Of a DNA stretch of 43,782 nt, positions 1-43,782 are shown piece by piece. The notes beneath the pieces were generated by a model. The model was not told the DNA's origin, did not search any database, and saw only the letters and a list, made by a program, of their open reading frames with translations. Origin of the DNA: Gemmatimonadaceae bacterium. Lineage in GTDB: Bacteria; Gemmatimonadota; Gemmatimonadetes; Gemmatimonadales; Gemmatimonadaceae. The stretch lies in the NCBI GenBank assembly GCA_019694735.1, contig JAIBBJ010000190.1, positions 1 to 43,782 of the forward strand. The letters run 5' to 3'. The translations under genes were made by a program, and so were the position numbers. Position 1 is the first letter of the stretch, and every line of letters starts with the position of its first letter.

Positions 1-326
1 CCGTTCGACGCCGGCGCGGCGGCGGGGGCGCTCGGCGCCGCCGCCGGCGCCGGGGCGGCCGCCGCCGGCGCGATCGCCGCGCCCTTCTCGGTCTCGATCC
101 GCGCCACCACCGCGTTCACCGGCACCGTGGTGCCCTCGTGCACGATGATCTCGGCGAGCACCCCTGCCGTCGGCGCCGGGATCTCGGCGTCCACCTTGTC
201 GGTCGAGATCTCGAAGATCGGCTCGTCGCGCTTCACCTCGTCGCCGACCTTCTTCAGCCAGCGGGAGAGCGTGCCTTCGGCGATCGACTCGCCCATCTGG
301 GGCATGATGACGTCTACACGGGCCAC
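1..326 (-). CDS. Dihydrolipoamide acyltransferase (E2), N-terminal part, cut by the window edge
   Basis: Only the first 108 codons are present; the catalytic domain lies beyond the left edge. E2 is the core of a 2-oxoacid dehydrogenase complex and carries the acyl group on a lipoyl-lysine. Residues 1-80 form a lipoyl domain: it opens VARVDVIMPQMGESIAEGT and has the lipoylation motif TDKVDAE, with Lys44 the predicted lipoylated residue. From about residue 85 an Ala/Pro-rich hinge begins, typical of the flexible linker. The start is a GTG preceded by GAGGTG. It follows the E1 alpha and E1 beta genes, so it should be the partner of that E1, most likely a branched-chain or pyruvate-type complex; the N-terminus alone does not decide which. 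No E3 gene is visible. Confidence 0.9.
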   Translation of the reverse strand, partial: MARVDVIMPQMGESIAEGTLSRWLKKVGDEVKRDEPIFEISTDKVDAEIPAPTAGVLAEIIVHEGTTVPVNAVVARIETEKGAAIAPAAAAPAPAAAPSAPAAAPASN

Positions 327-339
327 GGGACCACCTCGT

Positions 340-636
340 TCAGGACTTGTCGCCGGCGCCGGCCGTCGGCGCCGGGGGGCGCTTCAGGGCCGAGACCACC
401 AGCCAGGGGAGGGTCAGGAAGCCCAAGGCCCCGCCGACCACCGCATAAATGTACCAATCGCACGTCGGGATGCCCTCGCAGGAGGGCGCCTTCGCGAAGA
501 ACGCCACGATCTTGGAGACCAGGACGGCGATCATCGCGCCGGAGAAGCCGCCGATCCACGCCATGAAGCAGCCGATGGCGACGACGCGGCCGCGGGACGG
601 GCCAGGGACGGTCGGGGAGCCGTCGGGGATGCTCAC
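340..636 (-). CDS. Small membrane protein of unknown function between E1 beta and E2
   Basis: 98 residues with a GTG start and a good ribosome site (GGAGG, five bases before the GTG). The sequence shows two hydrophobic segments, roughly residues 17-45 and 62-82, separated by a short loop with two cysteines (APSCEGIPTCDWY) that could form a disulfide outside the membrane, and a Pro/Ala-rich tail. I do not recognise a family. It lies 25 bases after the E1 beta stop and 13 bases before the E2 start on the same strand, so it is almost certainly co-transcribed. An integral membrane protein inside a soluble dehydrogenase operon is unexpected. Whether it is functionally linked is unknown. Confidence 0.75.
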   Translation of the reverse strand: MSIPDGSPTVPGPSRGRVVAIGCFMAWIGGFSGAMIAVLVSKIVAFFAKAPSCEGIPTCDWYIYAVVGGALGFLTLPWLVVSALKRPPAPTAGAGDKS

Positions 637-661
637 GGGTGCCTCCGGGAGGGCGCGGCGC

Positions 662-1639
662 TCACCACGCCGCCAGACGGCGCGCGGCCGTCACGATGTC
701 GTCGACCTGCGGCAGGACGAAGTCCTCCAGCGCAGGCGCGTAGGGGAGCGGGATGTCGTGCGCCGTGACCCGGAGCACCGGCGCGTCGAGGTGCGCGAAA
801 CAGGCCTCGTTGATCCGCGCGGTGATCTCGCCGGCCAGGCCACCGGTGCGGGTGTCCTCGTGGACCACCAGCACCCGGTGCGTCTTGCGCGCCGTCGCGA
901 AGATCGCGGCGTCGTCGAGCGGCGCGAGGGTGCGGAGGTCGAGCACCTCGACCGAGAGCCCGTCCTCCTGCTGCAGCCGCTCCGCCGCCTCCAGCGCCTT
1001 GTGCACGGTCGCCGCATAGGTGATCACGGAGAGGTCCGTCCCCTCGCGCGCGAGGCGCGCCCGGCCGATCGGGACCACGTGGTCCCCGGCCGGCATCACG
1101 CCCTTGATGCGCCGGTACAGGTACTTGTGCTCGAAGAAGAGCACGCAGTCGTCGTCGCGGATGGCGGCCTTCATCAGGCCCTTCGCGTCCTCGGCCGTCG
1201 CCGGGTAGACCACCTTGAGCCCCGGCGTGTGCACGAACCCCGCCTCGGGATTCTGGGAGTGGAACGGGCCGCCGCGGACGTACCCGCCGCTCGGCCCGCG
1301 CACCACCATCGGCGTCGGGAGGAACGCCCGGTATCGCGCCGTCGCGACGTAGTTGGTCAGCATGTCGTAGGCGTTGGCGATGAAGTCGATGAACTGCATC
1401 TCCACCACGGGCCGCATCCCCATGTGCGCGGCGCCCGCGGCCGCGCCGACGATCGCGATCTCGGAGATCGGCGTGTCGATCACGCGCGTGGCGCCGTACT
1501 TGGCGAACAGTCCGTCGGTCACCTTGAACGCGCCGCCGTACGCCCCGATGTCCTCGCCGAGCAGGAAGACCTCGGGATCGCGCTGCATCTCCTCGTCGAG
1601 CGCCTCGCGGATCGCCTCGAGGTAGGTGATCGCGGCCAT
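662..1639 (-). CDS. 2-oxoacid dehydrogenase E1 component, beta subunit
   Basis: 325 residues, the usual size for the beta subunit of heterotetrameric E1 (pyruvate or branched-chain 2-oxoacid dehydrogenase). With the alpha subunit it decarboxylates the 2-oxoacid using thiamine diphosphate and passes the acyl group to E2. Family features visible include the N-terminal block around LGEDIGAYGGAFKVTDGL, the middle block GAAAGAAHMGMRPVVEMQFIDF-like region, and the C-terminal transketolase-C region with VLVVHEDTRTGG. Its ATG overlaps the E1 alpha stop by one base (TGATG), so translation is coupled and equimolar synthesis is likely. It is followed by the small membrane protein and E2. Substrate specificity cannot be settled from sequence alone. 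Confidence 0.93.
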   Translation of the reverse strand: MAAITYLEAIREALDEEMQRDPEVFLLGEDIGAYGGAFKVTDGLFAKYGATRVIDTPISEIAIVGAAAGAAHMGMRPVVEMQFIDFIANAYDMLTNYVATARYRAFLPTPMVVRGPSGGYVRGGPFHSQNPEAGFVHTPGLKVVYPATAEDAKGLMKAAIRDDDCVLFFEHKYLYRRIKGVMPAGDHVVPIGRARLAREGTDLSVITYAATVHKALEAAERLQQEDGLSVEVLDLRTLAPLDDAAIFATARKTHRVLVVHEDTRTGGLAGEITARINEACFAHLDAPVLRVTAHDIPLPYAPALEDFVLPQVDDIVTAARRLAAW

Positions 1640-2781
1640 CAGCGCGCCCCCGGGGCGGCGTCGAAGGTGCCCCAGCCCTCGGCCCGTTCGCGCCCGAGGC
1701 GCGAGGTGTCGGCGCCCGCGCGGAACCAGAGCGGCCGCTCGGCCGGCGGATCGGCGTAGACGCCCACGAGGGCGTCGTGCGGCGCCGGGAGCGGCGCGGC
1801 CTCGGCGAGGTCGGTGGCGGCGTCCACCTCACGCTGCACGCGCACGTCGAGCGCCGCGAGCTCCGCCGCCGGCACCTTCTCGCGGTCGAGCAGCACCCGC
1901 GTGAAGCGGTCGAGCGGGTCGTTCTGCTCGGCCCAGGTCTCGATCTCGCCCGGCGGCACGTACGACTGGTCGTCGTGCTCGGCGTGCCCCTTCCGACGGT
2001 AGGTGATGAACTCGAGAAGCGAGACGCCCTCGCCACGCCGGGCGCGGTCCACGGCGCGCTTCGTCACGTCGTACACGGCGAGGACGTCGTTGCCGTCCAC
2101 CTGCTCGCCCTGCACGCCGTAGCCGATGGCCTTGTCCACGAGCTGCTTCGCGGCGGTCTGCCGATGGGTCGGCGTGGAGTACGCGTACCCGTTGTTCTCG
2201 ATGACCACCACGAGCGGCAGCCGGTTCACCGCCGCGAAGTTGATCCCCTCGTGGAACGCGCCCGTGCTCGTCGCGCCATCGCCGACGTAGACCAGGCCGA
2301 CCCGATCCTCGCCGCGGAGCTTGAAGCTCATCGTCACCCCGGCCATGACCGGGACCATGTCGCCGAGCGGGGAGATCTGCCCGAGGAACCCGCGGGTGGC
2401 GCCGGCGGGCCCGACGTCGCCGAAGTGGATGTTGAGCTCCCGCCCGCGCGTGGGCGAGTCGCCCCTCGCCATGTACTGCTTGAGCACCTCGACCGGCGTC
2501 GCCCCCTTCACGAGCATCGCACCCAGGTTCCGGATCAGCGGCGACATGACGTCGCGCGGCTCCAGCGCATAGCAGGACCCGACCGCGTCGGCCTCCTGCC
2601 CCAGCGAGCGGAAGAGCCCGCCCACGACCTTCGTCTGGCGGTAGAGCGCGACCAGCCGCTCCTCGAGCGTGCGCGTCAGCCGCATCCAGTAGTACAGCTC
2701 CAGCTTGCGGGCGAGCGGCAGCACCTCTCCGAGGTGCTGCGCGGCCGGGCCGTCACCGGCCCGGCGACGACGCTGCGACAT
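1639..2781 (-). CDS. 2-oxoacid dehydrogenase E1 component, alpha subunit
   Basis: 380 residues. The thiamine-diphosphate motif is clear: GDG at 167-169 followed by about 27 residues and NN at 196-197 (ending VVVIENNGYAYSTP). The block RELNIHFG and a GFLGQISPLGDMVPVMAG region match the E1 alpha family, closest by eye to 2-oxoisovalerate dehydrogenase alpha subunits. The phosphorylation-loop region of eukaryotic enzymes is not obvious. The ATG overlaps the stop of the upstream 103-residue gene by one base, and its own stop overlaps the E1 beta start, giving a tightly coupled three-gene run. Role: decarboxylation of a branched-chain 2-oxoacid or pyruvate in the cytoplasm. The branched-chain reading is moderately supported. 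Confidence 0.92.
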   Translation of the reverse strand: MSQRRRRAGDGPAAQHLGEVLPLARKLELYYWMRLTRTLEERLVALYRQTKVVGGLFRSLGQEADAVGSCYALEPRDVMSPLIRNLGAMLVKGATPVEVLKQYMARGDSPTRGRELNIHFGDVGPAGATRGFLGQISPLGDMVPVMAGVTMSFKLRGEDRVGLVYVGDGATSTGAFHEGINFAAVNRLPLVVVIENNGYAYSTPTHRQTAAKQLVDKAIGYGVQGEQVDGNDVLAVYDVTKRAVDRARRGEGVSLLEFITYRRKGHAEHDDQSYVPPGEIETWAEQNDPLDRFTRVLLDREKVPAAELAALDVRVQREVDAATDLAEAAPLPAPHDALVGVYADPPAERPLWFRAGADTSRLGRERAEGWGTFDAAPGAR

Positions 2782-3092
2782 CAGTAGGCGGGCGCGAACG
2801 AATGCCGGGAGTCCACCTGCGTATGCAGCTGGACGAAGAACTTCTTGACGTTCCGGTCGAGGCGGCTCTCGCCCATCTGGTCGGTGTGCGCCTCGACGAA
2901 GCAGTAGTGCCCGCCCTCCATGCGCACACTGAGCTCGAGGGTGGCCATCACCTCGGGCGTGCCGACGACGCCGGTGAAACTGCGCGTGCGCGCGGTCTGG
3001 CCGCTCGGCCGCAGGCCGATGGTCGGGAAGAACTCGTCCGCGGTGGCGAGGACCTGGTCCGGATGGAGGGAGGTGCGGTGGAAGTGGCGCAT
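2781..3092 (-). CDS. Conserved-looking small soluble protein of unknown function, first in the E1 coupling chain
   Basis: 103 residues from the ATG at 3092. The open frame continues upstream, but the residues before MRHFHRTSL overlap the lipoprotein gene and look non-coding. The composition is mixed alpha/beta (a TLELSVRMEGGHYCFVEAHTD stretch) with no signal peptide or membrane segment. It resembles the ligand-binding helix-grip (polyketide cyclase-like) layout, but I cannot assign it. Its TGA overlaps the ATG of E1 alpha by one base, so translation of E1 alpha is probably coupled to it, and it should be made with the dehydrogenase. It starts 20 bases after the lipoprotein gene ends. Confidence 0.7.
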   Translation of the reverse strand: MRHFHRTSLHPDQVLATADEFFPTIGLRPSGQTARTRSFTGVVGTPEVMATLELSVRMEGGHYCFVEAHTDQMGESRLDRNVKKFFVQLHTQVDSRHSFAPAY

Positions 3093-3112
3093 CCTGGGGG
3101 AGCGGATGAGGG

Positions 3113-3577
3113 TCAGGGCGTCACCGGCGCGGTCGCCGGTGTCGGGTTCGGGGTCTCGTTCTTCACTTGCTGCCGCCAATCGTGGGTCCGCTGCAGCGCC
3201 TCGGTCGAGTCGCGCCGGAACTGGATCCCCATGGCCCATTCACCGGCCGTGAGGAATCGGAGGCGGGCCCGGTACGTGCCCACCTCCGGGCCGTACTCGA
3301 GCCCGTTCCACACCGTCTTGTGGTCGGCGTTGGTCGCGAAGATGCGTCCTTCGCCGTTGGCGATGGGTTCATCCGTCGCCTTGTCGCGGACGACGATCGT
3401 GTAGGTGATCTCCTCGACCGCGCGCGGCGGCATCACGTCGGCGGAGACGCGGAGATCGAAGTCGTCGGTGGCGAAGCGCAGGACGCCCGCATCGGGCCCT
3501 GGACCGCAACTCAGCGCCCCGGCCGCGAGACCGAGGGCGAGGACGAGGCCGCGAAGGCGTGACGTGGCGGTGCGCAT
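3113..3577 (-). CDS. Putative secreted lipoprotein with an Ig-like (YtkA/FixH-type) domain
   Basis: 154 residues with a strong ribosome site (AGGAGG, seven bases before the ATG at 3577). The N-terminus is a lipoprotein-type signal (LRGLVLALGLAAGALSC), so Cys24 is the likely lipidated residue, though the lipobox is not ideal. The mature part is beta-rich, with phrases such as EITYTIVVRDKATDEPIANGEG and GTYRARLRFLTAGEWAMGI, the pattern of YtkA/FixH-like domains that contrast a 'gain' and a 'loss' phrase. The C-terminus is Pro/Thr-rich. A -10-like TATCTT lies about 60 bases upstream. It is the first gene of the run leading into the dehydrogenase genes, 20 bases before the 103-residue gene. Function is unknown. 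Confidence 0.75.
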   Translation of the reverse strand: MRTATSRLRGLVLALGLAAGALSCGPGPDAGVLRFATDDFDLRVSADVMPPRAVEEITYTIVVRDKATDEPIANGEGRIFATNADHKTVWNGLEYGPEVGTYRARLRFLTAGEWAMGIQFRRDSTEALQRTHDWRQQVKNETPNPTPATAPVTP

Positions 3578-3638
3578 GGGGACTCCTCCTGAACGGTCCG
3601 CGCGGGCCCGGCGGGGGGCCGGGGTCGCGCTCGACACA

Positions 3639-3644
3639 AAGATA
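3639..3644 (-). promoter_or_regulatory. -10-like box TATCTT upstream of the lipoprotein gene
   Basis: TATCTT reads on the minus strand about 60 bases before the ATG at 3577, in an otherwise GC-rich gap. No convincing -35 box stands 16-18 bases upstream. The same hexamer precedes the TonB-like gene at 17198, and the TANNTT pattern recurs at many starts in the window. Confidence 0.4.
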
Positions 3645-3659
3645 GCCGGAGCGCCGGCC

Positions 3660-3700
3660 GGGGTGACCCCCGCCGGGCCCGCCGACCCCTCGGTCACCCC
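3660..3700 (-). terminator. Inverted repeat overlapping the stop of the CDP-alcohol transferase gene
   Basis: Arms GGGGTGACC (3660-3668) and GGTCACCCC (3692-3700) are perfect 9-base complements enclosing a GC-rich 23-base loop that can pair further internally. The stop codon of the phosphatidyltransferase gene lies in one arm. It is a plausible terminator of the namZ-phosphatidyltransferase transcript, but the loop is long and there is no T-tract. Confidence 0.35.
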
Positions 3701-4338
3701 CCGTCCGGGACCGCCGTGTCCCGGTCCCCGACGGCGCGCGCGACATGCCGCACGCGCTGGACCACGGTCGCCACCGAGGTCAGCGCGAGGAGTCCCACCA
3801 CGCCGTCCAGTATCCACCCGTCGAAGGCCCGCCCGAAGAACGCCTGCGGCGCGGCGAGCAGCGTGATGCGTTCCGGCCGCTCCATCCAGCCGATGCCCCG
3901 CATCCCGACGCCGATCAGCTCCCCCCGGGATCGCGTATAGGAGGTCACGGAGGTCGCCACCAGCGCCACGAGCGCGACCGCCGTCATCGGGGCGGCACGC
4001 GGGACCTCGTGCCAGGCGTAGAACAGCAGCACGCCGCCCAGCAGCGCCGCATCGGCGACGCGGTCGAGGGTGGCGTCGTAGAACGCGCCGAAATCGGTCG
4101 CGCGACCGGTCCGCCGCGCCACGGCGCCATCCAACACATCGAAGAACGCGAGCAGGCCGAGCGTCCAGCCGGCGCTGCGGATCCACCCCGCGGCGAAGAG
4201 CGCGCCAGCCAACCCGGCCGCGCAGGTCCCCACGGTCGTGATCGCATTCGGCGGGACGCGGTGCCGCACGCACCACCCGATCAGCGGCTCGAGGAGCCGC
4301 AGGTAGCCGTCCCGGATCGCCCACCAGAGCCGCCGCAT
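3694..4338 (-). CDS. CDP-alcohol phosphatidyltransferase family membrane enzyme
   Basis: 214 residues. The complete CDP-alcohol phosphotransferase signature DG-x2-AR-x8-G-x3-D-x3-D is present at residues 70-92 (DG70-71, AR74-75, G84, D88, D92). These aspartates bind the metal and CDP-diacylglycerol. About six hydrophobic segments follow the family layout. Enzymes of this family make phosphatidylglycerophosphate, phosphatidylinositol phosphate or similar phospholipids. The polar head group used here cannot be told. The ATG at 4338 is chosen because translation upstream of it is inside namZ. It starts 14 bases after namZ ends on the same strand, so the two are probably co-transcribed. A link to cell-envelope turnover is possible but unproven. 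Confidence 0.88.
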   Translation of the reverse strand: MRRLWWAIRDGYLRLLEPLIGWCVRHRVPPNAITTVGTCAAGLAGALFAAGWIRSAGWTLGLLAFFDVLDGAVARRTGRATDFGAFYDATLDRVADAALLGGVLLFYAWHEVPRAAPMTAVALVALVATSVTSYTRSRGELIGVGMRGIGWMERPERITLLAAPQAFFGRAFDGWILDGVVGLLALTSVATVVQRVRHVARAVGDRDTAVPDGG

Positions 4339-4352
4339 CCCCGTGCCGGCCC

Positions 4353-5642
4353 TCAGTACAGCAGGTACGGCTTCACGTGCCGCTGGAACGCGACGAGGGC
4401 GGGCTGCACGCGATCGATCACCTCGTCCGGGTCGTCGCCGCGCAGGAGCGCCTCGCGCGCCCACGTGGCGCCGAGCCGCAGGTCGACCGTCCGCGGATTG
4501 AAGCGCGCGGAGTCCGGGGCGACCTTCCGCACCGCCCAGAGCAGGGTCGCCCCGACCCGGGCGAGCTGGGCCCGCTCGCGGTCCTCGATGACGACCCGCA
4601 CCCCCGGGATCTCCTTGCCAGCGAACTTCGCGTCCCCGGGCCGCTGCGGCGTGAACCGGACGGCCTCGAACCGCACGCCGACGAGCCCGCGCTCCGCGAG
4701 GAGGGCCGCCAGCTTCCGGTGGTCGAGCCAGCTCGCGCCGATCTGCTGGAACGGGCGGTCGGTCCCCCGCCCGACGGACAGGTTCGAGCCTTCGAACGGG
4801 ACGAGCGCCGGGTAGATCAGCGCCGACTCGAGCGAGGTCATGGACGGCGACGGGGTCACCCAGGGGAGCTTCGCGTCGTCCCACCACATCGTCCGTCGGT
4901 AGCCGGCCATGCGGACGACCGTGAGCTTCACCGGGATGTGCAGGTCGGCCGCGAAGAAGCGCGCGAGTTCCCCCATCGTCATACCGTGCCGGAGGGGGTG
5001 GGGGTATAATGCGTACGCCTGTCCGCGCCGCGCCGGCGTCGGGTCCTCCGGATTGGCGAGCGCGGAGTCCAGCAGCAGCCCCTCGGCGCGTCCGCCGATC
5101 GGATTCGGTCGGTCGAGCACGACGAACGGGATGTCATGGCGCGCCGCGGCGCGCATCGCATACACCATCAGCCCCACATACGTCCAGGTGCGCGTGCCGA
5201 TGTCCGCGAGGTCGAAGACGAGCCCGTCGAGGTCCCGCAGGAGGCTGTCGGGCGGCGGGACCGTCTCGCGCTGGTACAGCGAGTGCACCATGAGCCCACT
5301 GCGCGCGTCGCGCACGTCCGGCAGGTTCTCGACGTCCTGGTCGCCGCGGATGCCGTGCTCCGGCGAGAACAGACGGACGACCTGGACGTTGTTCCGCCTG
5401 GCGCGCGGGTCGTTCATCAGGAGGTCCACGATCGACCGCCCCTCGGCGTCGACGCCCGTCTGGTTGGTCACGACGGCGATGCGGCGTCCGGCGATCACCT
5501 GGAGCGAGTCGTCCAGCAGCACGGTCATCCCGAGCCGGAAGGCGGGCCGGTCATCGGCGCGCCGGGTGCCCGGGGCCCGCCCCTGCGCGCCCGGTGGCGT
5601 GGCGCAGGCCAGCATCGTCAGGCAGAGCAGCACCGCCCGCAT
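4353..5642 (-). CDS. namZ: NamZ/DUF1343 family exo-beta-N-acetylmuramidase, lipoprotein
   Basis: 429 residues. The DUF1343 family is recognisable from VVTNQTGVDAEGRSIVDLL, RLFSPEHGIRGDQD, DLADIGTRTWTYVGLM, VLDRPNPIGG, PHPLRHGMTMGELA and SNLSVGRGTDRPFQQIG. Members studied in Bacillus and Tannerella are exo-lytic N-acetylmuramidases (NamZ) that release terminal MurNAc from peptidoglycan fragments. The N-terminus MRAVLLCLTMLAC is a lipoprotein signal with a good MLAC lipobox, so the enzyme should be membrane-anchored in the periplasm. A GGGGAGGG ribosome site touches the ATG. It is divergent from the NagZ fusion gene with only 24 bases between start codons, the expected partner for complete breakdown of GlcNAc-MurNAc chains. 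The family call is firm; the activity follows from the family. Confidence 0.93.
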   Translation of the reverse strand: MRAVLLCLTMLACATPPGAQGRAPGTRRADDRPAFRLGMTVLLDDSLQVIAGRRIAVVTNQTGVDAEGRSIVDLLMNDPRARRNNVQVVRLFSPEHGIRGDQDVENLPDVRDARSGLMVHSLYQRETVPPPDSLLRDLDGLVFDLADIGTRTWTYVGLMVYAMRAAARHDIPFVVLDRPNPIGGRAEGLLLDSALANPEDPTPARRGQAYALYPHPLRHGMTMGELARFFAADLHIPVKLTVVRMAGYRRTMWWDDAKLPWVTPSPSMTSLESALIYPALVPFEGSNLSVGRGTDRPFQQIGASWLDHRKLAALLAERGLVGVRFEAVRFTPQRPGDAKFAGKEIPGVRVVIEDRERAQLARVGATLLWAVRKVAPDSARFNPRTVDLRLGATWAREALLRGDDPDEVIDRVQPALVAFQRHVKPYLLY

Positions 5643-5666
5643 CCCTCCCCACTCCCGCACGCCTTG

Positions 5667-8633
<2,967 letters not shown>

Positions 8634-8637
8634 GCCG

Positions 8638-9756
8638 GTGAGCGCGGCCGGCGTACCGGAGCACGCCCGACCGCTGACGGCGCTGCGGTTCCTTGCGGCG
8701 CTGTGGGTGCTGTGCCACCACGCGCTCCCGCAGCAGGGCCCGGTCACGACCGCCATCGGCGCGACCGGCTGGTTGGGCGTCTCGCTGTTCTTCGTGCTGT
8801 CGGGGTTCCTGCTCACGGTCCGCTACGCGCCGGACGGGACGCTGCGGACGACGCCTCGCACCTTCTGGCTCGAGCGGGTGGCGCGCCTTGCGCCCACCTA
8901 CCTGCTCGCGCTCGCCTTTGCGCTCCCCCTCTTCGTGCGTGACGCGCGCGTAGCGGACCACGGAGCGGGACGCATCGCGGCGATCGCGGCCTCCACCGTC
9001 TCCCTGCAGCAGAGCTGGCACCCAGCGCTCGCCTGCCAGTGGGACTGCCCGGCGTGGTCGCTGTCGGTGGAGGCCTGGTTCTATTTCGCGTTCCCGCTCC
9101 TGGTCGCTCTCGTCGGCGCGTGGCTCCTGCGGGACTCCGCGGCCCGCCCGGGTCGTGGCGCGATGCTCCTCGCCGGCGCGATGGGGGCATCCGCGGTGGT
9201 GTTCCCGTGGCTGGAGCGCGCCAGCGCCAGCTGGCCGGCCCCCGTCTACTCGCTCTCGCCACTCGCCCGCTGGCCGGAGTTCGTCGCCGGGATGGCGCTG
9301 TCGGCGCTCATCGGGACCCGGCGACCGCGGTTCGCCGGGCCGGGTGTGGTCGCGCTGCTCGCGGGCACTGCCTGGTTGGCCGTCGTGGTGACCCTTCGCG
9401 GACCGATCATGGACGCGGGGCTCCACCTGTTGCCGCCGAGCCTGCCGGGCTTCGTGCTGCTCGTCGCCGGGTGCTGGCTGCTCCGCGAGCATCCCGCGTT
9501 CGGCCTCGGTGCACCGTGGCTCGTCGCGCTCGGCGAGGCGTCGTACGCGCTCTACCTGTTCCATGCCCCGCTCCACGGGTACCTCCTCGCCGCGGCGAAC
9601 CGGGTCCTCGGCCGCGGGTACGACGGGACCTGGGGGCTCTTCGCCGGATATGGTGCCCTCGCGATCCTGCTGTCGGTGGCGGTCCACCGCGGGTTCGAGC
9701 GTCCCTGGCGGACCCGCCTCCGCAGCCGCTGGGGGCTGGGCCAGCGGGCGGCGTGA
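8638..9756 (+). CDS. Acyltransferase family 3 (OafA/YrhL-type) membrane protein
   Basis: 372 residues with a GTG start four bases after the NagZ-fusion stop, so the two are co-transcribed and probably translationally coupled. The N-terminus matches acyltransferase family 3: RPLTALRFLAALWVLCHH, with His27/His28 in the conserved catalytic position, then FFVLSGFLLTVRY and FWLERVARLAPTYLLAL. About ten membrane segments follow. Members move acetyl or other acyl groups from the cytoplasmic pool onto extracytoplasmic sugars such as O-antigen, peptidoglycan or glucans. There is no C-terminal SGNH domain. The position in a peptidoglycan-salvage gene run suggests a cell-wall sugar as acceptor, but the family is too varied to be sure. 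Confidence 0.88.
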   Translation: MSAAGVPEHARPLTALRFLAALWVLCHHALPQQGPVTTAIGATGWLGVSLFFVLSGFLLTVRYAPDGTLRTTPRTFWLERVARLAPTYLLALAFALPLFVRDARVADHGAGRIAAIAASTVSLQQSWHPALACQWDCPAWSLSVEAWFYFAFPLLVALVGAWLLRDSAARPGRGAMLLAGAMGASAVVFPWLERASASWPAPVYSLSPLARWPEFVAGMALSALIGTRRPRFAGPGVVALLAGTAWLAVVVTLRGPIMDAGLHLLPPSLPGFVLLVAGCWLLREHPAFGLGAPWLVALGEASYALYLFHAPLHGYLLAAANRVLGRGYDGTWGLFAGYGALAILLSVAVHRGFERPWRTRLRSRWGLGQRAA

Positions 9757-9769
9757 CCGTCCCGCTGGC

Positions 9770-9797
9770 TTGTCCCCGGAACCCCGAACCGTATATT
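9770..9797 (+). promoter_or_regulatory. Predicted sigma-70 promoter of the Fe-S carrier gene
   Basis: A -35-like TTGTCC (9770-9775) and a -10-like TATATT (9792-9797) are separated by 16 bases. They sit in the 100-base gap between the acyltransferase stop and the ATG at 9857, which would give a leader of about 50 bases. This is one of the two best promoter pairs in the window. Confidence 0.6.
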
Positions 9798-9856
9798 CCG
9801 GATTGGTAGGAACGCGCCGCGACAGCGGCCCCCTAGCGCCCACATCGGAGGGTCAG

Positions 9857-10213
9857 ATGAGCACGATGAATACGCCTGAGGTCGCGGTGACCATCACGTC
9901 GGCCGCGGCGACCGAGGTCAAGAAGTTCATGAGCGCCGAGAACGTCGCCCCCGAGGTCGGTGGGCTCCGCGTGAGCGTGCAGCCCGGCGGCTGCTCGGGC
10001 TTCAAGTACAGCCTCCTCATCGAGGACAAGCCGGCCGACGACGACACCGTGCTCGCCCAGGACGGATTCAATGTCTTCGTGGACCCGTTCTCGATGCAGT
10101 ACCTGAACGGGGTCGCCATCGACTACGTGACCTCGATGCAGGGCTCAGGCTTCACGTTCAAGAACCCGAACGCCACGGGCGGCTGCGGCTGCGGCTCGAG
10201 CTTCTCGGCCTGA
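9857..10213 (+). CDS. A-type iron-sulfur carrier protein (HesB/IscA/ErpA family)
   Basis: 118 residues. The three conserved cysteines of the family are visible: one in QPGGCSGFKYS, then a C-terminal pair in GGCGCGSSFSA (C-x-C). The body ITSAAATEVKKFM...DGFNVFVDPFSMQYLNGVAIDYV is typical. These cytoplasmic proteins carry Fe-S clusters to apo-proteins such as dehydratases and respiratory subunits. The ATG at 9857 has a GGAGG seven bases upstream and its own predicted promoter, so it is probably an independent housekeeping gene sitting inside the amino-sugar cluster. Strong hairpins immediately follow it. ErpA, IscA and SufA cannot be separated by sequence alone. Confidence 0.92.
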   Translation: MSTMNTPEVAVTITSAAATEVKKFMSAENVAPEVGGLRVSVQPGGCSGFKYSLLIEDKPADDDTVLAQDGFNVFVDPFSMQYLNGVAIDYVTSMQGSGFTFKNPNATGGCGCGSSFSA

Positions 10214-10216
10214 GCG

Positions 10217-12202
10217 GTGGCGAATGAACGAGGGCCGCGCGCGGAGCGCGCGGCCGGCGTGCGCGAGGCCCGCGGTCCCGAGCAGGGACGCGGGCCTCGC
10301 GCCGTTCCCGCCGCCGAACAACGGGAACGGATCCGCACGCGGGTGTTCGAGGACCACGGCGCGCTCGCGCGCGAAGTCGCCCAGCGCGTCGCCGCCACGA
10401 TCCGCCGGGCGAACGCCGAGGGTCGGCGCGCCGTGCTCGGCCTCGCGACCGGCTCCACGCCGATCGGCGTCTACCGGGAGCTCGTCCGGATGCACCGCGA
10501 GGAGGGGCTGAGCTTCGCCCAGGTCGAGACGTTCAATCTCGACGAGTACCTCCCGATGCCGCCGGACAGTCCGCACGCGTACCACCGGTTCATGTGGACG
10601 CACCTCTTCTCGCAGATCGACATCCCGAAGGCGCAGGTGCACCTGCTGGACGGCACCGTGCCCCCCGAGCGCGTCGCCGAGCATTGCGCGGCGTACGAGG
10701 CGGCGATCGCGGCGGCCGGGGGCATCGACTTCCAGCTGCTCGGCATCGGCAAGACGGGGCACATCGGCTTCAACGAGCCCGGTTCCGGGCTCGACAGCCG
10801 CACGCGGCGGATCCTCCTCGACCGCATCACGCGACGCGACGCGGCCAGCGGCTTCTTCTCCGAGCGCGCGGTGCCGCGCGAAGCGATCACGATGGGCGTC
10901 GCGACGATCCTCGCCGCGCGCGAGGTCGCGATCCTCGCCACCGGGGAGCACAAGGCGGCCATCGTGCGGCGCGCGGTCGAGGGCGAGGTGGACCACCAGG
11001 TCCCGGCGACCTTCCTGCAGCGCCACGGCGCGGCGACGTTCTACTGCGACACGGCGGCGGCCGCCGACCTCACGCGGATCGCGACCCCGTGGCTGGTGGA
11101 CGAGGTCCAGTGGACCCCGGAGCTCGAGGTCCGCGCGGTCATCTGGCTCGCCGAGACCACCGGCCGGGCGATCCTCAAGCTGTCCGAGGGCGACTACACC
11201 GAGCACCACCTGGGCTCGCTGCTCGCTCGGCACGGGGAGGCGGGCACGGTCAACGGCAAGGTGTTCTGGTCGCTGAACGACCGGATCCGGGGCCGGGCGA
11301 AGCTCCCCCACTCGGCCCGCATCGTCGTCTTCTCGCCCCATCCGGACGACGACGTCATCTCCATGGGCGGCATCCTCCGGAAGCTGGTCGAGAACGGCAA
11401 CCACGTCGTGGTCGCCTACATGACCAGCGGCAACATCGCGGTCTTCGACCACGACGTCACGCGGCACCTCGACGTGCTCGAGCGCGTCGCCCGCGAACGG
11501 CGGCTCGACGCCGCCTTCGGCGCGTACGCCGGCGCCGTGCGTGACGCCATCGCGGCCAAGCAACCCGGCGAGCCGGACGCGCCGCTCGTCGCCGACATGA
11601 AGCGCATCATCCGCGAGTCCGAGGCCGTGAGCGGCATCGAGACCGTCGGCCTGTCGGCGGAGCACGCGCGCTTCCTCGACCTGCCGTTCTACCACACCGG
11701 CACGATCGAGAAGAAGCCGATCGGCCCCGAGGACGTGGCGATCGTCCGGCGGCTCCTCGAAGCCGAGCGCCCGCACTACGCATTCGTCGCCGGCGACCTC
11801 AGTGACCCGCATGGGACGCACCGGATGTGCAAGGAGGCGATCGACCGGGCGCTGACGGAACTCCATCCGGCGCGCCCGCGCGGCGTGCAGGAGCCGCCGC
11901 CCGAGTACAGCGACAAGACCGCCGGGACGTTCACCCCCGAGGTCTGGCTGTATCGCGGCGCCTGGCAGGAGTGGCCGGTCGCCGAGGCGACGTGGCTCGT
12001 CCCGCTGTCGCGCGAGGAGCTGAAGCTGAAGATCCAGGCGATCTTCAAGCACCAGTCGCAGAAGGACTCCGCCCCGTTCCCGGGGCAGGACGACCGCGAG
12101 TTCTGGCAGCGGGTCGAGGCCCGCAACACCGGCACCGCAGGGCTGCTCGACCGGCTCGGCCTCGCCGAGTACAACGCCATCGAGGCCTATGTCGTCGACT
12201 GA
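10217..12202 (+). CDS. nagB: Glucosamine-6-phosphate deaminase fused to a PIG-L/LmbE-type deacetylase
   Basis: 661 residues if the GTG at 10217 is the start. Family similarity begins only near codon 38 (ERIRTRVFEDHG), and the first 42 codons are unusually rich in A/T third bases, so a later GTG (10259, less likely 10343) is possible. Residues about 40-300 are NagB: GLATGSTP phosphate loop, NLDEY (Asp109, the E. coli Asp72 position), GIGKTGHIGFNEPGS with His182 and Glu187. Thr180 replaces E. coli Asp141. Residues about 368-600 are PIG-L: HPDDD at 375-379 and a later DPHGTHR, the metal ligands. NagB converts glucosamine-6-P to fructose-6-P and ammonia. The deacetylase half could supply NagA activity, which is inference. 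The gene overlaps the symporter start by 14 bases. Confidence 0.9.
   Translation: MANERGPRAERAAGVREARGPEQGRGPRAVPAAEQRERIRTRVFEDHGALAREVAQRVAATIRRANAEGRRAVLGLATGSTPIGVYRELVRMHREEGLSFAQVETFNLDEYLPMPPDSPHAYHRFMWTHLFSQIDIPKAQVHLLDGTVPPERVAEHCAAYEAAIAAAGGIDFQLLGIGKTGHIGFNEPGSGLDSRTRRILLDRITRRDAASGFFSERAVPREAITMGVATILAAREVAILATGEHKAAIVRRAVEGEVDHQVPATFLQRHGAATFYCDTAAAADLTRIATPWLVDEVQWTPELEVRAVIWLAETTGRAILKLSEGDYTEHHLGSLLARHGEAGTVNGKVFWSLNDRIRGRAKLPHSARIVVFSPHPDDDVISMGGILRKLVENGNHVVVAYMTSGNIAVFDHDVTRHLDVLERVARERRLDAAFGAYAGAVRDAIAAKQPGEPDAPLVADMKRIIRESEAVSGIETVGLSAEHARFLDLPFYHTGTIEKKPIGPEDVAIVRRLLEAERPHYAFVAGDLSDPHGTHRMCKEAIDRALTELHPARPRGVQEPPPEYSDKTAGTFTPEVWLYRGAWQEWPVAEATWLVPLSREELKLKIQAIFKHQSQKDSAPFPGQDDREFWQRVEARNTGTAGLLDRLGLAEYNAIEAYVVD
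10233..10255. terminator. GC hairpin just after the Fe-S carrier gene
   Basis: Perfect 10-base arms GGCCGCGCGC and GCGCGCGGCC with a GGA loop, starting 20 bases after the TGA at 10211-10213. There is no T-tract. It lies in the N-terminal codons of the NagB frame if that frame starts at 10217. Confidence 0.45.
10261..10302. terminator. Very strong 18-base-pair hairpin between the Fe-S carrier and NagB genes
   Basis: Arms 10261-10274 and 10289-10302 pair over 14 bases. After a one-base bulge (10275) a further TCCC/GGGA pairs, leaving a GAGCA loop. No T-tract follows. It resembles the other GC hairpins that end genes in this window, so it probably terminates or attenuates the transcript, although it overlaps the possible 5' end of the next reading frame. 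Confidence 0.55.
10302..10330. promoter_or_regulatory. Operator-like inverted repeat CCGTTCCCG-N11-CGGGAACGG
   Basis: Perfect 9-base arms at 10302-10310 and 10322-10330, centre-to-centre 20 bases, directly after the strong hairpin and before the conserved part of the NagB protein. The spacing suits a dimeric repressor on two helical turns. An RNA stem is the alternative. No promoter box is evident beside it. Confidence 0.35.
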
Positions 12203-13724
12203 CGCGGCCGCCGCCTTCACGGGGCTCGACTGGGCGGTCCTCATCGCGTACCTCGCCGGCACCATCGCCCTCGGCGTCTGGCTGGGCCGTGACCAGAAGG
12301 ACGCCAAGGACTACTTCGTCGCCGGCGGGACCATCCCGTGGTGGGCGGTGCTGTTCTCCATCGTGGCGACCGAGACCAGCGCGCTCACCTTCATCTCGAT
12401 CCCCGGCCTCGCCTACCTCGGCGACTTCACGTTCCTGCAGGTCGCGACCGGCTACCTGCTCGGGCGGATCGTCGTCGCCTACACGCTGCTCCCGCGCTAC
12501 GCCGGCGGCGAACTCGTCACGGCGTATGCGCTGCTGGAGAGACGGTTCGGGCTCGCGACCCGCCGCTTCGCCTCGGTGACCTTCATGGCCACGCGCGCCT
12601 TCGGCGACTCGGTCCGGGTGTTCGCCACCGCGATCCCGATCGCGCTGATCATCGGCCCGATCGTGCCGGCCGAGTGGCTGACGCCGGTCTCGATCCTCGC
12701 GCTCGGCGTCGCGACGCTCATCTACACGTACGAGGGCGGCATGCGCGCGGTCGTCTGGACCGACGTGATCCAGACCGTGATCTATCTCTTCGGCGGCGTG
12801 GGTGCGATCGTCCTGCTCGGGCAGGGCGTCGAGGGCGGCTGGGCCGCGATCCTCGCCGATGCGGGCGCGGCCGGCAAGCTCCGCCTGCTCGACCTCTCCA
12901 CGGACATCGGCAAGCCGCACACCCTCTTCGCCGGCGTGCTCGGCGGCGGATTCCTGGCCATGGCCTCGCACGGCGCGGACCAGCTCATCGTGCAGCGGCT
13001 GCTCACGGCGGCGGACCTCCGGGATTCCCGGCGCGCCCTCATCGGCTCCGGCCTCGCCGTGATGGCCCAGTTCGCCCTGTTCCTCTTCATCGGGATCGGG
13101 CTCTGGAAGTTCTATCAGGGGCGCGCCTTCCCCGCCCCGGACAAGATCTTCCCGACCTTCATCGTCGAGGAGATGCCGTCGGGGATGACCGGCGTCGTGA
13201 TCGCGGCGATCCTCGCCGCGGCGATGAGCACGATCAGCGGCTCGCTCAACTCGCTGGCCGCCGCGACCACGCACGACCTCTGGATCCCCCTCAAGGGCCA
13301 GGGCACGCCGGCCCAGCTCCTCCGGGTCTCGAAGGTCTTCACGTTGATCTGGGCCGTGATCCTCATCGGCGGGGCGCTGCTGTACAAGGCCGAGGGCACG
13401 CCGGTCGTGGTCATCGCCCTCTCTATCGCCTCCTTCACGTATGGCGGCCTCCTGGGCGGCTTCTTCCTCGCCCTGCTCTGGCCGCGCGCGGCCCAGCGCG
13501 ACGCGATCCTCGCGATGGCCGTCGGCATCTCCGTCATGAGCGTCGTCGTCTTCGCCGGCCGGCTCGGCGCGGCGTTCCCCGCCCTCGCGGGGCCCCTCGC
13601 CCCGGTGACCGGCATCGCCTGGCCGTGGTTCGTGCTGATCGGTACCGCGATCACGCTCGCCACGGGTATCTTGTCCTCGTTCACGCACGCGGCGCCCTCG
13701 GCGCCCCGACCCTCCCGCAACTGA
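12189..13724 (+). CDS. Sodium:solute symporter (SSS family), probable amino-sugar importer
   Basis: 511 residues with 13-14 hydrophobic segments. The SSS pattern is clear: GRDQKDAKDYFVAGGTIPWWAV, TETSALTFISIPG, YEGGMRAVVWTDVIQ, HGADQLIVQR and AAAMSTISGSLNSLA. It couples solute import to sodium entry across the inner membrane. The ATG at 12189 lies 14 bases inside the end of the NagB-PIG-L gene and the kinase gene starts eight bases after it, so all three are one operon. In Tannerella an SSS protein (MurT) next to a BadF-family kinase (MurK) imports MurNAc, so MurNAc or GlcNAc is the most likely cargo. Sialic acid or another sugar is the main alternative. Confidence 0.9.
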   Translation: MSSTDAAAAFTGLDWAVLIAYLAGTIALGVWLGRDQKDAKDYFVAGGTIPWWAVLFSIVATETSALTFISIPGLAYLGDFTFLQVATGYLLGRIVVAYTLLPRYAGGELVTAYALLERRFGLATRRFASVTFMATRAFGDSVRVFATAIPIALIIGPIVPAEWLTPVSILALGVATLIYTYEGGMRAVVWTDVIQTVIYLFGGVGAIVLLGQGVEGGWAAILADAGAAGKLRLLDLSTDIGKPHTLFAGVLGGGFLAMASHGADQLIVQRLLTAADLRDSRRALIGSGLAVMAQFALFLFIGIGLWKFYQGRAFPAPDKIFPTFIVEEMPSGMTGVVIAAILAAAMSTISGSLNSLAAATTHDLWIPLKGQGTPAQLLRVSKVFTLIWAVILIGGALLYKAEGTPVVVIALSIASFTYGGLLGGFFLALLWPRAAQRDAILAMAVGISVMSVVVFAGRLGAAFPALAGPLAPVTGIAWPWFVLIGTAITLATGILSSFTHAAPSAPRPSRN

Positions 13725-13732
13725 GAAGTCCC

Positions 13733-14653
13733 GTGGCGCATCTCGTCGTCGGTGTCGATGGTGGTGGCAGTAAGACCCAGGTCCTCGTGGCCGAGGGACG
13801 GAAGGAACTCGCGACCCTCACCGGGGGCCCGAGCGCGATCCGGCCGGGCGAGGCGCTGCACTCGGCCGAGGTGATCGGCGCGCTCGTCCGCGACGCGCTC
13901 GCGGTGGCCGAGCGCGACGTGAAGCCGCGGACGCTCGTGGTCGGCGTCGCCGGCGCCGGCCGCGAGAAGGAGCGTCGCACCCTGCTCCGTGCCCTCGAGG
14001 GCGAACAGCTCGCCGACGAGGTCGTGGTGGTCACCGACGGGGAGATCGCGCTGGCCGACGCGTTCGGCGACGGCCCGGGCATCCTGCTCGTCTCCGGCAC
14101 GGGCTCGGTGGCCTACGGGCGCGGGCCGACCGGGACCCTTCTCCGCGCGGGGGGCTGGGGGCCGCACTGCGGCGACGAGGGCAGCGGCGCCTGGATCGGC
14201 CGGCGCGCGCTCAGCGTCGTCACGGCCTCGCACGACGGCCGAGAGCCGGAGACGCGGCTCATCGGCGCGATCCTGACGGCGCTCGAGCTGGAGGAGGTGG
14301 ACGACCTCATCGGCTGGGCGTCCGCTGCGACCCCGAAGGACCTCGCCGCGCTCGCGATGCCGGTGCTGACGCTCGCCAGCGAGCGCGACCTGCGCGCGAA
14401 CTCGATCTGCACCATCGCCGCCGAGGAGCTCGTGCTGCACGTGCGCACGCTGGCCCGCCAGTTGTTCGTGGACGAGCGCGCGGCGGTCCCCGTCGCCCTG
14501 GCGGGCGGGATGCTGCAGCGCGGGTCGTTCCTGCGCCGGCTGGTGGAGCACCGGCTCAAGACGGCCGTGCCGGGCTCACACCTCCACGGGGACGAGGTCG
14601 TGCCGGCGCGCGGCGCGGTGAAGCTCGCGAAGCGGGCGGTCGCGACGGCCTGA
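13733..14653 (+). CDS. BadF/BadG/BcrA-family sugar kinase, probable GlcNAc/MurNAc kinase
   Basis: 306 residues from a GTG at 13733, eight bases after the symporter stop. The ATPase fold is marked by VGVDGGGSKTQ (phosphate-1 loop) at the N-terminus, VTDGEIALADAF, LVSGTGSVAYG (phosphate-2), GGWGPHCGDEGSGAWIG and VALAGGML near the C-terminus. Members phosphorylate N-acetylglucosamine, MurNAc (Tannerella MurK) or glucosamine. A kinase is needed here because the SSS importer delivers unphosphorylated sugar, and NagB needs a 6-phosphate. Without a MurQ etherase in the window, MurNAc use would depend on a gene elsewhere. It is the last gene of the rightward run, ending before a strong hairpin. Confidence 0.88.
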   Translation: MAHLVVGVDGGGSKTQVLVAEGRKELATLTGGPSAIRPGEALHSAEVIGALVRDALAVAERDVKPRTLVVGVAGAGREKERRTLLRALEGEQLADEVVVVTDGEIALADAFGDGPGILLVSGTGSVAYGRGPTGTLLRAGGWGPHCGDEGSGAWIGRRALSVVTASHDGREPETRLIGAILTALELEEVDDLIGWASAATPKDLAALAMPVLTLASERDLRANSICTIAAEELVLHVRTLARQLFVDERAAVPVALAGGMLQRGSFLRRLVEHRLKTAVPGSHLHGDEVVPARGAVKLAKRAVATA

Positions 14654-14692
14654 GGGCGCGTCCGGGCGCGGGACGGCCTCGGACGAACGACC

Positions 14693-14725
14693 CGCGGGGC
14701 GGTGGCAGGCGGCCACCGCCCCGCG
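14693..14725. terminator. Bidirectional hairpin between the convergent kinase and permease genes
   Basis: 14 perfect base pairs (CGCGGGGCGGTGGC at 14693-14706 with its complement at 14712-14725) and loop AGGCG. It is the only structure between the kinase stop at 14653 and the permease stop at 14744, so it can end both transcripts. There is only a short TT after it on the plus strand. Confidence 0.7.
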
Positions 14726-14743
14726 TTCGCATCCCGGCCGGCT

Positions 14744-16252
14744 TCAGCCCTCGTCGAAGTCCACCGGAGGCAGCCCGCGGCGGAGCCGCGAGTGGCGCCG
14801 CCCGTACAGCAGGTAGGCGACGACGCCGATGGCCAGCCAGATGCCGAATCGCTCCCACGCGACCGGGGGCAGGCCCTTCATCACGAACACGCAGGCCGCC
14901 GCACCGAGTGGCGCGACCAGCCACACGAATGGCACGCGGAACGGCCGCGGCCGGTCGGGCTCGACATAGCGCAGGATCAGCACGCCGATGCAGACGATCA
15001 CGAACGCGAAGAGCGTCCCGATGTTCGTCAGGTCGTAGGTCGCGACGTCGTCGGCCACGAGGGCCGCGAGGCCGACCATCAGCCCGGTGATGATCGTCGT
15101 GATGTGCGGCGTACGGTACTTCGGATGGAGCTTCGCCGCGGCGGCCGGGAGCAGCCCGTCGCGCGCCATCGAGAAGAAGATCCGCGGCTGGCCGTACTGG
15201 AAGACGAGGAGCACGGCGGCCATCGAGACCACGGCGCCGGCGGAGATGATCCACTCGAAGCGCTGGAGCCCCGCCACGTCGAAGGCGTGTGCGAGCGGGT
15301 CGGATGAGGCGAGCTGCTGGTACGGCACCAGGCCCGTGGCCACCGCGCCGACGATCACGTAGATCAGCGTGCAGATGCCGAGGCCGAGCATCAGGCCGCG
15401 CGGCATGGTGCGCTGCGGGTCCTTCACCTCCTCGGCCGCGGTCGAGATCGCGTCGAAGCCGATGTAGGCGAAGAAGACGATCGCCGCGCCCTGGTGGATG
15501 CCGCGGAACCCGTTGGGGGCGAACGGCGTGTAGTTGGCCGGATCGATGTGCATCGCGCCGACGATCACGAACAGCGCCAGCACCGCGAGCTTCACCAGCA
15601 CCATCACGTTGTTCACCCGCGCGCTCTCGCGCACCCCGATCACCAGCAGCCAGGTGATCGCCATGACGATGAGGAACGCCGGGAGGTTGAGGATGATGGG
15701 GAGGCCGCCGATCCGCGGCGCGGTGTCGAGGATCGCGTGGATCGCGGGGTTGCTCGACGCCTTGACCTGGAAGTAGCCGTGCGTGAGCCACCCCGGCAGG
15801 TCCACGAGCGGCGAGATGAGCGACGTGAAGTAGCTGCTCCAGCTGATGGCCACCGCGACGTTCCCGACGGCGTACTCGAGGATGAGGTCGAACCCGATGA
15901 TCCACGCCACGAGCTCGCCGAACGAGGCGTAGCTGTAGGCGTACGCCGAGCCGGCGGTCGGGATCATCGCCGCGAGCTCGGCGTAGCAGAGGGCCGCGAG
16001 GGCGCAGGCGGCGCCGAGCAGGACGAACGAGATGACCAGGGCCGGCCCGGCCGCGTAGCGCACGACCTCGCCGGTGGGGCTCACCTCGCCGGCCGCGGCG
16101 GTGCCGAGGGTCGAGAAGATGCCGGCGCCGATGACCGCGCCGATCGAGAGGGCCACGAGGTCCTTCGTGACCAGGGTCCGGCGCAGGCCGTGGCCGCCAT
16201 CCCCCTCTCCCGCCGGTGCGGCGATCGGCTTGCGGGCGAAGAGCGAATTCAT
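14744..16252 (-). CDS. APC-superfamily amino-acid permease (cationic amino-acid transporter type)
   Basis: 502 residues from the ATG at 16252 (GGAG seven bases upstream). About 12 hydrophobic segments are present. APC hallmarks: LVALSIGAVIGAGIFSTLGTAAA in segment 1, AALCYAELAAMIPTAGSAYAYSY in segment 3, FFAYIGFDAISTAAEEVKDPQRTMPRG in segment 6, and RIFFSMARDGLLP later. This matches the YfnA/CAT-type group that takes up basic or branched amino acids by proton symport. A TACCTT box about 75 bases upstream suggests its own promoter, so it is probably not part of the TonB transcript ending at 16359. Its substrate is unknown. A role in recovering muropeptide amino acids is only a neighbourhood guess. 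Confidence 0.92.
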   Translation of the reverse strand: MNSLFARKPIAAPAGEGDGGHGLRRTLVTKDLVALSIGAVIGAGIFSTLGTAAAGEVSPTGEVVRYAAGPALVISFVLLGAACALAALCYAELAAMIPTAGSAYAYSYASFGELVAWIIGFDLILEYAVGNVAVAISWSSYFTSLISPLVDLPGWLTHGYFQVKASSNPAIHAILDTAPRIGGLPIILNLPAFLIVMAITWLLVIGVRESARVNNVMVLVKLAVLALFVIVGAMHIDPANYTPFAPNGFRGIHQGAAIVFFAYIGFDAISTAAEEVKDPQRTMPRGLMLGLGICTLIYVIVGAVATGLVPYQQLASSDPLAHAFDVAGLQRFEWIISAGAVVSMAAVLLVFQYGQPRIFFSMARDGLLPAAAAKLHPKYRTPHITTIITGLMVGLAALVADDVATYDLTNIGTLFAFVIVCIGVLILRYVEPDRPRPFRVPFVWLVAPLGAAACVFVMKGLPPVAWERFGIWLAIGVVAYLLYGRRHSRLRRGLPPVDFDEG

Positions 16253-16328
16253 GCGCGGCTCCGGCGCACGAGCGGGGACTCGGTCATGTCGAGGGGTGTC
16301 GGGGAGGTGGCGGAGCGGCGGACCCGTG

Positions 16329-16357
16329 AAGGTATCCGCGGCCCGGCCCCCGGACCA
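16329..16357 (-). promoter_or_regulatory. Predicted promoter of the amino-acid permease
   Basis: On the minus strand a -35-like TGGTCC (16352-16357) and a -10-like TACCTT (16329-16334) are 17 bases apart, giving a leader of about 70 bases to the ATG at 16252. It lies immediately after the stop of the TonB-like gene. Confidence 0.45.
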
Positions 16358-16358
16358 G

Positions 16359-17198
16359 TCAGCGCGGCGCCTCGGCCGTGATCTGCACCGTGTCACGGAC
16401 CGGCGTCCCGTCGCCCCGCACCGCAGGACGGAAGCGCACCTCCGCGAGCATCTCGCGGATCTTCTTGTTGTAGCCGCCGTCCCGAGACGGATTGAACGCG
16501 ATCAGCTTGGCGTTGCCGCGTTCGTCCACGTCGAAGACCGCGACCATCCGGTACGGGCGCACCTTCTGTGGTACCGGGATGGGCAGGAGGGCGAGATTGG
16601 TCACCTGGGGTGGATAGATGTCCCCCGCTCCGCCGCCCGTCCCGGGCCCGACGCCGGACCCACGGCCCGTGCCCTGTCCGGAGCCGACGCCACCTCCCGA
16701 GCCGGGGCCGTTCCCGCCGCTGCCGTCGTTCCCGGAGCCGCCTCCGGTCCCCGGGGTCGAGACCGCCGGGCCGCTCTGAACGGGATCGGCGGGCGCCGGT
16801 GCGGGCGTGGGCTTGGCGGGCTCGGGGGGCGGCGTCACCGGGGGCGTGGGCTGCGGCTTGGGCGGCACCACCGGGGGTGTGACCACCTTGGGCTGCGGCA
16901 GGGCTGGCGGAGCCACCTGCAGGTAGCGGAGCCGCTCGGGGCGAGTCTCGCCCCCGGTCCCCCCGGTCCCACCGCCACCGCCGCCCGCCGGGCCGGGCCC
17001 GCGCCCGCCTGAGGTCTCCTCGAACTCGAGCTGGGTCGCGACGATCGGCGGCAGGAACAGCGCGAGCAGGATGATCGCGTGGAGCAGCGCCGAAAGGACG
17101 AGTCCGGTGCGGCTGCGGCGCTCCGGCTCCGGGATCCCATGGAGGGGCCGGATCGGCCGGCGCGGCTTGCCGGAAGGAAGGAGGTCGGGCGCGGTCAC
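16359..17198 (-). CDS. TonB-family protein with a long Pro/Gly-rich periplasmic linker
   Basis: 279 residues, GTG start. Residues 30-55 hold one membrane anchor (TGLVLSALLHAIILLALFLPP) with the conserved Ser and His. Residues about 110-150 are proline-rich (repeated PPKPQPTPPVTPPPEP type) and 155-205 almost pure Gly/Ser. Residues about 205-279 are a TonB C-terminal-like domain (YRMVAVFDVDERGNAKLIAFNPSRDGGYNKKIREMLAEVRFRPA). TonB transmits the ExbB/ExbD proton-motive force to outer-membrane receptors. The glycine block is far longer than usual and may span a thick periplasm. A TATCTT box six bases before the GTG predicts a leaderless mRNA of its own, separate from the ExbB/ExbD operon just upstream. 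Confidence 0.82.
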   Translation of the reverse strand: MTAPDLLPSGKPRRPIRPLHGIPEPERRSRTGLVLSALLHAIILLALFLPPIVATQLEFEETSGGRGPGPAGGGGGGTGGTGGETRPERLRYLQVAPPALPQPKVVTPPVVPPKPQPTPPVTPPPEPAKPTPAPAPADPVQSGPAVSTPGTGGGSGNDGSGGNGPGSGGGVGSGQGTGRGSGVGPGTGGGAGDIYPPQVTNLALLPIPVPQKVRPYRMVAVFDVDERGNAKLIAFNPSRDGGYNKKIREMLAEVRFRPAVRGDGTPVRDTVQITAEAPR

Positions 17199-17204
17199 AA
17201 GTCA

Positions 17205-17210
17205 AAGATA
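17205..17210 (-). promoter_or_regulatory. -10-like TATCTT six bases before the TonB-like GTG
   Basis: TATCTT on the minus strand ends six bases before the GTG at 17198. A normal -10 to start-point distance would place transcription initiation at or next to the start codon, so the mRNA would be leaderless. Confidence 0.5.
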
Positions 17211-17315
17211 GGAACGCCGACCCCGTGCCGAAGGGTCCCCCGGGGAGGACCCGGCGGGGGCGGCCGAGGGCGGGATGGCCGCACCGGGGGGTGGCGGTGA
17301 TCCCGCAATTGATAC

Positions 17316-17345
17316 GGCGGACGAGCCCCGAAAGGTTCGTCCGCC
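17316..17345 (-). terminator. Hairpin after the ExbB/ExbD operon
   Basis: Arms GGCGGACGA (17316-17324) and TCGTCCGCC (17337-17345) are perfect complements, and the inner bases can pair three more around a CCGAAA loop. It lies 24 bases after the second exbD stop at 17369 and should separate that operon from the downstream TonB-like gene. Confidence 0.6.
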
Positions 17346-17368
17346 GATCGCCCGCCGGAGGGCGGGAC

Positions 17369-17788
17369 CTACTTGCCGGCGTCCTTCGGCGTGACGCCGA
17401 TGACCTTCACGCCCGCGCCGCGCGCCACGTCCATCGCGTAGATCACGTCGTCGTACTTCACGGCCGGATCGCCCTTGATGAACATGATCTTCTCGGGCCG
17501 CGGGTCGTAGATCGCCTTGAGCCGCGTGGCGAGGTTGTCGCGCGTGAGCGGCTCCTTGTTCACCGCGAAGTTGCCCTCGGGGAGCACTTCGAGCACGATC
17601 TGGTCCGACGCCGAGTTGGCCGTCGCGACGGCCGGCTGCGGGTCGGGGAGCTGCATGTCGATCGCCTTGCGCATCATGGGCTGCATGATCATGAAGATGA
17701 TCAGCAGCACGAGCATGATGTCGATCATGGGCACGACATTGGGCTCGTTGTTGAGCCCGCTGTTGCCACCGCCAACGCTCATTCCCAT
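17369..17788 (-). CDS. exbD: ExbD/TolR-type biopolymer transport protein (second copy)
   Basis: 139 residues. A single N-terminal membrane segment has the family signature NVVPMIDIMLVLLIIFMIM, whose Asp (in MID) is the proton-conducting residue of ExbD/TolR. The periplasmic domain follows (IVLEVLPEGNFAVNKEPLT...KIMFIKGDPAVKYDDVIYAMDVARGAGVKVIGVTP). With ExbB it forms the proton-driven motor that energises TonB. It starts 12 bases after the first exbD. The two copies share the membrane signature but differ in the periplasmic part, so they may form a mixed motor or serve different TonB partners. Confidence 0.92.
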   Translation of the reverse strand: MGMSVGGGNSGLNNEPNVVPMIDIMLVLLIIFMIMQPMMRKAIDMQLPDPQPAVATANSASDQIVLEVLPEGNFAVNKEPLTRDNLATRLKAIYDPRPEKIMFIKGDPAVKYDDVIYAMDVARGAGVKVIGVTPKDAGK

Positions 17789-17800
17789 GGTCGTCGCTCC

Positions 17801-18271
17801 TTACGGGGCCTTCTGGGTGGGCTGCTTGATCTCGTCCCCGGCGACCGAGGACTCGGTCCCCGGCTTCTGGTCGGTGATCGCGGCCACCACGCGGACGCCG
17901 TTCCGCGACGCGATGTCCATCGCATCGAGGATCTTGCCGTACTCGAGGTTCTTGTCGGCCTTCAGGTACAGGATCTGGTCGACGGTGCGGACCGTGTAGA
18001 TCGACTTCAGCTGGTCACCCAGCTGCTCGTTCGGGATGGCCTGCTTGTTCAGGAAGTACTGCCCGAACTTGTCGATGCCGAGGATCTGGTCCTCATCGGC
18101 CTCGGGGTGCGCCTTCAGGTTGATGCCCGACGGCGGCTCCGCGGTGAAGCCGGTCGCGATCGTCGGCGTCACCACCATGAAGATGATGAGGAGCACCAGC
18201 ATCACGTCGATCATGGGGACGACGTTCGGCTCGGCCTTGACGCCGCCCCCGGTGCTGACAGACATACCCAT
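17801..18271 (-). CDS. exbD: ExbD/TolR-type biopolymer transport protein (first copy)
   Basis: 156 residues. It opens MGMSVSTGGGVKAEPNVVPMIDVMLVL, the ExbD membrane signature with the key Asp, and ends in an ExbD periplasmic domain (QILYLKADKNLEYGKILDAMDIASRNGVRVVAAITDQKPG) plus a short polar tail. It is longer than the second copy through an insertion after the membrane segment (IATGFTAEPPSGINLKAHPEADEDQILGID region). It lies 32 bases after exbB and 12 before the second exbD, in one operon. Role: stator/rotor partner of ExbB in the inner membrane. Confidence 0.92.
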   Translation of the reverse strand: MGMSVSTGGGVKAEPNVVPMIDVMLVLLIIFMVVTPTIATGFTAEPPSGINLKAHPEADEDQILGIDKFGQYFLNKQAIPNEQLGDQLKSIYTVRTVDQILYLKADKNLEYGKILDAMDIASRNGVRVVAAITDQKPGTESSVAGDEIKQPTQKAP

Positions 18272-18303
18272 CGCGAATCCCTCCTGGGATCGTCAGGCGA
18301 GGA

Positions 18304-19044
18304 TTACTGCGAGATCGGCGCCGAGCCCGACTGGGCCTTGGTCGAGAACTCGCGGGTGAACCGGCTGCGGCCGAACTCGCCCGAGACGCCCTTGATCAGG
18401 TAGTCGATCATCTCCTTCGAGACGTAGGTCATCTCGGAGGTGAGGTTGTCGATCTTGGTCTGGAAGTAGTTGAAGAACCACACCGCCGGGATGGCCACGA
18501 GGAGGCCGAAGCCGGTGGCGATGAGCGCCTCGGCGATGCCGACCGTGATGGCCGCGATGCCCGTCGAGCCCGAGGTGCCCATGGCGGCGAACGCGTTGAT
18601 GATGCCGAACACGGTGCCGAGGAGGCCGACGAACGGCGCCGTCGAGCCCACGGTCGCGAGGACCGCGAGGCCGCGCTTCAGCGAGACGATCTCGACGAGC
18701 ATGTTGCGCTCCACCGCGCGCTCGGCCGAGTTGATGTCCGACACGGTCACCGAGCCGTCGAGGATGAGGGGCTTCACCTCATCGAGCGCGCCGCCGAGGA
18801 CGCGGGCGACGTGCGACTTCTTGTACGACTGCGCCAGGTTGATCGCCTCGGCGAGGTTGTCCTCCTCGAGGAACTGCGAGAACTCGGGGGCGAACTTGAG
18901 GGTCTCGGCCTGCGCCTTGCGGAGGTTCCACCACTTCCCGAAGGCCACGGTGAGCGACCAGAGCGACATCACCGCGAGCACGAACCAGATGCCCTTCGCG
19001 AACGGCGGCGAGTGCTCGAAGATGTAGCCGATGTCCATGTTCAT
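18304..19044 (-). CDS. exbB: ExbB/TolQ/MotA-family proton channel protein
   Basis: 246 residues with three membrane segments: residues about 18-36 (IWFVLAVMSLWSLTVAF), and the long pair after residue 120 in GLAVLATVGSTAPFVGLLGTVFGIINAF and GIAEALIATGFGLLVAIPAVWFFNYF. These TM2/TM3 sequences with conserved Thr/Gly/Pro are diagnostic of ExbB/TolQ. It assembles with ExbD into the proton-driven motor that powers TonB. It is the second gene of the tonB-exbB-exbD-exbD operon, 37 bases after tonB. TolQ is the alternative name, but no Tol or Pal genes are near. Confidence 0.93.
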   Translation of the reverse strand: MNMDIGYIFEHSPPFAKGIWFVLAVMSLWSLTVAFGKWWNLRKAQAETLKFAPEFSQFLEEDNLAEAINLAQSYKKSHVARVLGGALDEVKPLILDGSVTVSDINSAERAVERNMLVEIVSLKRGLAVLATVGSTAPFVGLLGTVFGIINAFAAMGTSGSTGIAAITVGIAEALIATGFGLLVAIPAVWFFNYFQTKIDNLTSEMTYVSKEMIDYLIKGVSGEFGRSRFTREFSTKAQSGSAPISQ

Positions 19045-19081
19045 GCTGCGATTCTCCTCGTCGTACGGTGGGAAAGGGTGG

Positions 19082-19795
19082 TCACTTCTGGAGGGCGAAG
19101 ACGAACGGCTGCTGGACCAGCTGCTTCACCTTGCGGCCGCCGACCTCTGCCGGCAGGAACCGCATCTGGGGCAGGGCCGAACGGACCGCCGCCTCGAACA
19201 GGTCATGCGACTTGCGGATCACCTTGAACGACCCCGGCTCGACGCGCCCGAGGGTGTCCACGACGAACTGGGCGAGGACCTCGCCCTCGACGCCCGCGGA
19301 GCGGAGGATGTCCGGGTAGCGCGGCGAGCCCGATCCGGGCACCGGCGCCACCGGCTTCTCCACCTGGAAGTCGAAGTACGGCTGGTCCTGGTTCACCACC
19401 ATCGGCTGGCCGCCGGCGACGCCGGCCGCGATGCCGCCCGCCACGCCGCGTCCCGAGAAGTCGTCCTCGTTCGTCAGCTTCTTCGAGAGGTCGATCTCCG
19501 GGATCACGTCCGGGATGTTGATCGGCGCGGTGAGCACCTGGAAGCCCTTCGCCACCGGGGGCGCGGCCACCACGTCGGGCGGCGGCGGGGGCGGCTCGTC
19601 CGGCGGGGGCGGCTCGTCCTTCTTGATCTCGACGAAATCGACCTTCTGCTGGATCTCTTCCGCCACGGCCTCGCCCACCTGCTTCGTCGCGACGACGGCG
19701 CCGGCGATGACCGCGGTGTGGAAGAGGATGGAGAAGATCGTCCCGCCGAGCGAACGCTCCTTCTTGGGCTTCGACTCGATCAGGTTGTTGAACAC
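19082..19795 (-). CDS. tonB: TonB energy transducer
   Basis: 237 residues from a GTG (GGAG about nine bases upstream). One N-terminal anchor (LGGTIFSILFHTAVIAGAVVA) carries the family Ser/His pattern. A proline-rich stretch DEPPPPDEPPPPPP follows, then a C-terminal TonB domain from about residue 150 (PRYPDILRSAGVEGEVLAQFVVDTLGRVEPGSFKVIRKSHDLFEAAVRSALPQMRFLPA). It transmits force to TonB-dependent outer-membrane transporters for siderophores or glycans. It leads the operon with exbB and two exbD genes. A separate TonB-like protein with a very different linker follows the operon, so this organism probably uses more than one TonB on one motor. Confidence 0.92.
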   Translation of the reverse strand: MFNNLIESKPKKERSLGGTIFSILFHTAVIAGAVVATKQVGEAVAEEIQQKVDFVEIKKDEPPPPDEPPPPPPDVVAAPPVAKGFQVLTAPINIPDVIPEIDLSKKLTNEDDFSGRGVAGGIAAGVAGGQPMVVNQDQPYFDFQVEKPVAPVPGSGSPRYPDILRSAGVEGEVLAQFVVDTLGRVEPGSFKVIRKSHDLFEAAVRSALPQMRFLPAEVGGRKVKQLVQQPFVFALQK

Positions 19796-19909
19796 GCGTC
19801 CGTCTCCGATGGTGAATAGTCGCGTGACCGCACCCCGATGCCGCTCGTCCGGGGCCTCGACCGTGGGGCGGAAGCTACGGAGCCCGGGTGAACCCCGTAA
19901 TCGGGAGAA

Positions 19910-19928
19910 GATTAAGTTTCGCTTAATC
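19910..19928. promoter_or_regulatory. AT-rich palindrome GATTAAG-N5-CTTAATC upstream of the tonB operon
   Basis: Perfect 7-base arms around TTTCG, in an otherwise GC-rich 177-base gap upstream of tonB. The two TTAA cores are 11 bases apart, one helical turn, as in binding sites of OmpR-type or other dimeric regulators. A TAGCTT -10-like box lies between it and tonB (19872-19877 on the minus strand). Confidence 0.45.
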
Positions 19929-19972
19929 CCCGGTGAGCTTTCGGCGCGCCCGCGCCAGCGGGCGGCGGGACG

Positions 19973-21430
19973 TCAGCCGGCCGCCGGCTCCGCCGGGATC
20001 GTCACCGTGAAGGTGCTCCCGCGCCCGAGCCGCGAGGCGACGTTGATCGCCCCCCCGTGCGCATGCGCGATCCACTGGGCGATCGCGAGCCCGAGGCCGA
20101 AACCGCCCCGCTCCCCGCCCCGGGACCGGACCCGGTCGGCGCGCCAGAAGCGGTCGAAGATGAACGGAAGGTCCGCCGCGGCGATGCCCTGCCCCGTATC
20201 GTGCACGGAGAAGGCCGCGAGGTCGCCGCGCCGCTCGAGCGCGATCGTCACGGCCCCGCCCCGCGGCGTGTACTTGATCGCATTCGTCACGAGGTTCAGC
20301 AGGAGCTGCCGGAGCCGCACCATGTCGCCCAGCACGTGGACCGGCTCGTTCACCGCCAGCGTGACGGCGATGGCGGCCCCCTCGCCCAGGATGGTCGCCG
20401 TCTCGTGGACATCCGCGGTGAGCGCCGCGAGGTCCACCGACTCCCGGTGGATGTCGAACCGCCCCTCGTCGGCGCGGGCGAGGGTGAGCAGCGAGTCCAC
20501 CAGGTCGGCCATGCGCGCCGACTCCGCGAGCGCCTCCTCGAGCGCCGGCAGCTGGTCGGGGGTCACCCCGGGCGACGACATCGCGCGCTCGAGGTCGGCC
20601 CGCATCACGGTGAGGGGCGTCTTGAGTTCGTGGCTCGCGTCCGCGGTGAACCGGCGCAGCGCGGCGAAGGACCCCTCGAGCCGGGCGATCATCCGGTTGA
20701 TGGTCTCAGCGAGGCGGTCCAGTTCGTTCTCGTCACTCTCCACCGGCAGCCGACGGTGCAGCGACCGGCCGTCCTGGATCGCCTCGAGGTCGGCGATCAG
20801 GTGGTCCACCGGCTGCAGGTAGGTCCCCGCCAGCGCCCAGGACGCGAGCACGCTCAGCACGAAGATGAGCGGGAAGCTCACGAGGATCGTCGCGAAGATC
20901 GGCAGGTTGAAGAGCTCCAGCTCCTCGGCCGAGCTCGCCGCGACGACGCGCAGGGGCTGCATCCGCTCGACCGGCCGCTCGATGTGCACCTGCACGTAGA
21001 GGCGCGACGGGATCGAGTCGAGCGGCACGAACCCGGCCGGCTGCTCGGGCGTGAACGCGCGCCGCACGGCCCGGAGCAGCGCATCCTGGTCGCGGGCGTA
21101 GAGCTGCAGGGCGAGGCCGTTGGCGTACAGCACGCGCGACGAGTCCACCACGAGCACGTAGCCCGGGAGGGCCGCGAGCCGTCGCACCACGCTGGCCGAC
21201 AGCGGCGGCAGCCGGGCGGAGTCCTCGGCCACCAGGACGCGGTCGAAGAGCCCGGTGCCGGCCTGGGCGATGACCGCCGACCCGAGGGTGACCACGCCGT
21301 CCACCCGCTCCTGCAGCACGCGCTGCTGGGCCGCACGACTCGACGAGAGCATGATCGCCGCGAAGACGAGCAGCGTCACGCCGAGTGCCACGGCGTACGC
21401 CAGGGTGAGCCGCCCGCGGATCGTCCGCAC
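19973..21430 (-). CDS. Membrane sensor histidine kinase
   Basis: 485 residues. There are two membrane segments (about 10-30 and 178-202) flanking a periplasmic sensor region, then HAMP (about 203-255), a HisKA domain with phospho-acceptor His267 in FTADASHELKTPL, N-box LLLNLVTNAIKYT, G1 DTGQGI and G2 GFGLGLAI. This is the classic OmpR-partner type (CusS/PhoR-like group). It begins six bases after the response-regulator stop, so it is that regulator's cognate kinase. The sensed signal is unknown. The gene is the last of a three-gene operon that also has an upstream soluble kinase. Confidence 0.93.
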   Translation of the reverse strand: MRTIRGRLTLAYAVALGVTLLVFAAIMLSSSRAAQQRVLQERVDGVVTLGSAVIAQAGTGLFDRVLVAEDSARLPPLSASVVRRLAALPGYVLVVDSSRVLYANGLALQLYARDQDALLRAVRRAFTPEQPAGFVPLDSIPSRLYVQVHIERPVERMQPLRVVAASSAEELELFNLPIFATILVSFPLIFVLSVLASWALAGTYLQPVDHLIADLEAIQDGRSLHRRLPVESDENELDRLAETINRMIARLEGSFAALRRFTADASHELKTPLTVMRADLERAMSSPGVTPDQLPALEEALAESARMADLVDSLLTLARADEGRFDIHRESVDLAALTADVHETATILGEGAAIAVTLAVNEPVHVLGDMVRLRQLLLNLVTNAIKYTPRGGAVTIALERRGDLAAFSVHDTGQGIAAADLPFIFDRFWRADRVRSRGGERGGFGLGLAIAQWIAHAHGGAINVASRLGRGSTFTVTIPAEPAAG

Positions 21431-21436
21431 GCGCCG

Positions 21437-22105
21437 TCAGCCCTTCAGCACGTAGCCCACGCCGCGCACGGTCGTGATCAGCTTCCGGTCGTGCGCGGCG
21501 TCGATCTTCTTGCGGAGGTGGTTGATCACCACGTCGACGATGTTCGTGCCGGGGTCGAAGTGGTAGCCCCACGCGTACTCGGTGATCAGCGTCCGCGAGA
21601 GCACGCGGCCGGCGTGCCGGGCGAGGTACTCGAGGACCAGGAACTCCTTGGGCGTGAGCTCGACCGGGCTCCCGGCACGCGTCACCTCGCGCGCATCGAG
21701 GTCCACCACGAGGTCGGCGACCTGCAGGCGCGGCGAGACGATCGCACGAGGCCGGCGCGCGAGGGCCTCGACGCGGGCGAGCAACTCCTCGAAGGCGAAC
21801 GGCTTGGTCACGTAGTCGTCGGCGCCCGCGCGGAGCGTCTCGACCTTCGCGTCCACCGCGTCCTGCGCGGTGAGCACCAGCACCGGCTTCTCGAAGCCGC
21901 GCGACCGGAGGTTGCGCAGCACCTGCTGGCCGCTCCGCCCGGGGAGCCGGAGGTCGAGCACCACGAGGTCATAGGGCTGGGAACGCGCGAGCGCCTCGCC
22001 CTCCTCGCCGTCGGCCACGAGGTCCACGGTCCAGCGGTGCTCCTCGAGGCCGCGCTTCACGAACTGGCCGACCGTCGGGTCGTCCTCGATCACCAGGACC
22101 TTCAT
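21437..22105 (-). CDS. OmpR/PhoB-family response regulator
   Basis: 222 residues. The receiver domain has the acidic pocket Glu7/Asp8/Asp9, phospho-acceptor Asp51 (VVLDLRLPG), Thr79 and Lys101 (TKPF). The winged-helix output domain (about 128-222) shows the OmpR pattern ELTPKEFLVLEYLARHAGRVLSRTLI and VINHLRKKID...TVRGVGYVL. It binds DNA as a dimer on direct repeats when phosphorylated. Its ATG overlaps the stop of the upstream soluble kinase (ATGA), and the membrane kinase starts six bases after it. Having a kinase on each side is unusual and suggests two inputs to one regulator. Confidence 0.95.
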   Translation of the reverse strand: MKVLVIEDDPTVGQFVKRGLEEHRWTVDLVADGEEGEALARSQPYDLVVLDLRLPGRSGQQVLRNLRSRGFEKPVLVLTAQDAVDAKVETLRAGADDYVTKPFAFEELLARVEALARRPRAIVSPRLQVADLVVDLDAREVTRAGSPVELTPKEFLVLEYLARHAGRVLSRTLITEYAWGYHFDPGTNIVDVVINHLRKKIDAAHDRKLITTVRGVGYVLKG

Positions 22106-23661
22106 CCTTCCACCACCGGGAGGATGACCCGGAAGGTGCTCCCCTGCCCCAGCGTGCTCTCCACCTCGATCCTCCCCCCGTGCTCCTGCACGATGCCGTA
22201 GCAGATGCTGAGCCCCAGGCCCGTCCCCTGGCCCTGCGGCTTCGTCGTGTAGAACGGCTCGAAGATCTTGCCGAGCTCGCTCCGGGCGATCCCCGTCCCC
22301 GTGTCGACCACCTCGGCGACGGCGCCGTCGCCCGCCGTCGCCCCGCGCCGCGTCACGATGCGCACGGTGCCGCGCTCGCCCATCGCGTCCATCGCGTTCA
22401 GCAGCAGGGCCATGAACACCTGCACCAACTGCTCCGTGTTCGCCTCCGGCACCCGGCTCAGCAGCGGGTCGAGCTCGGTCTGCACCGCGAGCTTCTTGAA
22501 CCGCACGTGATGCTTGAGCAGGAACAGCGTGCGCTGGATGACCTCGTTGAGGTCGGCGCGCTCCCGCCGCGGCTGCTTCGGGCGGCTGAAGTCGAGCAGG
22601 CCGTCCACGATCTGCTTGCAGCGCACGACCTCCTTGTCGATGATCTCGAGGAAGTCGCGCGTCTCGGGCGCCACGGCCACGCCCGAGCGCCCCAGGTCGT
22701 CCATCCGATAGCCGAGCGACTCGGCGCACGCCGCGATCGTCGCGAGCGGGTTGTTGATCTCGTGCATCACGCCCGCGGCGAGCTGGCCGATCGCGGCGAG
22801 CTTCTCGGACTGGACGAACCGCTCCTGCGCCTGCCGCCAATCGGTGATGTCCTCGCCGATGGTGATCACGTGCGTGACCGGCCCGTCGCCGAGGCGCATC
22901 GGGATCTTGGTGATGCGGTAGGTCCGCGGCTCGCCCGACGCGGCGGACTCCATCTGGTACTCCTGCATCCGCCCGGTCCCGAACACCTCGTCGAACTCGC
23001 GCCGCAGCATCTCGGCCGGCTGCCGGTGGAGCACCTCGAAGATCGTGCGCCCGATCGCGAGGTCGCGCGCGACGCCCTGCATGCCGGTCTCGCGCTTGCG
23101 GTTCCAGCTCTGGATGCGATACTCGCGGTCGATCACGTAGAGGCCGAGCGGCAGCGAGTCGATGATCTTCTCGGTGAATCGCCGCCCGCGCTCGATCTCC
23201 GCGGTCCGGGAGGCGACCTCGACCTCGAGCTGCCGGGAACGCTCGGCATGCGCGAGCTCGGGCGCCAGGAGGTTGGCGAGGATCGCCACGAGCGTCCGCT
23301 CCTCGTCGTCGAGTGCCCGCCGCAGGCGGAGCACCAGTGCGCCCACGCGGCGCTCGCCGAGCAGGATCGGGACGACGAGCGGCGCGCCGGGACCGGCCGC
23401 GCCCGCCGCGAGCCCGATGCGCACCTCCGACTCGGTGATGGTGGCCGCGGCGCCGGACCACCCGCGCGCCAGTCCGTGCGGCGTATGCAGCCACACGCTC
23501 GCCTCACGGGCCTCGAGATGCGCCTCCATCCGGCGGAGGATGCGCTCGATGTTCGTCTCGAGCGCACGTGCCGACGCGAGCTCGCCCGTGATCGCGGCGA
23601 GCGTCTCGAGGGCGCGTGCGGCGCGGGCCTCGAGATCGGGCGTGGGAGGAGGGGTGGTCAC
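22102..23661 (-). CDS. Soluble NtrB-like histidine kinase with GAF and PAS domains
   Basis: 519 residues from the GTG at 23661. The frame runs further upstream, but a promoter-like pair lies there and the upstream translation is low-complexity. No membrane segment is present. Domains in order: GAF-like (about 20-140), short coiled coil (140-165), PAS (about 165-275), HisKA with His300 in LAAGVMHEINNPLATI, and an HATPase with G1 DTGTGIA, F-box FEPFYTTKPQGQGTGLGLSI. The HEINNPL form is typical of NtrB/AtoS-type kinases that usually pair with NtrC-type regulators, yet here it is translationally coupled (ATGA) to an OmpR-type one. It likely senses a cytoplasmic ligand or redox state. Confidence 0.92.
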   Translation of the reverse strand: MTTPPPTPDLEARAARALETLAAITGELASARALETNIERILRRMEAHLEAREASVWLHTPHGLARGWSGAAATITESEVRIGLAAGAAGPGAPLVVPILLGERRVGALVLRLRRALDDEERTLVAILANLLAPELAHAERSRQLEVEVASRTAEIERGRRFTEKIIDSLPLGLYVIDREYRIQSWNRKRETGMQGVARDLAIGRTIFEVLHRQPAEMLRREFDEVFGTGRMQEYQMESAASGEPRTYRITKIPMRLGDGPVTHVITIGEDITDWRQAQERFVQSEKLAAIGQLAAGVMHEINNPLATIAACAESLGYRMDDLGRSGVAVAPETRDFLEIIDKEVVRCKQIVDGLLDFSRPKQPRRERADLNEVIQRTLFLLKHHVRFKKLAVQTELDPLLSRVPEANTEQLVQVFMALLLNAMDAMGERGTVRIVTRRGATAGDGAVAEVVDTGTGIARSELGKIFEPFYTTKPQGQGTGLGLSICYGIVQEHGGRIEVESTLGQGSTFRVILPVVEG

Positions 23662-23680
23662 GGGACGGGGGCCTGCGCGG

Positions 23681-23710
23681 AAGCTAGGGGCGCGGCGGGC
23701 AGCACGACAA
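23681..23710 (-). promoter_or_regulatory. Predicted promoter of the three-gene two-component operon
   Basis: On the minus strand -35-like TTGTCG (23705-23710) and -10-like TAGCTT (23681-23686) with an 18-base spacer, ending 19 bases before the GTG at 23661. Its position supports that start over longer upstream reading. Confidence 0.55.
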
Positions 23711-23876
23711 GGTTGCCCGCCGCCCGGGTCGGTCACGATGGCAGCCGCTCGCGTCGGCGCGGCAGGCGTCCCCGCCGCGACGGCCGGGAGCGCCGGGCAC
23801 GCGCGATGCGCCGAAGCAGGGCGTCGGGCGCGAGGGCGCCCCCACATCCGAAGCCCACTCCAGAGGAGATCCGACC

Positions 23877-24311
23877 ATGGTGTACCGCACCACGACGATG
23901 GCCCCGCTCTTCACCCTCCGCCGCGAGATGGACCGCCTCCTCGAGGACGCCTTCGGCCGGGCGGCGGTGCCACCGGCGACCTGGCTCCCCGCCGCCGACG
24001 TGCGGGAGGAGCCCGAGTCGTACCGGTTCGAGCTTGAGCTGCCCGGCGTCGCACCCGAGCAGGTGGAGGTGACCGCCGAGCAGGGCGTGCTGACCGTCCG
24101 CGGCGAGAAGGCACGCGCGGCGGCCGCCGACGGCCAGAAGTGGCACGTCGCGGAGCGCGTGCAGGGGTCCTTCCGCCGCAGCTTCACGCTGCCGCAGGGG
24201 GTGGACGAGGCACGGATCTCGGCGAGCTTCGCCCACGGCGTCCTGACCGTGCTCGTGCCGAAGGCCGCCGTGCCGGCCGCGCGCAAGATCGAGGTGCAGG
24301 TCGCGCGCTGA
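23877..24311 (+). CDS. Small heat-shock protein (Hsp20/alpha-crystallin family)
   Basis: 144 residues with a GGAG ribosome site eight bases before the ATG. The alpha-crystallin domain spans about 38-132 (LPAADVREEPESYRFELELPGVAPEQVEVTAEQGVLTVRGEK...FRRSFTLPQGVDEARISASFAHGVLTVLVPKA), with the A-x-x-x-G-V-L-x-V-x-x-P motif and a C-terminal IEV (I-x-I/V) anchor at the end. It is an ATP-independent holdase chaperone in the cytoplasm. The 215-base gap upstream, shared with the divergent kinase operon, holds no CIRCE element or other heat-shock operator that I can see. It converges on the peroxiredoxin gene through a strong hairpin. Confidence 0.93.
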   Translation: MVYRTTTMAPLFTLRREMDRLLEDAFGRAAVPPATWLPAADVREEPESYRFELELPGVAPEQVEVTAEQGVLTVRGEKARAAAADGQKWHVAERVQGSFRRSFTLPQGVDEARISASFAHGVLTVLVPKAAVPAARKIEVQVAR

Positions 24312-24337
24312 CGCCGCCCGGCCGGCGGCGCTGGACG

Positions 24338-24378
24338 CACGAAGGGGGCGGTCCGCCCCGCGGACCGCCCCCTTCGTG
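24338..24378. terminator. Bidirectional 18-bp hairpin between Hsp20 and peroxiredoxin genes
   Basis: Arms 24338-24355 and 24361-24378 are perfect complements (each contains GAAGGGGGCGGTCCG or its complement) around a CCCCG loop. It sits between two convergent stops at 24311 and 24388. Confidence 0.75.
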
Positions 24379-24387
24379 CCCAGCGAC

Positions 24388-24855
24388 TCAGGCGCCGAGC
24401 TTGGCGATCTCCGCCAGCAGCTCCGCGTTCTCGCGGCGCGTGCCGGGGGTGGTCTCGACGAAGGACCAGCGAAGCACGCCGGCCTTGTCGATCAGGAAGT
24501 AGGCCCGGTTGGAGAAGAACCGCTCGAGGTGGAGCGTGCCGTAGAGGCGGCTCACCTCGCGCTTGAAGTCGCTCGCCAGCTCGACCGTCATCCCGTGCTT
24601 CGCCTTGAACTCCTTCAGCGTGGGGACCGAGTCCACGCTGATCGGCAGCACCGCCACCTCCTTCGACGCGAACGCCGAATAGTCCTCCGTGAAGGAGCAC
24701 ATCTCGGCCGTGCAGACCGAGGTGAAGGCGAGCGGGAAGAAGGCGAGCAGCACGTGCTGCTTGCCCCGGAACTGCGACAGCGTCATGGGGCCGGCGGTGG
24801 TCTCGAGGGTGAAGTCGGGCGCGGCGGTGCCGGTCGCTGGCGGGGTGGCGGTCAT
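24388..24855 (-). CDS. Peroxiredoxin (AhpC/TSA family, AhpE/BCP-like)
   Basis: 155 residues from the ATG at 24855. The active-site loop is FFPLAFTSVCTAEMCSF, with peroxidatic Cys48. A second cysteine, Cys53, is five residues later as in BCP/AhpE-like enzymes and may resolve the sulfenate. The conserved Arg of the site is in DFKREVSRLYG. It reduces hydrogen peroxide or organic peroxides using thioredoxin or a similar thiol donor, in the cytoplasm. A thioredoxin gene lies 330 bases away across a tRNA, on the opposite strand, and could supply electrons. The upstream extension of the frame covers the tRNA region and is not coding. Confidence 0.92.
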   Translation of the reverse strand: MTATPPATGTAAPDFTLETTAGPMTLSQFRGKQHVLLAFFPLAFTSVCTAEMCSFTEDYSAFASKEVAVLPISVDSVPTLKEFKAKHGMTVELASDFKREVSRLYGTLHLERFFSNRAYFLIDKAGVLRWSFVETTPGTRRENAELLAEIAKLGA

Positions 24856-25037
24856 GGGAGCGCGGGAGGGTGGAGTGAGGAGGAGCGGAGGAGAAAGGCC
24901 GGACGTCGGCGCGGGGTTCCCGCCGCGGCCGGCGACCGCCGTGCGCGGCGCGGCCTGCCGCGGGGAGGGATTCCCCGGCAGGTGCGGCAGGAGCCGCCCG
25001 ACTTGAACCCGCCGTGGGCGCGCCGCATCGTGCGAAC

Positions 25038-25067
25038 GGGCGCCGGTCGCCCCTGCGACCAGCGCCC
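25038..25067 (-). terminator. Hairpin five bases downstream of tRNA-Ala
   Basis: On the minus strand GGGCGCTGGTCGC pairs with GCGACCGGCGCCC (one T:G wobble) around an AGGG loop, followed by GTT. It begins five bases after the tRNA end, as expected for a tRNA terminator. Confidence 0.65.
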
Positions 25068-25072
25068 GTCGA

Positions 25073-25145
25073 TGGAGCGTATCGGGCTCGAACCGATGAC
25101 CCCCTGCTTGCAAAGCAGGTGCTCTCCCAACTGAGCTAACGCCCC
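25073..25145 (-). tRNA. tRNA-Ala (anticodon UGC)
   Basis: 73 bases on the minus strand fold as a full cloverleaf. The acceptor GGGGCGT pairs with ACGCTCC and includes the G3:U70 wobble, the alanine identity element. The anticodon stem CCTGC/GCAGG encloses TTTGCAA with anticodon TGC, the T-arm is GTTCGAGCC-like, and the discriminator base is A73. The 3' CCA is not encoded (CTCCA is followed by TCG), so CCA must be added after transcription. It is transcribed alone, with a TATATT box ten bases upstream and a hairpin downstream. No rRNA gene is nearby. Confidence 0.96.
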
Positions 25146-25155
25146 GAACGACCGC

Positions 25156-25163
25156 AATATAAC
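25156..25163. promoter_or_regulatory. Shared AT-rich -10 element of tRNA-Ala (minus) and thioredoxin (plus)
   Basis: The minus strand reads TATATT (25156-25161), ending ten bases before the tRNA 5' end. The plus strand reads TATAAC (25158-25163), 21 bases before the thioredoxin ATG at 25185. The same eight bases could serve divergent initiation. No clear -35 box is seen for either. Confidence 0.45.
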
Positions 25164-25184
25164 CGTGCCCAGCGAGGTCCGCCG

Positions 25185-25652
25185 ATGACCCACCATGCCC
25201 CCGTCCCCGACGCCCCGCCCGCGGCCGAGGCGCACCTGACGCTGCCCTGCGCGTTCTGCGGCCGGTGGAACCGGATCGCGGCCGCGCGGGCCGCCGACCG
25301 CCCGAAGTGCGGCGAGTGCGGCCGGCCGATGCTGCTCGACCGACCCTTCCCGCTCACGGCGGACACCTTCCACCGCGTGATCGCCGAGTCCGCGCTGCCG
25401 GTGCTCGTGGACTTCCACGCCGACTGGTGCGGTCCGTGCAAGATGATGGCCCCGGTCCTCGACGAGCTGGCGGCGAAGCGGGTCGGCGCGCTCCTGGTGG
25501 CGAAACTCGACACCGACCGCGCCCCGGGGATCTCGCAGGCGCTCGGGATCCGCGGGATCCCGACGCTCATCCGGTTCGACGCCGGCCGGGAGACGCGCCG
25601 CCAGTCCGGCGCGATGCCGCTGCGCCAGCTGGAGGCGTTCGTCGACGGCTAA
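25185..25652 (+). CDS. trxC: Thioredoxin 2-type protein with N-terminal zinc ribbon
   Basis: 155 residues, longer than plain thioredoxin (about 105) because of an N-terminal zinc ribbon: Cys22/Cys25 (CAFC) and Cys42/Cys45 (CGEC). The thioredoxin domain (about 55-155) has the active site WCGPC (Cys82, Cys85) preceded by VDFHAD, and cis-Pro126 in RGIPTL. This matches TrxC (thioredoxin 2), a cytoplasmic disulfide reductase often induced by oxidative stress. An OxyR-type site is not evident. Its neighbour across the tRNA is a peroxiredoxin, a natural electron acceptor. It converges on the Alternative Complex III operon through a strong hairpin. Confidence 0.92.
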   Translation: MTHHAPVPDAPPAAEAHLTLPCAFCGRWNRIAAARAADRPKCGECGRPMLLDRPFPLTADTFHRVIAESALPVLVDFHADWCGPCKMMAPVLDELAAKRVGALLVAKLDTDRAPGISQALGIRGIPTLIRFDAGRETRRQSGAMPLRQLEAFVDG

Positions 25653-25674
25653 CGCCCGCCGAGGGCGCGGAACG

Positions 25675-25711
25675 GGCGAGGGCGGCATCCCGCCGGGATG
25701 CCGCCCTCGCC
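25675..25711. terminator. Bidirectional 17-bp hairpin between thioredoxin and actF
   Basis: Perfect arms 25675-25691 and 25695-25711 (GGCGAGGGCGGCATCCC and its complement) around a GCC loop, between convergent stops at 25652 and 25733. There is no T-tract. Confidence 0.75.
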
Positions 25712-25732
25712 GCGTCCGGTGCCACGCGCCGC

Positions 25733-27076
25733 TCACTCGTGCGCGGGCAGCGGCTCCATCGTCTCGGGGTCGACCGGCACCTGCACCTCGTCGCGGAACG
25801 GCGACGTCATCTTGAAGACCTGCGCCTTCGGGAACGCGTCCATGAACTGGGCGTAGCTCCACGCGAACAGCCCGAGGAATCCGGCGAAGATGCCGAGCTC
25901 CCAGAAGCCGAGCGGCGCGTGGTCGACGCGGGTGCCGTACAGCGACGGGTAGATCTCGGTGTAGCGTGCGAACCAGAGGCCGATGAACGAGCAGGCGGCG
26001 AACAGGATCATCGTCGGCGAGAAGGTCTTCGCCTTGACCGAGAGCAGGCCGAAGAACGGCAGCACGAAGGTCAGGACGGCGGCGAGCATCGTCGTCGTGG
26101 TCCACGCCCCCGTCAGCCGCAGCGTGAAGAAGTGCGTCTCCTCGGCGAGGTTGCCGTACCAGATGATCAGGAACTGCGAGAAGGTCAGGTAGCCCCAGAA
26201 CGCGGTGAAGGCGAACGAGAGCTTGCCGACGTCGTGGTAGTGCTTCTCCGTGATCAGCTCGGGCAGCTCGGGGAACTGGCCCTTCCACCAGCGGAGCAGC
26301 ACGGCCCAGGTCATGAGGGCCACGAGCCAGCCGCCCATGAAGACCTGCCAGCCGTACATCGTGCTGAAGAAGTGGTAGTCGAGCGACATCGAGTGGTCCC
26401 AGGCGAGCACGCACCAGCCGAAGCCGAAGACGAGCGCCATGATGACCGCGAGCTTGCCCTGGAGCGAGTGCGTCGAGTGCAGTTCGCGCCGCTCCTCCCC
26501 GAATCCGGCGCGCATCCGCGCGCGGAGGCCCGCGGCCCACGACGCGCCGTGCTCCGGCGTGATGCCCACGTCGAGGCGGACCGATGTGTAGACGTACCAG
26601 AGCTGCAGCACGAGCAGCGCGCCGAACGCGATCAGCGAGCGGGCGTAGAAGAAGCCGTGGGCGAACCAGGTCTCCTTCTCGGGGATGAGCTCGCCGGTGC
26701 CGACGAGGTCCCACCACGGATACAGGTGCTTCGCGCCGCCGAAGAGGATCACGAGCAGCATCACGCCGGCGATCGGCAGGAAGGCGACGTAGCCCTCGAG
26801 GAACCGGATGACCCCGCGCGACCAGCGCGCGGTGGTGATGCGCTGGACGGCCGAGAACATCACCGCGGCCGAGGCGATCGTCGTGAAGAAGAGCCAGTTG
26901 AGCAGGAAGGCCTGCCAGGCGCGCACCTCACCCGTCGCGGCGCCGACCGCGAAGAGGAGCATGCCGAGGATGCCGACGACGAGCCCGCCCTTCTTGGCCG
27001 CGGCCGGCATCGACTTCGCCTGCAGGACGCCGACGAACTGGTCGCGCGGCGGGGAGTAGTGATGCTGACCGCTCAT
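25733..27076 (-). CDS. actF: Alternative Complex III subunit ActF (polytopic membrane quinol-oxidising subunit)
   Basis: 447 residues with about ten hydrophobic segments, related to ActC/NrfD membrane proteins. Alternative Complex III oxidises quinol and passes electrons to a cytochrome c or directly to an oxidase, replacing the bc1 complex. ActF and ActC are its two large membrane subunits. Recognisable pieces: GVIRFLEGYVAFLPIAGVMLLVILFGG, WDHSMSLDYHFFSTMYGWQVF and FWGYLTFSQFLIIWYGNLAEET. Its start overlaps the actE stop (ATGA), making it the last gene of the six-gene operon. No cytochrome oxidase genes follow, which is unusual; a thioredoxin gene converges instead. Confidence 0.92.
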   Translation of the reverse strand: MSGQHHYSPPRDQFVGVLQAKSMPAAAKKGGLVVGILGMLLFAVGAATGEVRAWQAFLLNWLFFTTIASAAVMFSAVQRITTARWSRGVIRFLEGYVAFLPIAGVMLLVILFGGAKHLYPWWDLVGTGELIPEKETWFAHGFFYARSLIAFGALLVLQLWYVYTSVRLDVGITPEHGASWAAGLRARMRAGFGEERRELHSTHSLQGKLAVIMALVFGFGWCVLAWDHSMSLDYHFFSTMYGWQVFMGGWLVALMTWAVLLRWWKGQFPELPELITEKHYHDVGKLSFAFTAFWGYLTFSQFLIIWYGNLAEETHFFTLRLTGAWTTTTMLAAVLTFVLPFFGLLSVKAKTFSPTMILFAACSFIGLWFARYTEIYPSLYGTRVDHAPLGFWELGIFAGFLGLFAWSYAQFMDAFPKAQVFKMTSPFRDEVQVPVDPETMEPLPAHE

Positions 27077-27816
27077 TCGTGGCCTCCGGTGCTGTGCCCG
27101 GCCGCGCGATTCGCCTCGGCCGGCTTCTCCGCCTTCGGGGTGATGCCCGTCGTCGACGGCTTCAGGTACGCCGGCGGGACGGTCGGGCCGACCTTCGAGA
27201 CGCCGGGATAGGCGCTCGCCTGGCCCGGACGCGCCACGGGGCCGGTCGCGACCTGGTAGCGGCCCTGCAGGCCGCGGACGTAGTTGACCACGTCCCAGCG
27301 CATCTCCTCGGGGATCCGGTTCTGCGGCGGCATGAGGCCGCGGCCGTTGCGGAGCATGCCGAAGATGTAGCCGTCCGTGCGCGCCGCCGTCGCGGTGCCG
27401 TTGATCGGCGGCGGGAAGCCGTAGGCGGGGTTCAGCTGCTTCAGCATGCCGTTGCCGTCGCCGAGGTCGCCGTGGCAGACCGCGCAGTTGACCTGGTAGA
27501 TCCGGTGGCCGTTCTCGAGCGACCGCGCGTCCGGTGCGACCGGGTTCGCGAGCCCCGACATCGAGTCCACCGCGAGGGGGGAGATCGAGTACGAGACCTG
27601 CCAGGCCGCGACGGCGATGCCGGTGGTCGGCACCGAGCCCTGCGGGTTGCCGCGGAAGGGGATGGTGTCCCCCGCCATCGAGTCCGACGAGAACTTCTGC
27701 CAGGTCCCGACCGACGGCTGCTGCTTCATGTCGGTCAGCCAGGTGTTGGGGTCGCAGGCCGCGAGGGCCAGCGGCAGCGCGAGCGCGGCCGCGCGACGGA
27801 TCATCTTAGCGCTCAC
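27073..27816 (-). CDS. actE: Alternative Complex III subunit ActE (monoheme cytochrome c lipoprotein)
   Basis: 247 residues from a GTG with an ideal GGAGG six bases upstream; an internal ATG four codons later is the alternative. The N-terminus ALALPLALAACDPNTW is a lipoprotein signal (Cys20). The mature part has one heme c site, CAVCH, inside a class I cytochrome c domain (NGHRIYQVNCAVCHGDLGDGNG...MLRNGRGLMPPQNRIPEEMRWDVVNYVRGLQ), with the distal Met probably in GLMPPQ. It accepts electrons from the complex and passes them to the oxidase. The start overlaps actD by 11 bases, so translation is coupled. A Pro/Lys-rich tail follows the heme domain. Confidence 0.92.
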   Translation of the reverse strand: MSAKMIRRAAALALPLALAACDPNTWLTDMKQQPSVGTWQKFSSDSMAGDTIPFRGNPQGSVPTTGIAVAAWQVSYSISPLAVDSMSGLANPVAPDARSLENGHRIYQVNCAVCHGDLGDGNGMLKQLNPAYGFPPPINGTATAARTDGYIFGMLRNGRGLMPPQNRIPEEMRWDVVNYVRGLQGRYQVATGPVARPGQASAYPGVSKVGPTVPPAYLKPSTTGITPKAEKPAEANRAAGHSTGGHE

Positions 27817-28309
27817 CGCGCACCTCCACCGCGCCGTGGCGGCGCAGGATCGATTCGACCTCGGCGAGCTGCTCCGGCGCGCATTCGCACCAGACGCCGT
27901 AGTGGCCGCTGCTGAACCGGGGGTCGTACCCGACGGTCTTCGTCAGGCGCGGGATCCCCGCCAGGTAGAACATCCCGAACACGGTCGAGAGCGCGCCGAC
28001 CATGACCATCACCTCGAACCCGAACACCGTGTACGGGATCCAGGTGCTGATCGCCTTGCCGCCGACCACCAGCGGCCAGTAGTTGGAGCCCCAGATCGCG
28101 AGCCAGTACCCGAAGCAGACGCCCGAGAGGGCGCCGACGAGCGTGAACTTGCGCACCGGCGACATCGGGGGGTGGATCGCATGCTCGAGCTCGTGCCGGG
28201 GCGTCGGGGAGTACGCGGTCACGTCCCCGAGCTTCCGGTGCTTGAGCTCCTCGATCGCCTCGACCGTGCTGTCGAGCTCGGCGAAGACGCCGACCATTCC
28301 GCGATGCAT
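27806..28309 (-). CDS. actD: Alternative Complex III subunit ActD (DUF3341 family)
   Basis: 167 residues with two membrane segments (about 53-72 and 95-122), typical of the DUF3341 subunit. The sequence MVGVFAELDSTVEAIEELKHRKLGDVTAYSPTPRHELEHAI and the C-terminal FGMFYLAGIPRLTKTVGYDPRFSSGHYGVWCEC match the family. It has no cofactor and is a structural membrane subunit linking the two large quinol subunits. It starts one base after the actC stop (TGAGATG). A second ATG four codons later is an alternative start. Confidence 0.92.
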   Translation of the reverse strand: MHRGMVGVFAELDSTVEAIEELKHRKLGDVTAYSPTPRHELEHAIHPPMSPVRKFTLVGALSGVCFGYWLAIWGSNYWPLVVGGKAISTWIPYTVFGFEVMVMVGALSTVFGMFYLAGIPRLTKTVGYDPRFSSGHYGVWCECAPEQLAEVESILRRHGAVEVRGER

Positions 28310-28310
28310 C

Positions 28311-29711
<1,401 letters not shown>

Positions 29712-29723
29712 GGTCGCGCCCCC

Positions 29724-32700
29724 TTACGCCGTGGCCGACGCCGTCGGCGCCGGATGGTTGACCTTCTTCAAGTAGACCACCGCCGTGAAGGTGTTGAGCT
29801 CCTCGAACACGTGGTACGCCCTGCGGTCCTTCGCCCACTTCGCGACCGACCAGTTCTCGTCGGCCGCGTCGCCGAAGACGATCGCGCGCGACGGACAGGC
29901 CTGCGCGCACGCCGTCGTGAACTCGTCGGCCTGCAGCTCGCGGTGCTCCAGCGCGGCGCGGTTCTCCGCCTCCTTGATGCGCTGCACGCAGAACGAGCAC
30001 TTCTCCATGATGCCCTTCTGCCGCACCGTCACGTCCGGGTTCAGCTGCCAGTGCAGCGGCTCCGGGAACGCGTACTGCGTGCGCGTCGGGTCGCCGTAGC
30101 CGAACCAGTTGTAGTAGCGGACCTTGTACGGGCAGTTGTTCGAGCAGTAGCGCGTGCCGACGCAGCGGTTGTAGACCTGGACGTTGAGCCCGTTCGGCGC
30201 GTGGTACGTCGCGTAGACGGGGCACACCGGCTCGCAGGGCGCGTTGCCGCAGTGCTGGCACATCATCGGGATGAACCGCGTCTCGAAGTCCGGATGCTCC
30301 GGATCGAACTTCACGTCCTTCGGCTCGCGGTCGATCTCCCAGTAGCGCTCGAGCCGGATCCACGCCATCTCGCGCGACCGCGTGATGTTGGCGCCGAAGC
30401 CGGTGCGGTCGGGGAGGATCTGGGCGCCCTGCCAGGCCGCGCCCACCGTCGGGATGTTGTTCTCGGCGTAGCACGCGGTGACGCACGCCGAGCAGCCGGT
30501 GCACTTGGCCAGGTCGATGGTCATGGCCCAGCGGCGCTTCGCGGCGCCCGACCAGTGCTCGGGATCGTACTGCCCGATGTCCTTCGACCCCGGCACGCCG
30601 AGGTCACCCTGCGCGTCGTTCGCCGTCGGCGACCGGAGCCCCGGGAGGAACTCGGTGCTCGCCTGCCCGTCGAAGTGGTGCGCGTGCTCCTCCTCGCCCG
30701 CGAGCAGCGCCGGGAGCGCGATCGCCTGCGCGATGCCGCGCCCGTGCTGGCGGCCCGAGCCCTCGATGGTGACGATGCGCTCGTTGCCGCTCGCCTTCGT
30801 CACGCTCGCCTTGGTGACGGCGAGCGCCGCGCCGCCGGCACGGTCCTCGGCGGCCGCGAGCAGCGCCCAGGCGTTCTGCCCGGCGACCGCATAGCGCCCC
30901 GCCGCCGTGTGGCCGCGGCCGAGCGCGATCGCGATCGTGTCCGGCCGGAGACCGATGTAGCCGAAGGCCGGCGCCGTCAGCTCACCGGCGGCCGTCTTCA
31001 CCGTCACGTGGTCGCCGTCCTCGACGCCGAGCGCCATCGCGGTCTCGGGGTGCAGCTCGACGACGGTCTGCCAGACGATCTTGGTGACCGGGTCCGGGAG
31101 CTCCTGGAGCCACGGCTTGTTCGCGCCGCGGCCATCGCCGAGGGTCGGCGACGGGTAGGCGATGAGCGTGTATTCGCCGGCCTGCCCGGTCACCACCATG
31201 CTGCGCGTCGCCGCGCGCGCCGTCGCCGTGCGCGTGGCGCTCGAGCCGCTGGTGATCGCCGTGGGCAGCGCGTTCTTCAGGTTCTGGTTCCCGCCGACGC
31301 GGCCCGCCAGGTACGCGCGGTAGTCCGCGTAGGCGTAGCGCGACGCGAGCGACGGGTCGCCCTTCGCCGCGGCAAGGAGCACGTCGGCGGTCTGCCGCGT
31401 GTCGAACACCGGGTCCATCGTCGGCTGCTGGAGGCCGAGGGTGCCGCGCACCGCCTCGGCGTCACCCCAGCTCTCGAGCCCGTGGTGGTCCGGCAGCACG
31501 AGGTCGCAGAGCGACGTCGTCTCGTCGGGGACGCTGGAGAAGGAGACCTTGAACGGCACCTTCGCCATCGCGGCGGCGAAGCCGACGCCCGGCGCGGTGG
31601 TGTACGCGGGGTTCGCATGGCGAACGAACAGGACCGGCACGTCGCCCCCGTTCATCCGCTCGGCGAGGGCGCGCATCTCGGCATGGCCGGCGACGCCCTC
31701 GAACGCGAGGTAGCCGTCGTTCGGCTTGATGGTGCGCCCGACGTTGCCCCGGGCCTTGTTGAGCTCGGCGACCGCAGTCGCCAGCTCCCCGGCGTCCTGG
31801 CCGTAGCCGCCGGCGAGGAGCGCGCTCGCCCGGGCCCCGCGGACCTCGGCGATGAGCCCCTCGACGATCTTCACGCCGATGCCCGCCGCCTCGGCGGCCT
31901 GCGCCGCGGTCGCCTTGCCGGCGATCGCGTTGACGATCGCGAGTTCGGCGCCCGGCTTGGCCGGGATCCACTGGTCGGCGTTGAGGCCGGTGAGCGAGCG
32001 GCGCGCGCCGACATAGATGAAGCGCGGCGCACCCTCGACCTTCCCCCGGGCCTCGGCGAACGCGAGCTGCTGCGGAACGGGGAGCCCCCACCCGTCGAGG
32101 AAGTCGGCGCCGAACGAGACGATCAGGTCCGCCGCGCCGAAATCGACGTGCGGCCACGAGGCGCCGTAGGCCGCCTTGTACGCCTGCGCGACCGCGACCG
32201 GCGCCTCGGCGTCATAGCTGATGTGCGGCGCGATGCCGAACCCCGCGAGCACCCCGTCGAGGAACGCCGGGAACGAGCCCACCTCGTGCTGGTTCACGAA
32301 CGCGACCTTGGCGCCCTGCCCGCGCGACTTGATCTCGCCGAGCTTGGCCTGCAGGGTCTGCATCGCCTCGGCCCACGTCGTCGGGACGAGCTTGTCCCCC
32401 TCGCGCTTCATGGGCCCGCGGAAGCGGTCGGGGTTGTAGAGCCCCTGGAGGCTCGACTGGCCGCGCGCGCAGAGGGCGCCCTTGTTGACCGGGTGGGCCG
32501 GGTTGCCCTCGGCCTTGATCGCGCGGCCGTCACGCGTCTCGATGATCAGGCCGCACCCGGCCGCGCACTCGCGGCAGGTCGTGGCGTAATAGTTCGAGAC
32601 GCCCGGCGTGGTCTGGTCGGGCGAGACGAGGTACGGGATGAGCTTCTCGACGTCGCCGGTGCCGCAACCCACGGCGGCCGTGGCCGCACCGGTCACGGAG

Positions 32701-32771
32701 AGGACCTTGAGGAAGTCGCGGCGCTTGACGCCCGACTGGCCCAGGGTCGCGTCCTTGGTATCAGGGGTCAT
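29724..32771 (-). CDS. actB: Alternative Complex III subunit ActB (molybdopterin-family/Fe-S fusion, Tat substrate)
   Basis: 1015 residues. The N-terminus has a Tat signal, VKRRDFLKVLSVTGAA (twin Arg17-18). Residues about 60-700 form a molybdopterin-oxidoreductase-like domain with an N-terminal cluster motif, Cys66, Cys69, Cys73 and Cys101. ActB normally lacks the Mo cofactor itself. Residues about 740-1000 are an NrfC-like ferredoxin domain with four cysteine groups: CTGCSACVTAC (from Cys757), CQHCGNAPCEPVC, CVGTRYCSNNCP and CSFCVQRI. These carry electrons from quinol to the heme subunits. It starts seven bases after the actA stop. The whole fusion length fits the family. Confidence 0.94.
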   Translation of the reverse strand: MTPDTKDATLGQSGVKRRDFLKVLSVTGAATAAVGCGTGDVEKLIPYLVSPDQTTPGVSNYYATTCRECAAGCGLIIETRDGRAIKAEGNPAHPVNKGALCARGQSSLQGLYNPDRFRGPMKREGDKLVPTTWAEAMQTLQAKLGEIKSRGQGAKVAFVNQHEVGSFPAFLDGVLAGFGIAPHISYDAEAPVAVAQAYKAAYGASWPHVDFGAADLIVSFGADFLDGWGLPVPQQLAFAEARGKVEGAPRFIYVGARRSLTGLNADQWIPAKPGAELAIVNAIAGKATAAQAAEAAGIGVKIVEGLIAEVRGARASALLAGGYGQDAGELATAVAELNKARGNVGRTIKPNDGYLAFEGVAGHAEMRALAERMNGGDVPVLFVRHANPAYTTAPGVGFAAAMAKVPFKVSFSSVPDETTSLCDLVLPDHHGLESWGDAEAVRGTLGLQQPTMDPVFDTRQTADVLLAAAKGDPSLASRYAYADYRAYLAGRVGGNQNLKNALPTAITSGSSATRTATARAATRSMVVTGQAGEYTLIAYPSPTLGDGRGANKPWLQELPDPVTKIVWQTVVELHPETAMALGVEDGDHVTVKTAAGELTAPAFGYIGLRPDTIAIALGRGHTAAGRYAVAGQNAWALLAAAEDRAGGAALAVTKASVTKASGNERIVTIEGSGRQHGRGIAQAIALPALLAGEEEHAHHFDGQASTEFLPGLRSPTANDAQGDLGVPGSKDIGQYDPEHWSGAAKRRWAMTIDLAKCTGCSACVTACYAENNIPTVGAAWQGAQILPDRTGFGANITRSREMAWIRLERYWEIDREPKDVKFDPEHPDFETRFIPMMCQHCGNAPCEPVCPVYATYHAPNGLNVQVYNRCVGTRYCSNNCPYKVRYYNWFGYGDPTRTQYAFPEPLHWQLNPDVTVRQKGIMEKCSFCVQRIKEAENRAALEHRELQADEFTTACAQACPSRAIVFGDAADENWSVAKWAKDRRAYHVFEELNTFTAVVYLKKVNHPAPTASATA

Positions 32772-32778
32772 CAGGGGC

Positions 32779-33501
32779 TCAGTAGTGGCAGGTGGCGCAG
32801 TCGTAGGTCGCCTTCTTGCGCGGGAGCGCGAGCGTGGCGGAATCCGGCTCGTACCCGGCGGCCCGCATCCCCTCGGCCGGCGAGTAGCCGTTGACGTGGC
32901 AGGTCACGCACCAGCCCATGTTGAGCGACTGCGCCTGGAAGACCTGCGACATGTTGTTGACCTGGCCGTGGCACGTCTGGCAGGTCACGCCGGCGTTGAC
33001 GTGGCGCATGTGCGGGAAGTGCACGTACTCGGGCACCTTGTGCACGCGGACCCACGGCACGGGCTGCTTCTTGTTCCAGTAGTCGGCGAGCTTCGCGATC
33101 TCGGGACGGCCCGCGCCGACGATGTTGTGGCACCCCATGCACGTGCCGACCGCGGGAAGGCCCGGGTCCGGCGACGTCGAGGCGGCATTGTGGCAGAACG
33201 CGCAGTTCATCTTGAGCGAGTTCACGTGCACCGGGTGCGGGAACTTCACCGGCTGCACCGGCGACCGGCCGATGCCGCCGCCGACGTAGAACGTGTAGCC
33301 GCTCGCGCCGCTGTACGCCCACGGGCCCGGCTTCGCCTTGCCGAAGGCCTCGCGGTTCGCCGCCTCGGTCGCGGTCTCGGTGGTGCCCGCGGCCGGGGCC
33401 TGCGGGGCGCTCTGGGTGCCCGCGTAGGCGGACATCATGGTCGCGGCCATCGCGATGGCCACCATGCCTGGGATGACGACCCACTTCCTGCGACCGGTCA
33501 T
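32779..33501 (-). CDS. actA: Alternative Complex III subunit ActA (pentaheme cytochrome c)
   Basis: 240 residues. One N-terminal membrane anchor/signal (WVVIPGMVAIAMAATMM) is followed by five heme c sites: CAFCH, CMGCH, CQTCH, CVTCH and CATCH, the last at the C-terminus, with extra His residues (FPHPVHV, FPHMRHV) for bis-His ligation. This matches the pentaheme ActA subunit that takes electrons from ActB. The ATG at 33501 is chosen over the longer frame because the upstream region carries two palindromic operator-like elements. First gene of actABCDEF. A perfect CRP/FNR-type palindrome is centred about 52 bases before the start codon. Confidence 0.93.
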   Translation of the reverse strand: MTGRRKWVVIPGMVAIAMAATMMSAYAGTQSAPQAPAAGTTETATEAANREAFGKAKPGPWAYSGASGYTFYVGGGIGRSPVQPVKFPHPVHVNSLKMNCAFCHNAASTSPDPGLPAVGTCMGCHNIVGAGRPEIAKLADYWNKKQPVPWVRVHKVPEYVHFPHMRHVNAGVTCQTCHGQVNNMSQVFQAQSLNMGWCVTCHVNGYSPAEGMRAAGYEPDSATLALPRKKATYDCATCHY

Positions 33502-33528
33502 GCGCAAGACTCGGAGAGAGGGAAATCC

Positions 33529-33541
33529 GAACGGTCCGTTC
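33529..33541. promoter_or_regulatory. Second palindrome GAACGG-T-CCGTTC in the actA leader
   Basis: A perfect 6+1+6 palindrome between the CRP-like site and the actA start, one base from that site. It may be a second operator or the core promoter region, which has no good -10 box of its own. Confidence 0.35.
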
Positions 33542-33542
33542 C

Positions 33543-33564
33543 CCTTGTGAAGGTTTTCACAAGG
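33543..33564. promoter_or_regulatory. Perfect CRP/FNR-family site TGTGA-N6-TCACA upstream of the ACIII operon
   Basis: TGTGA (33546-33550), six bases AGGTTT, TCACA (33557-33561), extended to a 9-base inverted repeat (CCTTGTGAA/TTCACAAGG) with a 4-base centre. This is the full consensus of CRP and close to that of FNR-family regulators. It stands in the 125-base gap upstream of actA, centred about 52 bases from the ATG, and no good -10 is present, as at activator-dependent promoters. Confidence 0.7.
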
Positions 33565-33626
33565 TGCAAAGCCTCGGAAAAATGGCCGGGGGCCGCGCAC
33601 ACCGCAAGTGAGGGCCCGTGGCGACG

Positions 33627-34382
33627 TTAGCCGCCCTCATCCAGCCCACGCTTCACCCGGTCGATCGTGCGCAGCACCTCGATGCCCATCGCGCGGACGA
33701 GGGTCAGCTCCCGCGCGTCGGGACCGGCACGATTCAGCAGTGAACGCACGGTGCGCATGATGTGTTCCGGGCTTCGCGTGCGATAGAACGCGATCGCCGC
33801 CAGCGCCCGGTCCACGTCCCCCAGCGCGCGCTCCCACTCGTCCTGCTTCGGCAGCGGCGCGTGATGCTTGTGTCGCTCGATCGTGCGCGTCGCGTCGCCG
33901 GCGGCGAGGTGCAGCTCGTAGGCCGCCACGAGCACCGCCTGCGCCAGGTTCAGCGAGCTGTGCTCCGTGGTCGGGATGGTGCAGAGCACCTGCCCGCGAT
34001 CGATGGCCTCGTTGGGCAGCCCGTGGTCCTCCTGCCCGAAGAGCAGCGCGACCGGCCCGTCCGCCGCCTTCTCGAGGACGACCGGGGCGAGGGCCCGGGG
34101 TGTCGTGAGCGGCCAGCGGTGCGCGCGGCGCTTCCCGCCGAACGCCGCGACGTAGACACAGTCGGCGAGCGCCGCGTCGAGCGTGTCGAAGTGCCGGATC
34201 CGCTCGACCACGTCCCGCGTGCCATGGGCGACGCCCTCGATCCGCCAGGGATCGTACGCCACCGGCTGCACCAGCCGCAGGTCGCGTAGGCCCATGTTCT
34301 TCATGACCCGCACCGTGCCGGCGAGGTTGACGGGGTCCTGCGGCTTGTGGAAGACGACCACGACCTGATGGAGGATCGACAT
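33627..34382 (-). CDS. trmJ: SPOUT-family tRNA 2'-O-methyltransferase TrmJ
   Basis: 251 residues. SPOUT trefoil-knot motifs are visible: motif 1 in NLAGTVRVMKNMGLRDLRLVQP, motif 2 LLFGQEDHGLPNE, and motif 3 CTIPTTEHSSLNLAQAVLVAAYEL. TrmJ methylates the 2'-OH at position 32 of the tRNA anticodon loop using AdoMet. The C-terminal helical extension (about 165-251) fits TrmJ rather than plain TrmL. The start ATG at 34382 has a TAACTT box eight bases upstream and no ribosome site, suggesting a leaderless mRNA. It diverges from the DedA gene only 39 bases away and is followed by the ACIII upstream region. Confidence 0.9.
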   Translation of the reverse strand: MSILHQVVVVFHKPQDPVNLAGTVRVMKNMGLRDLRLVQPVAYDPWRIEGVAHGTRDVVERIRHFDTLDAALADCVYVAAFGGKRRAHRWPLTTPRALAPVVLEKAADGPVALLFGQEDHGLPNEAIDRGQVLCTIPTTEHSSLNLAQAVLVAAYELHLAAGDATRTIERHKHHAPLPKQDEWERALGDVDRALAAIAFYRTRSPEHIMRTVRSLLNRAGPDARELTLVRAMGIEVLRTIDRVKRGLDEGG

Positions 34383-34390
34383 GGGGGTGG

Positions 34391-34413
34391 AAGTTAGCCG
34401 CCCCGGCTAGATT
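34391..34413. promoter_or_regulatory. Back-to-back -10 boxes serving divergent trmJ and dedA
   Basis: On the minus strand TAACTT (34391-34396) ends eight bases before the trmJ ATG. On the plus strand TAGATT (34408-34413) ends eight bases before the dedA ATG. Neither gene has a Shine-Dalgarno sequence. The two boxes are 11 bases apart, so RNA polymerase could probably serve only one at a time. Confidence 0.55.
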
Positions 34414-34421
34414 GCGGTCCC

Positions 34422-35063
34422 ATGGACCTCCTCCTCGACCTCTTCCACCGGCTCCGCGACCTCAACGGCCTCGTCTCGACCGCCGGGTACGCCGGGATCA
34501 CGGCCATCATCTTCGTGGAGACGGGCCTGCTCTTCCCCTTCCTGCCCGGGGATTCCCTCCTGGTGACCGCGGGCGTGTTCGCCTCCGCCCCCAACCAGGT
34601 GGTGACGCTCAACGTCTGGGTGCTCGGCCTGCTCTGCTCCACCGCCGCGATCGCCGGCGACCAGATCGCGTACGCGATCGGCCGGAAGTCCGGCGAGGCG
34701 CTCTTCTCGCGGCCCGACTCGCGGTGGTTCAAGCAGAGCCACCTCCGGGCGGCGCACGAGTTCTACGAGCGGCACGGTGGCAAGACGATCATCATGGCGC
34801 GCTTCATGCCGTTCGCCCGCACCTTCGCACCCGTGGTCGCCGGCGCGGCGCGCATGCACTACCCGACCTTCGTGTTCTACAACGTGATCGGCGGCCTGGC
34901 CTGGATCTGGTCCATGCTGCTGATCGGCTACTACGTCGTGCGCCTGGTGCCGGGCCTCGAGCAGAACGTCGAGAAGCTCGCGATCGGGATCATCATCGTG
35001 AGCGTGCTGCCGGGTGTGTTCGGCTGGTGGAAGGCGCGCCGCGGCGCTGCCCGACGCGCCTGA
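34422..35063 (+). CDS. DedA-family membrane protein
   Basis: 213 residues with about five hydrophobic segments. The DedA/SNARE-associated (PF09335) pattern is clear: IIFVETGLLFPFLPGDSLLVTAG, SAICS-type loop, GGKTIIMARFMPFARTFAPVVAGAARM (conserved Arg and Pro) and FVFYNVIGGLAWIWSMLLIGYYV. Bacterial DedA proteins help recycle the undecaprenyl-phosphate or other lipid carrier and are needed for envelope proton-motive-force homeostasis. The ATG has a TAGATT -10-like box eight bases upstream and no ribosome site. It is followed by a tandem 13-base repeat and the superoxide dismutase gene on the same strand. Confidence 0.93.
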   Translation: MDLLLDLFHRLRDLNGLVSTAGYAGITAIIFVETGLLFPFLPGDSLLVTAGVFASAPNQVVTLNVWVLGLLCSTAAIAGDQIAYAIGRKSGEALFSRPDSRWFKQSHLRAAHEFYERHGGKTIIMARFMPFARTFAPVVAGAARMHYPTFVFYNVIGGLAWIWSMLLIGYYVVRLVPGLEQNVEKLAIGIIIVSVLPGVFGWWKARRGAARRA

Positions 35064-35091
35064 CCGGAGCGACCGACCGGAGCGACCGACC
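35062..35091. repeat. Tandem 13-base repeat after dedA
   Basis: GACCGGAGCGACC at 35062-35074 and again at 35075-35087, with a partial third copy (GACC) at 35088-35091. It starts inside the dedA stop codon. It looks like a small slippage repeat with no obvious role. Confidence 0.7.
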
Positions 35092-35119
35092 GCCACCGCC
35101 CCTCCTCCCGCCCCGCTCC

Positions 35120-35125
35120 TATATT
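35120..35125 (+). promoter_or_regulatory. -10-like TATATT upstream of superoxide dismutase
   Basis: TATATT in a GC-rich leader, 46 bases before the ATG at 35172. No good -35 box is found 16-18 bases upstream. A CGGAG ribosome site is present near the ATG. Confidence 0.5.
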
Positions 35126-35171
35126 GCACCGCAGCAGTCCGACGCCTCCCTGAACCGACCCGGAGTCCCCG

Positions 35172-35780
35172 ATGGCGCACACCCTCCCTGCCCTCTCCTA
35201 CGCCTTCGACGCGCTCGAGCCCCACCTCGACGCGCAGACGATGCAGATCCACCATGGCAAGCATCACCAGGCGTACGTCAACAACCTCAATGCCGCGATC
35301 GAGAAGGCGCCCGAGCTGGCCGCGTGGTCGCTCGACCAGCTCTGCCGGGACATCGCGAAGGTGCCCGAGTCCGTGCGGGGCGCGGTCCGCAACAACGGGG
35401 GCGGCCACTGGAATCACACGATGTTCTGGGGCCTGATGGTCCCGAAGTCCGGCGGCGCGCCGAGCGGCAACGTGGCGCCGGCGATCGACAAGGCGTTCGG
35501 CGACTTCGCGAAGTTCCGCGATGCCTTCAAGGCGGCGGCGGTCGGCCGCTTCGGCTCCGGTTGGGCGTGGCTCGTCGCGGCGAAGGACGGCACGGTCGCG
35601 ATCGAGACGACGCCCAACCAGGACAATCCCCTCATGGAGGGGCGGACCGCGATCCTCGGCCTCGACGTGTGGGAGCACGCGTACTACCTCAAGTACCAGA
35701 ACCGCCGGCCGGACTACATCGACGCGTGGTGGAACGTCGTGCACTGGGGCGAGGTCGCGAAGCGCTACGACGCGCGCTGA
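35172..35780 (+). CDS. Superoxide dismutase, Fe/Mn family, Mn-type signature
   Basis: 202 residues, the normal length. Metal ligands are in place: His27 (first of HHGKHH), His82 ([11 protein letters not shown]), Asp165 and His169 (LDVWEHAYY). The outer-sphere Gln150 in NQDNPLMEG and the GGHxNH motif are the Mn-type pattern; Fe-type enzymes put Gln near His82. It dismutates superoxide to oxygen and peroxide in the cytoplasm, there being no signal peptide. It has its own TATATT promoter box and a CGGAG ribosome site and converges on the antiporter gene through a hairpin. Cambialistic Fe use cannot be excluded. Confidence 0.95.
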
Positions 35781-35789
35781 CGCGCGTCC

Positions 35790-35827
35790 CGCGGGTGCGC
35801 CGGGTCATCCCTCCCGGCGCGCCCGCG
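35790..35827. terminator. Bidirectional hairpin between SOD and antiporter genes
   Basis: 15-base arms (CGCGGGTGCGCCGGG at 35790-35804 and CCCGGCGCGCCCGCG at 35813-35827, one G:T wobble) around an 8-base loop. It overlaps the last codons and stop of the antiporter gene. Confidence 0.6.
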
Positions 35828-37070
35828 TCCCGACGACGAGGTCGTCGATGCCGCTCGCATCCGGCGCCGCGCCGTCGTCCGGCGCGCGGCGCCGCACGAC
35901 GGCCCCGAGCAGCGGCGGCGTCACGAAGGTGGTCACCACGACCATCAGCATCAGGGCCCCGAACTGCGCCGGCGTGAGCACCCCCGCCGCGAGTCCCATC
36001 TGCGCGAAGATGAGCCCGACCTCGCCGCGCGGCACCATCGCGAGCCCGATGAGCAGCTTGTCGCCGCGGAACCACGTCGGCGCGAACCCGGCGGCCACCT
36101 TGCCGGCGATCCCCACCGCGATCAGCGCCGCGCCCACCCGCAGCGCGTCGGCCGACGCGAGCGCACGCAGGTCCACCGCCGCGCCGACCGCGGCGAAGAA
36201 GATGGGCACGAAGAAGTAGCCCAGCTGGGTGGCGCTCCGTTCGATCTCCCTCCGCTGGGGCGTCGGATGGAGGATGAGCCCGGCCGCGAAGGCGCCGATG
36301 ATCATCGCGCTGCCGGCGCGGGCGGCCAGCCACGCGAGGGCCAGGGCGAAACCGAGCGCGACGATGCCGAGTGCGCCCGTCACGCGCACGCGTTCGACGA
36401 AGCGGAAGAGGGGCGCGATCGCGACGCTGCCGAGCGCGACCGCCACGACGACGAAGCCGAGGGCCGGCGCGGCCGTGCGTGCCACGCCGGACAGGGTGAG
36501 CTCGGCACCGGCGACGAGGCTGCCCACCACGGAGAGCACCACCAGCCCGACGACGTCGTCGAGGACCGCCGCACCGACCACGACCTGTCCCTCCGGCGTG
36601 CGCAGCTGGCCGAGGTCGGAGAGGACGCGCGCCGAGATCCCGATGCTCGTCGCGGTGAGCGCGGCCCCCGCGACCACGGCGGGCATCATGCCGAGACCGA
36701 GCGCGCGCGCGACCGCGACGCCGAGCGCGAAGGGGACCGCGACCCCGACCAGGCCCACCGTGATCGCGGTCGGCCCGACGCGCGCCAGGGCGCGCAGGTC
36801 GGTGTGCAGGCCGATCTCGAAGAGCAGGATCAGGACGCCGAGTTCGCTCAGCGCCCGCAGCACCGGCTCCCCGGCATCGAGGACGCCGAGGGCGCTCGTG
36901 CCGAGCAGCATGCCGGCGAGCAGCTCCCCCAGCACGGCGGGCTGGCCCGCGCGCTGGGCGACCTCGCCGAGCAGCTTGGTGCCGGCGATCGTCGCGACGA
37001 GCGCGAGCAGGAGGGCATCGAAGTGCCCGTCCCCGCCGGCGGCGAGGAAGGCGAATGGCATCGGTGGCAT
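35805..37070 (-). CDS. Cation:proton antiporter, CPA2 (KefB/NapA) family
   Basis: 421 residues with about 12 hydrophobic segments. CPA2 features: ELLAGMLLGTSALG, FEIGLHTDLRAL, AALTATSIGISARVL, and the paired acidic motif in VVGAAVLDDVVGLVVLS (DD, ion-binding). Later FFVPIFFAAVGAAVDL and GLAMVPRGEVGLIFAQ match the NapA/KefB group. It exchanges Na+ or K+ for protons across the inner membrane. No C-terminal TrkA-N domain is present, only a polar tail. The ATG at 37070 has weak start signals; a second ATG three codons later is possible. It is transcribed after the speA hairpin in the upstream gap. Confidence 0.92.
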   Translation of the reverse strand: MPPMPFAFLAAGGDGHFDALLLALVATIAGTKLLGEVAQRAGQPAVLGELLAGMLLGTSALGVLDAGEPVLRALSELGVLILLFEIGLHTDLRALARVGPTAITVGLVGVAVPFALGVAVARALGLGMMPAVVAGAALTATSIGISARVLSDLGQLRTPEGQVVVGAAVLDDVVGLVVLSVVGSLVAGAELTLSGVARTAAPALGFVVVAVALGSVAIAPLFRFVERVRVTGALGIVALGFALALAWLAARAGSAMIIGAFAAGLILHPTPQRREIERSATQLGYFFVPIFFAAVGAAVDLRALASADALRVGAALIAVGIAGKVAAGFAPTWFRGDKLLIGLAMVPRGEVGLIFAQMGLAAGVLTPAQFGALMLMVVVTTFVTPPLLGAVVRRRAPDDGAAPDASGIDDLVVGTRARREG

Positions 37071-37146
37071 GGGATCGCGCGTGGCGGGACGGACGGGCGC
37101 ACACCCCGGAGGCCTCCGGCGCGCGCGGGCGACATGGCCATGATAC

Positions 37147-37182
37147 GCGAGGGACGGCGCGAGAGTTCGCGCCGTCCCTCGC
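37147..37182. terminator. Perfect 16-bp hairpin between speA and the antiporter gene
   Basis: Arms 37147-37162 and 37167-37182 (GCGAGGGACGGCGCGA and complement) with loop GAGT. The plus-strand side is followed by a pyrimidine-rich CTCCCTTTCCTATTTAT run, so the T-tract orientation points to plus-strand transcription, although its obvious job is to end the minus-strand speA mRNA. Confidence 0.6.
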
Positions 37183-37276
37183 TCCCTTTCCTATTTATCC
37201 TCGGCTGAGGCGCGGCGCGCGCGGTCCCCCGCGGACGTGCGCGGGCGCGCGCGGCGGCCGCCGATGCGCCCGTGCG

Positions 37277-39292
37277 TCAGCGCGCGGCCTCGCCCTCGAG
37301 GTAGGTGTATCCCTCGAGCCCCGCGACGTACTCGGCGATGAACATGTTCGCCTCCTCGCGCGAGAGCTCCTTGGCGCCCTGCACCTTCCGGCGGAACGTC
37401 GCGAGCAGGTCGGACGCGCGGAACTGCACGTAGTTCAGCACTTCGGTCACGGTGTCTCCGTGGACGAGGTGCGTGATCTCGTAGTGGTCGCCCTGCAGGC
37501 GGATGTGCACGGCGTTAGTGTCGCCGAACAGGTTGTGCAGGTCGCCGAGGATCTCCTGGTACGCGCCGGTGAGGAAGATGCCGACGATGTACGCCTCCCC
37601 GTCGCGGAACACGTGCAGCGGCAGGGCCGGCTGCCCGTCGCGACCGCCGATGAAGCGGTCGATCTTGCCGTCCGAGTCGCAGGTGACGTCCTGGATCGTC
37701 CCGCGCCGCGTCGGCTCCTCGTCGAGCCGGTGGATCGGCATGATCGGGAAGAGCTGGTCGATCGCCCAGTTGTCCGGCAGCGACTGGAACAGCGAGAAGT
37801 TCGCGAAATAGCGGTCGGTGAGCGCCGCGTCCACGTCCTTCACGATGTCGTCGAAGTGGTCGCGCTTGCCGGCGATGAGCCGCGACACCGCGTTCAGCGT
37901 GCAGAGGTGGAACGTCTCGGCGAGCGCCCGCTCGCGCAGCGAGAGGACGCCCGAGTTGAAGAGCTGCTGGGCCTTCTCCTTGTCGAAGACCGCGTCGTGG
38001 AAGATCTCCCGGATGCGCCGCATCGAGACGTTCTTGCGCCCGAGGGTCCTCAGGTCGTCGGCCATCTCGTGCAGCAGCGCGTGGTCGTCGTCGGTCAGCG
38101 CCGGCGCGTTCGGCTCGGCCGCCGACTCGACGTCGATGATCGACAGGAGCAGCAACGCATGGTGCGCGGTGAGGGCGCGGCCCGACTCGGAGATGATGTG
38201 CGGCATCGGGAGCTCCTCCTCCCGGCAGGTCTCCCCGAGGGTGTACACGATGTCGTTCGCGTACTCCTGCGCCGAGTAGTTCATCGAGGCCTGCGCGGTG
38301 CTCTGCGTGCCGTCGTAGTCCACGCCAAGGCCGCCGCCCACGTCCACGTAGCGGATGTCGAGCCCGAGGCGGCGCAGCTCGACGTAGAACCGGCTCACCT
38401 CCTGCAGCCCGCGCTTGATGAACCGGATGTCCGTGATCTGCGAGCCGAGGTGGAAGTGGATCAGCTTGATGATCCCCTCGAGCCCCTCGGCCTTGAGGCG
38501 CTCGATCACCTGCATCAGCTGCGCCGACGTGAGGCCGAACTTGGACTTCTCGCCGCCGGACTGCGCCCAGCGGCCCGAGCCCTCGCTCGACAGCTTGATC
38601 CGCACGCCGATCGTGGGGGTGACCCCCATCTCGCGCGCCACCGGCAGCAGCACATCGAGCTCGGACACCTGCTCGATCACGATGAGCACCGTGTGCCCGA
38701 GCTTCTGTCCCATCAGGGCGAGGCGCATGAACTCCTCGTCCTTGTAGCCGTTGCAGATGATGAGGTGGTCGGTGCGGTCGCTCATCGCGAGCACCGCCAT
38801 CAGCTCCGGCTTGGAGCCGCATTCGAGGCCGACGCCGGTCGCCTCGCCGAACTCCACGATCTCCTCGATCACGTGGCGCTGCTGGTTCACCTTGATCGGA
38901 TAGACCGTCGTGTAGGCCCCCGCGTACTGGAACTCGGCGATCGCGCTCGCGAAGCGCTGGTGCAGCATCGCGATGCGCGCCTTGAGGATCTCCGAGAAGC
39001 GGAGCAGCACCGGCAGCGCGACGCCCTGGGCTTCGAGGTCATGCGCGAGCTCGAAGAGGTCGAGCGTCTGCTCCGGGCGGTCCTTGTCGGGCCGGACCAC
39101 GACGCGGCCGGTGGCGTTCACGTCGAAGAAGCCGTCGCCCCAGCCCTCGATGTTGTAGAGCGCCTTCGCGCGGTCGATCGACCACGGGACGGCGGGGACC
39201 GCCTCGCGGGCGGCGGAGTCGCGGGCCGACGGGGCGGGCGTCGCCGGGGCGGCGGCGGGCGCGGCGGTCTCGGAGGTCGGGGCGCTGGACAT
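37277..39292 (-). CDS. speA: Biosynthetic arginine decarboxylase
   Basis: 671 residues from the ATG at 39292, the usual size for SpeA. The N-terminal 40 residues are Ala/Pro-rich and non-conserved. The PLP-binding Lys134 lies in YPIKVNQQRHV, and the alanine-racemase-type barrel continues with FHLGSQITDIR and VDVGGGLGVDYDG. The C-terminal catalytic Cys is in VTCDSDGKIDRF, with the agmatine-forming family motif around HRLDEEPTRRG. It converts arginine to agmatine, the first step of polyamine synthesis. A TACTAT box seven bases before the ATG, with no ribosome site, suggests a leaderless mRNA. Agmatinase or agmatine deiminase is not in the window. Confidence 0.95.
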   Translation of the reverse strand: MSSAPTSETAAPAAAPATPAPSARDSAAREAVPAVPWSIDRAKALYNIEGWGDGFFDVNATGRVVVRPDKDRPEQTLDLFELAHDLEAQGVALPVLLRFSEILKARIAMLHQRFASAIAEFQYAGAYTTVYPIKVNQQRHVIEEIVEFGEATGVGLECGSKPELMAVLAMSDRTDHLIICNGYKDEEFMRLALMGQKLGHTVLIVIEQVSELDVLLPVAREMGVTPTIGVRIKLSSEGSGRWAQSGGEKSKFGLTSAQLMQVIERLKAEGLEGIIKLIHFHLGSQITDIRFIKRGLQEVSRFYVELRRLGLDIRYVDVGGGLGVDYDGTQSTAQASMNYSAQEYANDIVYTLGETCREEELPMPHIISESGRALTAHHALLLLSIIDVESAAEPNAPALTDDDHALLHEMADDLRTLGRKNVSMRRIREIFHDAVFDKEKAQQLFNSGVLSLRERALAETFHLCTLNAVSRLIAGKRDHFDDIVKDVDAALTDRYFANFSLFQSLPDNWAIDQLFPIMPIHRLDEEPTRRGTIQDVTCDSDGKIDRFIGGRDGQPALPLHVFRDGEAYIVGIFLTGAYQEILGDLHNLFGDTNAVHIRLQGDHYEITHLVHGDTVTEVLNYVQFRASDLLATFRRKVQGAKELSREEANMFIAEYVAGLEGYTYLEGEAAR

Positions 39293-39299
39293 GCGCTGA

Positions 39300-39335
39300 A
39301 TAGTAGGGGCCGCGTCCCCGACGCGGTATCGCGTC
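39300..39335 (-). promoter_or_regulatory. speA promoter with overlapping palindrome
   Basis: On the minus strand TACTAT (39300-39305) is a -10-like box seven bases before the ATG. A perfect palindrome GACGCG-GTAT-CGCGTC (39320-39335) overlaps the -35 region, where a bound repressor would block polymerase. Confidence 0.45.
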
Positions 39336-39456
39336 GCTCGACGAAACCCGGACCGCGTGGCATCGTAAGGCCGCTCGGGAGCGCGTCGCTCCGGCGGTCC
39401 TCCGGTCGCCATCCCCCGCCACGCCCGGCGCCGTCCCCCTCGTACGGAGACCTCCC

Positions 39457-40359
39457 ATGAGACGCATCCTCAAGTACCTCGCAATCACGGCCGGCGCGCT
39501 CGTCGCGTTGCTCGCGGTCGGCGTCGCCGGGCTCTACGCCTGGTCCGGCGCCGAGCTCGCGCGGAAGGCGCCGATCCCACGCCACGCCTTCACCGCCCCG
39601 GCCGACTCGGCAGCGGTCGCCCGCGGCGAGCACCTCGTGCGCGCCATCGGCAAGTGCGGCGACTGCCATGGCGCGGACTTCGGCGGCGACACGCTGATCA
39701 ACGATCCGGCGATGGGCTTCATCTACGCCAGCAACCTCACGCGCGGCGCGGGCGGCATCGCCGCGTCGTACGACGATGCCGGGTGGGAGCGCGCGATCCG
39801 GCATGGGCTCGCGCACGACGGGCGCCGGCTGCTCGTGATGCCGTCCAACGAGTACCAGTTCCTCTCGGACGAGGATGTCGGCCAGATCATCGCGTACCTC
39901 AAGACCCTGCCGCGCGTCGATCGGGATCGCCCGCCGACGGCGGTCGGGCCGCTCGCCCGTGCCCTCTACGCGGCCGGCGCCTTCCCGATGTTCCCCGCGA
40001 AGTTCGTCGTGCACGCCGAGGACCGGGTGGCCCCGGTCCCGCCGGACTCGACCGAGGCATACGGCAAGTACCTCGGGGATGTCGGCTGCACCGGCTGCCA
40101 CGGCGCGGGGTACGGCGGCGGCGCCATCCCCGGCGGCCCGCCGGACTGGCCGAAGCCGGCGAACCTCACCCCGACGGGGCTGGGCCAGTACACGCAGGAG
40201 ACCTTCATCCGCGCGCTGCGCGAGGGCGTGAAGCCCGACGGCTCGAAGATCGACCCGTTCATGCCGGTCGGCGCCACGCGCCTGATGACGGACGTCGAGA
40301 TCGTCGCGGTGTACAAGTACCTCAGGACGCTGCCGGCGAAGCCCTTCGGCTCGCGCTGA
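39457..40359 (+). CDS. Membrane-anchored diheme cytochrome c
   Basis: 300 residues with a GGAG ribosome site. One N-terminal anchor (about 7-29) precedes two class I cytochrome c domains. The first has CGDCH (Cys67, Cys70, His71) and runs to about residue 155 (EDVGQIIAYLKTLP); the second has CTGCH (Cys211, Cys214, His215) and ends with VEIVAVYKYLRTLP. Both have the xFGGD/GYGGG turn after the heme site and a matching C-terminal helix, so the protein arose by internal duplication. It resembles the cytochrome subunits of alcohol/aldehyde dehydrogenases, but no dehydrogenase is adjacent. It is divergent from speA and probably carries electrons in the periplasm. Confidence 0.9.
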   Translation: MRRILKYLAITAGALVALLAVGVAGLYAWSGAELARKAPIPRHAFTAPADSAAVARGEHLVRAIGKCGDCHGADFGGDTLINDPAMGFIYASNLTRGAGGIAASYDDAGWERAIRHGLAHDGRRLLVMPSNEYQFLSDEDVGQIIAYLKTLPRVDRDRPPTAVGPLARALYAAGAFPMFPAKFVVHAEDRVAPVPPDSTEAYGKYLGDVGCTGCHGAGYGGGAIPGGPPDWPKPANLTPTGLGQYTQETFIRALREGVKPDGSKIDPFMPVGATRLMTDVEIVAVYKYLRTLPAKPFGSR

Positions 40360-40402
40360 GCCGCCGCGCACCACCGCGTACCGTCAGGAGGGCCGCCTGC
40401 AC

Positions 40403-40441
40403 CACGGGGGCACCGGGACCGAGGTCCCCGGTGCCCCCGTG
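40403..40441. terminator. Bidirectional hairpin between cytochrome c and S9 peptidase genes
   Basis: CACGGGGGCACCGGG pairs with CCCGGTGCCCCCGTG, plus an inner ACC/GGT pair with a one-base bulge, over 40403-40441. It lies between convergent stops at 40359 and 40474. Confidence 0.7.
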
Positions 40442-40473
40442 GCGCACGCGACGATGGCGCGCGGCGACGGGCG

Positions 40474-43359
40474 CTACCGGCGCATCTGGTCCCGGCCCTT
40501 CTCGAGGAACGGGATCCCGCGCGCCATCCAGTCGGGCGTCGCCGCGCCGAGGAGGTGGTGCGCGAAGAACTCCTGCATCCGGCGGTCGACATCCTTCTGG
40601 TTGGCGTACTTCCGCGGGTTGTGCGCGTCGCCGTTGTAGTTGAGCATGTACGCCTCCTTGCCGAGCCGGCGCATCGCGACGAAGAACTCGATGCCCTGGT
40701 ACCACGGCACGGCGCCGTCCGCGTCGTTCGCCATGAAGAGCACCGGCGTCGTCACGCGATCGAGGAAGAACAGCGGCGAGTTCTCGTGGTACCGCTCGGG
40801 GTACTCCCAGATGGACCCACCGATCCGGCTCTGCCCGCGTTCGTAGTTCACGATCGCCCGCTCGACGCCCGTCTCCCAGCGGATGCCGCCGTACGCCGAG
40901 TACATGTCCACCACCGTCGCGTTGGGAACGGCCGCGGCGAAGAGGTTCGTCTGCGTGATCACGTAGGCGGTCTGGTAGCCGCCCCACGACTGCCCGCTGA
41001 TGCCGAGGCGCTTGGGATCGGCGATGCCGCGGGCGATGAGCGCCTGCACCCCGGGGACGATCGCCTTGACGGCACTGGGGCCGGGGTATCCGGGCGTATA
41101 GTGGATGTTCGGCATGAACACGAGATAGCCGAGGCTCGTGTACACGACCGGGTTGATCACGTTGCGGCCGGCCGGGCGGTTGTAGTTGTAGAGGCCGTCG
41201 GACAGCTGCTCGTAGAAGTACGTGATCATCGGGTAGCGCCGCGCCGGGTCGAAGCCCTCCGGCTTGTAGAGGAGCCCCTCCATCGGCACGCCGTCGAGGT
41301 TCATCCACTTCACGAGCTCGACATCGCCCCACGAGTACTCGGCCTGCTCCGGCATGGCGTCCGACAGGCGCGTCAGCGCATCCAGCGAGGGGCCGGTCCA
41401 GAGGTCGGGGAACTCCCGGTAGTCGGCGCGGGTGACGAGGAAGCGCTCGGCATCGCGCGCCCGCTGCGGATTGCCCCACGACTTCGGCGCCATCACGATG
41501 CGCTCGGGCGCTGCGCTGCCGCCCACGCGGTCGCGGTAGAAGCCCGCGTACTTCGTGGCATTGTCGAACGCGCGCAGCAGCAGCGGCTTCGAGGGGTCCA
41601 CGAACCGCTCGTCGGCATCGAGGTCGATGAGCCGGAAGGTGATGCCGTCCCGTCGGCCGGCGCCGTCGGTCAGGGTGCGCGGCGCGACGAGGCCGAGCGG
41701 GTCGAGCTCCCAGATGTCGTACCGGTCGTAGACGAGGATCCGCGCGTCGTCCTTGGTCCAGCCGGCGATGCCCCACGGATTCGGCTCGCCGGGGGTGTCA
41801 TGCGTCTCCTGGTCGAACTTCACGCCGGCGATGCCACCGGTGAGGTCGCGCACCTTGCCGGTCGCCACCTCGTAGGCCTGCCACCGGCCCTGCTGCCAGA
41901 ACGCGACGAATCGCGCCGCCGGGGAGAGCTGCCCGTTGCCGCGGATGCGCGTCGCGACGCGCGCCTGCGCCCCCGTGACGGTGTTGTAGACGATGACATC
42001 GTTCGCGTCCTCGCCCGCGATGGCGTCGAGCTCGTAGGGCACGCCGGTCGTGGCCACGGCGACGCGGCCGTCCTCGGAGAACTGCACCTGCGGCGCGCTG
42101 TCGGCGGCGATGCGGCGGAACTGGCGCGTCGCGACGTGCCACACCGCCGCGAAGCTGCGGTTGCGGTCCTGCGCGGCCTGCAGCCGCTGCATCGGCTGCG
42201 GCCGCGTGTCACGCCAGTGCCACAGGTCCACCACTGCGCGCTCGGCGAGCGAGTCGGCCGGGATGGAGTCGGGCAGGGTGCGCGCGATGCCGAACCGGAG
42301 CACGCCACCGGCGCGCACGAACTCCAGGGCGCCGCGGTCGGCGATGCGGAACCCGTCGCCCGGCGCGTCCGCGGCGACGGCCACCGTCGCCGGCTGCACC
42401 CCGGGCCTCTGCCGCGTGCCGACGAGCGACGCGTGATAGAGCGTCATCCTCGGCTTCTCGGCCTTCCAGTCGTCGGCGTCCGTCACGAAGGCGAGCTGCT
42501 GCCCGGCCTCATCGAAGGCGAGGCTCCGGTAGTTGCCGGTGCCGGCCTTGAGACGCGTCTCGCTGCCGGTCGCGAGGTGGCGCACGTAGACGCCGTCGAT
42601 GCCGAGCGAGTCGGGGCCGCCGCGTGCGTAGGCGAGCCACTGCTCGCCCGCATCGATCGCATACGCGGTCACGTGCTCGAGCCGGACCTCCGATCGCGTG
42701 GCGAGCTCGCGGAGCACGAGCGGTGCGGCGGCGTCCTTCCGCCGCGCCGGGGGCGTGGCCGAATCGCGCCCAGCGCCTTCGCCGGCCGCGGGCGCGCCGC
42801 GCCCGCCCGCGCCGCGCCCGCCGCCGGGAGCGGCTCCGGCGGAGTCCACATCCACCTGGTACGCGACGTACCGTCCGCCGCGCCGCGCGACCTGATATCC
42901 GCGCACGCGGTCCACCTGCTGCACCTCACCCGTCGCGAGCGCCAGGATGAGCAGCCGGTTCTTCGGCGCCTCGGCGGCACGACCGCGCCGGACACGCGCC
43001 GAATCGCTGGCGGCCTTCGTCGGGTACTGCAGGGCGAGCACATGGCGCGAGTCGCTCGTCACGGTCGCCGCCTGGGCGCTGAATGGCGTGCCGTTCACGC
43101 TGGTGAGCGGACGGCCGGTCCAGCCCCTCGGGACCCGGTACTCCGTCGTCCCGTCGGTCGCGCGCGCGACCAACTCGCCGTCGCCGACGGTCGGCGTACG
43201 CGTGTACACGGCCCAGCGGCCGTCGGCCGAGAGCGTCGGCTGGAGGATCGACCGCCAGAGATCGTAGGTGTCCTGCGTGATCGGCCGCTTCGTCTGGGCG
43301 GCGAGCAGGGGCGGCAGGCAGGCGACGAGCAGCAGCGGGCGGAGGGCGCGCAAGGCCAT
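40474..43359 (-). CDS. Secreted S9-family serine peptidase (prolyl oligopeptidase/acylaminoacyl-peptidase type)
   Basis: 961 residues from the ATG at 43359, which opens with a cleavable signal peptide MALRALRPLLLVACLPPLLAAQ. The frame continues to an ATG at 43410, but that addition would bury the signal. The middle 600 residues are a beta-propeller-like region with WD/TolB-type repeats. The C-terminal alpha/beta-hydrolase has nucleophile Ser791 (GISGQSWGGYQ), an acid in NDADGAVPW and a His in NGDAHNPRK. It cleaves peptides after a short N-terminal segment, probably outside the cytoplasm. A large insertion between residues about 180 and 220 is Gly/Ala/Pro-rich and low complexity. Substrate unknown. 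Confidence 0.93.
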   Translation of the reverse strand: MALRALRPLLLVACLPPLLAAQTKRPITQDTYDLWRSILQPTLSADGRWAVYTRTPTVGDGELVARATDGTTEYRVPRGWTGRPLTSVNGTPFSAQAATVTSDSRHVLALQYPTKAASDSARVRRGRAAEAPKNRLLILALATGEVQQVDRVRGYQVARRGGRYVAYQVDVDSAGAAPGGGRGAGGRGAPAAGEGAGRDSATPPARRKDAAAPLVLRELATRSEVRLEHVTAYAIDAGEQWLAYARGGPDSLGIDGVYVRHLATGSETRLKAGTGNYRSLAFDEAGQQLAFVTDADDWKAEKPRMTLYHASLVGTRQRPGVQPATVAVAADAPGDGFRIADRGALEFVRAGGVLRFGIARTLPDSIPADSLAERAVVDLWHWRDTRPQPMQRLQAAQDRNRSFAAVWHVATRQFRRIAADSAPQVQFSEDGRVAVATTGVPYELDAIAGEDANDVIVYNTVTGAQARVATRIRGNGQLSPAARFVAFWQQGRWQAYEVATGKVRDLTGGIAGVKFDQETHDTPGEPNPWGIAGWTKDDARILVYDRYDIWELDPLGLVAPRTLTDGAGRRDGITFRLIDLDADERFVDPSKPLLLRAFDNATKYAGFYRDRVGGSAAPERIVMAPKSWGNPQRARDAERFLVTRADYREFPDLWTGPSLDALTRLSDAMPEQAEYSWGDVELVKWMNLDGVPMEGLLYKPEGFDPARRYPMITYFYEQLSDGLYNYNRPAGRNVINPVVYTSLGYLVFMPNIHYTPGYPGPSAVKAIVPGVQALIARGIADPKRLGISGQSWGGYQTAYVITQTNLFAAAVPNATVVDMYSAYGGIRWETGVERAIVNYERGQSRIGGSIWEYPERYHENSPLFFLDRVTTPVLFMANDADGAVPWYQGIEFFVAMRRLGKEAYMLNYNGDAHNPRKYANQKDVDRRMQEFFAHHLLGAATPDWMARGIPFLEKGRDQMRR

Positions 43360-43435
43360 CGGGAGGCACCGGCGAGGGTTATCTTCTGCGGACGTCCCCA
43401 AACTACGCATCGTCCCCCAGCCTCGCTGTGCCCGA

Positions 43436-43782
43436 ATGAAGCGGCTCCTGACCTACTTCCTCCGCGGCCTGGTGCTGACGGCTCCGCTGGTGATCACCGG
43501 GTGGGTCACGTGGCTCATCCTCACCCGCGTCGACGGATGGCTGGGCCTCCCGCTCCCCGGCGCGGGATTCGTCCTCACGCTGGCCGGGATCACGCTCATC
43601 GGGTTCCTCGGGAGCACGATCCTCTGGACGCAGGTCGAGCGGTGGGTGGACGGGACGCTCGAGCGGCTGCCGTTCGTGCGCCTGCTCTACTCCAGCACCA
43701 AGGACCTGCTGAACGCGTTCGTCGGCGAGAAGCGCCGCTTCGACCAGCCGGTCCTCGTGGCGCTGTCGCAGGACCGTGCCGT
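43436..43782 (+). CDS. DUF502-family membrane protein, cut by the window edge
   Basis: The first 115 codons are present, from ATG at 43436. Two hydrophobic segments are seen (about residues 9-30 and 42-62), followed by LLYSSTKDLLNAFVGEKRRFDQPVLVAL, typical of DUF502 proteins. The function of this family is not established. It is divergent from the S9 peptidase, with 76 bases between the start codons. Confidence 0.85.
   Translation, partial: MKRLLTYFLRGLVLTAPLVITGWVTWLILTRVDGWLGLPLPGAGFVLTLAGITLIGFLGSTILWTQVERWVDGTLERLPFVRLLYSSTKDLLNAFVGEKRRFDQPVLVALSQDRA

What the first reader, a model, noticed from the sequence alone, without database searches (positions are those of the whole stretch)
4353..14653. 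Compact muropeptide/amino-sugar salvage locus with fused enzymes
NamZ and a NagZ fusion are divergent neighbours. The rightward run then gives an acyltransferase, a NagB-PIG-L fusion, an SSS symporter and a BadF-family kinase. Bacillus keeps murQ, amiE, nagZ and namZ together, and Tannerella pairs an SSS transporter (MurT) with a BadF kinase (MurK). Here both layouts seem merged, in a probable Gemmatimonadota genome. The genes form a logical route from peptidoglycan fragments to fructose-6-phosphate.
Basis: partly seen in the sequence, partly recalled or inferred. Interest (0 to 1): 0.72.

Follow-up and report, generated by a model that had tools for sequence, protein, structure and literature searches.

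The report
Cell-wall sugar salvage with swapped deacetylase
A bacterium of the phylum Gemmatimonadota keeps genes for recycling cell-wall sugars side by side, and in this whole class the usual enzyme for one step (NagA) is missing, apparently replaced by an unrelated deacetylase fused to the enzyme that carries out the next step.

Summary
The locus is real and conserved. NamZ diverges from a NagZ/beta-lactamase-fold fusion, followed by a NagB-PIG-L fusion, an SSS symporter and a BadF kinase. ErpA - NagB-PIG-L - SSS - BadF recurs in 19 of 28 sampled loci of the same family (13 genera); NamZ-NagZ-NagB-PIG-L-SSS recurs in two more families. The acyltransferase is not conserved. The NagB-PIG-L fusion is an existing NCBIfam family (PRK02122) whose PIG-L half has no assigned job. 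MurQ and AnmK lie elsewhere in the genome.

New here: the route to fructose-6-phosphate needs a GlcNAc-6-phosphate deacetylase, and NagA is missing. 0 of 96 fusion-bearing Gemmatimonadota genomes have it, against 6 of 7 with unfused NagB. In Bacteroidota the figures are 13/56 and 8/12. Planctomycetota are equivocal. In several Bacteroidota the fusion lies in a murQ-nagZ-anmK neighbourhood of NagA-free genomes. Best reading: the PIG-L domain replaces NagA, giving one bifunctional deacetylase-deaminase. Inferred, not shown. Against it: three same-genus genomes have MurQ but neither NagA nor the fusion, and some Bacteroidota have both side by side.

The parts
4353..5642 (-). NamZ, exo-beta-N-acetylmuramidase (DUF1343), with an N-terminal hydrophobic, lipoprotein-like signal (MRAVLLCLTMLAC)
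   Evidence: PF07075 208 bits, PF20732 135 bits; closest solved structure 4k05, 179 bits; N-terminus read from sequence
5667..8633 (+). GH3 NagZ-type beta-N-acetylglucosaminidase fused to a serine beta-lactamase/DD-peptidase-fold domain; signal-like N-terminus
   Evidence: PF00933 269 bits, PF00144 233 bits; KHFPGHG, TDAMDM, SLTK, YSD, HTG motifs present; best solved match 6k5j
8638..9756 (+). acyltransferase family 3 membrane protein; not part of the conserved set
   Evidence: PF01757 93 bits; no homologue found in 60 related loci
9857..10213 (+).
   Evidence: TIGR00049 125 bits, ErpA 118 bits; 19 of 28 family loci
10255..10305 (+). strong hairpin between erpA and the conserved start of nagB
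   Evidence: predicted -45.9 kcal/mol
10217..12202 (+). NagB-PIG-L fusion (PRK02122): NagB domain residues 38-286, PIG-L domain 365-661; start codon uncertain (GTG 10217 or 10259)
   Evidence: NF002557 860 bits; model pLDDT 88.4, pTM 0.85; Z 38.0, rmsd 1.1 over 242 residues to NagB 2bkv; Z 23.3, rmsd 2.9 over 209 residues to deacetylase BshB 6p2t
12189..13724 (+). SSS (sodium:solute) symporter, overlaps the stop of NagB-PIG-L by 14 bases
   Evidence: PF00474 128 bits, TIGR00813 199 bits
13733..14653 (+). BadF/BadG-family sugar kinase, closest solved relative MurNAc/GlcNAc kinase 8zo3
   Evidence: PF01869 107 bits; NagK_SO3507 96 bits, below its cut-off; 8zo3 129 bits
3694..4353 (-). flanking CDP-alcohol phosphatidyltransferase, conserved flank of the cluster in the family
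   Evidence: PF01066 51 bits; 17 of the 19 cluster-bearing family loci

Best explanation
This is a salvage and catabolism locus for peptidoglycan amino sugars. Outside the cytoplasm, NamZ and the NagZ fusion release MurNAc and GlcNAc from glycan fragments (inferred from families and signal-like N-termini). The SSS symporter imports an amino sugar and the BadF kinase phosphorylates it. MurNAc-6-phosphate is turned into GlcNAc-6-phosphate by MurQ, encoded with AnmK elsewhere in the genome. The PIG-L domain of the NagB-PIG-L fusion then removes the acetyl group, in place of the absent NagA, and the NagB domain of the same chain converts glucosamine-6-phosphate to fructose-6-phosphate and ammonia. 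Shown here: the gene content, its conservation, the presence of MurQ, the absence of NagA from the fusion-bearing Gemmatimonadota and most fusion-bearing Bacteroidota sampled, and intact motifs and folds of both fusion domains. Inferred: the substrates of the SSS, BadF and PIG-L parts.
For: Synteny: ErpA, NagB-PIG-L, SSS and BadF in a row in 19 of 28 family loci from 13 genera; NamZ, NagZ, NagB-PIG-L and SSS (with BadF where the contig reaches) also in families f4 and f5. Fusion over cut-off in 96 of 150 phylum genomes, MurQ in 137, canonical NagA in none. NagA at E<=1e-30, fusion against standalone NagB: Gemmatimonadota 0/96 v 6/7, Bacteroidota 13/56 v 8/12; stratified test over three phyla p=8e-7, and 0.019 without Gemmatimonadota. 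A second NagA profile found all 5 positive controls and none in 75 other genomes. Seven Bacteroidota loci place murQ near the fusion; in Flagellimonas the neighbourhood is murQ-deoR | nagB-pigL - GHL10 - unknown - MFS - nagZ - anmK; all six such genomes searched lack NagA. SPHPDDD and DPHGTH motifs are kept in the fusion proteins; H375, D377, D378, H532 and H535 are invariant in 55 sequences. The PIG-L domain matches BshB, diacetylchitobiose deacetylase and MshB.
Against: G004, G073 and G129 (same genus) have MurQ but no NagA, no NagB and no fusion; G004 and G129 also have AnmK. So loss of NagA does not always come with the fusion, and an unknown deacetylase or a dead end is possible. In Bacteroidota G265 (L174; a sialic-acid-type cluster) and Hymenobacter cavernae (L131) the fusion sits directly beside NagA with its PIG-L motif intact. 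Planctomycetota show no clear difference (5/10 v 18/29 at E<=1e-30; 0/10 v 9/29 over cut-off). Genomes are related, so the p-values do not count independent events. Sensitivity of the NagA search is not perfect: the Bacillus subtilis control, whose NagA structure is 2vhl, is not found at E<=1e-20. No substrate has been assayed.
Confidence: 0.58

Rival explanations
1. The fusion's PIG-L half acts on something else (a GlcNAc conjugate, a thiol precursor or cell-envelope glycan), and GlcNAc-6-phosphate is deacetylated by an unrecognised enzyme shared by the whole class.
For: Same-genus genomes G004, G073 and G129 have MurQ but neither NagA nor the fusion, with AnmK in the two checked. Fusions beside NagA keep the full PIG-L motif. 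PIG-L-fold enzymes act on varied substrates, one of them (GalB) not a deacetylase.
Against: A fusion to NagB, whose substrate is the product of this very deacetylation, is hard to explain otherwise. The fusion sits with murQ, nagZ and anmK in NagA-free Bacteroidota.
Confidence: 0.22
2. Order reversed: PIG-L deacetylates free GlcNAc to glucosamine, the BadF kinase is a glucosamine kinase, and NagB finishes, as in the archaeal chitin route with a PIG-L-type deacetylase.
For: The nearest sequence relatives of the PIG-L domain with solved structures are archaeal diacetylchitobiose deacetylases. A BadF kinase is adjacent.
Against: The MurQ product is already phosphorylated, so this route would strand it. 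In the Flagellimonas neighbourhood no BadF-type kinase was seen. The kinase matches a MurNAc/GlcNAc kinase best.
Confidence: 0.12
3. On the import step (compatible with the best explanation otherwise): the SSS/BadF pair is a GlcNAc transporter-kinase pair rather than a Tannerella-like MurT/MurK pair, so the locus feeds on GlcNAc, and MurNAc enters only through separate AnmK/MurQ recycling.
For: The only NCBIfam hit of the kinase is NagK_SO3507, below its cut-off. The sugar-site motif is GGWG, as in the dual kinase 8zo3, not the S-P-L reported for Tannerella MurK (PMC10465942). MurQ is not in the locus.
Against: NamZ, which releases MurNAc, neighbours the pair in 10 of 19 family clusters. 8zo3 phosphorylates MurNAc too, by its name.
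Confidence: 0.4

Closest known systems
NCBIfam PRK02122 / NF002557, glucosamine-6-phosphate deaminase-like protein
   Same: Same two-domain architecture over almost the full model (860 bits against a cut-off of 384).
   Different: The family name covers only the deaminase half; no role is given to the PIG-L half.
Tannerella forsythia murTKQ operon and peptidoglycan-recycling cluster (PMC7670621, PMC5790795)
   Same: SSS-family transporter next to a BadF-type kinase, with peptidoglycan enzymes nearby.
   Different: No murQ in the locus here; the kinase lacks the S-P-L lactyl pocket signature; a NagB-PIG-L fusion sits in the run.
Bacillus subtilis murQ-amiE-nagZ-namZ cluster (recalled, not tested here)
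   Same: NagZ-type and NamZ enzymes adjacent.
   Different: Divergent rather than co-directional; no amiE or murQ; NagZ carries a beta-lactamase-fold domain instead.
Canonical nagA-nagB amino-sugar catabolism
   Same: Same proposed chemistry: GlcNAc-6P to GlcN-6P to Fru-6P.
   Different: NagA (amidohydrolase) is absent; a non-homologous PIG-L domain is fused to NagB.
Archaeal diacetylchitobiose deacetylase (PIG-L family; 3wl4, 3we7, 8bgo)
   Same: PIG-L fold and metal motif; acts on GlcNAc units.
   Different: Stand-alone; unphosphorylated disaccharide substrate.

Membership tests
PRK02122 (NagB-PIG-L) | Full-length match above the curated score | tested here: met
   860 bits, model positions 23-648 of 653, cut-off 384
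NagB deaminase | NagB fold and conserved active-site residues | tested here: met
   Z 38.0, rmsd 1.1 to 2bkv; S80, D109, H182, E187, R197 and K246 conserved in at least 54 of 55 fusion sequences (R197 and K246); the position of E. coli D141 is Thr; mapping to E. coli numbering is from general knowledge
PIG-L deacetylase | HPDD and downstream H-x-x-H metal motif, deacetylase fold | tested here: met
   PF02585 59.5 bits; motifs kept; Z 23.3 to BshB 6p2t
PIG-L as GlcNAc-6-phosphate deacetylase | Deacetylates GlcNAc-6-phosphate | not testable with these tools
   Only indirect: NagA absence and gene neighbourhood
NagA | A NagA-family protein in the genome | tested here: not met
   Own genome: nothing over cut-off with TIGR00221 and nothing at E<=1e-12 with a second profile
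NamZ | NamZ N- and C-terminal domains | tested here: met
   PF07075 208 bits and PF20732 135 bits
NagZ (GH3 beta-N-acetylglucosaminidase) | GH3 domain with KHFPGHG and TDxMDM motifs | tested here: met
   substrate not tested
Tannerella MurTKQ system | SSS transporter, BadF kinase and MurQ in one operon | tested here: not met
   SSS and BadF adjacent, MurQ on another contig
Tannerella-type MurK | Small residues S-P-L opening the lactyl pocket (PMC10465942) | tested here: inconclusive
   The kinase has GGWG like the dual kinase 8zo3; residue mapping by motif only, not by structure

The most novel reading that the evidence does not exclude
The NagB-PIG-L protein is a bifunctional GlcNAc-6-phosphate deacetylase-deaminase in which a metal-dependent PIG-L domain has replaced the unrelated NagA amidohydrolase throughout the window's class of Gemmatimonadota and in most Bacteroidota that carry the fusion. 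That would close the missing NagA step in peptidoglycan and GlcNAc salvage for many species.
Probability: 0.58. Interest if true: 0.65.

Novelty: new variant of a known kind. Interest (0 to 1): 0.52.

Why it matters
NagA is taken as the standard step between MurQ and NagB, and genome-based metabolic models call a GlcNAc or MurNAc pathway by its presence. If the PIG-L domain is a non-homologous replacement, such models miss the pathway in Gemmatimonadota and much of Bacteroidota, and a large family annotated only as 'glucosamine-6-phosphate deaminase-like' gains a function for its second half. It is testable with one purified protein and one E. coli nagA mutant.

Tried and rejected
Literature searches for NagB with PIG-L, and for glucosamine-6-phosphate deaminase with PIG-L or LmbE, found nothing; this covers only the open-access library held. 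Whether the fusion's PIG-L motif is degenerate where NagA is adjacent was tested as a possible confirmation: it is intact, so this did not help the hypothesis. Stand-alone PIG-L genes as the deacetylase in fusion-free same-genus genomes: two kinds, a ~243-aa type and a larger type, also occur in fusion-bearing relatives, so they do not explain the difference. The Streptomyces GlcNAc-6P dehydratase NagS (PMC12680351) was considered as another fate of GlcNAc-6P; the paper reports orthologues only in Streptomycetaceae, so it was set aside. Kinase substrate could not be settled by sequence. A first structure model with 10 sequences was mediocre (pLDDT 73.8) and was replaced by one with 55.

Full report
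What was checked. The window is a whole contig (C32) of a 3.52-Mb draft genome, 97% complete. A same-genus genome matches a named Gemmatimonadaceae MAG (L003/G126 equals WYBP01), so the phylum guess is right. Starts were refined by reading the sequence: NamZ at 5642, the NagZ fusion at 5667, ErpA at 9857 and BadF at about 13733. NamZ and NagZ start codons are only 24 bases apart. The SSS gene overlaps the end of NagB-PIG-L by 14 bases, which suggests coupled translation.

An ErpA/IscA-type gene (TIGR00049 125 bits) lies between the acyltransferase and NagB-PIG-L. MurQ is not in the locus, but the genome has it on contig C83, next to AnmK. NagA is absent.

Conservation. Regions around the fusion gene were fetched from 60 genomes of the phylum and compared with the window's proteins. 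In the same family (28 loci), ErpA, NagB-PIG-L, SSS and BadF stand in a row in 19 loci from 13 genera, usually with the beta-lactamase-fold gene before them; NamZ is also adjacent in 10. Families f4 and f5 have NamZ, NagZ, a beta-lactamase-fold protein (not detected in one locus), NagB-PIG-L, SSS and BadF without ErpA (L055, L061, L063; L056 and L064 partly cut by contig ends). In families f2, f3 and f7 the fusion stands apart from these genes. The acyltransferase was seen in none of the 60 loci. NamZ occurs in 142 and the fusion in 96 of 150 phylum genomes.

The fusion. NagB-PIG-L is NCBIfam PRK02122. It occurs in Gemmatimonadota, Planctomycetota, Bacteroidota, Balneolota and an Ignavibacteria MAG. 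A model from 55 sequences (pLDDT 88.4, pTM 0.85) shows a NagB domain (Z 38.0 to B. subtilis NagB 2bkv) and a PIG-L domain (Z 23.3 to BshB 6p2t, about 21 to archaeal diacetylchitobiose deacetylases, 17.9 to MshB). Metal-site motifs are kept in the fusion proteins of several phyla. A helical insertion in the PIG-L domain carries invariant K448, K462 and R466; that these bind the sugar phosphate is speculation.

The missing step. TIGR00221 (NagA) is over its cut-off in none of the 150 Gemmatimonadota genomes; only the outlying family f9 has long sub-cut-off matches, and f9 has unfused NagB and lacks a MurQ match over cut-off. Counting NagA at E<=1e-30, fusion genomes against genomes with standalone NagB only: Gemmatimonadota 0/96 v 6/7; Bacteroidota 13/56 v 8/12 (p=0.006); Planctomycetota 5/10 v 18/29 (p=0.71; over cut-off 0/10 v 9/29, p=0.08). 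The stratified test gives p=8e-7, and 0.019 without Gemmatimonadota. These p-values treat related genomes as independent and are therefore optimistic. A second profile made from 12 diverse NagA-like proteins found all 5 positive controls and nothing at E<=1e-12 in 75 other genomes. One caveat: the B. subtilis control was not recovered at E<=1e-20 with TIGR00221, so the search can miss real NagA proteins.

Independent neighbourhood evidence. In seven named Bacteroidota loci (Flagellimonas, Muriicola, Robiginitalea, Maribacter, Allomuricauda and two Saprospiraceae) murQ lies within a few kilobases of the fusion. In Flagellimonas the neighbourhood reads murQ-deoR | nagB-pigL - GHL10 - unknown - MFS - nagZ - anmK. 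The six of these genomes that could be searched lack NagA. There, MurQ makes GlcNAc-6-phosphate and the NagB half uses glucosamine-6-phosphate, so the PIG-L half is the obvious candidate for the step between.

Evidence against. In the window's own genus, G004, G073 and G129 have MurQ but no NagA, NagB or fusion, with AnmK in the two checked. Either GlcNAc-6-phosphate is a dead end there or another deacetylase exists. In G265 and Hymenobacter cavernae the fusion and NagA are neighbours, in G265 within a sialic-acid-type cluster, and the PIG-L motif is intact.

Transport and kinase. The BadF kinase is closest to the solved MurNAc/GlcNAc kinase 8zo3 (129 bits). It keeps GGWG where Tannerella MurK is reported to have S-P-L (PMC10465942), so it looks like the dual type. 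The SSS substrate is open. Tannerella's operon (PMC7670621, PMC5790795) is the nearest experimentally studied parallel.

Conclusion. The locus is an ordinary kind of salvage cluster with a conserved, not accidental, order. The notable part is the predicted replacement of NagA by a PIG-L domain fused to NagB. No paper saying so was found in the searched library, which is limited to open-access papers.

Noticed in passing
window 9857-10213: An ErpA/IscA-type Fe-S insertion gene is conserved inside this amino-sugar cluster in 19 of 28 family loci, with no evident link to amino sugars.
   Followed up: partly
window 10217-10315: Two strong GC hairpins between erpA and the conserved start of NagB (-45.9 kcal/mol for 10255-10305); no ATG is available, so the NagB start codon is uncertain.
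   Followed up: partly
L003 / L077 (G126, MAG GEM1): A same-genus genome carries a NagB-PIG-L copy 75% identical to one from a Planctomycetaceae MAG and only 55% to the window's, without the cluster; probably horizontal transfer.
   Followed up: no
L169 (G000:C83) 174-2215: murQ-anmK pair of the window's genome beside a gamma-glutamyltranspeptidase gene, the same arrangement as in L172.
   Followed up: partly
window 28311-33636: NrfD, molybdopterin/4Fe-4S and multihaem cytochrome genes, resembling an alternative complex III cluster.
   Followed up: no
L070 (G069): The NagB-PIG-L relative is divergent or degenerate: two weak partial matches and no HPDD-bearing fusion ORF.
   Followed up: no
L087, L091: Phycisphaeraceae loci with an extra NagB-like stretch after the NagB-PIG-L match, perhaps a duplicated or second NagB domain.
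   Followed up: no
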